A DNA stretch of 64,000 bases from Alphaproteobacteria bacterium (lineage in GTDB: Bacteria; Pseudomonadota; Alphaproteobacteria; SMXP01). The translations under genes were made by a program, and so were the position numbers. This document shows positions 1 through 64,000 of the stretch, piece after piece (position 1 is the stretch's first letter; every line of letters starts with the position of its first letter). Below the pieces are notes generated by a model, which was not told the origin of the DNA, searched no databases, and saw nothing but the letters and a program-made list of their open reading frames with translations. The stretch is taken from NCBI GenBank assembly GCA_028285305.1, contig JANQPV010000013.1, positions 124,001 through 188,000 on the forward strand, read 5' to 3'.

Positions 1-354
1 TCAGCGTCGAAGGCGTTCGTGGTCGAGTTTACGGAGACTCTCAATGTGGAAATCAAAGGAACCGGGGTCACCGCGACTGCGCTTTGTCCTGGATTTATCG
101 ACAGCGAATTCCACAAACAGAGCGGAGTAGACGAGAAAGTTAAGGTTTTGCCCTGGTTTTGGTGGATGGATGTAGACCGAATGGCCGAACTCAGCTATCG
201 AGCTACGATGGCCGGCAAACCGTTATACGTGCCGGGCATCTACAACAAGCTGATGACCGGATTTGTATCGCGTCTGCCCAGGCGGGTTGCGGTCGGGCTG
301 GTCTCCCGCGTTGCGAGACAGGTGAACATACAGGATCCGGCAGTGGGTGTGTAA
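1..354 (+). CDS. Short-chain dehydrogenase/reductase (SDR), 3' part only
   Basis: The 5' end lies outside the window. The frame is open from base 1 and begins SASKAF, the segment that normally follows the catalytic Tyr of SDR enzymes, so the Lys seen here is the K of YxxxK. ALCPGFIDSEF fits the PG loop after the active site. The C-terminal tail (RLPRRVAVGLVSRVARQ) resembles SDRs of the DltE/YqjQ type, which oxidise or reduce hydroxyl or keto groups with NAD(P). The substrate cannot be told. The stop overlaps the start region of pyrF, so the two are probably co-transcribed. Confidence 0.85.
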   Translation, partial: SASKAFVVEFTETLNVEIKGTGVTATALCPGFIDSEFHKQSGVDEKVKVLPWFWWMDVDRMAELSYRATMAGKPLYVPGIYNKLMTGFVSRLPRRVAVGLVSRVARQVNIQDPAVGV

Positions 355-1078
355 TGTGCCTTCCGTAAACAAAGAAGTGCCACTCAGCGAGCGGGCGATC
401 GTTGCCCTCGACGTGCCGGCAGCCACACAGGCGCGAGAGATTGTAGCCAAACTCGGGGACTCCGTTGGCTTTTACAAAGTCGGCTTGCAGCTCTTCACTT
501 CCGAAGGCCCGGACTTCGTCCGACGACTGCAGGATCAAGACAAGCGCATCTTTCTCGACCTTAAATTCTACGACATTGGCAAGACCGTGGCGCTTGCTAC
601 GGAGAGGGTTGCCGAGTTGGGCGTGGACTTCCTGACCGTGCACGCGGAAGAACAAAGCATAGAAGCCGCCGCTGAAACGAAGGGAGAACGGCTCAAAATA
701 CTCGCCGTCACTTTGCTGACCAGCCTCGACGAGGCGAGCCTCCGCCAAAACGGCATCACTTTGTCTGTAGAGGAATTGGTGCTTCGCCGGGCGCGCTTCT
801 CACTCAATGCCGGTGCGGACGGTTTGATCGCCTCACCCCGTGAAGTGAGTGAACTCCGGCGCGTGTTGGGGAACGAGTATCTTATCGTCACGCCAGGCGT
901 GAGATCCGAGGCGGCCGAAGCCCATGACCAAAAGCGCACCGCCACCCCCTATCAGGCTATAGTAGACGGCTCCGATCATGTCGTAGTGGGCCGCGAGATT
1001 ACGCAAGCGAACGACCCCTCCGCCGCGACAGCTGCGATTCATGAACAGATCGAACGGGCTTTGAGCCTGCGAGTTTAG
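347..1078 (+). CDS. pyrF: Orotidine 5'-phosphate decarboxylase
   Basis: Catalyses OMP to UMP plus CO2, the last step of de novo pyrimidine synthesis, in the cytoplasm. The 243-residue TIM barrel carries the OMPDC signature DLKFYDI with catalytic D71, K73 and D76, plus D22 (ALDVP) and K44 (FYKVG). A TPGVR segment and GREI near the C-terminus fit the phosphate-binding end. The start is uncertain: GTG codons at 347, 356 and 377 are all possible and none has a clear ribosome site. The first gives an 8-base overlap with the SDR gene. The stop codon overlaps the stop of the convergent sdhAF4 gene. Confidence 0.95.
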   Translation: MCNVPSVNKEVPLSERAIVALDVPAATQAREIVAKLGDSVGFYKVGLQLFTSEGPDFVRRLQDQDKRIFLDLKFYDIGKTVALATERVAELGVDFLTVHAEEQSIEAAAETKGERLKILAVTLLTSLDEASLRQNGITLSVEELVLRRARFSLNAGADGLIASPREVSELRRVLGNEYLIVTPGVRSEAAEAHDQKRTATPYQAIVDGSDHVVVGREITQANDPSAATAAIHEQIERALSLRV

Positions 1079-1311
1079 AAATCGCTGATCACACCTTTGC
1101 GTTCCCAATCGCCATAACGGGTTGGTTCGGGGCCAGCTTGGCCGCCCAGTTCCTTGGGTTGCTCGGTCTCAGCCTCTTCCGCTTCCCGTCGCTGACGCGC
1201 TTCTTCGAGCGCCCGCCTGGCCGCCGGTGTCAGGTCCCGCTTGGCTCCATTGTCGGGTGTGCCTTCCGGCGCGCGGCCTTCATTCTCGGTTATGACTTGT
1301 TCATCATCCAT
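1075..1311 (-). CDS. Succinate dehydrogenase assembly factor 4 family (DUF1674)
   Basis: A 78-residue protein whose C-terminus, GPEPTRYGDWERKGVISDF, is the diagnostic block of DUF1674, the bacterial counterpart of mitochondrial SDHAF4/Sdh8. The family helps mature the flavinylated SdhA subunit. The N-terminal half is charged, probably disordered or helical (AARRALEEARQRREAEEAE). The ATG at 1311 is used; an in-frame ATG six bases downstream is possible. Placement beside pyrF and htpX is common in Alphaproteobacteria. Family assignment is confident; the role in this organism is inferred from the eukaryotic protein. Confidence 0.87.
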   Translation of the reverse strand: MDDEQVITENEGRAPEGTPDNGAKRDLTPAARRALEEARQRREAEEAETEQPKELGGQAGPEPTRYGDWERKGVISDF

Positions 1312-1438
1312 CTTACGAAATTCCGCCGATTCCCGGACCTATTGACACAATTTTCTAAGATACCACATTTCGGGTAAAGCAGCGACAACCCGAGAGATAG
1401 TCTCTTGGGCTCTGTCTTCCAACACTTTCGGAGTGCAC

Positions 1439-2317
1439 ATGAATTATATGCGCACCGGCATCCTGCTCGCGGCGATGACCGGCTTGTTTTTGGCGATCGG
1501 ATTTCTTCTGGGCGGTCAAACCGGCATGATCATAGCATTCGTGGTGGCTCTTGCCATGAACGGCTTTGCCTACTGGAATTCGGACAAAATGGTTCTGAAG
1601 ATGTATGGCGCCCGTCAAGTGGATGCAGGCTCCGCGCCGGAATACTATGCTATTGTGGAGCGCTTGGTCCGGAACGCGGGCATGCCCATGCCCAAAGTGT
1701 TTATCATGGAAAACCCTCAGCCGAACGCGTTTGCCACGGGGCGCGACCCGGATAACGCCTCGGTGGCGGCCACGACCGGTCTTCTTCAGATGCTCACCCG
1801 TGATGAAATCGAGGGCGTGATGGCCCATGAGCTCGCCCATGTGAAGAACCGTGACACACTCATAATGACGATCACAGCGACCATTGCAGGCGCCATCGGC
1901 ATGTTGGCCAATTTCGCGCTTTTCTTTGGCGGCAATCGCAACGGCGTGGGCGGTATCATTGGCACCATCGCAATCATGATTTTGGCGCCTATGGCGGCGG
2001 GCCTCGTTCAGATGGCCATCAGCAGAACGCGCGAGTACGAGGCCGATCGAATCGGAGCCGAAATATGCGGCAACCCCATGGCTCTTGCCTCGGCGCTGGC
2101 CAAGATTTCCAACGGGGCGGCGCGCATCGACAATGTCCATGCCGAGTCCAATCCGGCAACGGCCCATATGTTCATCATCAACCCGCTCCATGCGAACAAG
2201 GTGGACAACCTTTTCTCGACCCACCCGAACACCCAAAACCGGATCGACCGCTTGCAGCAATTGGCCCGGGGCGGCGGCGGTTTTACGGCGACTGCTAATT
2301 CCGGTCCGTGGGGGTAG
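1439..2317 (+). CDS. htpX: Membrane zinc metalloprotease HtpX
   Basis: Inner-membrane M48 protease for quality control of damaged membrane proteins. The 292-residue protein has two N-terminal membrane helices, the zinc motif HELAH at residues 130-134, two further membrane helices, and EYEADRIG supplying the third zinc ligand. Length matches the family. A CGGAG ribosome site sits five bases before ATG 1439; a GTG at 1433 and an ATG at 1448 are less likely. The last 23 bases overlap the 3' end of the convergent methyltransferase gene. Confidence 0.94.
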
Positions 2318-2918
2318 AGGCTTGCAATAGCCCCAGGATGGCTTGACTGGACCCGGCTGATCCGGCGCGGTCCGCAGCGCCAAACCCTTGAGAGAGCAAG
2401 AGGTCCATCGCCCCTTCGACCTCGGCGCCCGATCGGCTGATCGGATTAGGAAGCCAGTCTGGCGCTCGGGCGCTGTGATCTCTCAAAATGAGGACGAGCC
2501 GGCCATCCGGCCTCAAGACCCGGACGATTTCGTTTATGGCCAGCTCCGGATCGCTCCAAAATTGAAATGTGTGAAGGGCCGCGACGACGTCGAATCGGCC
2601 GTCTTCCCAAGGCAAGTCTTCCGCCGAGCCGGAACGCAGATCCAAACGCTCTCCCAGTCTTCTGAGGCTGCGACGGCCTCCTGCCATGTCCAGCATCGCT
2701 TGCGTTGGCTCCACCCCGGCGAGAAAGAGGTCCGGCGCCGAACGGGCCAGAATTTCAAGCAGTCTTCCGGTGCCGAAACCAATCTCCAAAATGGACTGTC
2801 CGCGCGACGGCTGGATGAGCTTCAAGGCAAGCCGATAGGTCGGTGCGTTCATCCATTCCATCAGCCAACCGAACGCGCGCGTCGGCGCCATGGGGAGGGG
2901 AGAGCGCATTGAACTCAT
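2295..2918 (-). CDS. Class I SAM-dependent methyltransferase
   Basis: A 207-residue protein with SAM motif [14 protein letters not shown], an acidic motif II region (AGVEPTQ), and [12 protein letters not shown] followed by [13 protein letters not shown], the usual post-I and motif III pattern of UbiE-like small-molecule methyltransferases. The substrate is unknown. ATG 2918 is preceded by AGAGG at five bases; an upstream extension would run into the operator region. It is divergent from a MarR gene across two palindromes, so it is the likely target of that regulator. Confidence 0.86.
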
Positions 2919-2951
2919 TGCAACCTCTTGATCCGAGCGGAATATATCAGA

Positions 2952-2971
2952 TAGACAATACATATTGTCTA
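2952..2971. promoter_or_regulatory. MarR-type operator candidate, site 1
   Basis: The 20-bp sequence TAGACAATACATATTGTCTA has 8-bp arms (TAGACAAT/ATTGTCTA) that are perfect inverted repeats around a 4-bp centre. It lies between the divergent methyltransferase and MarR genes, as expected for a MarR dimer site. Confidence 0.72.
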
Positions 2972-2976
2972 ATTAA

Positions 2977-2996
2977 TAGACAACAGAGATTGTCTA
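2977..2996. promoter_or_regulatory. MarR-type operator candidate, site 2
   Basis: A second copy, TAGACAACAGAGATTGTCTA, with TAGACAA/TTGTCTA arms. It is centred 25 bp from site 1 and 22 bp upstream of the MarR start codon. Repetition of the same arms at two sites supports autoregulation and control of the divergent gene. Confidence 0.7.
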
Positions 2997-3017
2997 TAGT
3001 CAAGTGAGCAAAGAAGA

Positions 3018-3488
3018 ATGTCCGAAAGCGCGGAAGAAGAATTCCAAACGCTCATCCGCCTCATTCCCAAACTCTATTTCAAGCTGCAAACATTGACGGA
3101 ACAGGGTGTGAAGGGGACGGGCGTTTCTCCCGGCCAGCGGGCCTTAATGGAAGACATCGACCGGCTAGGCCCCCACAGCGTGGGGGCACTTGCCAAGATG
3201 CGCCCGGTGGCGAAACAATACGTACAAAAACTGGTTGCTGATCTGAAATTCCTAGGGCTGGTTGCTTTAATCCCCAATCCCGCCGACGGCCGCTCGAAAC
3301 TGGTGACATTGACCACCAAGGGCCGGAACAAAATAGAGGACTGGCGAAGCGCGGAACGTGACTTAGTCACCGCGTTCCTAGACACGGTCTCCAAGCGAGA
3401 TGTGACGAGAGCGCTGCACCTCATGACTCAATTAGAGGTGGCACTCAGTGATGCCATCAAAGTGGTTAAGCCGAGTGAGGACGCTTAG
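3018..3488 (+). CDS. MarR-family transcriptional regulator
   Basis: A 156-residue winged-helix protein. SVGALAKMRPVAKQYVQKLVADLKFLGLV is the helix-turn-helix region, and NPADGRSKLVTLTTKGRNKI is the wing (DxR) with the following strand and helix, as in MarR proteins. The family usually represses an adjacent efflux or enzyme gene and is released by phenolic ligands. The two palindromes directly upstream are the likely binding sites. An A/G-rich AAGAAGA precedes the ATG. The ligand is unknown. Confidence 0.88.
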   Translation: MSESAEEEFQTLIRLIPKLYFKLQTLTEQGVKGTGVSPGQRALMEDIDRLGPHSVGALAKMRPVAKQYVQKLVADLKFLGLVALIPNPADGRSKLVTLTTKGRNKIEDWRSAERDLVTAFLDTVSKRDVTRALHLMTQLEVALSDAIKVVKPSEDA

Positions 3489-3506
3489 AGGGGACTTCGA
3501 GAGGCT

Positions 3507-4829
3507 TCACCCCAAAACCGCCAACATCTCGTCGACGGTGACAAACTTCTTGCGCGGCGCGGGGGGCGTAGCGCCGGAGATTTCGGCGGCTTCGATGACT
3601 TTCCAATCTTCAAAACTCACGACACGAACGTTTCGTTCCTTCAGCAGGTCGGACAGCCCGTCTCGGCCACGCTTGGAACTTGGAGAGAGATCCGCCAAGA
3701 TTTGTTTCGCCGTGTGGTCCCCATCATGTTTATTGGTACCGATCACACCGGTCGGACCGCGCTTGCACCAGCCACCGGCATAAAGTCCTGGCCCAACGCG
3801 GCCATCGTCATGTTCGAACGTACCCCATTTATCGTTGAACGGCGCCCCTTCAAGCGGCGATCCGCGATAGCCAATGGCTGTCAACACCATGCTGCAGTCA
3901 AGGCTTGATGTTTCGCCGGTCGCTACGACTTTACCGGTTTCGGTTCGGTTACGCATCAATGTCAGTCCCGTGACGGAATCGCCACCGAGCACTTCGACAG
4001 GGCTCAAATTAAAGTCGAAATGGACCCGCCGCCGTTTGGAACCATCGTCCGCAATCTCCGTAAAGCCGCGCAATATCTCGACATTCTTGTGGCCGACCCT
4101 TTGCGCTTTCGCGTCAAGATGATCAAACTCCAGCCCCTCCAACTGTAATGGATCAATAACGGGAGCCGCACCTTGCAGCTCACCCATTTCGCGGAGTTCT
4201 TGCAGCGTAAACTTGGCATGAGCCGCGTCTCGGCGGGCAATCATATGAATGTCTTTGATCGGGCTGTTAACGATTGCCTCGGCGGCATAGTCTGCAATAT
4301 CGGTTGCCGCGAGTTCCTCCTCTGTGCGCGACAAGACACGGGCAACATCAATGGCCACATTACCGGCGCCGATGACCGCCACCGTTTCCGCTTGAGAGAG
4401 AAGGGGGATCAACTGATCTGACAAATGAACAAAATCTGGATGGGCATTGTACCAGCCGACAAACGCGGCAGCCCCCATAACACCCCTTTTGTCCGCTCCA
4501 GGAATATCCAGCGGGTTATCCAACGGAGATCCAATACACAAGACAACGGCATCGTAGAGCTCGCGCAGCTCATCCAATGAAACGTCCCGGCCCACCATCA
4601 CATTGCCCATGAAGGCGACACCGTCAGATGTGGCCGACTTCTCGTAGGCCCGCATGACGTTTTTGGTGCTCTGATGATCCGGTGCAACGCCGCCGCGAAC
4701 CAATCCGTAAGGCGTAGGCAGGCTATCTATGACGTCGATCTCTGCGTCCGCTTTGGCCTTCAACAGAGCCGCTACGGTGTAAAACCCAGTCGGCCCCGAC
4801 CCGATAATCGCAATCTTCAATTTTGACAT
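3507..4829 (-). CDS. Adrenodoxin-reductase-type ferredoxin--NADP+ reductase (FprA-like)
   Basis: A 440-residue flavoprotein. The N-terminal FAD motif is IIGSGPTGFYT (residues 8-18), followed by TPYGLVRGGVAPDH, the NADPH motif VIGAGNVAIDVAR (from residue 152) and the C-terminal GWCKRGPTGVIGTNKHD, all hallmarks of mycobacterial FprA and mitochondrial adrenodoxin reductase. It should pass electrons from NADPH to a ferredoxin, possibly for P450s such as the CYP153 at 42 kb, though no ferredoxin gene is adjacent. ATG 4829 is chosen; a GTG six bases upstream is possible. Its 3' end faces the MarR gene. Confidence 0.9.
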   Translation of the reverse strand: MSKLKIAIIGSGPTGFYTVAALLKAKADAEIDVIDSLPTPYGLVRGGVAPDHQSTKNVMRAYEKSATSDGVAFMGNVMVGRDVSLDELRELYDAVVLCIGSPLDNPLDIPGADKRGVMGAAAFVGWYNAHPDFVHLSDQLIPLLSQAETVAVIGAGNVAIDVARVLSRTEEELAATDIADYAAEAIVNSPIKDIHMIARRDAAHAKFTLQELREMGELQGAAPVIDPLQLEGLEFDHLDAKAQRVGHKNVEILRGFTEIADDGSKRRRVHFDFNLSPVEVLGGDSVTGLTLMRNRTETGKVVATGETSSLDCSMVLTAIGYRGSPLEGAPFNDKWGTFEHDDGRVGPGLYAGGWCKRGPTGVIGTNKHDGDHTAKQILADLSPSSKRGRDGLSDLLKERNVRVVSFEDWKVIEAAEISGATPPAPRKKFVTVDEMLAVLG

Positions 4830-4891
4830 CGCCACAAAGTGCCCCGGTTTCGAGCGAAGAACAAGACCTGCGTGAATACGGCACCGGGCCT

Positions 4892-5422
4892 CTATTTGTA
4901 AAGCGCTTCCAGCGCTTTGCCCGCTTTGGTTTTAACCGACTTGCGATTGTCCTGCGCAAGGCGCAGCAAATGCGGCTTTAACCATTTCTTTAGGGCGGCG
5001 TCGGCTTTGGCCCAGTCGCAAAGCGTTGCCATTGTCTGGTTCAACACGATCCAATCGGTATGCGCCTTGATGTTCCGCTTCATGATGGCCAGACTTCGCT
5101 TTTTCTGGTCCCGTGTCATATCGCCCGAGAGCTTTGCGAAGAGTTGCGCGAGCGTCCACTGCGCCGAGGCCTGATCGACGGCCCCCACATCGGCGATCAG
5201 CCGATCAATGAAAGGCACGAGCCAGCTGTGTTGCTCGGCTTCGACCCGTTTCAATGCATTCGAGGTTCTCAGCCGCACAACTTCGTCGTCGCTTTGATAA
5301 CATGAGAACAGCTCGTCGAGCCTTTTGGGGTTGGCAAGCACGATCTCCACAACCTCCAATGTGCGCCCGAGTGAATTTGGGTGCCCGCCCATCAGCATTT
5401 CCTCAAAGGTTTCACCTGCCAT
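4892..5422 (-). CDS. HEAT-repeat-like conserved hypothetical protein
   Basis: A 176-residue, all-helical, soluble protein with no signal peptide. Segments such as DDEVVRLRTSNALKRVEAE and LKPHLLRLAQDNRKSVKTKAGKALEAL look like HEAT or armadillo helical pairs (VR.R...AL, KS...AGKAL). Such proteins are usually interaction scaffolds. No catalytic motif is visible and the function is unknown. It lies 62 bases upstream of the reductase gene on the same strand and may share its transcript. Confidence 0.72.
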   Translation of the reverse strand: MAGETFEEMLMGGHPNSLGRTLEVVEIVLANPKRLDELFSCYQSDDEVVRLRTSNALKRVEAEQHSWLVPFIDRLIADVGAVDQASAQWTLAQLFAKLSGDMTRDQKKRSLAIMKRNIKAHTDWIVLNQTMATLCDWAKADAALKKWLKPHLLRLAQDNRKSVKTKAGKALEALYK

Positions 5423-5460
5423 GGATCAACCATAACAGGTGAAAGAGATCATCGGCTAGA

Positions 5461-6384
5461 TTACGCAGCTTCTTGGACTTGTGCGGGAGCTTGCGCTGGT
5501 CGGACAGCCCGCTTGAGCACGTCCAGGTAGCCATCGGCAATACAGTCATAGCCGTCGTAATAGCCACGGGCTTTGAGCAGCCGGTGCAGCTTGGGGAGAT
5601 TATACGGAGGCACGGCCGCGAAATGGTGATGCTCCAGATGATAGTTTACATGATTGGGACCGATGAAGATGCGCTCCCACCAAGACGCGAGCGTCGTTCC
5701 GGTGTTCTCTCTCGCGTCGAGACTATCCCGGTTCTTTGCGACCCCGTGTTCGCCAATCTGACGAATGCGGACAATAACAGGGTAGACGAACAGATTTGCT
5801 GCCCACCACAACAGATATGCCCAGGGGGCTCCAACGGCAGTCAAAACACCGAGCAACACCAAGTGAAAGCAGAGCCATGGATAGTTCTTTGACAGTTTGA
5901 AGTCCTTGATTTGACGCACGGTGTCCCGAAAGCCGGTGCGGCCCGTAACGTCGCGCATAAGTTTGCGCCGCAAACGTTCTGGTGTGATTGGATAATCCTT
6001 CACCATCCAGCGATCGGGATCTGCCTCTGTGCCCGCATGCTGATGATGTTTGAGGTGGTAGGCGCGATAAGCGTGCACGGACGTATTGATGGGAGCGCCG
6101 CCGATCCAATGGCCGACAAATTCATTCACGGCCTTATTTGAAAAGAACGCGTGGTGGGCACAGTCATGATTGATGACCCCCAAGCCCAATTGCCGCCCTC
6201 CCAAAATAAGGACGGCCAGTATGATGGTGAACGGGTTGGGCCAAGCAATCGCCATGGCAAACGCGCCAACAATGAGCGCCAAATTACCGATGACAATCAG
6301 GAGCGCCCGCACGTCCGAAAGCGCGCTTAACTCTTTAAGTTCTTCTTTGGATAACACGTCAGAGATTTTCAGCGTATTGGCCAT
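5461..6384 (-). CDS. Membrane fatty-acid desaturase
   Basis: A 307-residue di-iron membrane enzyme. Three histidine clusters are present: HDCAHH (73-78), HLKHHQH (110-116) and HLEHHH (249-254), with an extra His in GEHG (213). Hydrophobic helices surround residues 27-65 and 170-205. These are the marks of FA_desaturase-family enzymes that insert double bonds into acyl chains or hydroxylate related lipids. The start is ATG 6384 with GAGGGA seven bases upstream; an open frame extending further upstream crosses the divergent regulator gene and is rejected. A PaaX-type regulator is divergent. Confidence 0.9.
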   Translation of the reverse strand: MANTLKISDVLSKEELKELSALSDVRALLIVIGNLALIVGAFAMAIAWPNPFTIILAVLILGGRQLGLGVINHDCAHHAFFSNKAVNEFVGHWIGGAPINTSVHAYRAYHLKHHQHAGTEADPDRWMVKDYPITPERLRRKLMRDVTGRTGFRDTVRQIKDFKLSKNYPWLCFHLVLLGVLTAVGAPWAYLLWWAANLFVYPVIVRIRQIGEHGVAKNRDSLDARENTGTTLASWWERIFIGPNHVNYHLEHHHFAAVPPYNLPKLHRLLKARGYYDGYDCIADGYLDVLKRAVRPAQAPAQVQEAA

Positions 6385-6437
6385 GACCGCGTCCCTCGTT
6401 AGGATAAGAGAACCCATTTGTAACAGAAAATGACATA

Positions 6438-7280
6438 ATGAGTCAACATTTGTTTTATTCAGAGGTGTTGGAGTCCCTGAGCGCGCGACGGCTTGTCTTG
6501 TGGCTGCTGAACGTTTCCGGAAGGATTGAAGAGCCCATCGCTCATCTCGTTGCGGCGGGCCGCCTTTTTGATATCGAGCCCAGCTCAATGCGCATGGCCG
6601 TGGGCCGCCTCATGAAAGAAGGGTTGCTGGAGAGCCAAGAAAGGGGCCGTTACAAAATCGGCCCTAAAGCAGAGGCTTTGCGCTCCCGATTGCGCGGTTG
6701 GAAAACAGCCCTCGACCAGACCAAGCCCTGGACCGGAGAGTGGTTGGCTGTTCACACCGGCCACCTGGGACGCACAGATCGCAAGCAGCTAAGATCACGC
6801 ACCCGTGCGTTCAATCTGTTGGGCTTTGCCGAGGCCGTGCCGGGGCTATGGTTTCGTCCGGCCAATCTGAAAGCTTCGCCAGCAGAGGTTCGCGAACGCT
6901 TGATTTCGCTCGGTTTGGATGAGGGCGCGCTTGTTCTTTTGATCGGTTCGGTCGAGTGCGATACGCAGTTCCAGCCGGAACAATTATGGCCGGCCCAAAA
7001 ACTTGAGCCCCGCTATCGAGAGGCAATTGCGGCGATGTCTGCAAGTACGGCAGAGGTGCCTGATATGTCCCGTCCCGAGGCCGCCCGCGAAACCCTGCTC
7101 GTAGGTCAAATGGTCCTCCACCTGATTAATCTTGACCCTTTGCTGCCAGAAGAGCTGATCGACCGATCGCTTCTTTCCCAGATGATCGAAGACATGCGGT
7201 CTTACAACCGGCTTGGGCTTGAGTGTTGGCAGGCGTTTTACAAACAAACGGATCAGCCAGTTTCAGTCTCTCTGGTATGA
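6438..7280 (+). CDS. PaaX-family transcriptional regulator
   Basis: A 280-residue protein with a winged-helix N-terminus (LFDIEPSSMRMAVGRLMKEGLLESQERGRYKIG) followed by PWTGEWLAVHTG and a long C-terminal domain, the architecture of PaaX repressors of phenylacetyl-CoA catabolism. No paa genes are nearby. The divergent partner is a fatty-acid desaturase, so the effector may be an acyl-CoA (inference). ATG 6438 lacks a clear ribosome site. TGAC-N7-GTCA (6431-6445) spans the start codon and could be an operator. Confidence 0.82.
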   Translation: MSQHLFYSEVLESLSARRLVLWLLNVSGRIEEPIAHLVAAGRLFDIEPSSMRMAVGRLMKEGLLESQERGRYKIGPKAEALRSRLRGWKTALDQTKPWTGEWLAVHTGHLGRTDRKQLRSRTRAFNLLGFAEAVPGLWFRPANLKASPAEVRERLISLGLDEGALVLLIGSVECDTQFQPEQLWPAQKLEPRYREAIAAMSASTAEVPDMSRPEAARETLLVGQMVLHLINLDPLLPEELIDRSLLSQMIEDMRSYNRLGLECWQAFYKQTDQPVSVSLV

Positions 7281-7338
7281 TCAATCGCTTTTGGCGGTTG
7301 CGTTCGACGGGTGGATGAGGTTCAGCACGGCGAGAGTG

Positions 7339-7704
7339 TCAGCGCTCGCTGACAAGGGACAAGGACGATGGGTCTGCCTCTCGCTGATACGTGATTTCAC
7401 TGTCGACCAGGTCATACTCTGCGAGGATCTCGTCTTCGCTCACACCCGCTTGATACGCGTCTTCAATGCGAACGGCGGCCTCATGAGTAAGCTCATCACC
7501 CAGATCGTTTAGATAATCGTCCACCAATTGCAAAGAGTTGCGATACTCATCGAAGGCCTTGAGCGGGCGCCCGCGTTTACCTGCGGGAAGATAGTCCCGG
7601 TAGTCATGAATGATACTTTCTAAGTGTGCCTTGATGAGTTTGATCGCCCCTTCGATGGATTCTTTGAAATGCATACTTTCGGCGGCAATGCGGGCAGTGG
7701 GCAT
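7339..7704 (-). CDS. Hypothetical protein, 121 aa
   Basis: Not recognised. It is a soluble, acidic, largely helical protein (ESIEGAIKLIKAHLESIIHDYRDYL; DDYLNDLGDELTHEAAVRIEDAYQAG) without a signal peptide or membrane segment. A very good ribosome site, AGGAGA six bases before ATG 7704, and normal codon use support it being real. It stands alone, convergent with the PaaX-type gene. Confidence 0.65.
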   Translation of the reverse strand: MPTARIAAESMHFKESIEGAIKLIKAHLESIIHDYRDYLPAGKRGRPLKAFDEYRNSLQLVDDYLNDLGDELTHEAAVRIEDAYQAGVSEDEILAEYDLVDSEITYQREADPSSLSLVSER

Positions 7705-7813
7705 GGCTGGTCTCCTGTTTTTGGAGACACTAAACTAGTAGGAAAATTACGCACAATCAATGGGATTTGTAGATAAAATAATAGGATTTATCATACTAAA
7801 GCTGCCTTTAGCT

Positions 7814-9352
7814 TTATTCGTCCCTTCGCAGTTTTCGGTCATAAGCAGCCACCAATGTTGTATACGGATTGATTTTTGTAAACAGAGGCTCGTCTCCCTG
7901 CTGAGCAATATAATTCTCGTACATTTCAAAGTGCAGGTGGATCGTCGTGGGAACGGAGGATCCGTCCGACTTATAGAAATCATTGGAAACTAGTCCGAGT
8001 CGCTCGCCCCGCCTCACATCATCGCCCTGCTTGACCTTAAGTTTTCCCATATTGAGGTGAAGATAGTTATAGAGCGTACCATCTGCGGTTTGCAGAGTGA
8101 CCCAATGGCGCCGGACGTCTATGACACGCGCATCTTCCGCAGCAACCGCCCAATGCTTGTCCTTCTCACAACTTGCGGGGCGAATATCGAGACCTTCGTG
8201 GCCGCCACCGGGACAGAGCGGCTGCTCTCGGGAGCGTTTCTCGCAAAACGTGTCTTGCCACGGATACTGAAAGTTATCCGGATTGCATTGGCCACCCTCC
8301 ATTCCGTTCAAATGACCGTAATAGCCACCATGCCGGTAGACTTGAGAATTGAGGAACGCGCGATCTTCGGTTGGAAAATCGATATGATCGCGGTAGATCA
8401 CCTCGTCTTTGAAGCCGGGCCCACTCTGTGGGAGAACCTCCCCCGATGGGAGATAGGAAAAACGCACTCCATTCTCGTCCATGAGCGCGTCATCCACCTT
8501 GCTCTGCTCTGCAGACGGAAGGTCCTCAGTCACCTCTTCGTCCGTCTTTGGTTCAGATGCCTCAGGTGCTTTGTCTTCGATTTCAGAGGGGAGTTCGTCT
8601 TCGCGACTGGACTCTTGCGCAAGGCGGCTATTCAGTAAGATCAGGTTTGAGGCAAGACCTCTGATGTAATCATCTTCCGCGCATCGCGTATCGCCGATAG
8701 GATCATCGCAGATCAAACTCAAAACGTAGCCACAGCCAAATCTTGAGAAGGATAGATCTGTAGACGAGGTGCTTCGGGTGACGACATATCGTGCACCAAA
8801 ATTGGGAAGGGGCGGCTTTTGCTTTCGCAACTCTTGGAACCGCACCTGAACCGCCGCGGCAGTCGGCAACACCAGCATTTTGCGCGAACCGGAGATCCTT
8901 AGATCTACGCCATCTGCGGCTGTCGCAGTGGCCGAATAGGAATCGATCTGGCCATAGACTTGCACCGTTTCCAGTACGCGCGTTTGATCGGGAACCAGAG
9001 CCGGAATCAGAGTGGGTCTCAACTCCCGTTCTCGAAGCCGCGGCAAGGCATCCAAATCGATTGTGCTGAGGCCGGGAAGAGGGGGAGGAGATGGTAGGCC
9101 CTGTCCGATGGGCGGGCGAGGCGGGCGTTCCGCCAGCAATTGCCGAACGCTCGCCCAATCCACACGAGCCGTCACGATACCCTTTGGCGGTGCACCGATC
9201 CTGGGCGGATTGAGGCGAGGCAACGCCGCCGCTCTTTCACGCAAAGTATCGAGCAAAGGACGGTTTGACTGATCCTCGCTCGATTGCGCGAAGGCACCGT
9301 CTGTCATACCGCACATCAGCACTAAAATTGTCAGAAGACGAACGAAAACCAT
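7814..9352 (-). CDS. Secreted M23-family metallopeptidase
   Basis: A 512-residue exported protein. Residues 1-22 are a signal peptide ending GAFAQ. A Pro-rich linker (LAERPPRPPIGQGLP) and an acidic low-complexity stretch (about 255-285) precede the C-terminal peptidase domain at about 390-495. There HEGLD supplies the HxxxD zinc pair and TTIHLHFEM the HxH motif of LytM/M23 enzymes. It probably cuts peptidoglycan cross-links or binds the wall in the periplasm. Between the Pro-rich part and the peptidase lies an unassigned domain of about 150 residues. The gene stands alone. Confidence 0.85.
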   Translation of the reverse strand: MVFVRLLTILVLMCGMTDGAFAQSSEDQSNRPLLDTLRERAAALPRLNPPRIGAPPKGIVTARVDWASVRQLLAERPPRPPIGQGLPSPPPLPGLSTIDLDALPRLRERELRPTLIPALVPDQTRVLETVQVYGQIDSYSATATAADGVDLRISGSRKMLVLPTAAAVQVRFQELRKQKPPLPNFGARYVVTRSTSSTDLSFSRFGCGYVLSLICDDPIGDTRCAEDDYIRGLASNLILLNSRLAQESSREDELPSEIEDKAPEASEPKTDEEVTEDLPSAEQSKVDDALMDENGVRFSYLPSGEVLPQSGPGFKDEVIYRDHIDFPTEDRAFLNSQVYRHGGYYGHLNGMEGGQCNPDNFQYPWQDTFCEKRSREQPLCPGGGHEGLDIRPASCEKDKHWAVAAEDARVIDVRRHWVTLQTADGTLYNYLHLNMGKLKVKQGDDVRRGERLGLVSNDFYKSDGSSVPTTIHLHFEMYENYIAQQGDEPLFTKINPYTTLVAAYDRKLRRDE

Positions 9353-9441
9353 TGATCTCTTTCCACTGAAACCCGAGTCCCATAGCGCATTTACATTCAG
9401 AGACAGCGCGCTATCTTATCTTGCGAAAAGACGCAGAGAAA

Positions 9442-10590
9442 GTGACCCGCGTGCCCGCCCTTCGAAAAAACAGAATTTCGTGTTGGTTCACTGTGATCGG
9501 CGGTGTGTGTGGGGGGTTGAGCTGTCTGATATCCGGCGCATGGGCTCAGTCTGCCGAAACATATATAGAAATTGTCATCAGAGGAGAAAGCGCCGCCAAC
9601 GGCACCTACGACCCGTCGCTTGAATATGGCACGGATGGTGTCGGCTGGATGTCCTATTCTTCTGTCATCGCAGGAAAGAACGCGAAGGTGCAAACGGCAA
9701 TTGCCAGGTCTGACGATCAAGGCCGCACTTGGATGCGCACGGGCCTAGTAAACCAGGCGATGCCGGGAACGATTAAGCTCGGGGGCCGGGATGTAAAAGG
9801 AATGTGGTGGCATGAGGTCTCAACGCTCATGCATGATCCAAGTGACCCGGGGCGTGAGTGGAAGCTCTACTGGCACAAATACTTTACGAAGCTGCCCCAC
9901 AAGAGCGCCAAGGACCGCGTCTTGTCCCATGGCTGGATCGCCTATCGATCTGCAGCCGCGCCGGAGGGGCCGTGGTCGGACGAAACGGCACTCTTCGGCG
10001 CCGGGCCTTTTCCCCCACCGCCCTACGAGGCAGAAGTCGACATCGCGTCCCTCCATCCGGACTTTGCCGATTACATTGTGCTGACAGAGCCCGGCTCTCT
10101 GTTCTGGAAGGGGGAAACCTATTTGAGCTTCCAAGCCGTGCGCCATCCCTCGAAAGGAAAAAACAAGCACGACGTGATCCTCGTCGCCAGCGATGGCGCC
10201 TCCTGGAAGGGAATCGGCGTTCTCTTAAAAGCAGAGCTAGCAAAAAACTTTGGAGCCGATATCTTTTCCGGGACCAGTCTCGCCATCGATAAGGGCCGAA
10301 CGTTTTTGATGGTCACGCCTCAAAAATTGAGCGGCTCGTTCGATGCCACGGGCCACTTGGGGACGCTTGTGTTCGAGTTTGAAGATATTGCCAGCGGTCA
10401 GCTAAAGCAAAACCCCGACGGTAGTCCTCTCGTGATCCATTATCTTAAGCCCCAGCTCTCAAAAGGAGGCCAGGCGGACTATGACGAGCAGAATACCAAC
10501 GGAGGTCTGGTCATGCCACAATTTGATGAACGCAATCTCCCGAAGGCTTTCCGCATTTTCAACACCGGCGAAAGACTAGCAGCGGACTGA
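9442..10590 (+). CDS. Secreted Asp-box (sialidase-like) beta-propeller protein
   Basis: An exported protein of about 382 residues, with a signal peptide running to SGAWAQS. It contains an Asp-box (SDDQGRTW) and repeated strand motifs (SHGWIAYRSAAAPEGPWS; LFWKGETYLSFQAV) typical of five- or six-bladed propellers such as sialidases and GH43-like glycosidases. The catalytic residues of a specific family are not identified, so enzymatic activity is open. The start is ambiguous: GTG 9442 gives the most natural signal peptide, TTG 9421 and GTG 9451 are alternatives. Confidence 0.72.
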   Translation: MTRVPALRKNRISCWFTVIGGVCGGLSCLISGAWAQSAETYIEIVIRGESAANGTYDPSLEYGTDGVGWMSYSSVIAGKNAKVQTAIARSDDQGRTWMRTGLVNQAMPGTIKLGGRDVKGMWWHEVSTLMHDPSDPGREWKLYWHKYFTKLPHKSAKDRVLSHGWIAYRSAAAPEGPWSDETALFGAGPFPPPPYEAEVDIASLHPDFADYIVLTEPGSLFWKGETYLSFQAVRHPSKGKNKHDVILVASDGASWKGIGVLLKAELAKNFGADIFSGTSLAIDKGRTFLMVTPQKLSGSFDATGHLGTLVFEFEDIASGQLKQNPDGSPLVIHYLKPQLSKGGQADYDEQNTNGGLVMPQFDERNLPKAFRIFNTGERLAAD

Positions 10591-10610
10591 AGCGCTTAGC
10601 GATTCTTCAG

Positions 10611-11072
10611 TCATGTGCCAGGCAGCCTTGGCAGGGCATCCCCTTTGATTTCATAAATCTCAATGACATTGCCGAAGGGGTCACGGCCATACGTCGCGTA
10701 ACAGGTCTCGAGATCTTGCGGCGCTGTATGGAACCGCATGCCGGCCGCCTCAAGACGCTTATGTTCTTTGTAAATATCATCAACCTGAAGACAAAAGTGC
10801 GTATACCCATGGTTGCAAACGGGAGGGGCATCCGATTGGTTCTCGCCTCTTGGCGTTACGTACTCGAACAATTCAACGAAAGCATTGGACGCTTTCAGCA
10901 TCCGTTGTTTGGCCGCCGAGTCTTTCAGCCCAACAATCTGATTGATTGTGTCGTTCCCGGTTTCCCATTCCCCTCGTTCGACAACTTCAAAGCCAAAGGC
11001 GTCGCAATAAAACCGAGTCGCTTCCTCGATATCAGGGACAGATATTGCCGTATGGTGGATGCCCAGTATCAT
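10611..11072 (-). CDS. VOC-superfamily (glyoxalase I-like) protein
   Basis: A 153-residue protein with the vicinal-oxygen-chelate fold: N-terminal ILGIHHTAISVPDIEEATRFYCDAFGF and C-terminal YTHFCLQVDD...DPFGNVIEIYE. The His near position 6, the His in YTHF and the Glu in IEIYE fit metal ligands of glyoxalase I, methylmalonyl-CoA epimerase or extradiol dioxygenases. The reaction is not determined. GGAGA lies four bases before ATG 11072. It shares its strand with the GST gene upstream. Confidence 0.85.
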   Translation of the reverse strand: MILGIHHTAISVPDIEEATRFYCDAFGFEVVERGEWETGNDTINQIVGLKDSAAKQRMLKASNAFVELFEYVTPRGENQSDAPPVCNHGYTHFCLQVDDIYKEHKRLEAAGMRFHTAPQDLETCYATYGRDPFGNVIEIYEIKGDALPRLPGT

Positions 11073-11151
11073 GGTTTCTCCGTCGAACTGTTGAACAAAG
11101 AAACCTAATCACAGAACAGACGGGGATGCACCCTCCTTGCGTTTGAGTGAG

Positions 11152-11808
11152 TTAGAAACCGTCTGTCGACACGCCGTTCTCGTTCAAATAGGCGCGCATC
11201 TTTCCGACGACCTGCGTAACGGCAGGGCGCGACCCGGCCCGGTCCCGCCAGGCGAGCAAGTGCGCATTCGATTTTGGGACCGGAAAGCCGATGAAGCTGG
11301 CAAAGAACTGAGCCATATAGAATGCAATATCGGCATAGGAATAGGGCCCTGCCAAATATTCTGTTCCGGTCTTATCGAGCAGAGAATTCATTTCATCATA
11401 GAACGACATGAGCGCCCCCTTTGCCGTCTCGATCTCCGCTCTTTCGGCAGCGGACTGATTTTGCGGGAACAAACGCACAACATTGGGGAAGAAGACTTCG
11501 TCCGACTTGAGCTCGAGCAAGCGGCTCCGCGCGCGATCACCAAGATCCGTTGGCCACAAAGACGGCTCCGGTCGAACATCTTCGAAATATTCAAAGATCT
11601 GAGTAGAATCAAATATTTCCAGATCACCATCTATCAGCACAGGGACTTGAGCCTTGGGATTGATACGCAAAACCTCTTCGTGCTTGGGCTGATAAAAGGA
11701 CGCCAGCGAAAACGGAACGAACTCGACTTCTACTGAAAGGCCTTTCTCGATGGCGGCGATTTCCGTCTTGGCGCCGAACATGCTCAGTGGCGCAGATATC
11801 AATTTCAT
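11152..11808 (-). CDS. Glutathione S-transferase family protein
   Basis: A 218-residue protein with the thioredoxin-fold N-domain (MKLISAPLSMFGAKTEIAAIEKG, cis-Pro motif AQVPVLIDGD, DSTQIFEYFED) and an all-helical C-domain containing GPYSYADIAFYM. It likely conjugates or reduces electrophiles with glutathione. A ribosome site GGGAG lies six bases before ATG 11808. The glyoxalase-like gene downstream is probably co-transcribed, fitting a detoxification pair. Confidence 0.88.
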   Translation of the reverse strand: MKLISAPLSMFGAKTEIAAIEKGLSVEVEFVPFSLASFYQPKHEEVLRINPKAQVPVLIDGDLEIFDSTQIFEYFEDVRPEPSLWPTDLGDRARSRLLELKSDEVFFPNVVRLFPQNQSAAERAEIETAKGALMSFYDEMNSLLDKTGTEYLAGPYSYADIAFYMAQFFASFIGFPVPKSNAHLLAWRDRAGSRPAVTQVVGKMRAYLNENGVSTDGF

Positions 11809-12013
11809 CCTTGGCTCCCGTTGATCGGTTTACGTCGAGACCGATAGTGGGGAGACAGTCGGACGATCGCAATGACGCGGCACGTAATTCACTATGTGCG
11901 CCAAACATACCTCCTATAACACATCGGTCGCGGGCAGGCCTGCAATGCAAGATGTCCGTTGGTTTCATCCCGCGCTCTCTCTATAGTTTCCCCGTCAAAA
12001 ACGGGAGACCTCC

Positions 12014-13144
12014 ATGTCCGATGCACCAGAGACCACCAAAGTGATCCATTCAACCATCTTGAAATCCGGAGTTCTCGAACTCGAGATCAAGGAAGAGCAG
12101 ATCCCTGAACCGGGCGATGACGAAGTGGTCATCCGCGTGGAGGCAACCCCCATCAATCCATCCGATCTCGGACTTTTGCTTGGGCCCGCGGACCCATCAA
12201 CCGCAAAGAAAGTAAAAGGCGCAAACGGCGCTAAAGTCCAAATGAAGGTTCCCAAAGACCGGTTGCCGTTCGTCGAAGGCCGGATAGATCAATCAATGCC
12301 CGTGGGCAATGAGGGCGCGGGAACAGTCGTTGCAGCCGGCAAAAACGCGAGCGATCTTGTCGGAAAGCTGGTCGCAGCGGCGGGCGGCGCGATGTATTCC
12401 GAATATCGCTGCGTCCCAACAATGACATGTCTGCCCATGCGGGATGGGACAAATCCTGGCGACGCGGCGGCCAGTTTCGTGAACCCTCTGACGGTTTTGG
12501 CGATGCTCGAGACCATGCGCATGGAGAACCACACGGCGATCATCAACACCGCTGCGGCGTCAAATTTGGGCCAAATGCTTATCCGTGTCTGCGCCGAAGA
12601 CGGCGTCCCGTTGATCAACATCGTCCGCCGCTCTGAACATGTGAAACAGCTCAAGGCGTTGGGCGCGGAATACGTGTGCGACTCCAGTTCCAAGACTTTT
12701 GAAAAGGAACTTATCGCCGCCATCAAGAAAACCGGCGCCACTCTTGCTTTCGATGCAACCGGAGGGGGAACGCTTGCGGATCAATTACTGTCTGCGATGG
12801 AAAAAGCGGCTCTGGAAACCGCTTCGGAATACAGTCGCTATGGGTCCGATACGTTCAAACAAGTTTACATCTATGGTGGGCTTGATCGTAGGCCCACGGA
12901 ATTGACTCGAACCTATGGCATGTTCTGGGGATTGGGCGGGTGGCTTCTAACGCCCATGATTGGAAAAATGGGTATGGAGAGGTTCAACGAGCTGCGCGCT
13001 CGGGTCGCGGACAACATCTCCACGCTTTTCGCAAGCGGCTATTCCGCGGAAATTTCAATGGAAGAAGCACTAGAACCGGACAATATCCGTGCCTACGCGC
13101 AGCAGGCAACCGGCGAGAAATTCTTGATTCTGCCCACGAAATAA
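12014..13144 (+). CDS. Medium-chain dehydrogenase/reductase (quinone-oxidoreductase-like)
   Basis: A 376-residue zinc-independent MDR protein. The GroES-like N-domain has PGDDEVVIRVEATPINPSD and PVGNEGAGTVVAAGK; the Rossmann part has AAASNLGQMLIRVCAEDG, a variant of the AxxGVG motif, and later DATGGG. The family reduces quinones or alpha,beta-unsaturated carbonyls with NADPH. The segment around residues 60-85 (KKVKGANGAKVQMKVPKDRLPFVEG) is longer than in standard quinone reductases. GGGAGA precedes ATG 12014. Confidence 0.86.
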   Translation: MSDAPETTKVIHSTILKSGVLELEIKEEQIPEPGDDEVVIRVEATPINPSDLGLLLGPADPSTAKKVKGANGAKVQMKVPKDRLPFVEGRIDQSMPVGNEGAGTVVAAGKNASDLVGKLVAAAGGAMYSEYRCVPTMTCLPMRDGTNPGDAAASFVNPLTVLAMLETMRMENHTAIINTAAASNLGQMLIRVCAEDGVPLINIVRRSEHVKQLKALGAEYVCDSSSKTFEKELIAAIKKTGATLAFDATGGGTLADQLLSAMEKAALETASEYSRYGSDTFKQVYIYGGLDRRPTELTRTYGMFWGLGGWLLTPMIGKMGMERFNELRARVADNISTLFASGYSAEISMEEALEPDNIRAYAQQATGEKFLILPTK

Positions 13145-13318
13145 TGCGGGTTATTAACCATAAACGAGAGAACGACCCCTCGCAATTAACCAAAAACAAA
13201 GGGTATGCGTCACTTTTTTGGATCCCTTACGGAGCTGTGAAGGCGTCACGTTTCGAAAACGCTGGTGTTGTTGAATTAACCGATATAGCGTCGTGGCGAC
13301 CAAAGGGGGACTGTACGA

Positions 13319-14047
13319 ATGACGCTGAAATCGCGTTTTTACGATCTTGTCGCGTCCAAATTTTACGACAAGCATCTCAATTCCGACGCCATGAATGAAG
13401 TCCGCATGCGTGCCGTGAATGCCTTGGGCCTTTGGCCGGGAGCGCAAGTTTTGGAAGTGGGCTGCGGTACTGGACTCAACCAGCCCTTTTTAGCCGAAGC
13501 TGTGGGTGAAGAAGGAACCATCATCGCGGTTGATGCCTCAAAGGAAATGTTGAGGCGAGCAGAAGAGCGCGCCAGGGAGGGAGAGTATTCAGAACGGATT
13601 GCCTTTATCGAAGGCGATGTGCGCGAGATCGAGTGGCTGACTGCAAACGCGAGGGACGACGAAGGCGTCGATGCAGTGCTCTTTAGTCTGATTTTGACCG
13701 TTGTACCGGAGTGGGAATCAGTGTTCGAAAAGGCATTCTCACTTCTTGCCCCGGGCGGCAGCTGCGTAATCATGGACACGTACTGGCCCAATCCCAATCT
13801 TTTCCAGCGCGCCATGTGTCTTGCCTATGCAGCTGATCCCACAAGACCGACTTTCGAGCCGATGCAGAGTTTTGGGGCAGAGTTTCAAATTGAATTCTAT
13901 CCGCCTGATGAGAAAACCTTTTTCCTCGCGTCAGCGCGCGCACCGGCGAATATGATGGAAGCGGAGTTAACACAAATCGCCTCCAACCAAAACCAGGAAC
14001 CTGACGGCGAAGAAGAGTTGGCGGACCAAGCAATCGGCGGGACTTGA
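13319..14047 (+). CDS. Class I SAM-dependent methyltransferase
   Basis: A 242-residue protein with motif I VLEVGCGTGLNQPFL, motif II IIAVDASKEMLRRAEE, and AVLFSLILTVVPEWESVFEKAFSLLAPGG. The latter part resembles PmtA-type phospholipid or Rv2258-like small-molecule methyltransferases. The C-terminal 30 residues are acidic and probably disordered. GGGGGA lies eight bases before ATG 13319. The substrate is unknown; the gene appears monocistronic. Confidence 0.85.
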   Translation: MTLKSRFYDLVASKFYDKHLNSDAMNEVRMRAVNALGLWPGAQVLEVGCGTGLNQPFLAEAVGEEGTIIAVDASKEMLRRAEERAREGEYSERIAFIEGDVREIEWLTANARDDEGVDAVLFSLILTVVPEWESVFEKAFSLLAPGGSCVIMDTYWPNPNLFQRAMCLAYAADPTRPTFEPMQSFGAEFQIEFYPPDEKTFFLASARAPANMMEAELTQIASNQNQEPDGEEELADQAIGGT

Positions 14048-14120
14048 ACCGGCACAGGTCGGGTCCCTTGAGATCTGAACCGAGAACAACAATCGGCAGG
14101 CTTTGTTTTGCCCGGCCCGA

Positions 14121-14504
14121 TCACTCTACCTTCGTTGCGATCCACCATGTGGTGCCGCCGGAATCCTTGACGCCGCCCCGCCTGTCCTCATCGTCCTTCT
14201 TGACCGGCGCCTGCACGCTTTCCGCGCCAGCCGCCAGTACCCGTTCATAAACTGCGTCCACGTCCTTCACATAAACGTAGACAAATGCCGGGGTCGGAGG
14301 AAAACCGGGCGCGCCGTCCGTCATCATAATGATGCTGTCGTCAAGACGGACCTCGGCATGCAGCACTTTGCCTTCTTCACCGGGAAATCGCCTCAATTCT
14401 TGTGCATCAAAAACAGCTTTGAGAAACTCAATCGTTGCATTTGCTCCGTCCACAACAAGATAAGGGGAGACGGAATTGTAAGTGTCGGGCTTGTAGTTAG
14501 TCAC
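14121..14504 (-). CDS. VOC-family protein (PhnB/glyoxalase-like)
   Basis: A 127-residue protein: NSVSPYLVVDGANATIEFLKAVF, then HAEVRLDDSIIMMTD, AFVYVYVKDVDAVYERVLAAGA and GGTTWWIATKVE. These match the PhnB-like glyoxalase/bleomycin-resistance subgroup; the late WWIAT has replaced the usual GH.W...T. Whether a metal is bound is uncertain. GTG 14504 is supported by AGGAGGAA six bases upstream. It lies downstream of the acyl-CoA ligase stop only in the opposite sense; the ligase gene is upstream-right on the same strand with 136 bases between. Confidence 0.82.
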   Translation of the reverse strand: MTNYKPDTYNSVSPYLVVDGANATIEFLKAVFDAQELRRFPGEEGKVLHAEVRLDDSIIMMTDGAPGFPPTPAFVYVYVKDVDAVYERVLAAGAESVQAPVKKDDEDRRGGVKDSGGTTWWIATKVE

Positions 14505-14640
14505 TGGGAGTTCCTCCTATCAAATGATGGTATGTTTCCGGCGCGATGACGGGGAACCCATTTGGGTTGTCATGGGACTGGATCCCGGCGCTGGTCGGAC
14601 CAAGTCCGTTTCGCAGGGTAAAAAAAGTGCCGATGGGCGC

Positions 14641-16092
14641 TTACCCCCCAACCCGTTCCGCCCGGAGCGCCTTGCGCCGCACTTTGCCCGCATCGTCCCT
14701 AAGAGGCTCTGCAACGAACTCGATCGCACGGGGCAGTTTGTATTTCACCAGCCGCTCATTCAAATGAGCCATCAAGGTTTCTTCCGTTACTTCGCCACCC
14801 GGCGCATCGACAATCGCATGAATAGCATTGCCCAAATCCTCATGAGGCAGACCAATCACAGCCGAGGAGCGCACGCCGGGGCAGGCATCGATCGCGGCTT
14901 CCACCTCCGCCGGGTAAATGTTGGCGCCGCCTGAAAGGATCATATCGGTCAGCCGGTCGGAGAGGTACAAGTAGCCATCGCCGTCCATATACCCAAGGTC
15001 GCCCAGACTCTCCCAACCGCCGTCAATCGTTTTCGCCTCGGCTCCCATGTAGTGATAGGTCGTGCCCGGCCCGGTCTTTGGGCGGAGGAAGACTTCGCCC
15101 ACCTCGCCGGGCGGCAGTGAGCCGCCGTCCTCGCCGACAATCTTGATCTCGCATGTTTCCACGGGCTTTCCGACGGAGCCTTTGTGCTGAAGCCATTCTT
15201 GTCCCGTGATAACGGTTGAGCCCGTGCCCTCGGTTCCGCCATAGAGTTCCATAACGACGTTGGGTCCCAGCCAGTCGATATAGGCTTCTTTCAGCCAGGC
15301 TGGGCAGGGGGCTGCTAGGTGCCAGAGCACGTTCAAAGAGGAGAGATCGTATTTGAGCCGTTCTTCTGTGGGCAAGTTCCAAATCCGTTGCATCATCGTC
15401 GGCACCAGATAGATCATATCCACCCGCCATTTCTCGATCAGTTCCAAAGTTTGCGCAGCGTCAAAGCGCGTGGTGATCGTGACCTGACAACCCTGAAACA
15501 TGGGGTAGACGGACCAGAGAAACGGCCCGTTATGATAGAGCGGGCCTGGAATGAGAACGGAATTTTGTGCGCCGAGGTTCAACGGCGGCGCGTCCGGGTC
15601 CACCTCCGCCGGAAACTCCGAAACGATAAGCTTGGGCCGCCCGGTGCTGCCGCCCGATGTCATGGCTTTGAAGTGCCGCGCTGTCCGCTCCGGAAGCGGA
15701 TCATCTGAAAGCGACGCGTCAGGAACAAAGCCGATCGGCAGCGACTGGACATCCGTATCGGCTTCATCAACGCCCACAACGAGACGGGGCGCGCCGACCT
15801 CGATAATCTGGTCCCGCTCGAACTTGGGCAGCTTCGCAGAGACGGGTTGAGGCGTGGCCCCCACTTTCCAAGTGGCAAAGGTCGCTTCAAAGAATTCTAT
15901 GGAGTTGGGGAGTGCGATGGTCACAAAGTCATCTTGCTTTACGCCAAGGTGTTCATAGGCCCGCGCGAGCCGATTGGTCCGGCGGTCAAGCTCCGCCCAC
16001 GTAACAGTTTGATCCTCATGAGCCACAGCGATAGTGTCGGGTTTCTGTTCGGCCCAATGGGTGAGTATGCGCGACAGAGAAATGGCGGTCAT
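14641..16092 (-). CDS. AMP-binding fatty-acyl/aryl-CoA ligase
   Basis: A 483-residue member of the ANL superfamily. Phosphate-binding loop MTSGGSTGRPKLIV, adenine motif MELYGGTEGTG, hinge and aspartate LGDLGYMDGDGYLYLSDRLTDMI, and a C-terminal region ending GKVRRKAL with the catalytic Lys. It is shorter than long-chain synthetases and resembles bile-acid or short-chain carboxylate CoA ligases (BaiB-like). It activates an acid to acyl-AMP and then acyl-CoA. GGAGGAA precedes ATG 16092. It is divergent from the VCBS-repeat gene. Confidence 0.9.
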   Translation of the reverse strand: MTAISLSRILTHWAEQKPDTIAVAHEDQTVTWAELDRRTNRLARAYEHLGVKQDDFVTIALPNSIEFFEATFATWKVGATPQPVSAKLPKFERDQIIEVGAPRLVVGVDEADTDVQSLPIGFVPDASLSDDPLPERTARHFKAMTSGGSTGRPKLIVSEFPAEVDPDAPPLNLGAQNSVLIPGPLYHNGPFLWSVYPMFQGCQVTITTRFDAAQTLELIEKWRVDMIYLVPTMMQRIWNLPTEERLKYDLSSLNVLWHLAAPCPAWLKEAYIDWLGPNVVMELYGGTEGTGSTVITGQEWLQHKGSVGKPVETCEIKIVGEDGGSLPPGEVGEVFLRPKTGPGTTYHYMGAEAKTIDGGWESLGDLGYMDGDGYLYLSDRLTDMILSGGANIYPAEVEAAIDACPGVRSSAVIGLPHEDLGNAIHAIVDAPGGEVTEETLMAHLNERLVKYKLPRAIEFVAEPLRDDAGKVRRKALRAERVGG

Positions 16093-16158
16093 GCGAGTTC
16101 GTTCCTCCAGTGTTTTTCGTATTTAGACCTGTCGCGCACCGAAAGGAAAGTCCGTGAA

Positions 16159-16174
16159 TGTGATCTACATCACA
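16159..16174. promoter_or_regulatory. CRP/FNR-family binding site candidate
   Basis: TGTGATCTACATCACA matches TGTGA-N6-TCACA, the CRP consensus, perfectly in both arms. It lies 80 bases upstream of the start codon of the VCBS-repeat gene and 67 bases from the divergent acyl-CoA ligase. A copy with the same arms occurs at 60507. Confidence 0.68.
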
Positions 16175-16253
16175 TTGGCTCGGCGCCGGCCTTCCCACAT
16201 CCAAAAGAACCTCAGGTGCGGCGTCCCCTATTTCAAACCCAAAAGGAAGTCCC

Positions 16254-17939
16254 ATGCTCAAAACTCCAGGCCTTCTGGCAAGTGCGTTTGGTGCGGCCAT
16301 GATGTCAACGGCGGTCAGCTCTTATGCGCCGGCATTTGCGGATCCGGTTGAACCCCCACAAGGGTATCTGTCGATTCAGCAGAATTTTGGTCAGGTCGAT
16401 CCCGTCTATCACAATGGAACCCAAAACGGATTCTTTAACATTGACTATGGCGTAGAATTGGGAACCGATGGCAGCGAATTGGCCGGGACCTTCTGGGCGA
16501 ATGAGTTCAAGTTCAAGAATTCGGATGCCTCAGACGCTTTTCCGGAAAACTATGTTGGCGGCCTGCAAGGCGGCTATCTTGGGCTACAGGCAAAAAGCGC
16601 GGCAGAGAGCATCGCCACTTTCAGCATCTGGTGGGCGCTGGACGCCCGGCCGGGTCCCGGCGCGGAATGCGTAGATGCGATCGAAATGTGGTACAATGAC
16701 GACCAGCCCTTCGTTCCCGCAATCGACAATGTGAGCACCGTTGACCACGCGAGACAAACCGCGGGCGGGCCGTTTCGCAGCTGCCGCCTTCCGATTGAGT
16801 TGTCCGCAGAGAAACAATACAAACTGCGCATTTGGCAAGTCTCGGACGCGACCCAGCCTGACGCTGTCGAATGGTGGGGCGCGTGGCTGATCAACGGAAC
16901 CGATGGCGTCGAACACAAGATCGGCGAGATCCAAGTGCCGGGAAACTGGGGGTGGATCGACAATGGCGTCACCGGATTCGTCGAACATTTCGGCCCGATG
17001 CCCGAAGGCTGCGGATCGATTCCCGCATCCAAGGCGACATTCAAGGCGGCAAAGGCCGACAATGGAGCCTATACGGCGACGACGTCCGCGGACCTCTACG
17101 GCGCCTGCAAAGACGCGTTATTGGCTCGAACCAATCTGAATTGCACGCTGGAGAGATGCGATTTTGAAGTGGCTTCATTAACGCCGTTAGAGCCGGAGCC
17201 TTCCGCCAGCGCGGATCTCCTCTGGCGGCATACGAATGGCCAAGTCCACTACTGGACCATGAAGGAGGGAACGCGGACAGGCGGCCTGAACATCCACACC
17301 CCGGTAGGGCCGAAGTGGACGGTGAGAGGCATGGGTGACGTCGATGGCAACGGCACCGAAGACATTGTCTGGCAGCACGATAATGGCCAAGTCCACTATT
17401 GGCCCATGAACGGTGATCAACGGGTCGGAGGCATTAATGTGCATACGCCTGTCGGCGCAGCCTGGACGCTCAGCGGCGTAGGCGACGTGGATGGCGACGG
17501 TACTGACGATCTCGTCTGGCGCCATTCAAATGGTCAAGTCCACTATTGGCCTATGAAGAATGGTCAGCGTACAGGTGGTAAGAACATCTGGACGCCGGTC
17601 GGCGCAGCTTGGGACCTCGAAAGCGTCGGCGATGTAGATGGTGACGGCACGGACGATATCGTTTGGCGCCACAGCAACGGGCAGGTTCACTACTGGCCCA
17701 TGTCGGAAGGACTAAGGACGGGCGGGATAAACGTGTTTCAGCCGATTGGCCCGAAATGGACGCTCCACGGCGTGGGCGATGTGGACGGCAATGGCACGGA
17801 AGACATTGTGTGGCAGCATGACAACGGGCAGGTCCACTATTGGCCCATGACCGAAGGCCAAAGGACAGGAGGCGTGAACGTCCACACGCCGGTCGGCCCC
17901 GCTTGGACGCTCGCCGCAGTCGGGAATCTCAAAGAGTAA
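16254..17939 (+). CDS. Secreted protein with N-terminal jelly-roll-like domain and five VCBS/FG-GAP-type repeats
   Basis: A 561-residue exported protein; the signal peptide ends near YAPAFADP. Residues 35-260 are rich in Trp, Tyr and Gly (GYLGLQAKSAAESIATFSIWWALDA; VEWWGAWLINGTDG; NWGWIDNGVTGFVEHFG) and resemble the DUF3472-like carbohydrate-binding fold, an assignment I hold loosely. Residues 321-561 are five 49-residue repeats with the Ca-loop DVDGNGTEDIVW and NGQVHYWPM, forecasting a beta-propeller. It is probably extracellular and binds polymer or a surface. A CRP-like site lies upstream and a strong terminator downstream, so it is a single-gene unit. The start ATG has AAGGAAG four bases upstream. 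Confidence 0.8.
   Translation: MLKTPGLLASAFGAAMMSTAVSSYAPAFADPVEPPQGYLSIQQNFGQVDPVYHNGTQNGFFNIDYGVELGTDGSELAGTFWANEFKFKNSDASDAFPENYVGGLQGGYLGLQAKSAAESIATFSIWWALDARPGPGAECVDAIEMWYNDDQPFVPAIDNVSTVDHARQTAGGPFRSCRLPIELSAEKQYKLRIWQVSDATQPDAVEWWGAWLINGTDGVEHKIGEIQVPGNWGWIDNGVTGFVEHFGPMPEGCGSIPASKATFKAAKADNGAYTATTSADLYGACKDALLARTNLNCTLERCDFEVASLTPLEPEPSASADLLWRHTNGQVHYWTMKEGTRTGGLNIHTPVGPKWTVRGMGDVDGNGTEDIVWQHDNGQVHYWPMNGDQRVGGINVHTPVGAAWTLSGVGDVDGDGTDDLVWRHSNGQVHYWPMKNGQRTGGKNIWTPVGAAWDLESVGDVDGDGTDDIVWRHSNGQVHYWPMSEGLRTGGINVFQPIGPKWTLHGVGDVDGNGTEDIVWQHDNGQVHYWPMTEGQRTGGVNVHTPVGPAWTLAAVGNLKE
17214..17936 (+). repeat. Five tandem 147-bp coding repeats (VCBS-type blades)
   Basis: Repeat units begin at 17214, 17361, 17508, 17655 and 17802; the last is cut short by the stop. 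Each encodes D(L/I)(L/V)W(R/Q)H.NGQVHYW.M...R.GG.N...P(V/I)G..W....(V/M)GDVDG(N/D)GT(E/D). The amino-acid sequences are close to identical while the codons differ at many third positions. Confidence 0.9.
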
Positions 17940-17961
17940 CTCCCACCGAGCCCTATCGCAT

Positions 17962-18000
17962 GACCGCGTACTGTTCTCATCAGTACGCGGTCTTTGTGTT
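17962..18000 (+). terminator. Rho-independent terminator of the VCBS-repeat gene
   Basis: A perfect 12-bp GC-rich stem, GACCGCGTACTG pairing with CAGTACGCGGTC across a 7-base loop, followed by TTTGTGTT. It starts 22 bases after the stop codon. Confidence 0.85.
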
Positions 18001-18071
18001 GGAGTGGAGTTCCAGCCTCCCTCGATATTCGCGTTCCCGAACCCTCTCCCCGGAACCAAGAACAAAGGCGC

Positions 18072-18887
18072 TCACGCGTCGTAGAAAAAGGGCTTGTGCA
18101 ATCCGATCAGCGTCTTTTGCCGCTCTGTCGACGCCCGGGCCGCGGCTTCATCCGACACATGATTGACTTCCGATGTCATGCGGACGCGCTGGGCCACGTC
18201 ACGGCGGCCGTAATGGGCCTGCAAAAAGAAACGCTGATACCCGGGTGTCCCTGGCGTGCCCCGGTGCCAGACATCCGACACAAACAAGGCCACGTCTCCA
18301 GCGTCGGCAATCAACAGGTGAGGGGTGTTCCCTTCGAACGACAGTGCATCCCCTGCGTCGTGGGGAGGCGTTCGCCCGGACTTGTGACTGCCCGGAACAA
18401 CGGCGGTGGGACCGGCTTCGACCGGACAGTCCTTGAGATAGATATGAGCACCAATCGCGAAGATGGGATAGGGAATGCGGTCGTCCCACGGCACGCCCTC
18501 CGGCCGCGGAATATGGGGGCCGGCGTCAATATGCCAGGGACCGCCTTGGTATCCGTCTACGTTGCGCCAGGCCGTGTTGGCGATCACATGACAGTCCTCG
18601 CCAAGAAGGGGTTCGATGGTCTCAAGGATCCTTGGGTGACCAATGGCTGTTTGACACGCCGCAGAATGATTAAACATGCCATGGCGAAATTGGTCATCCG
18701 TATCCCAATCGCGATCGGCGCCGGACGAAGCGAAAACAGCATTGATTTCGGTCTTGATTTGCTCGATCTCTCCCTCGGAGAAAACCGACTTCAGATGGGT
18801 CCAACCCTCTGCTTCTAACTGGCGGGTTTCCACCGGACAGTCCGCTCGCGAGATCTCCAAGTTTCCGTGTTTGCGCGTAATCGTCAT
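18072..18887 (-). CDS. Phytanoyl-CoA dioxygenase (PhyH) family Fe(II)/2-oxoglutarate oxygenase
   Basis: A 271-residue protein. PWHIDAGPH gives the HxD iron pair, DVWHRGTPGT the distal His, and QRFFLQAHYGRRD the 2-oxoglutarate-binding Arg region, as in PhyH-family enzymes that hydroxylate lipids or small molecules. The ATG at 18887 is chosen; a longer frame of 15 more residues begins with a weak start. It lies 60 bases downstream of the PQQ dehydrogenase gene on the same strand and may be co-transcribed. The substrate is unknown. Confidence 0.87.
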   Translation of the reverse strand: MTITRKHGNLEISRADCPVETRQLEAEGWTHLKSVFSEGEIEQIKTEINAVFASSGADRDWDTDDQFRHGMFNHSAACQTAIGHPRILETIEPLLGEDCHVIANTAWRNVDGYQGGPWHIDAGPHIPRPEGVPWDDRIPYPIFAIGAHIYLKDCPVEAGPTAVVPGSHKSGRTPPHDAGDALSFEGNTPHLLIADAGDVALFVSDVWHRGTPGTPGYQRFFLQAHYGRRDVAQRVRMTSEVNHVSDEAAARASTERQKTLIGLHKPFFYDA

Positions 18888-18947
18888 GCCGTGGGTGCCC
18901 GATGCAGATTGATACCTGAGCGAGGCTAACAACCAAGCGGTTTTGTT

Positions 18948-21002
18948 TCAATTCTCCGGCAGCGCAAACGCGATGACGTAATCGCCGAGCTTCGTTGTCG
19001 ACCTTGCGTGGCCGCCTGCGGCGATGACCACATATTGTCTGCCTTCCCATACATAGGTCATAGGCGTCGCTTGTCCGCCCGCTGGTAAGCGACCTTTCCA
19101 GAGCTCTTTGCCCGTTTCCACATCGAAGGCGCGCAGATAATTGTCCATGGTCGCCCCCATTAAGACGAGCCCGCCCGCCGTGACAATGGGCCCGCCCCAG
19201 GCTGGCGTGCCAAGTGGGAGAGCGATCCCAGCGGCGAGATCCTGAGTGGTGCCGACGCTCTGTCGCCAGACAATCTGGCCCGACGAAAGATCAACGGCGG
19301 CCAGCATGCCGTAGGGGGGCGGCGTACACGGCAATCCCGTCGGCCCCAAAAGCAGTTCCCGAGTCATTTTATAAGGCGTGCCATCCATAGGCCCCAGCTC
19401 AATGTTTGTCTCCAAAGGCGTTTCGTTGGCATAAAGCTTAATAATATGTCCCGCACTGTTCACGTTGACGATGAGCAGGTTGCGCGACGGATCGAACGCG
19501 GTGCTTCCCCAATTGGCACCGCCGCCGGTAAAGGGATACATCAGCGTTCCTTCAAAGCTCGGCGGTGTATAGAGACCTTCGTTCCGCGCGCCGCCAATAC
19601 GCGCGGCGCAATAGAGCCGGTCCCACAACGTCACTCCGAAAGCGTCGCCGGCATCAATGTTCGTTGGCACGAGAGAGGGCGTGTTGACCGGGAACGGCTG
19701 CGTCGGGGAGAGCGCCTCTCCGGGCACATCCGACAAAGGCACAGGCCGTTCTTCCACCGGCAGGAAGGGCTCTCCCGTTTCCCGGTCCAGCACGAACACA
19801 AAGCCCATCTTCGTCACTTGCGCCACCACATCGTGAGCCCGCCCATTGCGCCAGACCTCATAGAGACCCGGCTGCGCCGGCACGTCATAGTCCCAGACAT
19901 CGTGGTGGACCGTTTGAAAGTGCCAGACCAAATCACCCGTCTCACCGTTGAGGGCCACGACAGAGTTTGTATAAAGATTACCCCCCGCGCGCTCCCCACC
20001 GTAAAAGTCTGGACTGGGGCTCGACGTCGGAAGAAAAATCAGCCCGCGCTCTTCATCCACCGACATCGTCGACCACACATTGGCATGGCCGGTCACATCC
20101 GCGGCATGTTCACCGGCGGAGGTTCGCCCCCAGGTGGGCCGCGCCGGATCCGACGGATCGCGTGGCACAGGGTTGAACTCCCATCGGGCGGCGCCGGTTC
20201 GTACATCGAAGGCGAACACCGTCCCGCTGGCCGCTTTCACTTTCTGGTTGTCACCGATGGACGAGCCTGTCACCACCACATCACCGATAATTGTGGGCGC
20301 GGAGGTAATGGTGTATTCCCCGGGGTCGCTGACAGGTTGATCAGGTGAGAGCTGAACGAAGCCGCCCGATCCGAAGTCCGGGCAGATCTGGCCGGTACGG
20401 GCGTCGAGAGCGAACAGACGCGCATCGACGGTGGCGGCCAGAATACGGCTTCCACAAACCTCGTTGCCGAGGGACGCACCATCCCGCCAATAGGCGACGC
20501 CCCGGCAGGTGAATTGATTGTCCGGCCGAATGGACAGATCGAGCTCAGGATCGAAGCGCCAGAGCTCCGCGCCCGAACCCGGATCAACGGCGATGACCTC
20601 GTTGAATTGCGTGCAGAAAACGAGACTGTCCTCGACGAGAATTGGTGTTGCCTCAAAAGCCGAGCGCCCTTTGGCCGCCTCGCGTCCTTCGAAAGCTCCT
20701 GTGCGAAATGTCCAGGCAGGCTTCAGCGCGCCGATCGTGGCAGGCGTGACTTGGTCTGCATTCGAATACCGGGCTCCTTTTGCATCACCGCCATAGGCGG
20801 ACCAACCGGACCCGAAACCGCCGACATCGGTCCGCACTTGTGGAGCTCGGCCATCAATGGCGAGGTCGTCTCCGAAACCAAAGAGATACCAAATGAGGGA
20901 ACCACCTAGAAAGCTAACGGCCAAGAAGGTGAGAGCGGCAAGTTTAAGAGGGTGCGAGCGAGCAAGAGTCAACACAATGGGCTCCATTCGTCTTGAGGAC
21001 AT
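18948..21002 (-). CDS. Membrane-anchored PQQ-dependent dehydrogenase
   Basis: A protein of about 684 residues. One N-terminal membrane helix (LKLAALTFLAVSFLGGSLIWYLF) is followed by a periplasmic eight-bladed quinoprotein propeller: GWSAYGGDAKGARYSNADQV, WDYDVPAQP after FQTVHHD, GGGANWGSTAFDP, GTPAWGGPI and a C-terminal GHARSTTKLGDYVIAF. These match membrane glucose/alcohol PQQ dehydrogenases, but the enzyme lacks the five-helix N-domain of E. coli Gcd. It oxidises an alcohol or sugar and feeds electrons to the quinone pool. No PQQ-synthesis genes are in the window. ATG 21002 is the likelier of several starts. Confidence 0.88.
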   Translation of the reverse strand: MSSRRMEPIVLTLARSHPLKLAALTFLAVSFLGGSLIWYLFGFGDDLAIDGRAPQVRTDVGGFGSGWSAYGGDAKGARYSNADQVTPATIGALKPAWTFRTGAFEGREAAKGRSAFEATPILVEDSLVFCTQFNEVIAVDPGSGAELWRFDPELDLSIRPDNQFTCRGVAYWRDGASLGNEVCGSRILAATVDARLFALDARTGQICPDFGSGGFVQLSPDQPVSDPGEYTITSAPTIIGDVVVTGSSIGDNQKVKAASGTVFAFDVRTGAARWEFNPVPRDPSDPARPTWGRTSAGEHAADVTGHANVWSTMSVDEERGLIFLPTSSPSPDFYGGERAGGNLYTNSVVALNGETGDLVWHFQTVHHDVWDYDVPAQPGLYEVWRNGRAHDVVAQVTKMGFVFVLDRETGEPFLPVEERPVPLSDVPGEALSPTQPFPVNTPSLVPTNIDAGDAFGVTLWDRLYCAARIGGARNEGLYTPPSFEGTLMYPFTGGGANWGSTAFDPSRNLLIVNVNSAGHIIKLYANETPLETNIELGPMDGTPYKMTRELLLGPTGLPCTPPPYGMLAAVDLSSGQIVWRQSVGTTQDLAAGIALPLGTPAWGGPIVTAGGLVLMGATMDNYLRAFDVETGKELWKGRLPAGGQATPMTYVWEGRQYVVIAAGGHARSTTKLGDYVIAFALPEN

Positions 21003-21302
21003 CTTATAGATCTGGAGGGAAAGGGCCAATCGCGCGCGTCAATTCCGAAATCGCAGCGATTATTTTGAAATCGGCGTGTGCTTGGCGAGGGATCGAATTC
21101 CACTCGAACCCCTTGGGACAAGGCGCGAACGCCGACCGAGGCTTTCTTGCAGAGAGTGTGGTTTATGCGCATCGGCGGCCCCCAGACCCTGCCGGATCCT
21201 TGCCTCTCCGTGTGCTTGGTAACCTCTTGTTAACTTTCTGACCTGTAACAATTTGGGACAGGGAGTCTGTGTGGCTTTTCTTTGTGCACGAAGGGAATCG
21301 AG
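21003..21302. other. Intergenic region between divergent genes
   Basis: About 300 bases separating the PQQ dehydrogenase and the inverse-autotransporter-like gene. AT-rich stretches near 21220-21245 may hold the adhesin promoter, but no convincing -35/-10 pair or palindrome was seen, and no coding sequence is supported. Confidence 0.5.
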
Positions 21303-23147
21303 ATGATGCGGGGGTCCAAACTTAATCGCGCCGGAACGCTTTCGGGGTTACTTGCAGGTGTATCTATCCTGGCCATGTGCGCGACCGCACACGCGGAAGG
21401 AAACAAATGGACCCCGTGGATTGAGCTCGGCGGAGCGGGCTCGACCGAGCGCCATCGAGGAGAAATCACCGCGTTCGCCCCCCTGCTTCAGTCGAGAAAA
21501 TCTCTCCTGTTTACGGACTTAAGGGGAAAGCTCTTTGAGCGCGGTGCAGTTGAAGGCAACTTCGCTCTGGGTGTCCGCCACACCCATAACAACAAGGTCA
21601 ATCTCGGCGCCTGGGTTGGTGTCGATATTCGCGAGACTGAATTCGATAATCGCTTTACGCAAGGAGCCGCAGGCATCGAAGCGTTGTGGGAGAGTTTCGA
21701 TTTCAGAGTGAACGGGTACGCGCCCTTTGATAACAAGGCAGACGCCGGCACCGGCGTAACCTCAATCGGCCGCATCTCCGGCGGTACACTTTTGTTGGAT
21801 ACGACCACTACGACGGTCACGGAACGTGCGCTTTGGGGTGTTGACGCCGAAATCGGAATGAGATTTCCACTGAACAAGATCGGCGGCTGGGCCGTCGACA
21901 AACATGAGTTCTGGCTCCATGGCGGCGGCTTCTATTTCGACAATGGCTCCCTAGAGGAGCTGACCGGACCAATGGCTCGCGCGACCTATCGCGTAAACGA
22001 CGTCCTTCCGCAGATCTCTGGTTCGCGCTTGAGTTTCCGCGTCGAGTACAAATACGATGACGTGAGAGACAGCCAAGTGGAAGGCGTGGTCAGATTAAGA
22101 CTGCCGTTTGGTCCGAAGAAGATGACCAGCCGCTACGCGTCGCTCTCTCGCCTTGAAAAGAGGATGAACGAGCGCCTTGAGCGCGACACCGATGTGGTCG
22201 CGACTGCGTCGCGCGAGACCATCTCCGTAACGGAGAATGCCGTCGATGCAAATACGGGCCAGGCGATTACCACAGTGGCGACGGTTGACGGAACCGGGAA
22301 TCTCAACGCAACGGCAGCAGGCGCGGGCGCAAACTCGATCGTTGTGGTGGACGGCAGCGCCGGCGCGGTCAACACAACCGCAACGAATGGCGTCACCATG
22401 GCCGCCAATCAGACTTTGCTGGGGGGAGGCTCCACTTTAACGGTCCGTGGGGCATCCACCGGTGAACTCGGAACGTTTACGGCGCCCGGCACCCGGCCGA
22501 CCATCACCAGTACGGCTCTTTTCCCCGTCGTGACGATCGCAGACGCCAGCCGCGTACAAGGCGTCACGATTGTGGGCAATGGCCTTATTAACAGCAACAA
22601 CAACCGCGGTATTGAAGGCGGCAACAACCTGACCAACGTCAACATTGAGGACGTCCTCGTCCGCGACGTCGGCTATGACGGCATCTTCTTCTCGAACAAC
22701 AACCAAGTCACACTGCGAAATGTAACGTTCCAGGATGTTCGCGACGGGTTGGACTTTGACGACAACAACACGGTGATTGTCGATAATGTAACGATCCTTC
22801 GTGCACGCCGTACAGGCATCGATATGCAAGCTGGAAACAATGTCACCATCACCAATAGCTCGATCTCCGAACTCATTGACGTGCCACCGGTTGATCCCAG
22901 TCATGCGATCTTCATCACCGGTAACAACAATACTGTCAGCATCAACAATACAACGTTTGGTGGCCGGCTTGACGAAGACATCCTTCATATCTCAGGCGGT
23001 GTAACGGGCACGACCCTAAGCGGTGAAGGCAACACGATTGATGCGGGCGCGACACTGCTTGGCGATGTTTGTGATGCAAATGCGGGAACGTTCAGCGGCA
23101 GCGTCGAAATCGGCGGTACCACGTTCACCTCGGCCAACTGTCCATAA
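21303..23147 (+). CDS. Inverse-autotransporter-like outer-membrane protein with beta-helix passenger
   Basis: A 614-residue exported protein. After a signal peptide (to AHAEG) come about 250 residues of alternating amphipathic strands (WTPWIELGGAGSTERHRG; RGKLFERGAVEGNFALGVRHTH; NKVNLGAWVGVDIRETEFDNRF; GWAVDKHEFWLHGGGFYF) matching the intimin/invasin-type inverse autotransporter barrel. A charged segment (about 275-300) leads to a C-terminal right-handed beta-helix rich in N-turns (GNGLINSNNNRGIEGGNN; DDNNTVIVDNVTI; GNNNTVSINN). It likely anchors in the outer membrane and displays the helix outside. AAGGGA six bases before ATG 21303 fixes the start. The gene has its own terminator. Confidence 0.78.
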   Translation: MMRGSKLNRAGTLSGLLAGVSILAMCATAHAEGNKWTPWIELGGAGSTERHRGEITAFAPLLQSRKSLLFTDLRGKLFERGAVEGNFALGVRHTHNNKVNLGAWVGVDIRETEFDNRFTQGAAGIEALWESFDFRVNGYAPFDNKADAGTGVTSIGRISGGTLLLDTTTTTVTERALWGVDAEIGMRFPLNKIGGWAVDKHEFWLHGGGFYFDNGSLEELTGPMARATYRVNDVLPQISGSRLSFRVEYKYDDVRDSQVEGVVRLRLPFGPKKMTSRYASLSRLEKRMNERLERDTDVVATASRETISVTENAVDANTGQAITTVATVDGTGNLNATAAGAGANSIVVVDGSAGAVNTTATNGVTMAANQTLLGGGSTLTVRGASTGELGTFTAPGTRPTITSTALFPVVTIADASRVQGVTIVGNGLINSNNNRGIEGGNNLTNVNIEDVLVRDVGYDGIFFSNNNQVTLRNVTFQDVRDGLDFDDNNTVIVDNVTILRARRTGIDMQAGNNVTITNSSISELIDVPPVDPSHAIFITGNNNTVSINNTTFGGRLDEDILHISGGVTGTTLSGEGNTIDAGATLLGDVCDANAGTFSGSVEIGGTTFTSANCP

Positions 23148-23171
23148 GATCAGTACACACATAGAATTAGT

Positions 23172-23201
23172 AAAGGCAGCCCTTATGGGCTGCCTTTTTG
23201 T
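23172..23201 (+). terminator. Rho-independent terminator of the adhesin gene
   Basis: AAAGGCAGCCC, loop TTAT, GGGCTGCCTTT, then further T residues. The perfect 11-bp stem begins 25 bases after the stop and isolates the upstream gene from the polyamine/PspA cluster. Confidence 0.9.
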
Positions 23202-23438
23202 TTGGGAGGGTTCAAGGCGCGACGAGGGTCCGTGCAAGCGAGGTCGTCTAAATGGTTAGATGAGAGCTTTGCTGAACCGGAGCTTACTTTCGAATGTGAA
23301 GACAAAGAGGTCATCGATATGCGTTGGATCGATCTTCCACATTGTGGGAGGTTTCAAGCTGTGAAGAATTTGTTTCATCTGGTAGAGCGATATTGAAGCA
23401 GAAATTCTCGACCGACCAAACCGAATCTGGTGGCTTGT
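23202..23438. other. Leader region before the speD-like gene
   Basis: About 240 bases between the terminator and speD. A 64-codon open frame (from TTG 23202) ends at 23396, but it has no ATG near its beginning, no ribosome site and no recognised motif. This stretch probably holds the speD promoter; no clear -35/-10 pair was identified. Confidence 0.4.
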
Positions 23439-23816
23439 ATGAATGAAAAAGCGACCCGTCCTACCCATCTACCTGGCCAACACGTTTTGATTGATTTGTA
23501 TGGCGCCAGCAAACTAGAGGAAATTGAGAGGATTCGAGATGCTCTTGTCGCAGCGGCCTCAGCTTGTGATGCAACGGTCCTGGATATCCATCTACACAAA
23601 TTCGGCAATAAGGGAGGGGTGACCGGTGTCGCGATCCTGGCCGAATCTCACATTAGCATTCACACCTGGCCAGAGATTGGATTTGCTGCATTGGACATAT
23701 TCGTCTGCGGAAATTGTGACGCAAACTGTGCGATCGAACCAGTTGTCAGAATATTTGAGCCAATTCAAACTCAGATCAACGAAATGGGCCGCGGACAACT
23801 CTTTAAGCAGGCCTAA
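23439..23816 (+). CDS. speD: S-adenosylmethionine decarboxylase proenzyme (SpeD-like)
   Basis: A 125-residue short-form AdoMet decarboxylase of the Bacillus/archaeal type. LAESHISIHTWPE carries the self-cleavage site Glu69-Ser70, which creates the pyruvoyl cofactor, and His75; Cys90 in FVCGNC is the catalytic thiol. It makes decarboxylated AdoMet, the aminopropyl donor for the spermidine-synthase-like protein at the end of the cluster. ATG 23439 is preferred over GTG 23430. A Cys-rich tail (CGNCDANCAIEP) is as in SpeD. First gene of the AT-rich cluster, 118 bases ahead of the next. Confidence 0.92.
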   Translation: MNEKATRPTHLPGQHVLIDLYGASKLEEIERIRDALVAAASACDATVLDIHLHKFGNKGGVTGVAILAESHISIHTWPEIGFAALDIFVCGNCDANCAIEPVVRIFEPIQTQINEMGRGQLFKQA

Positions 23817-23873
23817 CCGCATGCACAAGGAGTACAATTACCAAATTGAGCTCGCAACTTCTAATCCAGAATC

Positions 23874-23901
23874 GACATAATATGTCTTGACATATTATGT
23901 C
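23874..23901. promoter_or_regulatory. 28-bp palindrome over the DUF2170-operon promoter
   Basis: GACATAATATGTC and its exact reverse complement GACATATTATGTC are separated by TT. Each arm is itself almost a palindrome. It overlaps the -35 hexamer of the promoter at 23887, an ideal place for a repressor. Confidence 0.72.
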
Positions 23902-23915
23902 CAATCCCATATATG
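23887..23915 (+). promoter_or_regulatory. Sigma-70-type promoter of the DUF2170-PspA operon
   Basis: Consensus -35 TTGACA (23887-23892), a 17-base spacer, and -10 TATATG (23910-23915). Transcription would start near 23922, leaving a very short leader that begins at the ribosome site GAGGAG (23923-23928). Confidence 0.65.
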
Positions 23916-23934
23916 CAAGCATGAGGAGATGCTT

Positions 23935-24351
23935 ATGACAGACCTAAACTCATTGGCGGAAGAGTTGGCCGAAAAGGGTCGAGATTTACAGCAAGGAACA
24001 AATTTCGAAGTCACGCCCATACCGGGCGACGTGGCGGTGTTCCAAATCCTTGTTGAGGACCAAGAGGAATTGCCACTGTTTCTGTCGGGTTCCGATGGTC
24101 AAATTCTTTGTATTGCATACCTTTTTCGTAAGCATGAAGTCGCGCCGGACAGCAGGGATGAAATGAATGAAGTAATGCTGGCAGCCAACGTATCAATGCC
24201 ATTGTCGTCCTTTGCGCTCATTGATGATCAATATGTCGTTTTTGGTGCCTTATCGGCAAAAGCGAGTATCGAAGACGTCCTTCACGAGATTGAAGTTCTG
24301 TCATCGAACGCCATCGAGGCTATTGATGTGTTGGCGGATTACCTACTCTAA
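23935..24351 (+). CDS. DUF2170 (YjfI-like) protein
   Basis: A 138-residue acidic soluble protein. ATG 23935 has GAGGAG six bases upstream, deciding against a longer frame. The mix of FEVTPIPGDVAVFQILVEDQEELPLFLSGSDGQILCIAYLF and ALIDDQYVVFGALSAKASIEDVLHEIEVLSSNAIEAIDVL matches YjfI of E. coli as I recall it (DUF2170). Its biochemical role is unknown; in many genomes it sits directly before a PspA/IM30 gene, as here (14 bases). It probably acts with PspA. Confidence 0.78.
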   Translation: MTDLNSLAEELAEKGRDLQQGTNFEVTPIPGDVAVFQILVEDQEELPLFLSGSDGQILCIAYLFRKHEVAPDSRDEMNEVMLAANVSMPLSSFALIDDQYVVFGALSAKASIEDVLHEIEVLSSNAIEAIDVLADYLL

Positions 24352-24365
24352 GAAGGAATGTTATC

Positions 24366-25058
24366 GTGTCTATTTTGAGGAAAATTGTCACTGCTATTCG
24401 AGGGGGTGCGCGCGAAGTCGGCGAGGCCATCGTTGATCAGAACAGCGTACGGATATTTGAGCAAGAGATAAAGGACGCGCAAAATCAGCTTGATAAGGCG
24501 AAGATGGACCTTACCGAAGTAATGGCGAAAGAAATGCAGGCAAGCCGAAAGATCGAAGGTTTGCAAGAGGACATCGTTAAACACGAAGGCTATGCTTCAC
24601 AAGCTCTCGACAAGCAGGACGAAGCATTGGCGTTGGAAGTTGCCCAGAAGATAGCAGATCTGCAAGGCGAGCTTGAAATCCAAAAGAAAGCGCAACAGAG
24701 TTTTTCCGCTCACGCAGAACGGTTGAAAGCAATGATAAAAAAAACGACCAAAGCCGTCACTGACTTGGAACGCGAATTGGTCATGGTAAAGACGACAGAA
24801 AGCGTTCAGAAGGCGACGACAGCTATCACTAACAATTATGCATCAGGTAGCTCTCGGTTACTGACGGCAAAGGAGTCGCTCGATCGAATTAAGGAAAGAC
24901 AAACTCACTTGGAAGACCGTTTAGCGGCTGGTGAAGTATTGGAAGGAGAATTTAGCGGTCAAGATTTAGACCAGAAATTGAAGGACGCCGGTATCGTCGA
25001 AGATGATAACAAAGCTAAAGACATTCTAGAGAAACTGAAGGCTGAAAAGGCTAACTAA
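24366..25058 (+). CDS. PspA/IM30 family membrane-remodelling protein (YjfJ-like)
   Basis: A 230-residue protein, almost entirely coiled coil. It begins SILRKIVTAIRGGAREVGEAIVDQNSVRIFEQEIKDAQNQLDKAK, the amphipathic first helix and ALRE-like segment of PspA/Vipp1, followed by long Glu/Lys/Gln heptads and a C-terminal helix after an acidic linker. The family are bacterial ESCRT-III-like proteins that coat and repair stressed inner membrane. GTG 24366 has AAGGA upstream. No pspBC or pspF is nearby, so control differs from the classical psp system. It is two bases from the next gene. Confidence 0.9.
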   Translation: MSILRKIVTAIRGGAREVGEAIVDQNSVRIFEQEIKDAQNQLDKAKMDLTEVMAKEMQASRKIEGLQEDIVKHEGYASQALDKQDEALALEVAQKIADLQGELEIQKKAQQSFSAHAERLKAMIKKTTKAVTDLERELVMVKTTESVQKATTAITNNYASGSSRLLTAKESLDRIKERQTHLEDRLAAGEVLEGEFSGQDLDQKLKDAGIVEDDNKAKDILEKLKAEKAN

Positions 25059-25059
25059 A

Positions 25060-25704
25060 ATGATGCGATTCATCAGAAGCCTTTTGGGATTGAACAATTC
25101 GAATTCAACGGCCCGTTCATTGTCACACCCGAGAGATTTGAGAGCGGGGGATTTCATTAAGTTCGGTTATCTTCCGCAACCGGATATAAGCGCAGGAACG
25201 TTCGAGGTCGCTCAAGTTAACACTTATATGTACGGAGAAATGTGCTATCCGGAACTTGTCCTTAAGGATGGCACTGGCCAAATCGTCTTTATGATGGTCG
25301 ACGAGGAGGACGGTGAGGAGTACATAGCCTTGAGCAAAAAAGTCCAAAAAGCGGATATGAATGAAATCATCAGTGCAACTGACATGCGTCAAGTGCTTGA
25401 GGAGAGTCGGGGCACAACATTCGAAAACAACAGCAAGCCCGAACACCTGTCAGAATGGCTTGTTGGCAAATACACAAAGACGGATCATGAACTCAAGGGC
25501 ACTTATGTCCGCGGAGATGTAAGATACCTATCCAATGAACAAATCGCGAAAAATGAACCGTTCACGTCCTACATATTGGAAGATAGCGACGGTGAATATG
25601 CATTGGAGATTGAAGCTTACGATAGCGGCGAGATAGAATTATGTGCGACGGTTTATCATGACATCAGTGATATTGATGAAATGTGGCCTTCTTCCAACGC
25701 TTAG
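25060..25704 (+). CDS. DUF4178- or DUF2491-like cytoplasmic protein
   Basis: A 214-residue acidic beta-rich protein: HPRDLRAGDFIKFGYLPQPDISAGTFEVAQVNTYMYGEMCYPELVLKDGTG, then YILEDSDGEYALEIEAYDSGEIELCATVYHDISDIDEMW. The pattern of a Gly-Asp turn followed by a two-stranded sheet recalls DUF4178; the position after PspA recalls YjfK (DUF2491) of E. coli. I cannot decide between them. No membrane segment. Two bases separate it from pspA, so it is in the operon. Confidence 0.6.
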   Translation: MMRFIRSLLGLNNSNSTARSLSHPRDLRAGDFIKFGYLPQPDISAGTFEVAQVNTYMYGEMCYPELVLKDGTGQIVFMMVDEEDGEEYIALSKKVQKADMNEIISATDMRQVLEESRGTTFENNSKPEHLSEWLVGKYTKTDHELKGTYVRGDVRYLSNEQIAKNEPFTSYILEDSDGEYALEIEAYDSGEIELCATVYHDISDIDEMWPSSNA

Positions 25705-25773
25705 AGGATCGGCTTAGGTATATTGAGGGTACTGCTCCAAGTTCTCTGTATACGACACACCGGTTAGTTGCGC

Positions 25774-26094
25774 ATGGCACAATCTACCAAGCTGAGTGAC
25801 GGCAAGGAAATCGCCAAGGCCACGCAAATTGCGTTCGAGTTGGAGCAACGTATAGCGAAGCGCATTCATGAGCTGGCCGCACAAAACGGGCTTACCCCTT
25901 CAAGTCAAATTCGTAAAATAATTGGCCTGTCCTACGCACCGCCGAAAAGACCCCGTCTGACGATTTCTCTTTCACAGGAAAACTATAAAGAGTTGGGAAA
26001 GCGTTATGATATTGATCCGCAGGACACAATCGGCATCAAGCGTGAGATTATGAACCAGCTGATCGAATATTTCGACGATGAGAAAGATACGTAA
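25774..26094 (+). CDS. Small ribbon-helix-helix-like protein
   Basis: A 106-residue protein. The N-terminal half (TKLSDGKEIAKATQIAFELEQRIAKRIHELAAQNGLTPSSQIRKIIG) and C-terminal half (RPRLTISLSQENYKELGKRYDIDPQDTIGIKREIMNQLIEYF) each read like a strand followed by two helices, so the protein may hold two RHH units or one RHH and a helical domain. It could be the regulator of the cluster, binding the palindrome at 23874, but that is inference. ATG 25774 has a weak ribosome site. It sits 12 bases upstream of DUF350. Confidence 0.62.
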   Translation: MAQSTKLSDGKEIAKATQIAFELEQRIAKRIHELAAQNGLTPSSQIRKIIGLSYAPPKRPRLTISLSQENYKELGKRYDIDPQDTIGIKREIMNQLIEYFDDEKDT

Positions 26095-26106
26095 CCGGAG
26101 TCAAAA

Positions 26107-26937
26107 ATGGTCGAAGCCTATCTCAAACCATTGGCCTTCTTGGTTGTCTATTTTCTATTGTTTTTCGTGGCCAAGTGGCTGAAAGAGATACTTACGCCAT
26201 ATCTGCTTGATGCGGAGCTTTCAGAAAGGGACAATCCGGCGATTGCTCTTGTCCTATGTGGGTACTATTTCGGAGTAGTTGCTATCTTTGTTGGATCGCT
26301 TCAAGGGCCGTCGCAGTCTTTGATCTACGACCTCGCAAATGTATTATTGTACGGCCTATTAGGATTGGCGTTCTTAAGTACGTCTCGCATTGTTAACGAC
26401 CAAATAATCTTCGGCAAGTTTAGCAATGCCGCCGAACTGGTAGAGAAGCAAAACCTGGCGGTTGGAGCGGTCCAATTTGGCACATACACCGCCACCGGAC
26501 TTATAGCAGCAGGGTCAATTACAGGGACCGGTTCAGTGTGGACTGCTGTCGTGTTTTTTGTTTTGGGACAGCTTTCATTGTTTGTCTTTAGTCGAATTTA
26601 TAATCTCTTCTCTTCCTACAACGTACACGATGAATTAGAAAACCAAAACTTCGCCGTTGGGATTGCAAAAGGCGGTTCACTGATCGCGTTAGGTGTTATA
26701 ATTTTCAACGGAGTATCAGGAGATTTCGTCAATTGGCGCGAAAGCCTGATTAGCTTTGCGATTGTAAATGCAATCGGGTTTGCTTTTTTGCCGGTTTTGC
26801 GGCTGTCCTTGGATCGCTTGGTCATTCCGAAAGTTTCCCTCAGCCGTGAAATCGTCAGAGACAAAAACGTAGGCATTGGTCTGCTTGAGGCTACCATCGC
26901 GATTAGTTTTGCGATGGTGCTAAACGTATTGCTTTAG
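26107..26937 (+). CDS. DUF350 inner-membrane protein (YjfL-like), two repeats
   Basis: A 276-residue protein with about eight hydrophobic helices in two similar halves. Each half has the family mark of an acidic residue and Asn before a buried Ala-Val-Gly: EKQNLAVGAVQFG (about 112) and ENQNFAVGIAKGG (about 178), plus ERDNPAIALVL near 40 and DKNVGIGLLEA near 257. DUF350 is a poorly characterised membrane family often found with PspA and band-7 proteins. Its position suggests it is the membrane partner of this cluster's PspA. The gene is tightly packed with its neighbours. Confidence 0.84.
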   Translation: MVEAYLKPLAFLVVYFLLFFVAKWLKEILTPYLLDAELSERDNPAIALVLCGYYFGVVAIFVGSLQGPSQSLIYDLANVLLYGLLGLAFLSTSRIVNDQIIFGKFSNAAELVEKQNLAVGAVQFGTYTATGLIAAGSITGTGSVWTAVVFFVLGQLSLFVFSRIYNLFSSYNVHDELENQNFAVGIAKGGSLIALGVIIFNGVSGDFVNWRESLISFAIVNAIGFAFLPVLRLSLDRLVIPKVSLSREIVRDKNVGIGLLEATIAISFAMVLNVLL

Positions 26938-26945
26938 GTGCAAGC

Positions 26946-27563
26946 GTGGCTTACAGATTTTCCGAACGGCATCTTCAAGATCGCTCGAACAAGCCAAAAG
27001 ACGGACAAGTCGATCTCTTTAAATTAGCAATCATCTTCGCTTTCTTCGGTGTGCTGAGCTTGATCACCGCCGCCCATTTTCGAGGCAAAGGAGACGAGGT
27101 GGTCAAACTATCGGGCGCTCCGGAAGATACAATCATACAGCAGCCCGCCACACCATTTCTTGTGAAACGCAACAATGAAGTGTTTGACATCAGCGTTCGC
27201 GCCAACCTTCCACTGCAAAGCTGGTCGTTTATTGAAGGGCAAATTCTTGATGCAAACCAAGAATACCTGTTCTCTTTCGGCAAAGAACTCTGGTTTGAAG
27301 AAGGCCGGGACAGCCAGGGCTATTACTGGAAACAAAAGGATACACAATACAGTCTTGATATTACGCTGCCTCAAACAGGTCTCCACCACGTTCAATTTTT
27401 GATTGACTCTGAGCAAGCCCCGTCGAACGTTCGAATAGAAATGTACCGGCAGACGGGAAGCTCGATTCCCCACTTCTGGTTTGGCGTCATTTGCTTAGTC
27501 ATAGCCATTTGCCTGAATGAACAAAAGAACTGGACCATATCAAATTTGATCAGTGACCTATGA
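26946..27563 (+). CDS. Membrane-anchored beta-domain protein of the PspA/DUF350 cluster
   Basis: A 205-residue protein with one membrane helix near residues 24-44 (LFKLAIIFAFFGVLSLITAAHF) and another near 178-194 (PHFWFGVICLVIAICL). Between them lies an extracytoplasmic beta-sandwich-like domain (DISVRANLPLQSWSFIEGQILDANQEYLFSFGKELWFEEGRDSQGYYW). I recall similar segments at the C-terminal end of long DUF4178 proteins, which would make this the missing half of the protein at 25060; this is from memory and unverified. GTG 26946. Its last bases overlap the next start codon. Confidence 0.62.
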   Translation: MAYRFSERHLQDRSNKPKDGQVDLFKLAIIFAFFGVLSLITAAHFRGKGDEVVKLSGAPEDTIIQQPATPFLVKRNNEVFDISVRANLPLQSWSFIEGQILDANQEYLFSFGKELWFEEGRDSQGYYWKQKDTQYSLDITLPQTGLHHVQFLIDSEQAPSNVRIEMYRQTGSSIPHFWFGVICLVIAICLNEQKNWTISNLISDL

Positions 27564-27796
27564 TGAGCAATCATACAAAAGCGGCTCTCGCTGCTATCAT
27601 CAGTCTAGCTGCAATTTATTTTCTGCTTCTGCCACTCGGTAGCAATGGCTACGGATATGCAGGATACTATGGCTACCACCGGGGCCCGTCGTTCCTCTAT
27701 TCCGGAAGCGCCACAACGTATCATGAAAGAGGCGTGCGCGACGGCAGTATCGGTGGCCCGGATTTTCGTGGTGGCGGTCCCGGCAGCGGAAAATAA
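27560..27796 (+). CDS. Small Gly/Tyr-rich membrane protein
   Basis: A 78-residue protein with one N-terminal membrane helix or signal (AALAAIISLAAIYFLLLPLG) and a Gly/Tyr/Ser-rich tail (GYGYAGYYGYHRGPSFLYSG; GGPDFRGGGPGSGK). No known domain. The ATGA overlap with the preceding gene and 17-base gap to the next support translation as part of the operon. An in-frame ATG three bases later is an equal start. Confidence 0.65.
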   Translation: MMSNHTKAALAAIISLAAIYFLLLPLGSNGYGYAGYYGYHRGPSFLYSGSATTYHERGVRDGSIGGPDFRGGGPGSGK

Positions 27797-27813
27797 GAAG
27801 CGGAATGTGAAAC

Positions 27814-29352
27814 ATGGATCCGGCGTTTCCTCAATCGCAAAAACGTCTTTATACGTTAATCTATACAGCGTTCATTGCGGGATTGTGCTCGATTGTCTAT
27901 GAACTGCTGATTGCCACGACAATTTCTTACTTCCTAGGGGATAGTGTTAAGTACTTTTCGATTACCATCGGCCTATATATGGCGGCGATGGGGGCCGGAT
28001 CCTATTTGTCGAAATACATAGACGGCAATCTGCTGCAGAAATTCGTTGTCGTCGAGCTCCTGCTCGGATTCTTAGGTGGAGCCAGCGTGCCTACCTTGTA
28101 TCTGGCATATGCGTATACAGAAAGTCTTATCCCAATCTATATCTTTCTAACCTGTGCGGTTGGATTTCTCATCGGGCTTGAAATCCCGTTTCTTGCCCGG
28201 CTAATGGAAGACTATAACAAGCTCAAGTTCAATATCGCCAACATACTGTCGTTTGATTATTTGGGCGCCTTAGTTGCAACTCTGTCGTTTCCATTTTTGC
28301 TTTTGCCCTACATTGGCGTTTACAAATCATCTTTGCTGTTTGGTTTGATCAACCTATCCCTCGGCTTCATTGTCCTGTTGGTATTCAGAGACGAGATCGG
28401 ACAACAATACCGTCAAATGCGGAATATCAACATTGTGCTTGCCATGTCCACGGCTAGCCTGATCGGCTTTTCTGGTTTCTTCCTACAAAACTGGAATCAA
28501 GCACTCTATGAGGATCGAATAGTTCACTCAGAACAAACTCCCTATCAAAAAATTGTCCTTACCAAACATAGAAATGATGTTCGTTTGTTTCTCGATGGGA
28601 ACTTACAATTTTCATCCGTAGACGAATATAGATATCATGAGGCGCTCATTCACGTTCCAATGTCTTTGTCAACACATCCAATACGTCGCGTTTTGCTGTT
28701 GGGTGCAGGGGACGGATTGGCCGTGCGAGAATTACTTAAGCACAAAGCAATCCAAGAGATTGTCCTTGTGGATTTGGACCAGGCGTTGGTCCAATTAGCT
28801 AAAAGCAACCCGCACTTGGTCAAGCTCAATGAGCGAAGCCTGTTTTCTCCGATAGTCCACATTGAGATCGGAGATGCATTTTCATATCTGCAATCAAATC
28901 AACGCCCCTTTGATTTGATTGTGAGCGATTTGCCAGACCCCAACAATGCGTCCCTTGCTAGGCTGTACAGCAAACAGTTCTTCCAACTGACTCAACGAAA
29001 CTTGTCGCCAGCAGGTCTTTTTGTGAGTCAGGCAACGAGCCCTTACTTTGCAAAAGAGGCCTTTTGGAGCATTTCCAAGACGGTCCGGGAGAGCGGCTTT
29101 CAGTTTACCCATCCTTATCAAGCTTCCGTCCCGTCATTTGGCAACTGGGGCTTTGTACTAGCGTCGCGCGAGTCTATCGATATTGCAGAGGCAGACTTAG
29201 AGATTGATACACGGTACTTGGAAGCGGATATCATTCCGCATCTGTTTAACCTTGAGAAGGACGTCATAACCTCGGATGTCGAGGTCAATACTCTAGACCG
29301 TCCGATTCTGCTGAGTTACTACCTTGACGGATGGCGAAACTTCGCTCGTTAG
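27814..29352 (+). CDS. Polyamine aminopropyltransferase (spermidine synthase) domain fused to a membrane domain
   Basis: A 512-residue protein. Residues 1-225 form about seven hydrophobic helices (FIAGLCSIVYELLIATTISYFLGDSV; ITIGLYMAAMGAGSYL). Residues 235-512 are a spermidine-synthase fold: TPYQKIVLTKHRNDVRLFLDG, EALIHVPMSLS, LLLGAGDGLAVRELLKH (SAM/dcSAM site), VLVDLDQALV, and DLIVSDLPDPN with the catalytic Asp region. The dcSAM it would need can be supplied by the SpeD gene in the same cluster. The membrane fusion suggests an amine or lipid-headgroup acceptor at the membrane rather than free putrescine (inference). Last gene of the cluster. Confidence 0.88.
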   Translation: MDPAFPQSQKRLYTLIYTAFIAGLCSIVYELLIATTISYFLGDSVKYFSITIGLYMAAMGAGSYLSKYIDGNLLQKFVVVELLLGFLGGASVPTLYLAYAYTESLIPIYIFLTCAVGFLIGLEIPFLARLMEDYNKLKFNIANILSFDYLGALVATLSFPFLLLPYIGVYKSSLLFGLINLSLGFIVLLVFRDEIGQQYRQMRNINIVLAMSTASLIGFSGFFLQNWNQALYEDRIVHSEQTPYQKIVLTKHRNDVRLFLDGNLQFSSVDEYRYHEALIHVPMSLSTHPIRRVLLLGAGDGLAVRELLKHKAIQEIVLVDLDQALVQLAKSNPHLVKLNERSLFSPIVHIEIGDAFSYLQSNQRPFDLIVSDLPDPNNASLARLYSKQFFQLTQRNLSPAGLFVSQATSPYFAKEAFWSISKTVRESGFQFTHPYQASVPSFGNWGFVLASRESIDIAEADLEIDTRYLEADIIPHLFNLEKDVITSDVEVNTLDRPILLSYYLDGWRNFAR

Positions 29353-29456
29353 CCATTCCTAGAAGAACGCCCGGTATCGTTCAAACTCGGCACTTTTTCT
29401 GTACCCAGAATGAGATCAAATTGGCACTCTCCTCGGTCCTTGCCAACAAGCAGAGT

Positions 29457-31043
29457 CTACCGTCCCCGCCGCCAGGCGCCAAAATAGAGCGAAGCCGCAT
29501 TCACCCCGCCATAGATCGCCATGCCGAGGCCAAGACAGGCATAGATGAACCACAAGCCTTGATCGTAGTAGGTGACCGCTACGTAGGCGGCTCCCACGGA
29601 AACCACAAAGCGTACCACCGTCCCGACCACCGGCCAAAAGACCGTACCGGCACCTTGAGACGCGAAAAACAGGGACAAGCCGATGCCCTGCAAAAAGAAG
29701 AGGGGACCGACGATGCGCAGATAGAGTTCGCCGGACTGATACGCCACCGGATCATCTGTGAAGAGGTTGATCCAGACGCCGGGAAAGAGTGCGAGCAAAA
29801 GTCCAGCGATACCGGTCAGACCACCCGCGCACGCGGCTCCGACCCAACCGATATGCTCAGCCCGCTTAATGTTCCCGGCACCGATATTGATCCCCACCAT
29901 AGACGTCATGGCTGTGCCAAACGCAAACGCCAAGGGTACAACGAGGAACTCAATGCGCGCGACGATTCCATACCCGGCGAGCGCTTCGACGCCAAAACCA
30001 CTGATAAGGCCGTTGATGATGGAAATGGTCGCAACCGTAATAAGGGGCGCCACGGAAGCCAGCGCGCCGATCCTGAATATGTCCTTAAAGAGGGGCCATT
30101 CAAAGTGAATCTCTTTCGTATTGAGTTTAAGGTCGGCATGCCCGCTTAAGAGGTGTATCGCGAGAATGGCGACATTCACAAACGCCACGGCAAGGACCGC
30201 GACGGCCGCCCCTTCAATGCCCATTTGCGGCGCGCCGAACCAGCCTAAAATCAGAGTGCCGGACAATGGGATTTGGATGGCCGCCCCACCTACCATGAGC
30301 GCGGCTGGAAACCGCATATTGCCCATCCCCCGGTAGACCGCACTGAGCATAGCGGCGGCCCACAATACAATGGCCGCGGGAAAGACAATACCCGCATAGG
30401 CGGCGGCATTTTTTGTTGTTTCCGGATCGACGCCGAAACTCGCCAGTACCGTTCCGCCGAGCAGAAGATAGAGCAGCGTAAAAGTCAGGCCACCGATGAA
30501 AGCGATGGCCAGCGCGTGCCAGATCAAGAGTTCAGCCCGGGGTAGGTCCCCTGAGCCGACGGCGCGCGCAATGGCGCTTGAAACAGCTCCGCCCAGTGCG
30601 CCGTTGGCGAGCATCTGCATAAGCATCAGTAAGGGAAACATGAGTGCCAGGGCGGCAAGAGGGGCGGTTCCGAGCCTACCGATAAAGGCGATCTCGGTCA
30701 TCCCCACGCTGGCTTGCACAACAAATGCGATAGCGTTGGGGCTCGCCATACGCACCAGCAAGGGAAGCGCGGGCGCCTCCAAAACCTCTTGTGTGATTGT
30801 TGAGCGCGCAGGGGCCTGAGGTGCGGACACCGCCGAGTCCGTATTGGTTTGCTTTATCGCCGGCGCTTGGACGGGCGTTTTGACAGGCACAAAAGAGCTC
30901 CCCGGTGAATCGGCGCACAATGGCGCGGTGGAGACATGGCCGTCAATAGGAGGGACGCGTGTGGGGAGCTGGGTTGCACCCAGGGGCTTAGAGCACAAGG
31001 CCCCTTTAGGTTGTGCTCCGTCCGACAAATCTACATATGACAT
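29457..31043 (-). CDS. MATE-family multidrug/metabolite exporter
   Basis: A 528-residue protein with 12 predicted helices in two MATE halves: PNAIAFVVQASVGMTEIAFIGRLG, GALGGAVSSAIARAVGSGD, and GTAMTSMVGINIGAGNIKRAEH in the second half. It exports cationic compounds by H+ or Na+ antiport. The first 90 residues are an unusual Pro/Ser/Thr-rich, presumably disordered extension before the conserved domain; the true start could be internal. No ribosome site decides. Single gene. Confidence 0.87.
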   Translation of the reverse strand: MSYVDLSDGAQPKGALCSKPLGATQLPTRVPPIDGHVSTAPLCADSPGSSFVPVKTPVQAPAIKQTNTDSAVSAPQAPARSTITQEVLEAPALPLLVRMASPNAIAFVVQASVGMTEIAFIGRLGTAPLAALALMFPLLMLMQMLANGALGGAVSSAIARAVGSGDLPRAELLIWHALAIAFIGGLTFTLLYLLLGGTVLASFGVDPETTKNAAAYAGIVFPAAIVLWAAAMLSAVYRGMGNMRFPAALMVGGAAIQIPLSGTLILGWFGAPQMGIEGAAVAVLAVAFVNVAILAIHLLSGHADLKLNTKEIHFEWPLFKDIFRIGALASVAPLITVATISIINGLISGFGVEALAGYGIVARIEFLVVPLAFAFGTAMTSMVGINIGAGNIKRAEHIGWVGAACAGGLTGIAGLLLALFPGVWINLFTDDPVAYQSGELYLRIVGPLFFLQGIGLSLFFASQGAGTVFWPVVGTVVRFVVSVGAAYVAVTYYDQGLWFIYACLGLGMAIYGGVNAASLYFGAWRRGR

Positions 31044-31194
31044 GTTCACATCTGTTATGCCGGCAAGCTTGGTTTTGAACGCTGAAGAATGAAGGGGATG
31101 GTTTGAACATTACCGACGCCTGTAAGCTCTATGCATCCTATCGAACGGCAGCGGTCCGTTCCTATATGCGCTCACGATTTTCGTCGGTGTGCCC

Positions 31195-32814
31195 TTACTT
31201 CAATTCAAACCCCTCGTATCCGCGCGCGGCCACCTCGTCGCACTTTTCCCGGTAGCGAGGCGCGCCGCCGGCATAGGCCAAGAATGTGCGTTTCTTATTG
31301 GGCAGATTGTGATTGACACCCATGAACCACGAATCGGCCTTGGGAATCAGCGTCATATTGATCATTTCGTAAACATGATCTGTCCACGAAGCGGCAGCCG
31401 CCTCGGTTGCTTCGGCGCACTCGTAATTGTTGTCCCGCATATAGGCGAGGGCATCGGCGACCCATTCGACGTTTTGTTCGATACAACGCGGAATATTGCA
31501 GAATGTAGCTGCATTATGGGGGCCAACCAAAGTGAACATATTGGGAAACCCCACTGTCTGCATACCCAAATAGGTAACCGGGCCATCCGCCCAGGCCTCG
31601 CGCAAAGTCACGCCGTTCTTACCGGTAAACTCGATCCGGTCGAACGCGCCGGTGATCGCATCGAACCCGGTAGCGCAAATGAGCACGTCTAGATCAAAGT
31701 GCCGCTCTCCAATCCGCAATCCTCGTTCCGTAACAAGATCAATGGGCGTTGCTTTCACATCGACCAGTTCCACATTGTCTTGATTGTAGACTTCGTAATA
31801 GTTGGTCTCCATCGGCACGCGGCGCATGCCAAACCCATGGTCCTTCGGACACAGCATTTGGGCCACTAAGGGAACATCGACCCGCTCCCGGATCTTTGTC
31901 CGAATGAAGTCGCTCATCATCTTGTTGGCGCTTTCGTCCAAGACAATATCTTGATAGTTACCCATCCAGATGGCGAATCCTGGCTTGTTATAGAGCTCTT
32001 CGAATGTTGCGTTTCGTTCGTCCTCGGGCACATCGACGGCATTGCGTTCAATCGATTTGTGCAAGAATGCGCCGTTAGATTCCGCGCACCGCGCAAAAAT
32101 TTCGTCGTACCCGGCTTTTATTTGCTGTTGCGTCTCTGCATCGATCGGACTGTTCATCAAGGGCGCGCAATAGTTGGCTGTGCGTTGGAACACCGTGAGA
32201 TGCTTTGCAGTCTTGGCCACTTCTTGAATAACTTGCACTCCGGTGGCGCCTGTCCCGATGACGCCAACCCGCTTCCCCTCGAAGGACACAGGCTCGTGGG
32301 GCCACTCCGCCGTGTGATAGGCCTCACCTTCAAAGGTGTCTAACCCCCTGATCGCCGGCCAGGTGGGCGCGGACAACGCGCCGATCGCGGTGATCAAGAA
32401 TTGTGCGCGCGCTACCGAGCCGTCCTCAGAAATAACGTTCCAAGAATTGGAATTATCGTCGAACGTTGCCTCTTTAATCCGTGTATTGAAGGTAATGTCT
32501 CGTCGCAGATCGAACTTGTCGGCCACGAAGTTCAAGTAGCGCAAGGTTTCCGGCTGCGCGGAAAAGTGCTCGCTCCATTCCCATTCGTTCAGCACGTCTT
32601 TCGAGAACGAATAGCCGTAGCTGTAGCTCTCAGAATCGAACCGGGCCCCGGGATAGCGGTTCCAATACCAGGTCCCGCCCACATCGCTTCCCGCTTCGAA
32701 CACCCGAGCTGTCATGCCCAGTTCGCGCAGCTTATGAAGCATGTACATTCCGGACATGCCCGCGCCGATGACAACCGCGTCAAAAAAATCACCTTGTGTA
32801 GGTTGGTCGCTCAA
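31195..32814 (-). CDS. Baeyer-Villiger-type flavin monooxygenase
   Basis: A 539-residue class B flavoprotein. FAD motif VVIGAGMSGMYML (from about residue 15), GGTWYWNRYPGARFDSES, the BVMO fingerprint FEGEAYHTAEWP (FxGxxxHxxxW(P/D)), and NADPH motif VIGTGATGVQVIQ. These identify a Type I BVMO of the cyclohexanone/steroid/phenylacetone group, which inserts oxygen next to a ketone to form an ester or lactone. The start is TTG 32814: a stop lies upstream and no ATG occurs before the FAD motif. It may share a transcript with the small exported protein at 32860. Confidence 0.92.
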   Translation of the reverse strand: MSDQPTQGDFFDAVVIGAGMSGMYMLHKLRELGMTARVFEAGSDVGGTWYWNRYPGARFDSESYSYGYSFSKDVLNEWEWSEHFSAQPETLRYLNFVADKFDLRRDITFNTRIKEATFDDNSNSWNVISEDGSVARAQFLITAIGALSAPTWPAIRGLDTFEGEAYHTAEWPHEPVSFEGKRVGVIGTGATGVQVIQEVAKTAKHLTVFQRTANYCAPLMNSPIDAETQQQIKAGYDEIFARCAESNGAFLHKSIERNAVDVPEDERNATFEELYNKPGFAIWMGNYQDIVLDESANKMMSDFIRTKIRERVDVPLVAQMLCPKDHGFGMRRVPMETNYYEVYNQDNVELVDVKATPIDLVTERGLRIGERHFDLDVLICATGFDAITGAFDRIEFTGKNGVTLREAWADGPVTYLGMQTVGFPNMFTLVGPHNAATFCNIPRCIEQNVEWVADALAYMRDNNYECAEATEAAAASWTDHVYEMINMTLIPKADSWFMGVNHNLPNKKRTFLAYAGGAPRYREKCDEVAARGYEGFELK

Positions 32815-32859
32815 GCTCTCATTCCGGTGAGCCCTGGTCGCTCACTCGGCCTCAGAGGC

Positions 32860-33201
32860 TCATTGAGAATTGAAAAGGTGGAATCGCGAGACTCTCAAGT
32901 TGCAACTGATTTCCCACGCCGCTCCATAGGCGTCCGCGTTATCTTCCGTTTCGTACGATTGTAGCTGGTCGTAACCAAGCGGGCACACTTCGCGTGCCGC
33001 TAGATCCAGCGTCTGTTGTATATCCCTTGGCGAGTGCTTGGGATTGTCGCTCACAAGCTCAAGCCGGTACATGTTGTCGGCGGCCCAATACATGGAGACA
33101 TCCGTAAAGTGCAAAGAGTCAGAAGCAGCCTGCGCGGCGAATGCACACACAGCCGATGCCAGTGACACACTTGTGACGGCAAGAAGTTTCGAAACCTTCA
33201 T
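32860..33201 (-). CDS. Small exported hypothetical protein
   Basis: A 113-residue protein with a clear signal peptide (MKVSKLLAVTSVSLASAVCAFAAQA) and a mature domain of about 87 residues holding two Cys (REVCPLGYDQL; WEISCNLRV) that may form a disulfide. I do not recognise the family; the spacing is reminiscent of UrcA-type proteins. AAAGGA lies eight bases before ATG 33201, ruling out a longer frame that would extend into the amidase gene. Confidence 0.68.
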   Translation of the reverse strand: MKVSKLLAVTSVSLASAVCAFAAQAASDSLHFTDVSMYWAADNMYRLELVSDNPKHSPRDIQQTLDLAAREVCPLGYDQLQSYETEDNADAYGAAWEISCNLRVSRFHLFNSQ

Positions 33202-33257
33202 GAAACAGATCCTTTGTTCATTCTCTTTGCCAAGAGAATCTTTTCGCCCCACATTCC

Positions 33258-34667
33258 TCAGTCCCTTACCCACAATTCTTTCGTCAGTACACCCACTTGA
33301 CGTTCGATCGCTTCGAGCGCATCCAAGATCAGATCTTCTCGAAAGCGCTGGCCGACGATTTGTACGCCGCAAGGCCGTCCCTCCACCAATCCGATCGGAA
33401 CGTTCCCGGCGGGAAGGCCCATAAAATTCATGCTGAACCCGTAAATGGACGCATCGAATATATCCTTAGCGCCCTCAAAAGTCTCGTCATAATCGTAATC
33501 GATCGTTGGCCGCATCAAGAAGGGGGACAAGACGAGCGGATACTGGGCGAGAAACTCGCTCCATCTCCGGACAATAGCCGTACGATTGGCCACACCGCCG
33601 AAATAGTCCTTGAAATCAACCGTTTCGGCCATCTCATAGTAATAGCCCAGGATGTTTTGAATGGTTGGACTGCCGTTGGCTTCTGCAAAGGGGCCAAGAG
33701 TTTCTTTGATCTCCAAGACCGCATAGCTGAACCAACCGCGCGCGGCATCCTCCACCGATGGAACGTTTGCTTCCTCGACCGCATAGCCGGCTTCGGAGAG
33801 ATAGCCTGCGGCCCGCTGAAGACCCGCTTCGATCTCCGGATGAATGGGGTATCCATATCGATCCCGCGCGATCGCGACTTTGATTGGTTTAGAAACTTGG
33901 GGTCCGTCAAATGGGACCGGGCACCACCACGGATCCCTCGGATCGGCCTCAGCGGCGACGCGGGTCGCCAAGCGAACATCTTTGACTTCCCGGCAGATAA
34001 CACCTTGGACGGACATCAGCTGGGCGAGCAAACCGCGTTCAGCGGGAGCCGACGGGTTATAGGCGGCGACGCGTCCAAGGCCGGGCTTAACGGTCGCGCA
34101 GCCGCACGCAGAAGCAGGAAAACGCAGGGATCCCCCAATGTCATTACCGTGATGAATGGGGCCCATGCCTGCTGCGCAGGCGGCGCCCGCGCCGCCGGAT
34201 GAGCCGCCCGGGGAAGCGCGCTCGTCCCACGGACTGTGTGTGAGACCGTGCAATGGATTGTCCGTCGTCGCCCGCATCGAAAGCTCCGGCGTATTGGTCT
34301 TACCGACGACAATGGCGCCCGCATTGAGAAAGTTCTGCACAATGGGCGAGTTTCCCGGGGCAATGACATTCTCAAACGCCTTCATTCCGTTGGTGTTGGG
34401 CGTTCCCTCGACATCGACATTGACTTTGATTGTCACGGGCACGCCGTGCAGGGGCCCGAGCGAAGCCCCGCGCGCCAACGCTGAATCCGCCTCGCTGGCC
34501 GCAACCAGCGCCTGATCGCCGTAGTCGTAGACAATGGCATTGAGGCCCGGGTTGATCAGCCGGATGCGCTCCACAACCGAAGATACAACTTCTACCGATG
34601 AAAACGCCTTGGTCCGGATCCCGTCAGCGAGATCAACCGCACTCATCTGCCAAAGCTCTTGGGTCAT
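33258..34667 (-). CDS. Amidase-signature family hydrolase
   Basis: A 469-residue protein with the Ser-cisSer-Lys triad of the amidase signature family. K is in HGVPVTIKVNVDVEGTPN (about residue 81), the cis-Ser in SPGGSSGGAGAACAAGMGP (about 155-156) and the nucleophile in HGNDIGGSLRFPAS (about 180). It hydrolyses amide bonds of unknown substrate and is not GatA-specific in context (no gatB/gatC). AGGAGG seven bases before ATG 34667. It follows the SHMT paralogue by 45 bases on the same strand and is probably co-transcribed. Confidence 0.9.
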   Translation of the reverse strand: MTQELWQMSAVDLADGIRTKAFSSVEVVSSVVERIRLINPGLNAIVYDYGDQALVAASEADSALARGASLGPLHGVPVTIKVNVDVEGTPNTNGMKAFENVIAPGNSPIVQNFLNAGAIVVGKTNTPELSMRATTDNPLHGLTHSPWDERASPGGSSGGAGAACAAGMGPIHHGNDIGGSLRFPASACGCATVKPGLGRVAAYNPSAPAERGLLAQLMSVQGVICREVKDVRLATRVAAEADPRDPWWCPVPFDGPQVSKPIKVAIARDRYGYPIHPEIEAGLQRAAGYLSEAGYAVEEANVPSVEDAARGWFSYAVLEIKETLGPFAEANGSPTIQNILGYYYEMAETVDFKDYFGGVANRTAIVRRWSEFLAQYPLVLSPFLMRPTIDYDYDETFEGAKDIFDASIYGFSMNFMGLPAGNVPIGLVEGRPCGVQIVGQRFREDLILDALEAIERQVGVLTKELWVRD

Positions 34668-34712
34668 CGTCCTGCCTCCTCTGCCAGCTGAGCAAAGTTA
34701 AGCCGTCTCAAG

Positions 34713-35978
34713 CTACGGGGCAAGGCCGGGAATGGGAAAACGCGTCGCCAGGGCCGAAACCTCTTGTGCGACGGGCCCCGGATCTTCGTTTCTTAAGATC
34801 TGAACAATAAGCGAGGCCAAAGTGGACATTTCCGATGGACCCATTCCCCGCGTGGTGACGGCAGGCGTGCCCAGACGGATACCGCTCGGCCGCAAGGGTG
34901 GACGTGGATCATCCGGGATCAATTGCTTGTTGGTGATGAGGCCGACTGCCTCCAGTTTCTTCTGGATCTCATCGCCGTCTGTGTTGAAACGATCGGCCAC
35001 ATCAAGGACCAGGAGATGGTTTTCCGTTCCGCCGGTGATCAAGGGTACGTCGAGGGACGACAAAGATTCCCCAAGCGTCGCCGCGTTTTGCACGACGTGC
35101 CGCGCATAAGCCCGAAACGGCTCCGTCATTGCTTTCCTAAGAGCAACGGCGATGCCCGCGACTTGGTGCATATGCGGACCACCCTGAAGGCCTGGAAAGA
35201 CGGCTGCGTCCACTTTCTTGGCCAGTTCACGGGTACAGACTATGAGTCCCCCGCGCGGCCCGCGCAGTGTTTTGTGTGTGGTCGTTGTCAGCACATCAAA
35301 GCCCGCTTCCATCGGATTCGCGAGAGCACCGCCCGCGATGAGGCCGCCAATGTGAGACACATCGGCCATCGTAAGAGCCCCGACCTCATCGGCAATGGCC
35401 TTGAACGCAGAATAGTCAAGCTCGCGAGGGTATGAGGAGTGTCCGCACAGCACCATTTTGGGCTCGTGCCGCCGAGTTAGTCGACGAACCTCATCGAGAT
35501 CGATGGTTCCCTCTGGGCCTTTGGTACGATAGCGGATGAAATTGAAAATTTTGCCCATGTGGGAGACGGGCGCACCGTGGGTCAAATGGCCGCCATGGGT
35601 CAGATCCATCGCCAGTATAGTGTCTCCCGGTTCAAGGAGTCCAAAATACACCGCCTGGTTCATAGGCGACCCGGAGAGCGGTTGGACGTTTGCATGATCA
35701 GCCCGGAAACACGTTCTCGCCCGCTCGATGGCGATGTTCTCTATTTCATCGTAGTACTGTTGTCCCGCGTAATAGCGCCGGCCGGGATAGCCCTCGGCAT
35801 ACTTATCGGTCAGGATCGACCCATTCGTCTCAAGAACTTCCGGATACGTATGGTTCTCAGATGCGATCAAGGTGAGCGTACGTGCTTGGCGTCCGATCTC
35901 TCCGCGGATCGCCTGGTGGATCTCTGGATCGAAAGACGGAAGGTCTGTGTGGTGAAGAGAGGGAAAGAACTCGTTCAT
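34713..35978 (-). CDS. Serine hydroxymethyltransferase family protein (divergent paralogue)
   Basis: A 421-residue PLP enzyme. It has the SHMT start (LTLIASENHTYPEVLETNGSILTDKYAEGYPGRRYYAG), the Lys motif TTTTHKTLRGPRGG, and ADVSHIGGLIAGG. Several normally strict segments differ: ANVQPLSGSPMN replaces ANVQPHSGAQAN, and CGHSSYPRELDY replaces AGxSAYxRxxDW. It may therefore be a second, specialised SHMT or aldolase, not the housekeeping GlyA. GGAGG five bases before ATG 35978. The amidase gene follows. Confidence 0.85.
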   Translation of the reverse strand: MNEFFPSLHHTDLPSFDPEIHQAIRGEIGRQARTLTLIASENHTYPEVLETNGSILTDKYAEGYPGRRYYAGQQYYDEIENIAIERARTCFRADHANVQPLSGSPMNQAVYFGLLEPGDTILAMDLTHGGHLTHGAPVSHMGKIFNFIRYRTKGPEGTIDLDEVRRLTRRHEPKMVLCGHSSYPRELDYSAFKAIADEVGALTMADVSHIGGLIAGGALANPMEAGFDVLTTTTHKTLRGPRGGLIVCTRELAKKVDAAVFPGLQGGPHMHQVAGIAVALRKAMTEPFRAYARHVVQNAATLGESLSSLDVPLITGGTENHLLVLDVADRFNTDGDEIQKKLEAVGLITNKQLIPDDPRPPLRPSGIRLGTPAVTTRGMGPSEMSTLASLIVQILRNEDPGPVAQEVSALATRFPIPGLAP

Positions 35979-36299
35979 ATGCGCCTCCAGGCATTAAGGG
36001 TTAACTTAAGTGCCCAGGCGCGCGGCTCAACGAGTGCAAACTTCCCGGTAGTGATCCCTACCTTTAGCGCCAGTCATTTGCAGTTTCACCATATCAAAGT
36101 TCAAGGGCTCGATCAATTTTTCGCATTCGGCCGAAGGTCGGCCCACGACTGAGCCGGCGATCCGCTTCATCACAAAACCGTAATTGCGTGTTGATTGGCC
36201 CTGATAAGGCTGGATTTGTATAGCGTTTTTAATCGACGATCCTTAAGCTCTTGCCGCTACAACGCGCGAGTGCAGAGAAGATCTAGGGGGCATGACTTC
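35979..36299. other. Intergenic region between divergent SHMT and CE15 genes
   Basis: A stretch of 321 bases without a supported gene. A stem-forming inverted repeat at 35990-36014 (GGCATTAAG...CTTAA-G-TGCC) lies just upstream of the SHMT start and could be an operator or leader hairpin. AT-rich TAATTGCGTG and GTATAGCG segments near 36180-36225 may hold the esterase promoter. An in-frame extension of the esterase gene back to 36195 lacks support. Confidence 0.45.
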
Positions 36300-37586
36300 A
36301 TGCGATTGATGCAATTCATTGCAGTCTTGTTGATGCCTGCAGCCCTGGCTGGGTGCGTGCGCTTGACGATCGCTTGGGCCGACCTGGAGCCATCGGGCCC
36401 GCCGGCCACGCCCGATATTTGGGAACTAGAAGGCGTTGGCGTCGCAGAGGCTTCGTCGCTGACCGCATCGCTATGGGAGAACGCCTACGCTCCGGTAATC
36501 CGTCGCCAGCTGCAGGAGCACGTCTATGGCTACTTGCCCGACGCCTCATCAATTTCGGTGAAAAGTCGAACGGTTGTCGACGAGAACGCCTATGGCGGGC
36601 GCGGCCAACTCGAAGAAATTGTTTTGACGGCTACCGCAACTTTTGAAGGCAGAACGGTGGAAACGCCGCCCTTTATGATTAACTTGGCTGTCCCCAAGGA
36701 TTTGACCGGCTCTGTACCGATCATCATTTCAGAGAGCTTTACCCCCCGCTGGGTGGCCATGGGACACGAAGGCGTTTCGAAACCTGAAGGGAGCGAGGAT
36801 TTCATGCCGAGCGGAATTATTCGTTCCGTTCTCCTATTTGTGTTCGGACGATATGTTGGCACATCGCCCGTCGCCGACATATTAGATCGCGGCTATGCGT
36901 TTGCAGCTATGTATCCGGGCGAATACGTCCCGGACGAAGCCGAGGGGGGGCTTGCCGCGCTTAGGTCTCTCAGCGAAGGACACGCCGAAGATCGGACACG
37001 ATGGGGCGCGATAGCAGCCTGGGCTTGGGGTTTTTCCAGAGCCATTGACGCTCTCGAAGAGGATCCCCGTTTCGACAAAGACGGATTTGTAACCTACGGC
37101 CATTCGAGATACGGCAAATCGGCATTGCTTGCAGCAGCATTTGACGACCGCGTCGCGGCGGCTATTTCCCACCAATCCGGAACCGGTGGAGCGTCTTTGA
37201 ACAAACGCAAAAAAGGGGAGAGCGTTAAGGAAATCACCGACGCCTATCCCCATTGGTTTTCTGAGCAATACGCCGCCTATGCGGGACGCGAAGACGATAT
37301 GCCCATCGACCAGCATCACTTGTTGGCACTCGCTGCCCCACGGCCCATTTTCTTAGGAAATGCGCGTCGGGATGTTTGGTCAGATCCGAACGGAGCGCTC
37401 AAAGCGGCGATCGGTGCCGATCCGATCTGGAAGAGCTATGACGCCCAGTCCGGTCTTCAGCAAGACTCGTATCGTTCGTTCGTTCCGGAGGCGGTTGTCT
37501 CCTTATGGATGCGCCCAGGAACCCACGGTGTGGTTGAAGAAGACTGGCCCGCCTTTCTTCAATTTATGGACGCCCACTTTCAATAA
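36300..37586 (+). CDS. Carbohydrate esterase family 15-type lipoprotein (glucuronoyl esterase-like)
   Basis: A 428-residue alpha/beta-hydrolase. The signal peptide ends in the lipobox LAGC (Cys19), so it should be lipid-anchored. GHSRYGKSA (267-275) is the CE15 GxSRxGK motif with nucleophile Ser269; GTHGV near residue 407 supplies the His, and RRDVWSDPNG the acidic region. CE15 enzymes cleave esters between glucuronic acid of xylan and lignin alcohols; some members act on other uronate esters. PRPIFLGNARRD is typical of bacterial CE15. GGGGG lies a few bases before ATG 36300. No xylanase genes are nearby. Confidence 0.85.
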   Translation: MRLMQFIAVLLMPAALAGCVRLTIAWADLEPSGPPATPDIWELEGVGVAEASSLTASLWENAYAPVIRRQLQEHVYGYLPDASSISVKSRTVVDENAYGGRGQLEEIVLTATATFEGRTVETPPFMINLAVPKDLTGSVPIIISESFTPRWVAMGHEGVSKPEGSEDFMPSGIIRSVLLFVFGRYVGTSPVADILDRGYAFAAMYPGEYVPDEAEGGLAALRSLSEGHAEDRTRWGAIAAWAWGFSRAIDALEEDPRFDKDGFVTYGHSRYGKSALLAAAFDDRVAAAISHQSGTGGASLNKRKKGESVKEITDAYPHWFSEQYAAYAGREDDMPIDQHHLLALAAPRPIFLGNARRDVWSDPNGALKAAIGADPIWKSYDAQSGLQQDSYRSFVPEAVVSLWMRPGTHGVVEEDWPAFLQFMDAHFQ

Positions 37587-37652
37587 GCCGTAGATCATGC
37601 AAGCAGCACGCTCTAAATCAGCGCACGTATCGGTTCGGGCGAGTCACTCTGG

Positions 37653-38075
37653 TCAAGCCTGCGAGGTTTGACCCAGCGCCTCACTAATGGTGTTTAAGAG
37701 GAGCGCGACGTCAATGGGTTTCGGGACGTGGTAGTCGATACCGGCCGCGAACTGTTGTTCCACTTTGTCGTCCATAACGTCCGCGGTGACGGCAATAATC
37801 GGCACGCGAACTTTGCTTTCCGCCACCTCCCACGCGCGGATCTGGCGGGTCGCATCAAGCCCGTCCAGATTGGGCATGTGAACATCCATCAACACAATAT
37901 CGAAATCTGCTCTTTTGAAGGCATCCACGGCCTCAACACCGTCATTCGCAAACTCCAGATGCGCCTCTATCGTCGACAAGAGTTTTTCGAGAACCTTTTG
38001 GTTTGTGGGTGAGTCTTCGGCAATGAGGATCCGGATTACTTGAGGGGAGTCGTGAGTGCTGGTCGAGCCGGCCAA
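37653..38075 (-). CDS. Single-domain response regulator (CheY-like)
   Basis: A 140-residue receiver domain: ILIAEDSPTNQKVLEKLL (acidic pocket Glu-Asp), IVLMDVHMPNLDG with the phospho-acceptor Asp, AVTADVMDD (Thr switch) and HVPKPID (Lys). No output domain. Such stand-alone receivers pass phosphate from hybrid histidine kinases or act in the general stress pathway. The start is TTG 38075, supported by GAGGAG seven bases upstream. No kinase gene is adjacent. Confidence 0.92.
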   Translation of the reverse strand: MAGSTSTHDSPQVIRILIAEDSPTNQKVLEKLLSTIEAHLEFANDGVEAVDAFKRADFDIVLMDVHMPNLDGLDATRQIRAWEVAESKVRVPIIAVTADVMDDKVEQQFAAGIDYHVPKPIDVALLLNTISEALGQTSQA

Positions 38076-38291
38076 AGGATAGCTCCTCGTCTGATGGATT
38101 AAGCAACTTCCCTCCCGTCTACTTATGCGTGTAGCATACTTTTGTCGTATGACAAACTGATTTGCGACTTTGCACGGAGAAACCGGCCAGTTCGCATCTG
38201 TTCAGAAAGAGAGAGAAGGCATTAGATTACAAGGTACGCGTTCAGCACAGACCCGGATCAGTTTACGGGTGAGACGCAAAAGCCGCAAACC

Positions 38292-39026
38292 TCAAATACT
38301 GTCTTTCAGACTTTGATTGGACGCAATGGAGGCCCCACTCTTGGCATAGTTCGCCTTGCGCTCTTTGCTCCATTTGTCAATTTCTTCTTTTGGCACGCCA
38401 TAAGATATGCCGCGCTCCACGCCTGGACGCGCTCGCACTCTGTCGACCCATTCCGTCACGCGTGGCCATTTGGTGATGTTGACCTTGCTCCATTTCCACC
38501 CTCTGACCCAGGGATAGATCGCTATGTCGGCAATAGTAAACGTGTCTCCACAGACAAAAGGTGCGTCTCCCAGTTTTTTGTCGAGGACCGACGTCAAGCG
38601 CAACGCCTCATTGTTGAACCGTTCAATGGGGTGAGCTTTCTTTATGTCTTCCACATCCTCCATATAGCGCGTGTAGCTCAGCTTGTTGCCGAAGATGGGA
38701 CCCACATTAGCGGCCTGCCAATAAACCCAAGGGAGCACGTCCCACTTCCGCTCATCGAGTGGCAAGAGTGAGCTGGGATACTTTTCCGCCATGTACTGAA
38801 GAATAGCGCAGCTCTCAATAATGCATCGCTCGCCGTCTTTCAGCACAGGGATCTTTTGGTTGAGATTGCGGGCAGTGAAATCGTCTGCGAACTGCTCCCC
38901 TTCCATCAAATTGATGGTGCGCATCTCAAGGTCCGGCAAGCTGACGCCTGCTTCCTTCATCTCCTCGACCATAATTGTCACTTTCCACCCATTAGGCGTG
39001 GGGGATGTCCAGAGTTCAAGGGTCAT
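38292..39026 (-). CDS. Glutathione S-transferase (YghU/Ure2p-like)
   Basis: A 244-residue GST. The N-domain begins LELWTSPTPNGWKVTIMVEEM, with the TPNGxK motif of nu-class and Ure2p-like GSTs, followed by NQKIPVLKDGERCIIESCAILQYMAEKYP. The C-domain has FTIADIAIYPWV. Nu-class members use bound glutathione for disulfide or peroxide reduction. GAGGA precedes ATG 39026. Divergent from the MAPEG gene. Confidence 0.9.
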   Translation of the reverse strand: MTLELWTSPTPNGWKVTIMVEEMKEAGVSLPDLEMRTINLMEGEQFADDFTARNLNQKIPVLKDGERCIIESCAILQYMAEKYPSSLLPLDERKWDVLPWVYWQAANVGPIFGNKLSYTRYMEDVEDIKKAHPIERFNNEALRLTSVLDKKLGDAPFVCGDTFTIADIAIYPWVRGWKWSKVNITKWPRVTEWVDRVRARPGVERGISYGVPKEEIDKWSKERKANYAKSGASIASNQSLKDSI

Positions 39027-39159
39027 GGGGTGGTCCTCGCTCGATAGCCGTGTGGGCGCGAGTATGGAGTGGACAAGGCGCTAACACCAGGGCTTTGGGT
39101 CGACAAAGACGCAACCCTGCTGGTAGGATTGGCGCATAGCGAATCAGGGAGGGACCCTC

Positions 39160-39597
39160 ATGCCGGATCTTGTACCGGTCTATGGACCGGCCATCGCTTC
39201 ACTCATCGTTTTGGGCCTCATCGTCCTGGCCCAAGCCTTTCTCGGCGCCATTTTCGGACTTGTCGTTGGCGGCGGAACGCCGGGCGCGGCCCCACCAGGG
39301 GACTATGGCCACTTTGGCAGTCGCGCCCTGCGCACCCACGCCAATTCCGTGGAGAACCTATCAGCTTTTGCGTTGCTGGTGATCATGGCCATGTTTGTCA
39401 GCGCCGAACCGCGCCTGATCAACCTTTTGGCCATGGCCCATGTGGCGGCCCGGATCCTCTATTGGATTGTCTATTACGCCGGTTTGGGTGCGGTCGGCGG
39501 CGGCCCCCGCACACTGATCTATGTCATTGGCTGGGGCATCAATGTCGCGATCGGCGTCATTGCCTTGATGGCGGTGCTCAGCCAGCTGAGTGTGTAG
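39160..39597 (+). CDS. MAPEG-family membrane protein
   Basis: A 145-residue protein with four membrane helices. FGSRALRTHANSVENLSAFALLV contains the family's R-x-H-x-N-x-x-E-N motif, and AHVAARILYWIVYYAG the second signature. MAPEG proteins are microsomal GST or eicosanoid-metabolism-like enzymes; bacterial members probably conjugate hydrophobic electrophiles with glutathione. AGGGAGGG precedes ATG 39160. Its neighbour across the promoter region is a GST. Confidence 0.9.
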   Translation: MPDLVPVYGPAIASLIVLGLIVLAQAFLGAIFGLVVGGGTPGAAPPGDYGHFGSRALRTHANSVENLSAFALLVIMAMFVSAEPRLINLLAMAHVAARILYWIVYYAGLGAVGGGPRTLIYVIGWGINVAIGVIALMAVLSQLSV

Positions 39598-39609
39598 TGT
39601 AGCCAGACA

Positions 39610-39852
39610 CTAACTCCCACACCCCTCGGGCTTATACACCCGCTCTGTCGAGGCCGGAAATTTGGCCAAGAGCGCGGGCACGCGGGTAGGGCGGGGCGCA
39701 AAAGTGCCACCGCAATTGGGGCAGCGGCCGCCAAGTTTGGTTACAGCGCACTCCCGGCAGAACGTACACTCAAAGGAACAGATCAGCGCCACTTCACTGT
39801 CCGGCGGCAGATCTTTGTCGCAGCATTCGCAACTGGGTTTCATTTCAAGCAT
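39610..39852 (-). CDS. DUF1272 small zinc-binding protein
   Basis: An 80-residue protein: MKPSCECCDKDLPPDSEVALICSFECTFCRECAVTKLGGRCPNCGG. The spaced CxCC, CxxC and CxxCxxC/CPNC clusters are those of DUF1272 (two zinc-ribbon-like sites). Function unknown. AAAGGAG six bases before ATG 39852 decides against a longer frame. The start overlaps the end of the membrane-protein gene upstream by 8 bases, so the two are translationally coupled. Confidence 0.85.
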   Translation of the reverse strand: MLEMKPSCECCDKDLPPDSEVALICSFECTFCRECAVTKLGGRCPNCGGTFAPRPTRVPALLAKFPASTERVYKPEGCGS

Positions 39853-40240
39853 GAGAAACTCCTTTGGCTGACGGTGTGAGGCCCCAGGCCGCCCAGAACG
39901 CCAGAAGGCCGGGCGCGATGACGGCCACCAGATCGAAGGCGAAAATGGAGTCGAAAGGAAAGCCGCGCATGCCCCAAATCTGGACATGAAAGAGCGAGTG
40001 GAACGCGAGCCAAGTCGCGCCGGCGACCGCCACTTCGCGGTTAAGGCGCCAAGCTCCCCAGGCGAGAATGAACCCGCACGCGAGAAAGGCCAGAGCCACA
40101 TCGCGCATGAAATGGATGCTGAAGGGGCCCATGAGACTCAGCCCCGGCGTGTTCTCATAGAACGTGTTTGGCAGAAACCAAATATAGGACGCCGTCAGAA
40201 TGGAGATAGCGGCGATCGCAATGAGAATAACACGCTTCAT
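39845..40240 (-). CDS. Four-helix membrane protein, hypothetical
   Basis: A 131-residue protein with four hydrophobic helices. It has the short motif HFMRDVALAFLACG between helices 1 and 2 and HSLFHVQIWGM between 3 and 4; two or three conserved-looking His could bind metal or heme, but this is a guess. GGAGGG four bases before ATG 40240. Forms an operon with the DUF1272 gene. Confidence 0.75.
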   Translation of the reverse strand: MKRVILIAIAAISILTASYIWFLPNTFYENTPGLSLMGPFSIHFMRDVALAFLACGFILAWGAWRLNREVAVAGATWLAFHSLFHVQIWGMRGFPFDSIFAFDLVAVIAPGLLAFWAAWGLTPSAKGVSHA

Positions 40241-40378
40241 CGGACCCTCCAGGAATGTCTAGTCTTGCATTCTTGTCACAGAGATGTATGTAACATGTCA
40301 ACTAATTTGACCAAGCGTGACTGAAGAAGAGCGCCAATCAGCCAGCAATTTGCGCCAACCCAAGAGAGGGGCCCACAC

Positions 40379-41050
40379 GTGACCGACGAGAATGAGCTGA
40401 AATCGGAGCGCACGCGGCTGCGGCGCCGCCATGACCGCGGCGCCTATGATCGCGAAAGCGTCTATGCGATTTTGGATGCCACACCTTTGTGCCACGTGGG
40501 GTACATGCTTGAGGGCGCCCCGGCCGTAACGCCCACATTTCAATGGCGTATGGGCGATAGGGCCTACTGGCACGGCTCCAGCGCCAGCCAGGCCTTGCGG
40601 GCGTCGGAGGCCATGCCGGTCTGTCTCACGGTCACTCTTTTCGACGGGCTGGTTTTGGCCAGATCCGCGTTTCATCATTCAGCGAACTATCGCTCCGCTA
40701 TGATCTACGGAACTGCCGTCAAGGTAACGGAAAACGCGGAAAAAAAAGAGGCATTGAAAGCCTTTGTCGAAGGCCTCTATCCCGGGCGATGGGAAGAGCT
40801 GCGGCCTATAACCGAGCAAGAAGTCAAGGCAACGACGGTGCTCTCGATGCCGATCAATGAAGCCTCCGCGAAAGTGCGCACGGGTCCGCCCGGCGATGAT
40901 GAACCCGACTATGCGCTCCCCATTTGGGCGGGCGTCTTGCCGATCGGAACGGCTATCGGCGATCCCATTCCCGATCCAAGGAACCGGCCGGACGTGTCCA
41001 TGCCGGAATCTCTCAAGGCCTACCGTTTGGATAAGCAGGACAGAAACTAA
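40379..41050 (+). CDS. Pyridoxamine 5'-phosphate oxidase-like (NimA-like) flavoprotein
   Basis: A 223-residue split-barrel protein. ILDATPLCHVGYMLEGAPAVTPTFQWRMGDRAYWHGSSAS and [34 protein letters not shown] match the FMN-binding NimA/PNPOx-like family, which includes nitroimidazole-resistance proteins. The actual substrate is unknown. GTG 40379 has AGAGAGGGG upstream. One base separates it from the GntR gene, so they form an operon. Confidence 0.87.
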   Translation: MTDENELKSERTRLRRRHDRGAYDRESVYAILDATPLCHVGYMLEGAPAVTPTFQWRMGDRAYWHGSSASQALRASEAMPVCLTVTLFDGLVLARSAFHHSANYRSAMIYGTAVKVTENAEKKEALKAFVEGLYPGRWEELRPITEQEVKATTVLSMPINEASAKVRTGPPGDDEPDYALPIWAGVLPIGTAIGDPIPDPRNRPDVSMPESLKAYRLDKQDRN

Positions 41051-41051
41051 A

Positions 41052-41762
41052 ATGCCGAAAGCAGCAGTTTTGCCAAACGCGCATACAAACGGAGAGCGCC
41101 AAAGTGATCTGGCGTTCGCCCAGATCAAGAACGACATCATTCTCTGCCGGCTCAAGCCAGGCGAAAGCGTGTCTGAGGCGGAACTATCTCTCCGCTACGA
41201 TTGCGGTCGGGCGGCGACGCGAGCCGCGCTTACTCGCTTGGCTGAGACTGGTTTGGTCACGCCGCGGCCGCGACGCGGGTTTGTCATCGCGCCGATCACC
41301 CTTAAGTCCGTGCAAGATGTATTTGACTTGCGCTTGTTGTTGGAGCCTCAGGTGGCCGCGATCGCTGCCGGTAAGGTTGACGCAGACGAACTTCGCCATA
41401 TCAACAAGCAGCCTCAGAGAGCTAAAAATGATGCTGAGCGCATAGACTTTCTTGACAGTAACCGCGCCTTTCATCGCTGCATTGCCGAAGCCACAGGAAA
41501 CGCGAAGTTGGTCGGAGTGCTTGATGACCTGTTCGACGACATAACGCGGCTTGTGCATCTAGGTCTGTATGGTGCCGGACGCACCGCAAAAGAGTCGCAG
41601 GCAGACCAACAAAGGCAAGATCAAGACCACGAAGACTTGATTTCAGCCTTTGAAGCCCAAGACCCTCTGTTAGCGGAGAAAATAGCACGAGCACACATCG
41701 AGCATTCCCGGGATCTAGCTCTGCGCCAGATTCTGAACGGAAATGTAACGGTGAACCTTTAA
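41052..41762 (+). CDS. GntR/FadR-family transcriptional regulator (FCD domain)
   Basis: A 236-residue protein. The N-terminal winged helix (FAQIKNDIILCRLKPGESVSEAELSLRYDCGRAATRAALTRLAETGLV) is followed by an all-helical FCD domain (VQDVFDLRLLLEPQVAAIAAGK; NRAFHRCIAEATGN) with the Asp and His metal/ligand residues expected. It could regulate the upstream flavoprotein or the CYP153 fusion gene 188 bases downstream on the same strand. ATG 41052 is next to the stop of the preceding gene; a longer frame inside that gene is rejected. Confidence 0.86.
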   Translation: MPKAAVLPNAHTNGERQSDLAFAQIKNDIILCRLKPGESVSEAELSLRYDCGRAATRAALTRLAETGLVTPRPRRGFVIAPITLKSVQDVFDLRLLLEPQVAAIAAGKVDADELRHINKQPQRAKNDAERIDFLDSNRAFHRCIAEATGNAKLVGVLDDLFDDITRLVHLGLYGAGRTAKESQADQQRQDQDHEDLISAFEAQDPLLAEKIARAHIEHSRDLALRQILNGNVTVNL

Positions 41763-41950
41763 GTCGCCCTACGGACTCCCAGCAGTCCAAGGCGCCGGCG
41801 CGAAGCGTGGGCACAATCCAATTACCGCAGATCGAGGCGCAAATGAATGTGTTTGATGGTTCAGATGGCCTTGAACAGCGAAACGCGGCCAAGTAATCTG
41901 AGATCTGGAAGCTGTCCATTGCGCGAACGGCAAGAGTGAAGGAATGAAGC

Positions 41951-43756
41951 GTGAGTCAAACCACCGCAAGTAGTCAAGAAGCAACACCGGAGCAAACTCC
42001 TCCGGGGGAGTTTCGAACCCCCGAAAAAGAACAGGCGGACAAGGGGGACTTCGTGCCCTCGGCGCACGATATTCCTCTTGAAGAGATCAACCCAATCAAT
42101 GCGCATATCTACAGCCAGAACAAGTGGAGAGAGTATTTTGAAAGGCTTCGAAAAGAGGATCCCATTCACTTCAATAGGATAAAAACGGCGGGGAGATACT
42201 GGTCAATAACAAGATACGAAGACATTAAGGCGATCGATGTCGACTGGGAGAATTTTTCATCCGCTCACGGGATAACTCTGGGCTTCGATTTGAGCGCCGG
42301 TGAGCCGGAAGGAATGATTCAAACCAATAATCCTTTCATTTCGCAGGACCCTCCGGAGCATGCCCCGCAGCGCAAGACGGTCTCGGGTGTCGTTGCCCCT
42401 ACCAACCTGAGAAACCTCGAACCGCTGATCCGCGAGCGCACGTGCCAGGTTTTGGACTCTCTCCCCGAGCACGAAACGTTCGATTGGGTGGACACCGTTT
42501 CGATCGAGTTAACGACGCTTATGCTCGCGACGCTTTTCGATTTCCCGCTGGAGGATCGCCGCAAGTTAACGAGATGGTCTGATATTGTGTTCGCGATCCC
42601 CCAACCGGGCGGCGTCGTCGAATCGATGACTCAGAAACGCGAAGAGCTTATGGAGTGTGTAGGGTATTTTTCGGGGCTTTGGGAGGAGCGCAGAAAAAAC
42701 CCCGGCGATGACTTGGTGTCGATGCTGGTGCACGGCGAAGCGACGAAGGACACCTCGCCTCTGGAACACTTAGGCAATCTCTTGCTCCTGATCGTCGGGG
42801 GCAACGACACGACCCGGAACAGCATGTCCGGAAGCGTCTATGCTCTGAACAAATTCCCGGAGCAATACGAGAAGCTTATTGCGTCCCCCAAACTCATTCC
42901 ACAGATGGTTGCCGAATTGATCCGATGGCAGACGCCCCTCTCTTACATGCGCCGAACGGCGAAGAGAGATATCGAGATCCGCGGCAAACAGATTCGCAAG
43001 AACGACCAGATTCTGATGTGGTACTTGTCCGGCAATCGTGACGAGAGCGTGTTCGAAAACGCTGATGCGCTGGATATCGAGCGACCCAACGCCAGACAGC
43101 ACCTTTCCTTCGGCTTCGGCATTCATAGATGTATGGGGAACCGGTTGGCGGAATTGCAGCTGCGCGTCCTGTGGGAAGAAATCCTCAAGCGGTTCGAGAA
43201 GATAGAAATTCAAGCCGAGCCAGAGTACACATTCTCATCGTTCGTGCACGGGTATACGTCGCTGCCGGTCAAGGTGAGCCGCAAATGGAGCGGGGAACCG
43301 TCTGCATTCCTTGGAAAGGAGCATCTCATGGGAGACGGCGATCTATCACCTCCGGCCGGGTTCACCGAACATTTCCGTAAGTCGAAGTTCACCGATCCGT
43401 GGGAGCCCCTCTACTCCAAGGTGCGGGATGATCAAATCCACCTGGGTGTATATCTTAGAGACGTCCACTGTAATTCAAGAGGCATCGTGCACGGAGGGTT
43501 TCTCTCATCTATAGCGGACAACGCGATGGGTCTCAGCTGCGGCCAAGTGTTGCGATCGCAGGAGCGTGAATTCACGGGGCTCGTGACGGTTTCTCTCGCG
43601 ACGGACTTTGCAGGGTCCGCAAAGGTCGGCGATTGGCTCCAGACGGAAATCTCGGTGGTGAAGGCTGGCGGCTCACTTTGTTTTGCCAACTGCCTTATCT
43701 ATTCTGGAGACGAATTGGTTGCCCGCTCCAATGCCTGTTTTAAAGTCCTGAGTTAG
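41951..43756 (+). CDS. CYP153-family P450 fused to a hotdog (PaaI-type) thioesterase
   Basis: A 601-residue two-domain protein. Residues 1-442 are a P450 with CYP153 features: PHAPQRKTVS-like PEHAPQRKTVSGVVAPTNL, I-helix LLLLIVGGNDTTRNSMSG, ExxR in ELIRWQTPLSYMRRTA, and heme loop FGFGIHRCMGNRLAELQLR. CYP153s hydroxylate the terminal carbon of alkanes and fatty acids. Residues 460-601 form a hotdog thioesterase (HCNSRGIVHGGFLSSIADNAMG). The frame is continuous across a short linker (443-459). GTG 41951 has GAAGGA seven bases upstream. No ferredoxin is next to it. A GMC dehydrogenase gene is convergent. Confidence 0.9.
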   Translation: MSQTTASSQEATPEQTPPGEFRTPEKEQADKGDFVPSAHDIPLEEINPINAHIYSQNKWREYFERLRKEDPIHFNRIKTAGRYWSITRYEDIKAIDVDWENFSSAHGITLGFDLSAGEPEGMIQTNNPFISQDPPEHAPQRKTVSGVVAPTNLRNLEPLIRERTCQVLDSLPEHETFDWVDTVSIELTTLMLATLFDFPLEDRRKLTRWSDIVFAIPQPGGVVESMTQKREELMECVGYFSGLWEERRKNPGDDLVSMLVHGEATKDTSPLEHLGNLLLLIVGGNDTTRNSMSGSVYALNKFPEQYEKLIASPKLIPQMVAELIRWQTPLSYMRRTAKRDIEIRGKQIRKNDQILMWYLSGNRDESVFENADALDIERPNARQHLSFGFGIHRCMGNRLAELQLRVLWEEILKRFEKIEIQAEPEYTFSSFVHGYTSLPVKVSRKWSGEPSAFLGKEHLMGDGDLSPPAGFTEHFRKSKFTDPWEPLYSKVRDDQIHLGVYLRDVHCNSRGIVHGGFLSSIADNAMGLSCGQVLRSQEREFTGLVTVSLATDFAGSAKVGDWLQTEISVVKAGGSLCFANCLIYSGDELVARSNACFKVLS

Positions 43757-43802
43757 AGCCCTTCGAAAGGACCAACCGCGCAGAGGCCAATAACGTGATT
43801 TC

Positions 43803-45278
43803 CTACGTTTCCGCGGTCATCTTTCGCGCCACACGTTCGGCGATCATAACACAGCCAAGATACGTGTTTCCTGAGGGGATGGTCGGCATGACGGAAGCAT
43901 CCACCACGCGCAGGCCCTGAACCCCGCGAACGCGGCAATCCGCATCGAGTACGCGCCCCATCGGACAGGTTCCGGTCATGTGGCCATAGCTCAGCGGAAA
44001 CCGTTCGATTGCGGCGGAAATTGCGTCAGGCGCCGTCAAATCATGGGGCTCGACGGGTTCAACACCCAACTGCCGGGCAGGCTCCGACTGCTCCCATGCC
44101 GCCAGCCGGTCGAAGGCATCACGCAGCCGTTCAATACCGTCATCGGGCAAAGGGGGCGCGGTAACGATGGGCTCGGCTTCCGCTGTCTCACCCAGCCGAA
44201 CACTTCCGCGTCCTGAGGATCGCAGAAGGAAAAGCGCCATCATGAATTCCGTCGGGCCGTCGGTCTTTGTCGGCGCGATGGGAAACGCATGGTAATCCAC
44301 GTCGCTGCCGTTTGACGCGCCAACATACAAAACCTGGGCCGGCCCGGCGGAGCCTCCACGTTCCCCCTCGTGTCGGTAGGGTATGGCTGGGCCCAGATGA
44401 TCGCTCATGGTTTCGCCCACGGGAAGGTCCGATTGAACATTTATTCCGTAATCTGACAAGTGGTCTTTCGGTCCAATGCCCGATCGCATCAGGAGAACCG
44501 GTGACCAAAAGGTGCCGGCCGACACCACCACTTCGTCGGCCTCGATGTCTTCGCCTGATACTAGGGTCACACCGGAAACGCGGCCCCCGTCCATGGAAAG
44601 CGAAGCCACTTCAGAGTTCGTTCGGATTCTAAGATTATCGCGCGCCCGAGCTTGTGGGGTCAGATAGGCGAGACTTGTCGTCACCCGCTGACCCTCCCGA
44701 TCTATCGTCACAGGAAACACACCGATCCCGGGCAATTGAGTTGGATCGTTTATATCGCCGGCTATGTGGTTGCCGGTTTCGATCATACCGTCATAGTACG
44801 CAAGCTGCGCGCGGCTCATCTCGTCCCGGCGCCAGCGACGCACCGGCAATGGCCCATCGCCACCATGGATAGGTGAGGAGCCGAAATCGAAATCTGTTTC
44901 TGCGGCGATGAATGTGTCGACAACGTCATCCCAACCCCATCCCTCAAGGCCGGAAGCGGCCCACTCATTATAATCCGCAGGCAAACCTCTCAGTGTTGCA
45001 AGCCCGTTGACGGCCGACGTGCCACCAAGAAGCCGTCCTTGAAGCATGGGGATGGCTGTCGACCCAAAGGCCATCGGGGTCATCGCGATAGGGGGCACGC
45101 CCGCCCAGGCATCTGGAGCCCGCGATGGATCAAGGACGGATGAATCGTATGCGTCTTCGCTGGGACCGGCTTCAAGAAGAGTGATTGAAAATCGAGGGTC
45201 TTCTGTGAGGCGCGCGGCCAAAACCGAGCCCGCGGTACCACCTCCCACAATGACGATATGCTTGGTTTTCGCTCCCAT
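43803..45278 (-). CDS. GMC-family FAD-dependent alcohol dehydrogenase/oxidase
   Basis: A 491-residue flavoprotein. FAD motif HIVIVGGGTAGSVLAARLTED, GMC signature 1 GRLLGGTSAVNGLATLRG, signature 2 VVVSAGTFWSPVLLMRSGIGP, and C-terminal GHMTGTCPMGRV...VVDASVMPTIPSGNTY with the catalytic His/Asn pair region. It likely oxidises primary alcohols, as AlkJ does in alkane degradation, which suits the neighbouring CYP153. At 491 residues it is shorter than choline dehydrogenases. GGAGAA precedes ATG 45278. Divergent from a TetR gene across two palindromes. Confidence 0.9.
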   Translation of the reverse strand: MGAKTKHIVIVGGGTAGSVLAARLTEDPRFSITLLEAGPSEDAYDSSVLDPSRAPDAWAGVPPIAMTPMAFGSTAIPMLQGRLLGGTSAVNGLATLRGLPADYNEWAASGLEGWGWDDVVDTFIAAETDFDFGSSPIHGGDGPLPVRRWRRDEMSRAQLAYYDGMIETGNHIAGDINDPTQLPGIGVFPVTIDREGQRVTTSLAYLTPQARARDNLRIRTNSEVASLSMDGGRVSGVTLVSGEDIEADEVVVSAGTFWSPVLLMRSGIGPKDHLSDYGINVQSDLPVGETMSDHLGPAIPYRHEGERGGSAGPAQVLYVGASNGSDVDYHAFPIAPTKTDGPTEFMMALFLLRSSGRGSVRLGETAEAEPIVTAPPLPDDGIERLRDAFDRLAAWEQSEPARQLGVEPVEPHDLTAPDAISAAIERFPLSYGHMTGTCPMGRVLDADCRVRGVQGLRVVDASVMPTIPSGNTYLGCVMIAERVARKMTAET

Positions 45279-45310
45279 CGGTCTTCTCCTTATCCAAAGC
45301 TAGCGCTTGT

Positions 45311-45328
45311 TTAGGTAGTATTACCTAA
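45311..45328. promoter_or_regulatory. TetR operator candidate, site 1
   Basis: TTAGGTAGTATTACCTAA, a 7-bp inverted repeat (TTAGGTA/TACCTAA) around GTAT, between the divergent GMC and TetR genes. Confidence 0.72.
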
Positions 45329-45331
45329 AAA

Positions 45332-45347
45332 TAGGTAATATAACCTA
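45332..45347. promoter_or_regulatory. TetR operator candidate, site 2
   Basis: TAGGTAATATAACCTA repeats the TAGGT/ACCTA arms of site 1, 20 bp away, with a central AATATA that may double as a -10 element. Confidence 0.65.
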
Positions 45348-45390
45348 ATTCGTCAAGTGCCGTGTTTATGCAGACTGGAAAATTGAAAGT

Positions 45391-46059
45391 ATGAAGTCGA
45401 ACTCGACCACACCGAACCGAATTCTCGACGCCGGTCGTCAGCTGTTCAACGAAAAAGGATATGCCGCAACAACTCTCACCGAGATCGCGGCGGCAATTGG
45501 GATATCCCAAGGCAACTTGACCTATCACTTCCCGACGAAACGCGACTTGGCAAAGCGGATAGAAGAAGAAGTCCGTAAACGTGCACAAGCTCGGCGCGCC
45601 AATCGGGTTCCCGGTGCCATCGAGGACGATTATGTCGAGCATTTGCTGTTCGCGACGGACTTAATCTGGCACAACCGGTTCCTGCTGCGTGATCGGGCCC
45701 AATACACAGAGGTAACGCTTTCGGAGCAGCCACGATCGGAGATGGCGGCTGACTTTGATGAGCTGAAGGAGTTGCTTGAGCGGATCAAAGCAGAAGGAAA
45801 GTTCCGCCGCGACACGGATATGGACCTGCACACCCTTACGCGAGCGCTGTGGATCGTGAGCAGGTTTTGGATGGACTATCTGCGCGAATCCGAAGGACTG
45901 GAAAAAATCAGCTGGGCAGACCAAGAGCGCGGAATTCAGCATCATTTCGCGGTCCTCTTGCCCCACTTAACTGCCGCGGCGAGGCGCGAGTTCCAAGCGG
46001 CCCTGACCCGCGCATCAGACCAATCACAAGCCCCATCACCTATTGTTCAGCTTCCCTAA
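45391..46059 (+). CDS. TetR-family transcriptional regulator
   Basis: A 222-residue protein. RILDAGRQLFNEKGYAATTLTEIAAAIGISQGNLTYHFPTKRDLAKRI is a complete TetR helix-turn-helix. The C-terminal ligand domain ends with a Pro/Ser-rich tail. The two palindromes between it and the divergent GMC gene make autoregulation and control of that gene likely; the CYP153 fusion is convergent with GMC and not under the same promoter. The ligand may be a fatty acid or alkanol (inference). Confidence 0.9.
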   Translation: MKSNSTTPNRILDAGRQLFNEKGYAATTLTEIAAAIGISQGNLTYHFPTKRDLAKRIEEEVRKRAQARRANRVPGAIEDDYVEHLLFATDLIWHNRFLLRDRAQYTEVTLSEQPRSEMAADFDELKELLERIKAEGKFRRDTDMDLHTLTRALWIVSRFWMDYLRESEGLEKISWADQERGIQHHFAVLLPHLTAAARREFQAALTRASDQSQAPSPIVQLP

Positions 46060-46114
46060 AATGACACGGGCCATCACGCAGTTTCATCTTGTATCGATTC
46101 TATCAATCTGTTAT

Positions 46115-46130
46115 TCAATAGATCCATTGA
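46115..46130. promoter_or_regulatory. ArsR-type operator candidate
   Basis: TCAATAGATCCATTGA is a near-perfect 16-bp palindrome, with one mismatched pair, 15 bases before the ArsR start codon. A wider TTCAAT-N10-ATTGAA repeat covers 46114-46135. AT-rich inverted repeats in this position are usual for SmtB/ArsR metal sensors. Confidence 0.5.
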
Positions 46131-46145
46131 TTGAAAGAATGTTGG

Positions 46146-46511
46146 ATGTCCGAATCTTTGGAGGATGAAGCCTGCAACGACGAAATTCACCCGCCGCGCC
46201 CCACGTTTGCAGCGCCGCCGGAAGATGTGCTGGAAAACGCGGCCTTGATGCTGAGTGCGGCGGGAGATCCCGCTCGTCTGCGTTTGTTGCTGCGTCTTGC
46301 GGATGGCGAACGATGTGTAACCGAACTTGCTGAGGCCGAAGGAGAAAAGTTGGCCACGGTGTCGGCCCGCTTGAAACTGCTTCATGGGGCTAGACTGGTG
46401 ACGCGGCGCCGAGAAGCCAAGCACGTCCATTATTCGCTCACTGACGGACATATTGTCAGTCTCGTTCGCGACATCCTCGAACACGCTGCAGAAGATACAG
46501 TTTCGATTTAA
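46146..46511 (+). CDS. ArsR/SmtB-family metal-sensing regulator
   Basis: A 121-residue winged helix: AAGDPARLRLLLRLADGERCVTELAEAEGEKLATVSARLKLLHGARLVTRRREAKHVHYSLTDGHIVSLVRDILEHA. ERCVTEL holds the Cys of alpha3 (ELCVCEL-like), and the C-terminal helix has DxH...H residues (DGHIVSLVRDILEHA), the pattern of the alpha5 Zn/Ni/Co site of SmtB/NmtR types. It should release DNA on metal binding and control the His-rich protein 21 bases downstream. Confidence 0.86.
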   Translation: MSESLEDEACNDEIHPPRPTFAAPPEDVLENAALMLSAAGDPARLRLLLRLADGERCVTELAEAEGEKLATVSARLKLLHGARLVTRRREAKHVHYSLTDGHIVSLVRDILEHAAEDTVSI

Positions 46512-46532
46512 GCCATTTTAGGAGACTCGATA

Positions 46533-46898
46533 ATGACCTGTACCAATCCGAAACACGACAAACATGATCACGTCCACGGTCCAGACTGCGGCCACACTGC
46601 GGTGCGACACGGCGATCATGTGGACTACCTTCATGACGGGCACCTCCATCATCCCCATGAAGACCATGTCGATGAGCACGTAATCGAAGTTACGGCTGAG
46701 AACCCGGCGGCCTGTGCACCGATCGGAGCGTCCGATGGACTCGGCCATGATGCAAACCACGTCCACGGCCCGGCCTGTGGCCACGAAGCTGTTCCCCACG
46801 GGGATCATGTCTGCTATCTGGTGGACGGCCAGCTTCACCATCCTCACGATGGACATTGCGACAATCACGGCCCCCTAGAAGCTGTAGAGGTCGTTTAG
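46533..46898 (+). CDS. Histidine-rich metal-binding protein with two internal repeats
   Basis: A 121-residue soluble protein with 25 His and 6 Cys. Two copies of HVHGPxCGHxAVxHGDHVxYLxDGxLHHPHxxH lie at about residues 13-45 and 75-107, joined by a short linker. No signal peptide. The composition and the metal-sensor gene ahead of it indicate a zinc, nickel or cobalt store or chaperone in the cytoplasm. AGGAGA seven bases before ATG 46533. I recall similar His-rich proteins next to ArsR genes in proteobacteria, but no characterised function. Confidence 0.83.
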   Translation: MTCTNPKHDKHDHVHGPDCGHTAVRHGDHVDYLHDGHLHHPHEDHVDEHVIEVTAENPAACAPIGASDGLGHDANHVHGPACGHEAVPHGDHVCYLVDGQLHHPHDGHCDNHGPLEAVEVV

Positions 46899-47033
46899 CA
46901 GATCCGTACACGCAGAGGTGCGGAGCCGGACCATCTGCTCCTCCAATTCCGAAACCTGAACGCGATGTTCATCGGAAGCCACCGTTAGTTGTAGAGTGCT
47001 GACCAGGGTCTGTGAAGGTGACCTGGCACATTG

Positions 47034-48524
47034 CTACGCGTAGACCAGCTGCTCCTCATCAAGATCAAAGTTCGGCATCTGGTCTTTTTCAGTGTAGTAG
47101 TCCGGTGAGAACATCCAAGGCTCCCGGTCCCCGCTTCGAGGCATCAGGTGGACGCGCCGGTTAATATAGCCGGGATTAAACTCTTCTTCTGCAATCCATC
47201 TATTCTTCGGCATGTTTTGGTCTTCGGGGCGCAAGGTCGGCGTGACAACCGAAGCGCCTTTCGCATCCATATGCCTGACTAGTCGGCAAATATAGTCGCA
47301 CACGAGATCAACCCGCATTGTCCAGCTGGTCCGAAGATAGCCGAACATCATCGCGAAGTTCGGCAAGTCCGAAATCATGACACCCCGATAGGTGAAGCAA
47401 TCCGGCAAGTTTACGGGCTTGCCGTTCACTTCCAGAGGAATGCCGCCAACCGCCTGGAGGTTGAAGCCGGTGGCCGTGATTATAATGTCTGCGTCCAATT
47501 CTTCACCGGACTGCAGCAAGATACCGTTCTCGGTGAAGCACTCGATGTGATCCGTCACAACCGATGCTTTTCCATTTTTCATGGCTTCGAACATATCCGC
47601 ATCGGGAACAAAAGCCAGCCGCTGTTGCCATGGCCGGTAGGACGGCATGAAGTGTTTTTCCGCAACCTCGTCGCCCAAATGCTCGCGGACAATCTTCAGG
47701 AGTTCCTCTTTTACCATCTCCGGATGCTCAGCAGACATATATTGAACGTCTTTGGCCTGCTGAAGAAGGTCCCGCCGCACGATTTCATGGACCCATTCCT
47801 CGGGGATGTCGAGACTGCGCAGACGGTCTGCCAGCTCGTTTCTGTTTTCGCCTGTCCAGAAGTAGGTAGGCGATCGTTGGAGCATCGTGACGTGGGCGCA
47901 GTCATCGGCGATGCTGGGAATGAGCGTTGCAGCCGTTGCCCCTGAGCCGACAACGACGACTTTCTTGCCTTTCAGATCAATGTCGTCAGGCCAAGTTTGG
48001 GGATGCACAATCTGACCTTTAAAGGTGTCGAACCCCTTCCATTCCGGCGTGTATCCTTTTTTGTGGTCGTAATATCCGCCCGTCCAAAAGAAGAAATTTG
48101 CTGTAACTTGCACCTCTTCATTTGTCTCTCTGTTCAGTGCAGTGATCGTCCACTTCTTTTCGCTATCGGACCAATTCGCCTTCACAATTTCATGGCTATA
48201 GCGAATGTGCGGCTCTAGTTCATCGTCCTCGATAACCTCTGCAAGATAGTCGAGGATGAGATCAGCCGTTGCGATGGGATTACCGGTCCAAGGTTTGAAA
48301 CGGTAGCCGAACGTATAAAGATCGCTGTCGGACCGGATGCCGGGATAGGTGTGTGTCGCCCAAGTGCCGCCGTGGGTATCTTTCGCCTCGAAGATGACAA
48401 ACGATTTGCCCGGGCATTGCTCTTTCAGATGGTGCGCGACACCAAGGCCCGAAATTCCGGCTCCAACGATAAGCATGTCGAAGTGGTCCGCCAAGACCGA
48501 AGCACTTTCAACGGTATCAAGCAT
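47034..48524 (-). CDS. Flavin-containing/Baeyer-Villiger monooxygenase
   Basis: A 496-residue class B flavoprotein distinct from the one at 31 kb. FAD motif LIVGAGISGLGVAHHL, THGGTWATHTYPGIRSDSD, BVMO-like fingerprint FKGQIVHPQTWP, and NADPH motif VVVGSGATAATLIPSI. This subgroup includes 4-hydroxyacetophenone- and EthA-like enzymes. It oxidises ketones or sulfides. GGAGG five bases before ATG 48524 fixes the start; a longer frame reaching back to the AraC gene is rejected. The divergent AraC-type gene is the likely regulator. Confidence 0.9.
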   Translation of the reverse strand: MLDTVESASVLADHFDMLIVGAGISGLGVAHHLKEQCPGKSFVIFEAKDTHGGTWATHTYPGIRSDSDLYTFGYRFKPWTGNPIATADLILDYLAEVIEDDELEPHIRYSHEIVKANWSDSEKKWTITALNRETNEEVQVTANFFFWTGGYYDHKKGYTPEWKGFDTFKGQIVHPQTWPDDIDLKGKKVVVVGSGATAATLIPSIADDCAHVTMLQRSPTYFWTGENRNELADRLRSLDIPEEWVHEIVRRDLLQQAKDVQYMSAEHPEMVKEELLKIVREHLGDEVAEKHFMPSYRPWQQRLAFVPDADMFEAMKNGKASVVTDHIECFTENGILLQSGEELDADIIITATGFNLQAVGGIPLEVNGKPVNLPDCFTYRGVMISDLPNFAMMFGYLRTSWTMRVDLVCDYICRLVRHMDAKGASVVTPTLRPEDQNMPKNRWIAEEEFNPGYINRRVHLMPRSGDREPWMFSPDYYTEKDQMPNFDLDEEQLVYA

Positions 48525-48635
48525 AGTTTCCTCCAAGTGTTGGAAGTGAGTATGCCTTGCGGGTCCATTTTCACAATTGCGCCTTCGGCCAAAGTCTTGA
48601 TAATTTGGGCCAAACAAGCTTAAAATATCTATGCC

Positions 48636-49730
48636 ATGGTGAAGAACAAAGAAGTCATTGCAAGTGGAAATCTTGCGGCGCCGAGGCGCACCATTGCAGG
48701 CGTGCTCGGTCAGATGGACTTTTTCGAACTCGACGCAGCCACCGCGATTGCCATTCTCGTGGAGAACGGTCTGCCTAAGCACGCTTTCGAAGATGTCGGC
48801 TTCCCTATTTCACTGTCTCAAGAGATCAGTATCCTTCATGCGCTTCTTAATGAAGTCAGTAAGCAAATCGACCCGGTAACGTATGTTTTCCAACTGTCGG
48901 AACGATTAGGCGTTGCGAGTTTTGGGATGGTTGGCTTGACGACGCAGCATGCACCATCGCTCAAAGAGGCCATTCGAATTGCGCTCGACTACGCTCAACT
49001 GACTTGGGGGCATTCTCGAGTTGTCGCAACCGAAACAGACGACAGTTTTCTGTATGCGTTGACAATGGTTTGGCCGAAAGAAGTACCCGATCACGCACGA
49101 GACAACGCCCAGCTCGGTGCCTATTGCATTGCCATCGACTTACTTTCAATCATGCGGATATTGCTGGACGTGATGGGAGAGGTGGCAACACCTCTCAGGA
49201 TTGACTTGCCTTTCGCGCGACCATCCAATTGGTCGTCTGTGAAGGAAAGTGTTCCGTGTCGGGTTCACTTCGAGTCTGAGGCGGCAACGATACACTATGC
49301 GCCAGAGCTGCTCAGTGCCGTTCCATTGCGTGCGGATGCGCGCACCTTTCAAGGCTACGAAAGGGTGACAAAGGAACTCTCCCGGCTGCTGGCTGACGAT
49401 GCCAGTATGGCCGAGCAAGTGACGCGTTGGCTTTGGGCCTATTCGCCTCCTCTCAAAAGGGGGGCGATTGCAGAGATCCTCAATGTTTCCGAACGTAGTC
49501 TTTCCCGCCAACTCAAAGGCGAGGGAACGAGCTACAACGCGCTCTTTGCTCAAGTTCAATGCGAACGTTCACAGAATTTGCTGAAGAACCCAAAGCTCAC
49601 CATTTCGGACGTTGGGTACCGCTTGGGTTACACGGAGCCGGCCGCGTTTACGCGGGCATTTACCTCGTGGACGGGCACAACACCGTCCGCCTGGCGAGAA
49701 TCGATCGCGCTAAACTCACCACGGGCCTGA
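48636..49730 (+). CDS. AraC-family transcriptional regulator (OruR/arabinose-binding-like)
   Basis: A 364-residue protein. The N-terminal 230 residues match the Arabinose_bd-type ligand domain common in regulators of catabolic monooxygenases. The C-terminal AraC double helix-turn-helix has GAIAEILNVSERSLSRQLKGEGTSYNALF and LTISDVGYRLGYTEPAAFTRAFTSWTGTTPSAWRES. It is divergent from the BVMO gene with 111 bases between and likely activates it in response to the substrate. Confidence 0.9.
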   Translation: MVKNKEVIASGNLAAPRRTIAGVLGQMDFFELDAATAIAILVENGLPKHAFEDVGFPISLSQEISILHALLNEVSKQIDPVTYVFQLSERLGVASFGMVGLTTQHAPSLKEAIRIALDYAQLTWGHSRVVATETDDSFLYALTMVWPKEVPDHARDNAQLGAYCIAIDLLSIMRILLDVMGEVATPLRIDLPFARPSNWSSVKESVPCRVHFESEAATIHYAPELLSAVPLRADARTFQGYERVTKELSRLLADDASMAEQVTRWLWAYSPPLKRGAIAEILNVSERSLSRQLKGEGTSYNALFAQVQCERSQNLLKNPKLTISDVGYRLGYTEPAAFTRAFTSWTGTTPSAWRESIALNSPRA

Positions 49731-49777
49731 CCAAAGAAACGTTTCGATCCATCCAACTTGACGGAGGCTTTATGATT

Positions 49778-51085
49778 TTACCTGGGCGTTAGATCTTTTG
49801 CGGCATGCATTTCGTGCTGTTGCATCTCGATAAAGGCGCGCAGAACGCCGAGCTTAGGCAGAGGCTCCAACCCGTCGGCCAAGCGAAAGATCTGTTTATA
49901 GAACCAGCTCTGGGCTCCTTGCACATTCAACATACGAAAAAGAGAGATGGAAGATCTGGGACCGAAGATGCCTGGACCGATACGGAGATTTTTTTCCCAG
50001 GCGCGTGCGGCGGACACCTCTCCGGAAAGGAGCCGTTTCGGCGTATCTGTTTCGACGCACAAGGGGCGGCCGACTCCAATGACCGCGGCTTCTCCACTCG
50101 CCAGTGCACTATCCATGGCACTCCGTGTACGGAATCCACCCGTCACCATCAACGGCATCTTTGCGACGCCCTGGATCTGAGCCGCATATTGCAGGAAATA
50201 GGCTTCCCGCTCTCGTGTACTTTGCCGCTCCCCTTCCAAGAAAACCGGCTCGGCCCCTTCCGCTCCCAGCAGGACGGGTTGTTCGTAGTTTCCACCCGAA
50301 ATCTCTAAAAGATCCAATCCCTCATTGTTCAGCCAGTCCACCACCTGCAAACAGTCCTCAAGGGTAAATCCGCCCTTCTGAAAATCGGAGGAATTGAGCT
50401 TCACTGAAACCGGAAAGTCTGGTCCCACGGCCGCGCGCGTTGCTCTGACCGTTTCAAGCAGGAGGTGCGCACGATTCTCTGCGCTTCCTCCCCATTCATC
50501 CGTACGGACATTAGCGATCGGTGACAGAAACTCAGAAAGCAGATACCCATGCGCGGAATGAATTTGCACGCCGGTAAAACCCACGTCCTTGACGGTCTGA
50601 GCAACGAAGGCAAATCGGGAGATGATATCCCTGATTTCATCATCTGTCAGAGCTCGCGGCGTTCCGAACAGTCCGCCAGGAAGACTAAGCGGCACCGCCG
50701 ACGGCCCGACCGGTTCCTTAGCAATGGCCGCCGGGGTCTGCCGGCCCGCATGACCGATCTGCACCCAAAGATGATTGCCCGCCGATGTACCCGTTTCGGC
50801 AAGCTTCGCGAGCCTCTCCAGTTTGTCGGTGTCTTGGGTCCCTTCGATGACGATATTCCCTGCACGCTCTAAGTACCGCCGGTCCACTTGCACGTTCCCC
50901 GTAAGCAGCATGCCAGCGCCCCCTTCGGACCAACGTTTGTAAAGGACGCCGTGGCGATCGGTTGCACGATTGTCATGATCGCCGAGCCCTTCGGTCATCG
51001 CCGCTTTTGCCAGGCGATTAGGAAGGACCGCGCCGCAAGGAAGGGTCAGGGGAGTCGCAATGGAGCTGGGAGTTGCTTGATCCAT
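49778..51085 (-). CDS. NADH:flavin oxidoreductase / Old Yellow Enzyme family
   Basis: A 435-residue FMN TIM-barrel protein. LPNRLAKAAMTEG, FTGVQIHSAHGYLLSEFLSPIANVRTDEWGGSAENRAHLLLE (substrate His pair and Asn/Arg), PLMVTGGFRTRSAM and GEAAVIGVGRPLC match the OYE family. It reduces alkenes activated by carbonyls with NAD(P)H. It lacks the Fe-S and second flavin domain of 2,4-dienoyl-CoA reductases. AAGGAAA six bases before ATG 51085. It is convergent with the AraC gene and may belong to the same catabolic route as the BVMO. Confidence 0.9.
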   Translation of the reverse strand: MDQATPSSIATPLTLPCGAVLPNRLAKAAMTEGLGDHDNRATDRHGVLYKRWSEGGAGMLLTGNVQVDRRYLERAGNIVIEGTQDTDKLERLAKLAETGTSAGNHLWVQIGHAGRQTPAAIAKEPVGPSAVPLSLPGGLFGTPRALTDDEIRDIISRFAFVAQTVKDVGFTGVQIHSAHGYLLSEFLSPIANVRTDEWGGSAENRAHLLLETVRATRAAVGPDFPVSVKLNSSDFQKGGFTLEDCLQVVDWLNNEGLDLLEISGGNYEQPVLLGAEGAEPVFLEGERQSTREREAYFLQYAAQIQGVAKMPLMVTGGFRTRSAMDSALASGEAAVIGVGRPLCVETDTPKRLLSGEVSAARAWEKNLRIGPGIFGPRSSISLFRMLNVQGAQSWFYKQIFRLADGLEPLPKLGVLRAFIEMQQHEMHAAKDLTPR

Positions 51086-51296
51086 GGATGGTTTCCTTGT
51101 TGTTGGACGGGGCTGTTTTGGGAACGCGAAAAGTCGGCACACGCTAGCGCGATTTACGCAAAGAACATAGAGGGATTTAAACGGAGTCAACTAAGCGGGT
51201 TCATACCATTTCCATGGAAGGGGGCAGGTAGGTTTTGGACCATGCCCGGGACTCAGTTCTTGTCAAAAGAATGTTCCTGAAAATGTCGGTTCCCGC

Positions 51297-51986
51297 CTAT
51301 TTGTTTGTCGACAAACCCTCCGTAACAAGATCGGAAAGGAACGACGCAAACTCTTCTTGCAAGCGTCGGCTGTCCTGCTTCACCCCGAATTGCTTTCCCG
51401 CCGCTGGGACGAAGATGGTGTAGAAGAGCGAAGCTCCGACCATTGTGATCAGTGTGAATAGGAAGCGATTCTCCACAAGCGCACCCTCATCGACGGCTTG
51501 ATCATAGACGCTTTCGACATAATCGGCACCGGGCTTAATGTAGTCTTTCACGAAAGCCTGCGTTTGATCGTTTGGCGACAAGAGCAGATGCTCCAGTGCG
51601 AATCTAGCCGCACTGGGGTCATTGAGTAGACGACCAGCATAAGCCTTGATGATGGCACGAAGTTGTTCTCGAGACGGATCGCCCGGATCGGCGGCACTCT
51701 CTCTCACTGGCGCCATTTGTTCGATGAGAAGCTGAGTGATGGCTTCTTGCAAACCCTGTTTGTTGCCAAAATAGTAGTGGGCGAGAGCGGAGTTGACATT
51801 AGCCCGGCGGGCGACATCTTTCATTGTGAGTTTGTTCAGGCCCCGCTCACTCACCAACTCCCGGGCGGCCGCCAAAAGAACAGCCTTGCTTTCGCCGCGC
51901 GCCCGGCCCGGTGGCCGGCCGGGTTTACGCTCTTTTCCCTTTCCTCGAACACCGGCATCGTCTTGCTTGAAGTGGTCAGCAGTCAC
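51297..51986 (-). CDS. TetR-family transcriptional regulator
   Basis: A 229-residue protein with a basic, Gly/Arg-rich N-terminus (KGKERKPGRPPGRARG) and HTH VLLAAARELVSERGLNKLTMKDVARRANVNSALAHYYFGNKQGLQ. The C-terminal domain is of the TetR_C type. GTG 51986 has AAGGAGAG six bases upstream. It is divergent from the HXXEE-domain gene, with 207 bases between; its targets may be that gene and the LLM enzyme behind it, or the OYE gene downstream. No clear palindrome was seen in the spacer. Confidence 0.88.
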   Translation of the reverse strand: MTADHFKQDDAGVRGKGKERKPGRPPGRARGESKAVLLAAARELVSERGLNKLTMKDVARRANVNSALAHYYFGNKQGLQEAITQLLIEQMAPVRESAADPGDPSREQLRAIIKAYAGRLLNDPSAARFALEHLLLSPNDQTQAFVKDYIKPGADYVESVYDQAVDEGALVENRFLFTLITMVGASLFYTIFVPAAGKQFGVKQDSRRLQEEFASFLSDLVTEGLSTNK

Positions 51987-52193
51987 CTAAGTCTCTCCTT
52001 GATAAGCGATCTCTGGTCTTTCCAACTCGCGTACCAGAGGTCCATTCCAGGGCGCGATTCGATATTGAAATTAATTAATAAAGCTGAGCAAGCGTTTGGT
52101 TGGTTCTCAAGCGCTCGGAGATGCAAGAATCGTCGCCCGCCTGGATGGCGGCATCCCACGGGGCCTTTGGGCCAATAAAGGAGGGAGAAAGAT

Positions 52194-52772
52194 ATGAATC
52201 CGCTCACAGATCACCCGTACGTACACCAAATGGAATTAGCCTATACGTTAGGATTCATCGTGCTGGGCATCCTCGTCGTGATGTTAGCACGAACTGGCAG
52301 CAAAGCCCTGTTCTCGCTCTTGCCTCTGTTCGCAACTTTCGCTCACCAGACGGAGGAATACATTATCTCACCACTCATTTTGGGCGAAGAGTTCCATTTC
52401 TTGAATTGGTTCTACAGGACGGGCGTGGATCTTTCGCCTTTGGGCGTGGTTGTGATCAATGTGATCGCCTGGGGCCTGGCACTTCTGTTGTTGGCGTTCA
52501 AACCCAAGAGCAAGCCCTGGCTATTTTACAATCTCTTCCTATTGGCCACCGTCTTTGCGAACGGCATCTTTCATTTGGGTGTCGCAACGGCTGAGTCGGC
52601 GTACAATCCGGGGGCCCTCACATCCCTGGTCGCGTACATGCCTCTGTTCCTGATGGCCGTCATTTTCGCAACCAGGGAGGGGATAACCCCGCGCCCCATC
52701 ATCGCGCTCAGTCTATATGGGTTTATCGCCCACTTCATTTTGATTTGGCTCGTTGTTCCGCTCTTTAGGTAA
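52194..52772 (+). CDS. HXXEE-domain integral membrane protein
   Basis: A 192-residue protein with five or six membrane helices. HQTEEY near residue 51 is the HxxEE motif and NGIFHLGV near 121 the second His motif, as in the HXXEE family, whose His/Glu residues may bind metal or form an active site. The function is unknown; a link to lipid or steroid chemistry has been suggested by context in other genomes. AAGGAGGGAG precedes ATG 52194. The LLM gene follows on the same strand after 79 bases. Confidence 0.82.
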   Translation: MNPLTDHPYVHQMELAYTLGFIVLGILVVMLARTGSKALFSLLPLFATFAHQTEEYIISPLILGEEFHFLNWFYRTGVDLSPLGVVVINVIAWGLALLLLAFKPKSKPWLFYNLFLLATVFANGIFHLGVATAESAYNPGALTSLVAYMPLFLMAVIFATREGITPRPIIALSLYGFIAHFILIWLVVPLFR

Positions 52773-52851
52773 GACGCTCTCGTTCGCACCGGGATGACGG
52801 TATCCTCCCGGCCTGTTAGGCTCCGTCTTTTCGAAAGGGGTACCAAGGAAC

Positions 52852-53790
52852 ATGGCACACCAAGAGCGTCTTCAATTTGGCATCGCAACACCCTCGAACT
52901 TTTGGAAGGCAGACTATGACGCTCGGCGAGATCGAATTGCGGAAATCGATCGCGGCGGTTTTGATCATGTGTTCATGGCAGACCATGTTTCGTTTCGGAA
53001 TGGATCAGGAGCGGATGGATTTGTCGAAGTGGCCGCCCTGTCACAGCTGCACCCCACGCTAGGCGTGATGATCAGCATATATCTCTTGCCTTTAAGACAC
53101 CCATTGCCAGTGGCCCGCCAATTGGCCTCGATGGCGAGCATCGCGCCAGGCCGCTTCACGTTCGGCGTCGGCATCGGAGGAGAAGACCGCCACGAAACAG
53201 AGGTGTGCGGCGTAGATCCAAAAACACGAGGTGTACGAACAAATGAGTCTCTTTCGATTATCCGGTCCTTGTTGGCCGGCGAAGAAGTGACCTTCGAAGG
53301 GGAGCATTTCAACGTCGAGGCCGCGCGCATTCGACCCGTGCCTCGTGACCCTATCCCATTCATTATCGGGGGTCGGTCCGATGCTGCTTTGCGCCGGACG
53401 GCGGACTATGGCGATGGCTGGATTGGGGCTTGGTGTTCCGTCCGTCGGTTCGGTGAAGCCGCTAGGCTCATTGACGAATGGGCGGACGAAGCAGGACGCG
53501 CAAACGTAACTTGGTGTCACGGGTATCAGCCCTGGATCGGTGTGGACAGGGACGAAGAGACGGCCCGGGCAGTGACGAAAGACGCGATGGAGGCATTCTA
53601 TCATGTCCCTTTCGAAAAGTTTGAGCGCTACACGCCAGTCGGCACACCTGAACAAGTCGCTGAACAACTCGCGCCCTACGTGGAGGCCGGTTGCCGCATA
53701 TTCAATATGAAAATCTGTACACAGCACAGCGAAGAGGAAGTGGCGCTGGGCGCCGAGGTGGTCGGTTTACTGGAGAAGACGATGAATTGA
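52852..53790 (+). CDS. LLM-class (luciferase-like) flavin-dependent oxidoreductase
   Basis: A 312-residue TIM-barrel protein: RDRIAEIDRGGFDHVFMADHVSF, PLRHPLPVARQLASMASIAPGRFTFGVGIGGEDRHE, and PFIIGGRSDAALRRTADYGDGWIGAW. These match luciferase-like monooxygenases and F420-dependent reductases; which cofactor is used cannot be read reliably. AAGGAAC precedes ATG 52852. Its position after the HXXEE gene and near BVMO and OYE genes fits oxidative breakdown of a cyclic substrate. Confidence 0.9.
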   Translation: MAHQERLQFGIATPSNFWKADYDARRDRIAEIDRGGFDHVFMADHVSFRNGSGADGFVEVAALSQLHPTLGVMISIYLLPLRHPLPVARQLASMASIAPGRFTFGVGIGGEDRHETEVCGVDPKTRGVRTNESLSIIRSLLAGEEVTFEGEHFNVEAARIRPVPRDPIPFIIGGRSDAALRRTADYGDGWIGAWCSVRRFGEAARLIDEWADEAGRANVTWCHGYQPWIGVDRDEETARAVTKDAMEAFYHVPFEKFERYTPVGTPEQVAEQLAPYVEAGCRIFNMKICTQHSEEEVALGAEVVGLLEKTMN

Positions 53791-53889
53791 ATACATTGCT
53801 ACCGACTATAAGCAGAGAGCTGACTTTTTCTGATCCAACACCAATATCTCCTAGAACAATTCAATGTACGCCGGAGGCTTGTCGAAAAG

Positions 53890-54456
53890 CTAGCCCATCA
53901 ACTCTCTAATCCAAGGTAAGTGCTCACGTCCGATAAAGACTTGGTCGCTCAAAACGTATGCGGGCGCATCGATCACTTTTTCCTCAGCCGCGTTACATTG
54001 CACCTGCTCCAAGGAGTCAAGCGCTTGTTTGGGCTCAAACTCGATCGGTCCGTACCCTGCATCATTCAGAAGATTTGCAACGACCCTTAGTTCGTTCAAG
54101 TCGGCGCCGCCCGCCCAATAGGCTCGGAACGCGGCCATGGCAAAGGGGATTGGATCGCTCTTCACGGTCAGCAGTGCAGCCAAAGCGAGATCTGTCTCGC
54201 CAGAGTCTGCGCGAAAGGCCATGGTGACCCCTTGAACTTCAGCATACCGTAAGTGCACCGACCGGCGCGCATCTGCGCGCACGCGCAGGTGCCGCTCGGT
54301 CTTCGTCTCCTCGGCATATTCCTTGGTCATTGGATCTTGTTTTGAACGAAAGGGCAGCCACGTCACGTCCCAATCGTGCTGCGCGATCAACGCCAGCGTC
54401 GGCTTCATAGCGAGGTAAGAGGCCGGCGATTTAAAGTCGATATAGATCTTGAGCAT
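53890..54456 (-). CDS. DsbA-like thioredoxin-fold protein (2-hydroxychromene-2-carboxylate isomerase family), copy 1
   Basis: A 188-residue kappa-GST/DsbA-fold protein. It starts LKIYIDFKSPASYLAMKPTLAL, with Ser in place of the redox CxxC, and ends IDAPAYVLSDQVFIGREHLPWIREL with the cis-Pro loop. HCCA isomerases (NahD-like) in this family use glutathione to isomerise naphthalene-pathway intermediates. ATG 54456 lies two bases after the stop of the related upstream gene, so the two are coupled. The substrate is not known. Confidence 0.85.
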   Translation of the reverse strand: MLKIYIDFKSPASYLAMKPTLALIAQHDWDVTWLPFRSKQDPMTKEYAEETKTERHLRVRADARRSVHLRYAEVQGVTMAFRADSGETDLALAALLTVKSDPIPFAMAAFRAYWAGGADLNELRVVANLLNDAGYGPIEFEPKQALDSLEQVQCNAAEEKVIDAPAYVLSDQVFIGREHLPWIRELMG

Positions 54457-54458
54457 GA

Positions 54459-55127
54459 TCAAATCTCGTAGGCGATATCGGGAGCGGGGCCATGTCTTCC
54501 TCTCAAATGCCAGCCGATATAAGGGAGGTGTTCGCGTCCGGATAAGATCTCCCCATCGAAGACGTAAGTGGGTACCCCGTAAATGCCTGCGGGGTGGAGT
54601 TGTTCGTACAGAGAATTCAGCTGCTTACGGCCTTCGCCCTGTTGGAACGCGTCAAAACCCGAGGCATCGACGCCGGCGTGTTCCAAGCACCGCTTCATGA
54701 CGTCCACCTCCTCAATATCCAACTCTCGCCGCCAAAAGGACGGATAGACCGCGTCAAAATAGGCCGCCAGGCGGTCCCGGGCGGTCTGCATGACCCACAA
54801 AATACCGATATTGGCAATGCTCGAATCCCAGATCTTTTCGGTTCCCTTCAACATGTAGCCTTGGCGTTCCGCATACCGCCGTGTGTCCATGTAGCGGTAT
54901 TTAACCGTTGCCCATTGTTCCGGCGTCCGATTGTCCTCGACAACCTTACCGCCTTCTTTGCGGGCGTTCCCGTGGTAGGACCGGATGTCGAGAGTCAGCG
55001 GCCGCCAATCGAACTGGACGCCGAGCGAGGCTTCGAGCGCCAGCGTGGGCTTGATGGCCACAAAGGCATAAGGGCTTTTGATGTCCACATAGACGATGAG
55101 AGGGGCAGTGCTTTCAAGCGGCTTCAT
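54459..55127 (-). CDS. DsbA-like thioredoxin-fold protein (2-hydroxychromene-2-carboxylate isomerase family), copy 2
   Basis: A 222-residue paralogue of its downstream neighbour. IVYVDIKSPYAFVAIKPTLALEASLGVQFDWRPLTLDI parallels the N-terminus of copy 1, and IYGVPTYVFDGEILSGREHLPYIGWHL the C-terminus. The SPYxF motif replaces CxxC. Tandem copies probably form a heteromeric or successive enzyme pair. ATG 55127 is preferred over a GTG nine codons upstream. Confidence 0.85.
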   Translation of the reverse strand: MKPLESTAPLIVYVDIKSPYAFVAIKPTLALEASLGVQFDWRPLTLDIRSYHGNARKEGGKVVEDNRTPEQWATVKYRYMDTRRYAERQGYMLKGTEKIWDSSIANIGILWVMQTARDRLAAYFDAVYPSFWRRELDIEEVDVMKRCLEHAGVDASGFDAFQQGEGRKQLNSLYEQLHPAGIYGVPTYVFDGEILSGREHLPYIGWHLRGRHGPAPDIAYEI

Positions 55128-55161
55128 GACACGGCCCCAAACGACCGCAACCAAGCCCTAT

Positions 55162-55821
55162 TCATTGAGCGAGCATCTCATAGACGGGCAAGACTTTCTT
55201 GAACTCTTTCATGCAAAACGCAACCACATTGGGTTTGGTCACAACGTCACAATCATTGTGGTCAAGCCAGACCGACAGGCCTTTGTAGCGCAACAGGTCT
55301 TCATGGGGATGGTCTTTGGGATAGCCTGAAGGCACGCGCTTGAGATCCGGCTCACCGATCCGCACACCTTTCTTGCTGAGAGCCGCGAGCGTTTTTGCCA
55401 TTTGGTCCCCTTCGCCGCCAACGATTCGCTCTCGAAACGAACGAAGGGCTGACTTCTCAAAGCCGAAGACACCGCAGCCCAAAGAAAGGGTCTCAGTCCC
55501 TAAGCCGAAGAACCACATGGGCGGGGAGGGCAGATCGAGGTCCGGGGCAAATGAAATGTGGAGATGCGCATTGTAGGGCGTTTTGTCCTTCGAGAACCGA
55601 ACATCCCGGTGGATGCGGTAGATTTTGGACGTGTGTCGTGCACCGGTCAGATCTTCCAGTCCCGCTTCCATGGCATCCGTGAACAGGGCGGACGGTTTTT
55701 TGAGTGCCGCTTCGTAAACGGACTTATTCGCGTTGAACCATTCGCGGGTGTTGTTTTTCTTCAGGTCGATCAGGAAGCGGAGAGCCTCTGAAGAAAAGCC
55801 GGAAAAGCTCGTCTTGGACAT
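55162..55821 (-). CDS. DUF2461-family protein
   Basis: A 219-residue protein: EALRFLIDLKKNNTREWFNANKSVYE, HRDVRFSKDKTPYNAHLHISF and FGLGTETLSLGCGVFGFE are the usual DUF2461 blocks (often annotated TIGR02453). Function unknown. AGGAGG five bases before ATG 55821. It lies 34 bases upstream of the isomerase pair on the same strand and may be in one operon with them. Confidence 0.88.
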   Translation of the reverse strand: MSKTSFSGFSSEALRFLIDLKKNNTREWFNANKSVYEAALKKPSALFTDAMEAGLEDLTGARHTSKIYRIHRDVRFSKDKTPYNAHLHISFAPDLDLPSPPMWFFGLGTETLSLGCGVFGFEKSALRSFRERIVGGEGDQMAKTLAALSKKGVRIGEPDLKRVPSGYPKDHPHEDLLRYKGLSVWLDHNDCDVVTKPNVVAFCMKEFKKVLPVYEMLAQ

Positions 55822-55911
55822 CTGCACCTCCTCTGTCCGTGCCCCACTTCACCTGTGGGGAGCGACGTCGCAAAGATCCCGGAAACACGTTCTTGGAATG
55901 CTACTGCAAAT

Positions 55912-56352
55912 TTATTCGACCATCGCCTGAACGGCTTCCACACGCGCAGCATTCGCTCCTTGATCGCCGTAGCCAACCCGCGATGCGGAGCGAATGTGGA
56001 CGACATCCTCAGCCAACCGGAATTCCAAATCGTCTACAAATCCAAAGAACGCTGATTTCTCTGTCACCGCGATATATGTGTCCTCGACGGTGACGATTTC
56101 AAATGTGCGTTCTGACGCGTTGAGGCTGTCGACAATCGAGGGCCAAAATTCCAACGGCAAGGGATCCGTTTTGTGGCTATCCGGCGTCCCGTCTTCGCTG
56201 GACAAACAGTTGGGCGAGCTCGGGCAAGGGGACAACTTACCATCGACCAACCCAGGCGAACTTCCGCCCTGCGATTGGTTCCCGAGAAAAAAGAAGTATC
56301 CCGTCCCCAAAAGCGGGATGGCGATCAAAATCAACAAAATGGCTCTTATCAT
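55912..56352 (-). CDS. DUF1499-family membrane-anchored protein
   Basis: A 146-residue protein with one N-terminal helix (IRAILLILIAIPLLGTGYFFFLG) and the DUF1499 mark CPSSPNCLSSEDGTPDSHKTDPLPL, then a beta-rich domain ending FGFVDDLEFRLAEDVVHIRSASRVGYGDQGANAARVE, also typical of the family. Function unknown; probably extracytoplasmic. ATG 56352 is the likely start. Confidence 0.88.
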   Translation of the reverse strand: MIRAILLILIAIPLLGTGYFFFLGNQSQGGSSPGLVDGKLSPCPSSPNCLSSEDGTPDSHKTDPLPLEFWPSIVDSLNASERTFEIVTVEDTYIAVTEKSAFFGFVDDLEFRLAEDVVHIRSASRVGYGDQGANAARVEAVQAMVE

Positions 56353-56502
56353 GGGACCCACCCTTTCTTTGCACCATGGCGCTCGCTCATCATAGACGGA
56401 GGACACCATCGCACGCAAGATGAGGCCGATTTTCGGCTTGGCCCTCGACTTCTGATCCAGTGTCGTCCATAAGCGGCGGTTTTCAACACAATTTGTGAAA
56501 GA

Positions 56503-57696
56503 ATGGTCATGGCGCTGGGCCGTATGTCCGCCTACATAGCTTTTGCCCTATTGGCCGGCGGCACGACGCTGGGGCTTGCTGGAATTGATCTGGTTCTGCC
56601 CGCCATCCCAGGGCTTCCCAACGCGATCGGCGGTAGCGCCGAGGCCGCCCAATTTGTGCTGGGCACCTATGCGATCGGCACCGCGATGGGTCTATTGCTC
56701 TTCGGCGAATTGGGGGCCAGATTTGACCACCGGAATCTGCTCGTCATCTCGATGGTTATGTTCGCCCTCTTGTCCGCTTTGGCCGCGTTCGCACCAACGA
56801 TGGAAGCGCTCATTGGGTTACGGTTCTTTCAAGGAGCAACTGGCGCCGCTCCCGCCGTATTTGCACCGGGGATGCTGCGCGCGCTGTTCCAAGACCGCCA
56901 AGCAATTCAGGCCATCGGACTCCTCGGGAGCATCGAGTCAATTGTTCCGGCAATCGCACCGATCGTGGGCTTGTGGCTGTTGTCCCTTTTTGGCTGGCAA
57001 AGCTCATTCCTATTTCTCTCTATGCTGTCAATTGTCTTGGTAGCAGTACTTTGGGGTCTGCGAGGGATCTTACCAACAACGGGGAATGGGTCAAAAGGCA
57101 CTGGCATTGGATACAGCTATCTTCGCCTTCTCAGGTATCCCACCTATCTAAGATATGCCTTGAGCCAAGCCTTCTCGCTCGGCGCTCTCCTGACATTTGT
57201 ATTTGGGGCGCCGGTCGTCATTGTATCATCTTTAGGCGGAACTCTTACTGACTTTGTTGTTATGCAAGTATCGGGGATCACCTTCTTTGTGATCGGCGCA
57301 AATGTGGCGGCGAGGCTAGCGGAACGCTTCGGCGCGGAACGTATGATTCTTTTCGGCTCAAGCCTATCTTGTGCCGGCGCAATAGCGTTGTCCGTGTTCG
57401 CGGTTGTGGGCTCGACAAATACAGCTCTACTGGCGGTCCTCTTTGTGCCCATGAATTTCGGATTTGGGCTCCGTGGCCCCGTTGGTTTTTTCCGTGCGGT
57501 CGTGGCCTCGAACGGGGACGAAGCGCGGGGATCAGCTTTGGTCATATTATCGGTGTTAATGACAACGGCGCTGGGAACTGCGATAGCCGCGCCGTTCATT
57601 ACCGACGGAATGGTCCCACTGACCTTGATCGTTGCTGTGATATCGAGCCTGTCGGTTGTCTTGCTGATTGTCTTGAAACCGATCGCACAAGATTAG
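56503..57696 (+). CDS. MFS transporter, Bcr/CflA-like drug/metabolite exporter
   Basis: A 397-residue protein with 12 predicted helices. GTYAIGTAMGLLLFGELGARFDHRNLLVISMVMFALLSALAAFAP holds the motif A loop in divergent form (ELGARFDHR), and FQGATGAAPAVFAPGMLRALF resembles motif C neighbourhoods of DHA1 exporters. It exports an unknown compound. It is convergent with the TauD-TPR-ATP-grasp gene, with only 15 bases between their stops. Start ATG 56503 or 56509. Confidence 0.86.
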   Translation: MVMALGRMSAYIAFALLAGGTTLGLAGIDLVLPAIPGLPNAIGGSAEAAQFVLGTYAIGTAMGLLLFGELGARFDHRNLLVISMVMFALLSALAAFAPTMEALIGLRFFQGATGAAPAVFAPGMLRALFQDRQAIQAIGLLGSIESIVPAIAPIVGLWLLSLFGWQSSFLFLSMLSIVLVAVLWGLRGILPTTGNGSKGTGIGYSYLRLLRYPTYLRYALSQAFSLGALLTFVFGAPVVIVSSLGGTLTDFVVMQVSGITFFVIGANVAARLAERFGAERMILFGSSLSCAGAIALSVFAVVGSTNTALLAVLFVPMNFGFGLRGPVGFFRAVVASNGDEARGSALVILSVLMTTALGTAIAAPFITDGMVPLTLIVAVISSLSVVLLIVLKPIAQD

Positions 57697-57711
57697 TTGC
57701 CTCTCGCCCAA

Positions 57712-60024
57712 TTACTCTGCCAGGCGCTGCTTCAGCATAGATTTGAACGCAATTCGAATGTTCTCTATATGTGGTCTCACGTATGGAAAAGCATCCTCAG
57801 GGCGTGGCACCCGGTTCATGTCGGCATTCAGATCGAGTAGGTGAATGCCTTGACCCTCAGAGCTCAGCGCAAAGTCGATAACGAAACAGTCGAGCTTCAC
57901 GATATTCTTCATGGCCATCAGACCTCCAAAAGCATAACGGCCCATGAACGCATACGGATCTTCCAAATAGGCGCGTTCTTCGTTTTGCATCCAGGGGTTT
58001 TGTTCAATCAAAGAGGGGCGCACGCGCTCGTCTCCGAGCTGGTCCACATCGAACACACTTGCAATCGGATAGAAGTGGCCATCTATAAAGACCATGCGTA
58101 GGCGATTGTAAGCGCCTGAGCGATGGGCGGGATGGCGAAACTGAGAGATAAAGTGCGCGCTGTCTGTGGGTTGTTGCTCGAAGTAAGCGCTCAGTTGATC
58201 CTCGTTCTCGCAAATCCAACGCCTCTCACGTGAAGCCACGGGACGGACCAAGACGGGCCATTCAAACCCCTGCCCATAGAACGTCTTTAAGATTTGAACA
58301 AATCGATCGCGCGCCCATACCATGCGCTCAGTTCTCGGATAAGTAACGCCCTCTGCTCCTGCTAATCGTTGATAGAGGCGATTACGAGAGATATCCAACA
58401 GGGCGCGCGGGTGATTGATGACTGGAATAGCGGGAAACCGATCGGCGAACCGCGCAAGAGTCAGTAGAGAATCGGCCTCGGAATCCGCGTGTGTCGTAGC
58501 GTTCAAGATCAAATCGAAGTCAGGTGGATCGGCGTAGCCGTCCAGATCATCGGCGACGATATGTGCGTCGACAAAATTATACTCGCTGTCCTGAAGAAGG
58601 CGCGAGACGTCATGATCTCCGCCGTCACTTCGGCGTTCATATCTTCCTGCATCATTGCGCATGACCCGAAACCGGGCGCCTCGATAGCCCTTCGCGATCA
58701 GCAGCGTCGGCCGATCTGGGGTAAGGCAGGGACGCAGAACGAATGGATGCGCCAATAAGGTTTGTTCAAGCAACACCTGCGCTTCATCAAGATCTCCTTC
58801 TCGGTCAGATAGGCTCGAGAGCGAAAAGCCCGTCTCCAAATCATTCGGTTCGATCAAAAGGAATTGGCGGTAGGCGTTTTTTGCATCTTGAAATCTTCCC
58901 GTGGCCAGAAGAAGGTCGCCCAACCGTTGGAGAACCCGCTGGTAAGATGGATCGGTCTCGCATACGAGCGCATACTGACCGATCGCATCGTCAAGACGGT
59001 CAGCATCTTCGTAAAGACGCCCTAAGAGCATACGGGCGGCCAAATCGCGGGGGGCTTTCGCTAGGTGTGTGGAACAGAGCAGCAGGGCGTCGTCGAGCCG
59101 ATCATTCTCGATCAACAGCTCAATGAGTTTGTGATCGATTTCTTCCAAAGATCCGTTCCATTCCGGATCCGGCGCCTGCAGATCCGAATCTGACCGTGAG
59201 GGAGGCGATTCGGCTTGAAGCGGCGGCAAGCGGAGGCTTGGGGCTCGCATTCGGATGCGATACAGCAGTCGTCCGCTGTCTTTGGCGAATCCACTCCGTC
59301 CGTGCAATGCCTTTACGTTATTCACAAATAGGATGTCGCCCTGGCCAAGACGAAACTTGTGGCCGAGCGAAGCGTCTTTCAACACCGTATCCAGGGCTTT
59401 AAGCGCCCAACGATGCCGAAACGGCAATATGTGATCTCCCGTCTTCCCTGACTGCAAAAGCTCTGCATCAAAAAACCGCACGAGCGGGTCATGCGGTGGA
59501 CCACTGAGAATAGCTCTTCTTTCGTCACCAAACGGATAAGTACATTCGCGGAGCAGGCCGGCTTCCGTCTCTCCCAACTCGCGCAGAACATCGTCGATTG
59601 GTAGTATGATAGTCTCGCCGCCAACGGGATCGGCTTTCACACATTGAAACGCGACCAATTCATGAGGCGCTTTCATGTGCGTAGAATCTGTGTGGGGCAC
59701 GAGCGGCAAGTGCGTTTGACTCAGTCGAGACGCGATGTCGAGCGTATTCGCAGGATCGCTGGTTACCGACACCCGAGCAAGCGGAGCGCACTTCCCACTG
59801 CGGGAGTCCTTGAAGGAGTCCGTACCGAAGTGAGCCACCATCTTAGCTAACCGGGGAAGTGTATCGATATCGTCTGACTTTGATGGACACCGAATAACGC
59901 AAAAGTAGGGATAGTGAATCAGACAGCGGACAATCCGGCCCACATCGACAGCGCGGACAAGCTCCGTGTCGGTCGAGCTTGTATGAATGAGGGAATGAGG
60001 ACGTGCATCATGAGGCAAGTTCAT
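57712..60024 (-). CDS. Three-domain protein: TauD-like dioxygenase, TPR repeats, ATP-grasp-like domain
   Basis: A 770-residue protein. Residues 25-262 are a TauD/clavaminate-synthase-like Fe(II)/2-oxoglutarate oxygenase: HTD (111-113), GGETIILP, FVNNVKALHGRSGF with His241, and RLLYRIRM with the 2-OG Arg. Residues 295-425 are about four TPR units (AARMLLGRLYEDADRLDDAIGQYA). Residues 436-770 resemble an ATP-grasp ligase: VLVRPVASRERR, FVIDFALSSEGQGIHLLDLNADMNR near 725-750. I infer amino-acid or peptide hydroxylation coupled to ATP-dependent ligation. ATG 60024 has a weak ribosome site. The order of domains is unusual to me. Confidence 0.8.
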   Translation of the reverse strand: MNLPHDARPHSLIHTSSTDTELVRAVDVGRIVRCLIHYPYFCVIRCPSKSDDIDTLPRLAKMVAHFGTDSFKDSRSGKCAPLARVSVTSDPANTLDIASRLSQTHLPLVPHTDSTHMKAPHELVAFQCVKADPVGGETIILPIDDVLRELGETEAGLLRECTYPFGDERRAILSGPPHDPLVRFFDAELLQSGKTGDHILPFRHRWALKALDTVLKDASLGHKFRLGQGDILFVNNVKALHGRSGFAKDSGRLLYRIRMRAPSLRLPPLQAESPPSRSDSDLQAPDPEWNGSLEEIDHKLIELLIENDRLDDALLLCSTHLAKAPRDLAARMLLGRLYEDADRLDDAIGQYALVCETDPSYQRVLQRLGDLLLATGRFQDAKNAYRQFLLIEPNDLETGFSLSSLSDREGDLDEAQVLLEQTLLAHPFVLRPCLTPDRPTLLIAKGYRGARFRVMRNDAGRYERRSDGGDHDVSRLLQDSEYNFVDAHIVADDLDGYADPPDFDLILNATTHADSEADSLLTLARFADRFPAIPVINHPRALLDISRNRLYQRLAGAEGVTYPRTERMVWARDRFVQILKTFYGQGFEWPVLVRPVASRERRWICENEDQLSAYFEQQPTDSAHFISQFRHPAHRSGAYNRLRMVFIDGHFYPIASVFDVDQLGDERVRPSLIEQNPWMQNEERAYLEDPYAFMGRYAFGGLMAMKNIVKLDCFVIDFALSSEGQGIHLLDLNADMNRVPRPEDAFPYVRPHIENIRIAFKSMLKQRLAE

Positions 60025-60506
60025 CAGCTTATCTCAACAGACGTCAGGCGGACCGAACATGCTTCTGCCCACCTACGATCCGGTGACTCAAATGGCAATA
60101 CAGAACTACGGCAACACTTGATCACGCCACGAATCGTCCACCCCATATCGAAAGACCAAAATACCCAATTTTCGGGCTACCATGGAGATGCTGTCTCTGT
60201 TAACCCTAAAAGGAGTTTCAAGGGCATGAAAATCAGTACTCGCCATATACAAGAAGAAAACACATCCGTCTCCCCTTAGCGTTGCGACGAAATACATGCT
60301 TAAGGGTGAGAAGGCGCCCCGTCTGTGCAATTCTGGAGAGAAGCTCTGGACCGGGGTGGGGTGTAACACGCCGGAAAGAACAAGCGCACATCATTTTTGA
60401 GCGCTCGCTGTCGACGCGGCGAACATAGGGGCGCTCAGCGCATCACAACCGACAGGCAGCTCGACTGCCGATGGCCACACCGCCATCGCTGATTTTTGTA
60501 TCCCTA
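60025..60506. other. Gene-poor region upstream of the three-domain protein
   Basis: About 480 bases with no supported gene. An 87-codon minus-strand frame (60106-60369, GTG start) and plus-strand frames have no ribosome site or recognisable motif. The promoter of the three-domain gene must lie near 60025-60150. Confidence 0.45.
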
Positions 60507-60522
60507 TGTGACGTACATCACA
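60507..60522. promoter_or_regulatory. CRP/FNR-family binding site candidate upstream of a putative sRNA
   Basis: TGTGACGTACATCACA matches TGTGA-N6-TCACA exactly in both arms and shares TACATCACA with the site at 16159. It is centred about 40.5 bases before the predicted RNA start near 60555, the class II activator position. Confidence 0.7.
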
Positions 60523-60554
60523 GTGAAAGGTGTCAAATCGCTTTAGTCCAATGA

Positions 60555-60667
60555 AGGGAATTGGGTCATCCCAATTTCTTAGTCCTTGTGTACTGGAAGG
60601 AACAACCGCAATCCTTCCCTTACTCCAATCTTCCCTCTTGCCCGCTCCTCGGAGCGGGCATTTTCTT
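60555..60667 (+). ncRNA. Putative small RNA under a CRP-like site
   Basis: A stretch of about 113 bases holds three hairpins in a row: AATTGGG-TCAT-CCCAATT (60559-60576), GGAAGGA-N10-TCCTTCC (60595-60618) and the GC-rich terminator stem (60639-60660) with TTTTCTT. TTTAGT at 60542-60547 is a plausible -10 after the CRP-like site. No plus-strand gene ends nearby that would need this terminator. An open frame from GTG 60530 runs through and past the terminator and into the antisense of the next gene, so a peptide is less likely. The 5' end is inferred. Confidence 0.55.
60639..60667 (+). terminator. Rho-independent terminator of the putative sRNA
   Basis: TGCCCGCTC, loop CTCG, GAGCGGGCA, then TTTTCTT. 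The 9-bp perfect stem with a T tract reads only in the plus direction. Confidence 0.85.
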
Positions 60668-60695
60668 GATGAAGTGTGGGATCAAGCGGCCAAGT

Positions 60696-61505
60696 CTACG
60701 CCGCACGCGCACAGAAGAAATGGGCTTTCAGCGGCATCGGTCCCGGTTCGTCGCCAAAGCGATCCCTTAGTCCGTGTTCGACCTTTCCAACAAGATCTTC
60801 CGGATCAGTGCCGCGATTCCTGACCTCCTCTCCAAACGGATTACCAAATACGATCCCGCGGGCGAAGTCAGACCAACTTGTTACGTCCTTTGAAAGGCAA
60901 ACTTCTTCATGTGAAACGCTGTCGAAGCCCGCCGTGTTGAGGTCTCTGGTGACGACGGATGGGTCTGCGCAGGAAAAAGGGACCCTGTAGAAGCCGGGAG
61001 GGTCATCCGGAAAAAGCTCTTCCGCTAAACTCTGAGCGATTTGTGCAAATGGGTTTTCATCCTGAGTTCCCCAGGTGTTGAAAAGGTAGACACTGCCTGG
61101 CTTTAGGACGCGTTTGACTTGGCGGAACGATCCTAACTTGTCGGGAAAGAACATGACCCCAAACTGGCAAACCACCTGGTCGAAAGGTCCGCCGTCCAAT
61201 TTTAGATCCATTGCATCCGCGACGGCGAACTCTATCCGTTCCCCTTTCTGAAATTTTGAGCGCGCAAAATCGAGCATCGGGGCATTCAAGTCTGTAGAAA
61301 GAAGACGTGAGTCCGGGGAGAGCTGGTCCCGAAGACGCCGGCTGACGATACCCGTTCCAGCGGCCAACTCAAGCACACGCTTGGGGTTTAAGGAAGCTGC
61401 CCGGGCAGCCAGTTCATCGGCATAGTCGGCAAATATATTGGGACCCATATAGGTGTCGTAATTTCCCGGAATATCCCCCAAAAACTGACTAGCAGTATCG
61501 GTCAT
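60696..61505 (-). CDS. Class I SAM-dependent methyltransferase
   Basis: A 269-residue protein. VLELAAGTGIVSRRLRDQL (motif I), LLSTDLNAPMLDFARSKF (motif II), VVCQFGVMFFPDKLGSFRQVKRVLKPG (post-II and III). Similar to UbiE/COQ5-like small-molecule methyltransferases; the substrate is unknown. The ATG at 61505 is chosen, with AGAGAG upstream; a longer frame of 21 residues is less likely. It follows the TetR gene by 117 bases on the same strand. Confidence 0.88.
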   Translation of the reverse strand: MTDTASQFLGDIPGNYDTYMGPNIFADYADELAARAASLNPKRVLELAAGTGIVSRRLRDQLSPDSRLLSTDLNAPMLDFARSKFQKGERIEFAVADAMDLKLDGGPFDQVVCQFGVMFFPDKLGSFRQVKRVLKPGSVYLFNTWGTQDENPFAQIAQSLAEELFPDDPPGFYRVPFSCADPSVVTRDLNTAGFDSVSHEEVCLSKDVTSWSDFARGIVFGNPFGEEVRNRGTDPEDLVGKVEHGLRDRFGDEPGPMPLKAHFFCARAA

Positions 61506-61622
61506 GACGTTGCTCTCTTTTGCAGTCTCAGAGCATATGGCCCTAAGCGGGAGATTTTCAAAGATCACGCATACCAGCCCTCACAATACCGTGGAGCCAA
61601 ATCAAGATGAAGGGGCGACGCG

Positions 61623-62219
61623 TCACTGACTGCCTAGGATTTGTATCAGTGCCGTTCTTCGTTTGGATTTACTGAGCTTTAACAGTGAACGCATACGTCC
61701 GGTCACAAGCAAATCGGCAAGACCGTGAACCATCGCCCACCGGGCCATCACGTCCAAATGCGCATCCCCGGTGCGGCCCGAAGTTTCAGAGTGGACATCG
61801 CGAACAAATCTTTCAAACGCCCTATCCGAGGCGCGCTCCAAAGCGGCATTCTCAAAGTCTGGACGATTGGATGAAAACATCAGAGCAAAGAGGGCTGGAT
61901 GCTCAAGAGCAAAGTCGATATATCCTAAGGCTCCTGCGGTAAGTTGCGAGAGGTCTTTTTCCTTTCGCTGGTCGTTTTCAATCTTCCGGCCAAAGAGCTC
62001 GAACCCATAAGTGGCCAGGGCCGTTAAGAGCCCATTGACATCTCCAAAGTGATGTGCGGGCGCCGCGTGGCTCACGCCGGCCCTTTTGGCGACCCGTCTC
62101 AATGAAAAGTTCTCGATTCCTCGCTCTTCAAGCTCCATCTCACCCGCTTCAATAAGCGCGGCCCGCAGATCGCCGTGATGATAAGAGCTAGGTGAAGAGG
62201 GCGAACTAGGCGTTGTCAT
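61623..62219 (-). CDS. TetR-family transcriptional regulator
   Basis: A 198-residue protein. A Ser/Pro-rich N-tail leads to HHGDLRAALIEAGEMELEERGIENFSLRRVAKRAGVSHAAPAHHFGDVNGLLTAL, a TetR HTH, and a C-domain containing WHG-like WAMVHGLADL. The AAGGAGGT next to the ATG is only one base away, closer than usual; no alternative start is visible. The 37-bp inverted repeat 19 bases upstream is the probable operator, which would also control the divergent NnrU gene. Confidence 0.89.
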   Translation of the reverse strand: MTTPSSPSSPSSYHHGDLRAALIEAGEMELEERGIENFSLRRVAKRAGVSHAAPAHHFGDVNGLLTALATYGFELFGRKIENDQRKEKDLSQLTAGALGYIDFALEHPALFALMFSSNRPDFENAALERASDRAFERFVRDVHSETSGRTGDAHLDVMARWAMVHGLADLLVTGRMRSLLKLSKSKRRTALIQILGSQ

Positions 62220-62237
62220 ACCTCCTTATAGCGGCAA

Positions 62238-62274
62238 TCTAGACAATGTCAAAATAAACTTGACAATGTCTAGA
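62238..62274. promoter_or_regulatory. TetR operator candidate (long inverted repeat)
   Basis: Fifteen-base arms TCTAGACAATGTCAA and TTGACAATGTCTAGA, identical as inverted repeats but for one position, lie 7 bases apart. Each contains the odd-length palindrome GACAATGTC. Located between divergent tetR and nnrU. Confidence 0.78.
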
Positions 62275-62318
62275 TTTGTTGGGAGTGTAATGTCGCGAAT
62301 AATGGAAGGAAGCTCAGA

Positions 62319-62885
62319 ATGATATTTCTAGTTCTCGGACTCATTTTATTCTTTGTACCGCATTTCTTTGCTGCGTTCCGGTCTCGGGAAGAAGGCCGCG
62401 ACATAAGAGTGAAGATGGGTGAGGGACCCTATATGGGAGCCTACAGTTTGGTCGCCATCGCCGGCTTCGGATTGATTATTTATGGGTACATGGCTGCCAC
62501 GCCGACAGCGTTCGTGTACGCACCACCCGCATGGGGACGTCATGCCGCCCACGGCCTTATGCTTATTGCCTTTGTCCTCTTGGCCGCCGCCTATACGCCT
62601 TCCGGCCACATAAAGAAGCTTGTTGGTCACCCGATGATCACGGCGGTTGCGTTTTGGGCGCTTGCCCATTTGCTGACGAACGGGGGGCTAAAATCCGTAT
62701 TGGTTTTCGGGGCCTTCCTCGCTTTTACAGTTATTGACCGTATTGTTGTCAGCTCGCGGTCGACTTCTGAAGAGGTCAGTCCGTCGGTGCAAGGAGACTT
62801 GCTTGCCATAGGCATAGGAGTTGGCGCCTTTCTTTTGACGTTCTTTGTGTTGCACGAAATGATTTTCGGTGTGCCGGTGCTTTGA
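62319..62885 (+). CDS. NnrU-family membrane protein
   Basis: A 188-residue protein with about six membrane helices. AAYTPSGHIKKLVGHPMITAVAFWALAHLLTNGGLKSVLVFGAFLAFTVIDR is the NnrU signature. NnrU was named from denitrifier nitrite/NO reduction clusters and is related to carotenoid zeta-carotene isomerase Z-ISO; no nir or nor genes are here. GGAAGG precedes ATG 62319. Regulation by the divergent TetR is likely. Confidence 0.88.
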   Translation: MIFLVLGLILFFVPHFFAAFRSREEGRDIRVKMGEGPYMGAYSLVAIAGFGLIIYGYMAATPTAFVYAPPAWGRHAAHGLMLIAFVLLAAAYTPSGHIKKLVGHPMITAVAFWALAHLLTNGGLKSVLVFGAFLAFTVIDRIVVSSRSTSEEVSPSVQGDLLAIGIGVGAFLLTFFVLHEMIFGVPVL

Positions 62886-63141
62886 TCTCTACAAAAAAAG
62901 ACTGCGGTGTTCTCGCATACGAACCCGTTGGAGGGCTAAGTTGACCCTGCCTTTCGCGAACGAATTCCTCGTGCAGGCGCCCGTCCGGGTCGGTGAAATG
63001 GGATCTGACGCCGGTCGATTGGGCAATCGGAAATACTTGGTCCAGTACGACCAGCAGCAGTCAAGGAACGATTACCTTTTGATTGCGATCCGCATCCATA
63101 TGGTTGCACTCTTAAGTGCGCGGCGCCGCAATGTCCAGATC

Positions 63142-63657
63142 TCAGTTCAGATAATAAATCTGCATACGAACTTTATCGGCTTTGACTGAGGCGTCTTGAA
63201 ACGAAGGAGTGTCATAGGGACCTTTCGCACCTGACGTGCCGTAACCTTCCAGCGGCAAGTCGCCGTTCATGTTGAGATCGTAGTCTTGGTTTTCGTCATG
63301 AAAGACCGTGATCGCATAAGGTCCCGATTTCAGGTCTGGAAAGGATACGAGCAAAGCTTCTGGACGCGCTTGGAGTTCTTGATAGCCAACGGCGCGTTCG
63401 AAATCGTAGGCGCGATAGGCATCTTCGTCCGCGAATACGAGAACGACAAGCTTTCCGACTGAATTCCGGACACCGCGTACATCTAGGACCAGGTGGGAGG
63501 TATCGCTTACCGAAGCCACCGCCTCAACGCCTTCTATGGCGGCCGCTTGCGTGCCCGCTTTCGCTGGCTGTGAAAATTCAGCAGCAAGCCATGCGCCTCC
63601 CACGAAGAGGCCAGTGGTCAGTGTCAAGTCAAACAAGAGCTTCGCGGTTGAGGGCAT
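63142..63657 (-). CDS. Secreted DUF2141-family protein
   Basis: A 171-residue protein with an N-terminal signal (MPSTAKLLFDLTLTTGLFVGGAWLAAEFSQPAKAG). The mature domain has LVLDVRGVRNSVGKLVVLVFAD and YAITVFHDENQDYDLNMNGDLPLEGYGTSG, the DUF2141 core with a Ca-loop-like D-N-D. Function unknown. GGAG six bases before ATG 63657. It lies 32 bases from the sterol-desaturase family gene on the same strand; these two families are often neighbours. Confidence 0.87.
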   Translation of the reverse strand: MPSTAKLLFDLTLTTGLFVGGAWLAAEFSQPAKAGTQAAAIEGVEAVASVSDTSHLVLDVRGVRNSVGKLVVLVFADEDAYRAYDFERAVGYQELQARPEALLVSFPDLKSGPYAITVFHDENQDYDLNMNGDLPLEGYGTSGAKGPYDTPSFQDASVKADKVRMQIYYLN

Positions 63658-63689
63658 AGTCATCTCCGAGTTAAGAACAATGGCAGTGG

Positions 63690-64000
63690 TCAAGATCTGT
63701 TGGCGATTTTGGGCTCCCAATCAGGTGGACCGAAGAGCGCTCCGAACACACCCGATAGGCTCCTCATACGGACGATCTTCTTTCCGACCCGATAGAATCC
63801 GTGAAGAAAAGCGGTGACGGGATCAACGGAGGAGAGCGGTTTGGTGAGACCGTAGACCACGTCTTCGTCTTCCCTGGCATACGTTCCAAAGAGCCGGTCC
63901 CAAACAATAAAGATACCCGCATAGTTTTTGTCGAGGTAGGTTTCGTTCGAACCGTGATGGACCCGGTGGTGAGACGGCGTGTTCATGATCAATTCAACAG
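63690..64000 (-). CDS. Sterol desaturase/fatty-acid hydroxylase family, C-terminal part
   Basis: The 5' end is outside the window; the frame is open to base 64000. NTPSHHRVHHGSNETYLDKNYAGIFIVWDRLFGTYARED is the third His box (HHxxHH) and following WDxLFGT block of the FA_hydroxylase superfamily, di-iron membrane enzymes acting on sterols, fatty acids or carotenoids. The remaining C-terminus (YGLTKPLSSVDPVTAFLHG) is also typical. Probably first gene of the unit with the DUF2141 protein. Confidence 0.9.
   Translation of the reverse strand, partial: VELIMNTPSHHRVHHGSNETYLDKNYAGIFIVWDRLFGTYAREDEDVVYGLTKPLSSVDPVTAFLHGFYRVGKKIVRMRSLSGVFGALFGPPDWEPKIANRS

Follow-up and report, generated by a model that had tools for sequence, protein, structure and literature searches.

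The window (the whole stretch of 64,000 nucleotides that was analysed) contains a nine-gene operon which encodes, directly ahead of a membrane-fused aminopropyltransferase (APT), a 78-aa membrane peptide with an invariant C-terminal lysine. This lysine tail is a new result, outside the list of an earlier, sequence-only reading of the same DNA. We infer that this lysine, at the end of a membrane-anchored tail, is aminopropylated by the APT, a proposal drawn from the sequences to which we give a slightly better than even probability (about 0.55). Acceptor, product, membrane side and partner roles are proposed as follows. SpeD would make decarboxylated AdoMet (dcSAM), and the membrane APT would transfer its aminopropyl group to the side-chain amine of Lys78, whose -(CH2)4-NH2 arm resembles putrescine, the usual acceptor of the aminopropyltransferase family. 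This would yield N-epsilon-(3-aminopropyl)lysine (or a longer derivative) as the last residue of a flexible Gly/Ser/Arg tail, which would lie on the outer side of the inner membrane. The features are:

23172..23197, + strand: terminator-like hairpin with 11-bp stem and T-rich tail, between the block and the upstream gene (pattern match only)
23439..23816, + strand: speD, class 1b AdoMet decarboxylase proenzyme, makes decarboxylated AdoMet (TIGR03330, 122 bits, cut-off 75.65)
23929..24351, + strand: DUF2170 protein, YjfI/BacA type, CesT/Tir-like (PF09938, 2.5e-35)
24366..25058, + strand: PspA/IM30 protein, YjfJ type (PF04012, 2.7e-37)
25060..25704, + strand: DUF4178-like cytoplasmic protein, 214 aa (PF13785, 3.7e-4, below gathering score, 21.1 vs 25)
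25774..26094, + strand: small basic 108-aa protein, possible ribbon-helix-helix regulator (no Pfam/NCBIfam match)
26107..26937, + strand: DUF350 membrane protein, YjfL type, two DUF350 units (PF03994, 3.8e-49, two stretches)
26946..27563, + strand: 205-aa protein of an unnamed family, membrane segment near each end, longer middle (no family match)
27560..27796, + strand: 78-aa single-TM peptide, Gly-rich tail, invariant C-terminal lysine as proposed acceptor (K at the end in all 17 family members)
27737..27793, + strand: C-terminal tag RDGSIGGPDFRGGGPGSGK, ending GK (Lys78 codon 27791-27793)
27814..29352, + strand: 7-TM membrane domain fused to an aminopropyltransferase domain, PRK03612 (NF002956, 589.7 bits, cut-off 472)

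The sequence-only reading had described nine closely spaced plus-strand genes at 23439-29352, and all nine open reading frames were found, with intergenic gaps of -4 to 106 bp; the start positions were corrected, most likely to 23439 for SpeD and to 23929 or 23935 for DUF2170. Its family calls proved solid by profile search for AdoMet_dc/TIGR03330, DUF2170, PspA_IM30, DUF350 and PRK03612/NF002956, and the 108-, 205- and 78-aa products match nothing in Pfam or NCBIfam. The block is AT-rich against its flanks, as had been noted (GC 0.44-0.48 in the block, about 0.52-0.61 around it). It is set apart on the left by the 11-bp-stem terminator-like site, and a GSP_synth-type ATP-grasp ORF, the YjfC partner already reported missing, was not found within the window. 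The order SpeD, DUF2170, PspA, DUF4178-like protein, 108-aa protein, DUF350, 205-aa membrane protein, 78-aa peptide and 7-TM-APT fusion cannot be put down to chance, since the same order of genes, with a single insertion, is seen again in L057, a genome of another class. The neighbourhood, whose failure to recur had been named as an argument against the cluster, was found again across phyla. A sigma-54 site of the kind suggested for the bac operon of P. aeruginosa had no match near the operon start and was not in excess in the window, and sigma-70-like sites occurred at chance frequency.

The earlier reading had also staked its case on catalytic residues, and these are kept in both enzymes. 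SpeD could be aligned to the T. maritima and 2iii enzymes through ..AESHISIHTWPE..FVCGN.., and therefore retains the pyruvoyl-forming Ser at which it is processed, the processing His and the catalytic Cys; together with the family score this places it in class 1b. A repurposed ornithine/arginine decarboxylase was considered and rejected, as SpeD passes the AdoMetDC equivalog cut-off and adjoins an aminopropyltransferase; the substrate residues were indecisive. In the APT, the catalytic Asp pair (D372, D375), Q245, the YQ motif and the residues of the dcSAM-binding motif occupy invariant or nearly invariant columns among 52 homologues (roles from PMC12812037 and PMC10146546), in keeping with PRK03612. 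The structure model (pLDDT 93) has seven membrane helices, about the number foreseen, and a catalytic part of canonical fold that matches solved aminopropyltransferases.

Such an enzyme could simply make a free polyamine (spermidine, aminopropylcadaverine or similar), with a tail that binds polyamine or is structural and a membrane domain that localises or exports the product. The canonical fold of the model and the presence of both acceptor-site Asp residues are compatible with this, yet the genome offers little to go with it. The speD gene and the APT are its only AdoMet_dc and Spermine_synth matches, and neither a second spermidine synthase gene nor a recognised ornithine/arginine decarboxylase gene was found in the genome as searched. 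The sole PF02784 protein looks like LysA and the PF01276 matches lie below the cut-off, so that a diamine substrate is not evident. Fusions of this kind are said, from the work of Li and colleagues, to have failed to replace spermidine synthase, with spermidine absent. Overall, we regard a free polyamine as an unlikely product. The loss of an acidic acceptor-site residue was dropped as proof of a non-diamine substrate because this position looks variable among ordinary spermidine synthases.

The 78-aa gene overlaps the preceding 205-aa gene by 4 bp. In an alignment of 15 peptides of its family R60, S63, G66, G73, G77 and K78 are invariant, and the DNA pattern GGGxxxGK-stop occurs once in the 5.4-Mb genome, in this gene. 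Searching 398 genomes with a profile of the family gave ten strong matches, all in genomes with an APT match (one of them only fragmentary). The tail itself reaches beyond this family. A lysine tail adjoins the membrane APT in 97 of 128 loci, and its carriers fall into five or more unrelated architectures. This count of loci includes some accepted by eye; the strict rule alone finds tails at 60 APT loci and at none of 20 ordinary speE loci. The carriers comprise lipoproteins, DUF4178 proteins, DUF4247 and tiny single-TM peptides, and in those listed a TM segment or an N-terminal lipoprotein signal, nearly always just one, precedes the tail. When 16,639 ORFs were scored with a tail profile trained solely on the 78-aa family, the top 39 were without exception located in the APT operon and on its strand; 23 of these are on carriers that HMM detection does not assign to that family. 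Once the rule had been settled, six more plasmid records with an APT were retrieved, and each of the six had a lysine tail. At 26 APT loci the available DNA contained no tail; some of these are short contigs, several are not. The residue preceding the terminal lysine varies (G, H, V, I), and recognition would therefore be loose in some lineages.

The end of the tail varies with the enzyme nearby. Five APT loci have a GSP_synth ATP-grasp ORF, and it is in these five, and no others, that the tail protein ends in GG (Fisher p = 1.2e-8, uncorrected for relatedness and resting on about three independent switches, with the ligase counted at APT loci). Paraglaciecola and Alteromonas have two tail-less APT loci, one of whose APTs is the sister of a lysine-tail APT, and carry an operon of DUF350, a GG-tail lipoprotein and an ATP-grasp enzyme elsewhere in the genome. 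The E. coli operons yjfI-yjfJ-yjfK-yjfL-yjfM-yjfC and ygiB-ygiC have the same layout and GG tails, and YjfC/YgiC, beside YjfM/YgiB, are annotated as peptide--spermidine ligases. DUF350 is present in K-tail operons as well as in the GG-tail operons of E. coli and the Alteromonadaceae; the end residue switches with the type of enzyme and not with DUF350. In genomes with both the ligase and the GG tail the APT plausibly feeds spermidine to the ligase, which suits the free-polyamine explanation there, but that explanation does not account for a strict lysine end without the ligase and a GG end with it. A comparison of the active sites of K-tail and GG-tail APTs gave only three weakly differing columns.

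Alternatively, the lysine tail might be a motif for sorting or for interaction (with DUF350, PspA or a protease) which co-evolved with the complex, and the enzyme would then have another target. The tail could indeed be recognised without being modified, and in L211 it accompanies DUF350 and the 205-aa protein although the APT gene lies elsewhere. This explanation nevertheless appears quite improbable to us: the end residue follows the enzyme and not DUF350, and a DUF4247 operon, the only one found on a plasmid record without an APT match, does not end in K.

The sequence-only reading had suggested that a membrane amine or lipid headgroup is modified under stress. Its coupling of a dcSAM producer to a membrane aminopropyltransferase beside PspA and DUF350 holds, the gene set being present with its catalytic residues kept; the lipid headgroup as acceptor does not, as nothing found points to a lipid, the operon encodes a peptide tail with an invariant C-terminal lysine, and the end residue of such tails changes with the polyamine-linking enzyme. 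Aminopropylation of a lipid amine (phosphatidylethanolamine, ornithine lipid or similar) under envelope stress would fit an enzyme fused to seven membrane helices in the model and a PspA neighbour. It leaves the lysine tail without a role, no gene of lipid metabolism stood out among the clustered families as a repeated neighbour, and the APT family spans phyla with very different lipids; we therefore hold it to be very unlikely.

With the tail lysine as acceptor, the system would correspond, with lysine in place of GG, to the ATP-grasp (YjfC/YgiC) systems of E. coli, which lie beside a lipoprotein with a GG end. The cationic tail may act within a membrane complex made up of DUF350, the 205-aa protein and PspA/DUF2170, with envelope stress as the probable setting. 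By the positive-inside rule the APT domain is predicted to be extracytoplasmic, on the same outer side as the carrier tails. This conflicts with a cytoplasmic donor, and one has therefore to assume either that dcSAM is exported, perhaps through the 7-TM domain or DUF350, or that the predicted topology is wrong. For a general rule the odds seem about even: in many phyla the C-terminal lysine of a membrane-anchored tail would be aminopropylated with dcSAM, possibly at the outer face, the ATP-grasp/GG-tail pair would be an interchangeable counterpart, and SpeD would there serve protein modification and not free polyamines.

The operon type as such is already published. Clusters of AdoMetDC, an MFS-spermidine-synthase fusion and DUF350 were described by Li et al. 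(2019, Biochem J 476:2579), as cited in PMC11237479, and Ravi et al. (2024, PMC11237479) described a second DUF2170(CesT/Tir)-PspA operon group, which includes a ribbon-helix-helix gene, and mentioned aminopropylation of other substrates only in general. The earlier statement that the chemical product was not known agrees with the position of Li 2019 as cited there. The window belongs to this type and shares with these clusters SpeD, the membrane-fused APT, DUF350, DUF2170-PspA, DUF4178 and a possible small regulator; as in the Ravi 2024 group, DUF2170 and PspA stand with a 7TM-APT, an 8TM DUF350 and a (sub-threshold) DUF4178. That group also has a novel lipoprotein beside its ribbon-helix-helix gene. 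In the window TM segments open both the 205-aa and the 78-aa protein, with no evident lipobox, and the 108-aa protein has no family match. Unlike the MFS fusions, the APT scores below the NCBI MFS_SpdSyn cut-off (NF037959, 33.7 vs 40 bits) and has 7 membrane helices in the model, not 12. No paper combining 'aminopropyltransferase' with 'C-terminal lysine' came up in a literature search, and to our knowledge neither of the two studies points to a C-terminal lysine tail or acceptor.

The E. coli enzymes YjfC/YgiC are credited with joining spermidine to peptides (Pederick 2023, as cited in PMC12568646). Their loci resemble the window in the DUF2170, PspA and DUF350 neighbours (yjf), in polyamine chemistry and in a membrane-anchored protein with a Gly/Ser/Arg-rich C-terminal tail (YjfM/YgiB). 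There, however, an ATP-grasp amide ligase accompanies a GG end; the window has no GSP_synth ATP-grasp enzyme but an aminopropyltransferase, and its tail ends in GK. The proposed chemistry would match that of the diatom silaffins, in which the lysine epsilon-amine carries aminopropyl or oligo-propyleneimine units (PMC4557024). Silaffins are eukaryotic, are modified at internal lysines and serve silica formation, and we do not claim homology.

Published work left open the acceptor of membrane aminopropyltransferases; the window offers a specific candidate residue, so that a single peptide and a mass shift of +57.058 Da would put the question directly to the test. If the proposal is true, bacteria would have a new means of placing positive charge at the membrane and a lysine modification akin to the chemistry of hypusine and silaffins, and the presence of SpeD genes in bacteria that show no evident spermidine pathway would be explained. 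The two operon types around PspA/DUF350, one with an aminopropyltransferase and one with an ATP-grasp enzyme, would then be two routes to polyamine charge on a membrane tail.

An anti-phage defence function was rejected, as the PADLOC mad2 match of the APT spans only part of the transferase domain and the PADLOC matches of PspA look like a shared coiled coil. DUF350 was likewise dropped as a recognisable transporter, its model (pLDDT 86) having no fold match in the PDB. Among the remaining operon proteins, the DUF4178-like protein has homologues in 45 APT loci and the 205-aa protein in 51, and conserved homologues of the 108-aa protein adjoin the APT in 15 loci.

The sequence-only reading had described nine closely spaced plus-strand genes at 23439-29352, and this cluster is confirmed: all nine open reading frames are present in the order claimed. 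In a Pfam and NCBIfam search SpeD, DUF2170, PspA_IM30, DUF350 (two units) and the PRK03612 aminopropyltransferase scored above the curated cut-offs, the DUF4178 match in the operon was weak, and no match was found for the 108-, 205- and 78-aa proteins. Intergenic gaps are short, and the genes of the last two proteins overlap by 4 bp. The following genes are of relevance below:

25774..26094 (+), 108-aa protein
26107-26937 (+), protein with two DUF350 units
26946..27563 (+), 205-aa protein
27560..27796 (+), 78-aa peptide
27814..29352 (+), seven-helix membrane domain fused to an aminopropyltransferase (APT; PRK03612/NF002956)

The block is AT-rich as had been stated (GC 0.44-0.48 versus a background of 0.52-0.61), a terminator-like hairpin is indeed found at its left edge, and the ATP-grasp YjfC partner, said to be missing, was not found within the window. 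The hairpin stands between the operon and the gene of an exported-looking 621-aa protein (21282-23147) whose C-terminal half is long, repetitive and rich in Asn/Thr. The neighbourhood also recurs: L057, a locus from another genome, contains the complete nine-gene order plus one M50B-like gene.

This operon type is not new because Ravi et al. (2024, PMC11237479), citing Li et al. in this connection, already described an operon group with a DUF2170-PspA dyad, a 7TM spermidine-synthase fusion, an 8TM DUF350 protein, DUF4178 and a lipoprotein, some operons also containing an RHH gene.

Both enzymes look functional, judging from conserved residues. The processing Ser, the His and the Cys of SpeD align with those of solved AdoMet decarboxylases, and comparison of the APT with 52 homologues shows that the catalytic Asp pair (D372, D375), Q245, Y244 and its donor-site motif are retained, these being residues whose roles have been described for spermidine synthases (PMC12812037, PMC10146546). 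Seven membrane helices, in line with the approximate number claimed for the APT, are seen in the whole-protein model (pLDDT 93), and the domain following them matches solved aminopropyltransferases best in structure comparison. Mean K+R is 2.6-3.1 in the loops that follow helices 2, 4 and 6, versus 0.3-0.8 for helices 1, 3 and 5; with seven helices and the N-terminus inside by the positive-inside rule, the catalytic domain is predicted to lie outside. For the model of the DUF350 double unit no match was found among solved structures (best Foldseek E 0.66).

The assembly contains one Spermine_synth and one AdoMet_dc match, both inside the operon. Its sole PF02784 protein adjoins an argH-like gene and is LysA-like, as judged by eye from the sequence; all PF01276 matches (ODC/ADC) are below the cut-off, and the PF03435 matches do not look like carboxyspermidine dehydrogenase. 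From these matches the classical spermidine pathway is not evident in this 95% complete assembly, agmatine routes and homospermidine synthase lying outside the targeted search. With no recognised ODC/ADC and no second SpeD or SpeE, the organism may be without ordinary spermidine synthesis. Reportedly, according to the abstract of Li from 2019, the fusions fail to complement spermidine synthase and must use another substrate.

A candidate acceptor is found in the 78-aa protein, which has one membrane segment and a Gly-rich tail ending ..RDGSIGGPDFRGGGPGSGK. The terminal lysine is present in 17/17 members found of this family, and R60, S63, G66, G73, G77 and K78 are invariant in the alignment (n=15). 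Across the 5.4-Mb genome the DNA pattern GGGxxxGK-stop has exactly one occurrence, within the 78-aa gene. Operons of other lineages, which have an APT but no 78-aa protein, encode another membrane-anchored protein whose tail is similar: ~330-aa lipoproteins in one gammaproteobacteria-type clade (11/11 ending in K), Bacillota proteins containing DUF4178, DUF4247 lipoproteins, zinc-ribbon/DUF4178 proteins of ~500 aa (C-terminus GGGHK or GGSHK) and single-TM peptides of 45-65 aa (C-terminus YHK, THK, GRVK or GGK). As a membrane segment or lipoprotein signal, nearly always just one, precedes the tail in these carriers, the tail would be outside.

When a position matrix trained on the 78-aa family alone was applied to the 16,639 ORFs of 128 APT loci, the top 39 ORFs were all situated inside the APT operon on the APT strand, and 23 of them are carriers outside the family by HMM, one of which (at locus L180) is a member by eye. 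By a strict rule of composition plus TM a tail was found at 60/128 APT loci, never on the nearby opposite strand, and at 0/20 ordinary speE loci. After inspection of the remainder, the DNA examined per locus showed a lysine tail at 97 of the 128, some by-eye cases belonging to the divergently oriented part of an operon that is split, a Gly-Gly (GG) tail at five and none at 26. Six APT plasmid records obtained after this survey all carry a lysine tail.

About ten of the tail-less loci have a contig end no more than 3.7 kb from the APT gene, which accounts for those alone. One genome has the APT by itself and the DUF350, 205-aa and 78-aa genes on a separate contig. On a Paenibacillus plasmid record without an APT match, the operon PspA-DUF350-DUF4178-DUF4247 (L227:3929-4687) encodes a DUF4247 protein lacking the terminal K, a single case consistent with the tail modification proposed below.

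The tail end covaries with the enzyme set. A YgiC/YjfC HMM found GSP_synth ATP-grasp ORFs at five APT loci, all Bacteroidota and exactly the five with a GG-ending protein (Fisher p = 1.2e-8, a value that ignores kinship and so overstates independence); for lysine-tail cases the search covered loci, not whole genomes. On the tree the GG label requires at least five changes among the sampled rows, about three being counted as clearly separate switches. Two Alteromonadaceae loci have SpeD-APT without a tail, and both genomes contain a DUF350/GG-tail lipoprotein/ATP-grasp operon elsewhere; in the tree, one of the two APTs branches as sister to an APT with a lysine tail. E. coli yjfI-yjfJ-yjfK-yjfL-yjfM-yjfC and ygiB-ygiC show the same design, YjfM and YgiB ending in GG. 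RefSeq names YjfC and YgiC peptide--spermidine ligases, a naming that follows Pederick et al. 2023 as cited in PMC12568646.

In the simplest reading the terminal residue would be the attachment site of a polyamine-type group for each enzyme: the GG end would offer a carboxylate to the ATP-dependent ligase, the Lys end a putrescine-like four-carbon amine to the aminopropyltransferase. In the window, dcSAM from SpeD would be used to aminopropylate Lys78. We give slightly better than even odds (about 0.55) to the APT modifying the terminal Lys of a membrane-anchored tail. A lipid headgroup as acceptor, as suggested in the sequence-only reading, is not favoured; a specific, testable candidate for this orphan enzyme is provided by the lysine tail, with its switch to GG. 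Tail and catalytic domain would both be on the outer side, which is mutually consistent, but with this predicted location dcSAM would have to be exported, DUF350 or the 7-TM domain being candidate routes. Alternatively, the predicted APT topology could be wrong, or the tail could be modified before export; this last order would be obligatory wherever the tail of a lipoprotein is the substrate of a cytoplasmic ATP-grasp enzyme.

A membrane APT above the NF002956 cut-off occurs in 44/398 Pseudomonadota genomes and in 0/4 genomes of the organism's own family. In one tree the window APT clusters with sequences of another class (98/95 support), those sampled from its own class falling elsewhere; a second tree places it with Rhizobium and Alteromonadaceae. 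This placement, together with the low GC of the block, indicates horizontal transfer of the operon.

Several further genes recur at APT loci. The Peptidase_M50B-like membrane protein gene, absent from the window, adjoins SpeD at L057:13217-13888 (PF13398 assignment tested at this locus) and at L078, L079, L080 and L119. At 17 loci (e.g. L161:10625-12238) the APT has a same-strand neighbour encoding a FAD-dependent amine-oxidase-like protein, with an export-type N-terminus in the examples inspected; the aminopropylated product could be its substrate. Also found near the APT are a potassium-channel-like protein with two TM segments and RCK/TrkA domains (L106:4301-5329; 13 loci) and a Band-7/SHOCT protein (L169:5527-6567; 10 loci). 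Proteins of 420-460 aa from many phyla (L154:7240-8577 etc.) combine the domain of the 205-aa protein with an N-terminal zinc-ribbon/DUF4178-like part.

Follow-up and report, generated by a model that had tools for sequence, protein, structure and literature searches.

Does the 770-codon frame at 57712 to 60024 of the window (the whole stretch of DNA analyzed here, 64 kb) encode a genuine three-part enzyme, and on what would such an enzyme act? The original prediction had read the frame as an oxygenase, a TPR array, and an ATP-grasp-like ligase in one polypeptide, making a dedicated modified peptide or amino acid that a convergent MFS transporter could export. We found that the architecture is genuine and recurs in other bacteria, that a second, better conserved copy in the same genome lies in an operon with an exporter and an aspartate-rich peptide, and that, of the two, the window copy holds less promise.

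Architecture and fold of the window gene

The frame reads without interruption through 770 codons from its ATG on the (−) strand, and ORF reading, Pfam matches, and structure models recovered all three of the anticipated parts:

57712..60024, (−): fused TauD-type oxygenase/TPR/ATP-grasp gene, a diverged paralogue (770 aa; open frame, domains, structure models, second genomic copy)
59230..60024, (−): N-domain, residues 1–265, Fe(II)/2-oxoglutarate (2OG) oxygenase (Pfam TauD, Foldseek, conserved columns)
58744..59133, (−): TPR array, residues 298–427, eight helices making four repeats (Pfam TPR models, helices in the model)
57715..58743, (−): C-domain, residues 428–770, ATP-grasp fold with an eroded ATP site (AlphaFold model, RimK match, residue comparison)

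Pfam TauD matched residues 96–257 of the window protein (E = 2.3e-15) with 57.7 bits against a cutoff of 27, which identifies a TauD/TfdA-type Fe(II)/2OG oxygenase. A comparison of conserved columns revealed that the N-domain keeps the expected HxD...H iron ligands (H111-x-D113 and H241) together with R252, R256, and R258; relative to the other fused members, 8 of 38 conserved columns in the TauD part are changed, with every ligand retained. In the full-length AlphaFold model, the TauD domain is followed by a disordered linker (residues 268–294), eight TPR helices (298–425), and the ATP-grasp domain, and the TPR matches lie above the Pfam cutoffs (TPR_16, E = 3e-11; TPR_19, E = 3.8e-10). The N-domain of this model resembles TmpA (Foldseek, 2e-10), VioC, KDO1, AsnO, and clavaminate synthase. 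It shares its fold and the HxD...H...R residues with TmpA, VioC, AsnO, and KDO1, but in the present family the oxygenase is fused to or lies beside a TPR-ATP-grasp protein, and its substrate is probably protein-bound.

The last ~340 residues are named by no Pfam or NCBIfam model. An AlphaFold2 model of residues 430–770, computed from an alignment of 74 homologues, reached a mean pLDDT of 88.7 and a pTM of 0.88, the fold being partly inherited from relatives because the family alignment was used. With this model, Foldseek returned 343 chains at E ≤ 0.001, ATP-grasp ligases matching over the whole length; the best match was D-Ala-D-Ala ligase (E = 3.5e-11), and the graspetide synthetase PsnB was also among the matches. 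A structural aligner gave Z scores of 18.6 for RimK, 17.6 for ArgX, and 16.7 for glutathione synthetase. As modeled, the C-domain is an ATP-grasp fold across its length, in agreement with the original prediction, for which structure prediction had been proposed as a check.

The RimK/LysX/ArgX/CofF group, whose known acceptors are acidic protein or peptide ends, has this fold in common with the window C-domain over the whole domain, as the RimK and ArgX scores indicate, and the E-x-N-x-x-M motif of the family aligns with LysX. The present family is nevertheless distinct from that group: TIGR00768 (rimK_fam) scored 17–29 bits (maximum 28.9) in three relatives against a cutoff of 143.4, which places them outside the RimK family, and no RimK family model was listed among the NCBIfam matches of the window protein. 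Moreover, the present family carries the TPR and often TauD, and the usual ATP-grasp Lys is replaced here by an invariant Arg (R594).

Family members and the second copy

A single-sequence search of genome contigs with the window protein gave no match; a search with the C-domain alignment found 80 loci. The same domain order, which was to be sought as a check on the fusion, occurs in a second gene of this genome (copy 2; 40% identity to the window protein, E = 1e-184) and in ~20 further full fusions in cyanobacteria and Proteobacteria, fused genes being present in Xenococcaceae, Nostocaceae, Rivularia, Mastigocoleus, Oculatellaceae, Thalassotalea, Luminiphilus, and other proteobacteria. At 13 loci, TauD and TPR-ATP-grasp are separate genes, most of these pairs lying side by side in the same orientation. 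The C-domain tree put fused and split members into one group of 34 rows with moderate support (83/79) and the TauD-less relatives outside it, and it left a long-branched Luminiphilus row unplaced. A tblastn search of plasmids with copy 2 found no member. Assembly error as the origin of the fusion was rejected in view of the second genomic copy, the fusions in other genera, and the 13 split pairs. The TauD-TPR-ATP-grasp proteins are a real, little-known, and uncharacterized family of bacterial enzymes; our literature search found no paper combining TauD, ATP-grasp, TPR, and fusion.

Two clades of TauD-less relatives have neighborhoods of their own:

L050, L056, L058, L059, L062, L063, L064: TauD-less TPR-ATP-grasp genes beside a LapG-like protease
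L035:1695-5097, L042, L044, L047-L049, L052, L053: TauD-less TPR-ATP-grasp genes of Kordiimonas relatives

In the first, a LapG-like protease, RTX proteins, and a 709-aa protein matching a phosphodiesterase-type response regulator adjoin the gene, an association that fits modification of exported adhesins. In the second, PEP mutase, phosphonopyruvate decarboxylase, and an aminotransferase adjoin it; this association suggests that different branches could use different amine partners, and a phosphonate-linked ligase is possible in these Kordiimonas relatives. The latter neighborhood also favors a quite different account of the family, in which a hydroxylated amino acid would be ligated to another to give a small-molecule product, the TPRs would serve protein-protein contacts, and the Asp-tract surface proteins nearby (described below) would be coincidental. 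The nearest solved relatives of the N-domain (VioC, KDO1, AsnO, and TmpA), which use free amino acids or small amines, point the same way. However, one operon holds peptide, exporter, and enzyme together, Asp tracts are strongly associated with the enzyme across unrelated carriers, and the first TauD-less clade adjoins a LapG-like protease and RTX proteins; we consider a small-molecule product improbable. Separately, two TPR-ATP-grasp-type genes were seen in tandem in three unrelated genomes (L070:363-4825; L073:8192-10861; L080:7455-10894).

The second copy lies outside the window and is the last gene of a four-gene operon:

L004:3377-3706 = C36:109377-109706, same strand as copy 2: repeat peptide (109-codon ORF)
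L004:1548-3299, same strand as copy 2: PrtD-type type I secretion ABC protein (above the NCBIfam cutoff)
L004:2-1573, same strand as copy 2: HlyD adaptor (above the NCBIfam cutoff)
C36:103670-105973, ~18 kb before the window start: copy 2, the second fused enzyme of the same genome

The order is peptide, ABC protein, HlyD adaptor, and enzyme, on one strand throughout, with 28 bases between the HlyD gene and copy 2. The peptide is built of GGDDDDDGGRGKK repeats, and its ORF, preceded by a Shine-Dalgarno-like AGGGAGA before the ATG, reads MARNAYWDYYGKGSGDDDDDDDSKSYWYRSGGDDDDDGGRGRKGGDDDDDGGRGRK...GGDDDDDGGD. Since other frames of the repeat are also open, codon positions were used to judge which frame is read: the repeat units differ 50 times at position 3, 14 times at position 1, and 5 times at position 2, a pattern that makes the Asp frame very probably the one translated. 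The operon has the makeup of a RiPP cluster (short ribosomal precursor, enzyme, and exporter), modification of the peptide being a prediction. The original interpretation is partly supported. Because the window ligase is without many family-conserved residues, the dedicated modified product first ascribed to the window gene fits the copy 2 operon better, and the modifying and export role in this genome is best assigned to copy 2 rather than to the window copy.

Aspartate tracts near TauD-linked members

We found GDDDDD 12 times in 0.52 Mb around the TauD-linked members (spread over 11 of the 34 loci, including one from a duplicate strain), where 0.18 occurrences were expected from a background of 60 in 168 Mb (the 29 genomes with TauD-linked members); around the TauD-less relatives, it occurred at 1 of 44 loci. 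The motif was defined after the first loci had been seen, which makes the enrichment partly post hoc, and the late choice of motif and the shared descent of the cyanobacterial proteins mean that these figures overstate independence. With the five cyanobacterial secreted carriers counted as one event, at least five unrelated protein families carry G-D5 tracts near TauD-linked members. The tract is absent within ~10 kb of two-thirds of the TauD-linked loci.

In this 5.4-Mb genome, GDDDDD occurs at nine sites, seven in the repeat peptide and one in a TadG-like protein, and eight of the nine are no more than 17 kb away from copy 2; the ninth (C69) was set aside as part of an unrelated protein (GDDDDDEEE). 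Of 372 sampled genomes of the class, only 3 contain the longer GDDDDDGG. We rejected two such matches in other genomes of the class (one a 21-codon open stretch, the other in a frame that may not code), and RTX-type repeat matches (L139, L050) and other acidic stretches (L142, L144) were not counted as supporting carriers.

The carriers are diverse. Peptides with GG-type leaders and Asp tracts adjoin fused members at L011 (SQIEGGWGDDDDDDGGGYYP), L019:8002-8244 (VSGGGGYGYGGGKGDDDDDGRKGRDDDDGGK), and L020:13694-13930 (LTGGGGYCGYGGYGDDDDDDDGGRGKGKKGRGKK), each ORF preceded by an AGGAGA-like site, and the L020 peptide adjoins an ABC protein whose N-terminus is of the C39 type as well as an HlyD gene. 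A search for short precursor peptides near homologues, advised at the outset, did yield candidates: some have GG-type leaders, and one adjoins an ABC exporter of the C39-peptidase type. Large secreted cyanobacterial proteins beside the enzyme carry one SGDDDDD loop each (L010, L013, L017, L018, L021), TAT-type proteins (L040) are also among the carriers, and two Tad pilus-type proteins, from two alphaproteobacteria, hold inserted tracts near TauD-ATP-grasp genes:

L032:6841-7494, (+): TadE-like protein with the inserted G-D5-GG tract GDDDDDGGKGKKGKG, near the Glycocaulis pair
L003:7339-8679, (−): TadG-like protein with inserted GGGDDDDDGGG, 10 kb from copy 2

The TAT-type Asp-rich protein of Thalassotalea adjoins an HPr-rel-A cassette, and a Kordiimonadaceae genome has a similar cassette on another contig. 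These cassettes (L040:11029-14079 and L159:7679-10614) comprise an HprK-related kinase A, a PqqD-like peptide chaperone, and a further conserved gene, and each adjoins a TAT-type protein with long Asp tracts. To our knowledge, no function has been assigned to the cassette, and a literature search on HprK-related/HPr-rel-A found nothing.

Several candidate substrates end in Gly-Asp (EGD at L011, YGD at L019, EGD at L020, GGD at L004, and NGD in the L043 protein). This ending may mark the C-terminus for the ligase.

Proposed chemistry and the state of the window copy

From the observed domains, fold, fusion, operon layout, Asp-tract association, and divergence, we infer a chemistry, a substrate, and a state for the window copy. 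Our preferred reading, to which we give about an even chance, is that the window gene is a diverged paralogue of TauD-TPR-RimK-like ATP-grasp enzymes that would modify the Asp tracts of exported substrates. Exported peptides and proteins with Asp runs recur beside the enzyme genes, so the enzyme probably modifies such runs; because the Asp run is the recurrent neighbor and these ligases join an amine to a carboxylate, we propose oxygenation together with amide formation. The TPR part would hold the exported peptide or protein while the oxygenase hydroxylates residues in or beside the Asp run (G-D5 or longer, often then GG and Lys/Arg), oxygenation falling on Asp or a nearby Lys. The ATP-grasp domain would activate an Asp side-chain or C-terminal carboxylate as an acyl phosphate and join it to an amine, either an external amino acid or a Lys of the same chain. 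Modification would precede export, the product leaving through a type I or C39-type ABC exporter. Alternatively, the Asp tracts could serve in metal binding or secretion and have nothing to do with the enzyme, and the literature searched reports no modification by such an enzyme. A related chemistry is that of cyanophycin synthetase (PMC9262961), an ATP-grasp enzyme that adds Arg to poly-Asp side chains. The action of an ATP-grasp on poly-Asp is one mechanism proposed here, the differences being that our family has no Mur-ligase partner domain and that its Asp run is ribosomally made.

The ligase could instead act as in graspetides, crosslinking tract Asp to Lys (or Ser/Thr/Tyr) within the same peptide, with the oxygenase hydroxylating the crosslinked region. 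The repeats GGDDDDDGGRGKK and GDDDDDDDGGRGKGKKGRGKK set Lys beside Asp runs, PsnB is among the Foldseek matches, a C39-type ABC exporter is present as at graspetide loci, and corallotide offers a precedent, its ATP-grasp making Lys-Asp isopeptides in five repeated motifs and its 2OG oxygenase hydroxylating Lys (PMC13097080). The corallotide proteins CorA-D resemble our system in pairing an ATP-grasp with a 2OG oxygenase and in having a large precursor whose repeated motifs contain Asp and Lys (PMC13097080), but they differ in that here a TPR is fused, Asp runs replace the KIVAD motifs, and large secreted proteins and pilus-type proteins are among the candidate substrates. In the model library used, which may not include every graspetide ligase model, none such matched at E ≤ 1. 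Nearby Lys is missing from several Asp-tract proteins (the TadG-like GGGDDDDDGGGDSDGYYD and some small secreted cyanobacterial proteins), which argues against one uniform isopeptide crosslink, and we therefore do not claim the same bond as in corallotide. In addition, the nearest NCBIfam matches are the RimK and CofF glutamate ligases, and fusion of the ligase to TPR and TauD is unreported in the graspetide literature searched. We regard the graspetide-like crosslink as rather unlikely.

Taken to its full extent, the preferred reading of Asp-tract modification would define a new protein-modifying class, in which Asp runs of exported peptides, adhesin-like proteins, and Tad pilus-type proteins are hydroxylated and then amidated to give a decorated, ribosomally made poly-Asp surface polymer with cyanophycin-like chemistry, the window copy being a duplicate with a degenerate ligase; we advance this broader version tentatively. 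If true, it would extend the known ways of modifying peptides and proteins by a fused oxygenase-ligase, with G-D5 as a recognizable mark of candidate substrates and with operons ready-made. The two paralogues of this genome, one well conserved and the other eroded, also offer a natural pair for asking which of the two halves of such an enzyme is required.

The window copy stands out from its relatives. Its C-domain is changed at 39 of the 78 columns conserved in the other fused members, compared with 1 of 78 in copy 2, and its end branch in the C-domain tree is 1.61 versus 0.49. It alone among 74 aligned members is without W662, G715, and E731 (Q, V, and D, respectively); G597, G601, K641, and H665 are also replaced, and the phosphate-loop glycines of GTQTG have become Ala and Arg. 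D717, N733, R594, and R643 are retained, and E731D is a conservative change. The check on ATP-binding residues thus came out divided, with D717 and N733 kept and E731 replaced by Asp, and with the phosphate-loop glycines and others lost. These replacements suggest a duplicate that has changed so strongly that its ligase part may have ceased to work; most likely, its oxygenase is active, its ligase is weakened or lost, and its substrate is unlinked. From the sequence, the ligase may be weakened, lost, or redirected, and given D717, N733, and E731D, the copy may be active on a different substrate. The intact 770-codon frame, the retained oxygenase ligands, and the four kept C-domain residues, with E731 merely Asp, would also suit a fully working enzyme of altered acceptor or amine specificity, an account that concerns the state of this copy and fits either chemistry. 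We think it unlikely in view of the three losses found in no other member, the Ala and Arg in the phosphate loop, and the 39 altered columns.

The surroundings of the window copy differ from those of its relatives:

56503..57696, (+): convergent MFS gene, a relative of Bcr/CflA-type drug-efflux proteins, judged not to belong (Pfam/NCBIfam)

The MFS gene was rejected as the product exporter, being of Bcr/CflA type, on the opposite strand, and not recurrent near relatives of the fused enzyme in the neighborhood comparison; the exporters linked to the family elsewhere are of the type I secretion or C39-type ABC kind, contrary to what had been suggested for it. None of the neighbor genes recurs near relatives, no G-D5 tract occurs anywhere in the window, and 56–62.5 kb contains no convincing small precursor ORF, so this copy, with no short precursor beside the enzyme, does not form a RiPP cluster. 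Elsewhere in the window, a ZTP riboswitch (36005-36087, (−)) immediately precedes the gene for a serine hydroxymethyltransferase (34713-35978, (−)), as is ordinary for this riboswitch.
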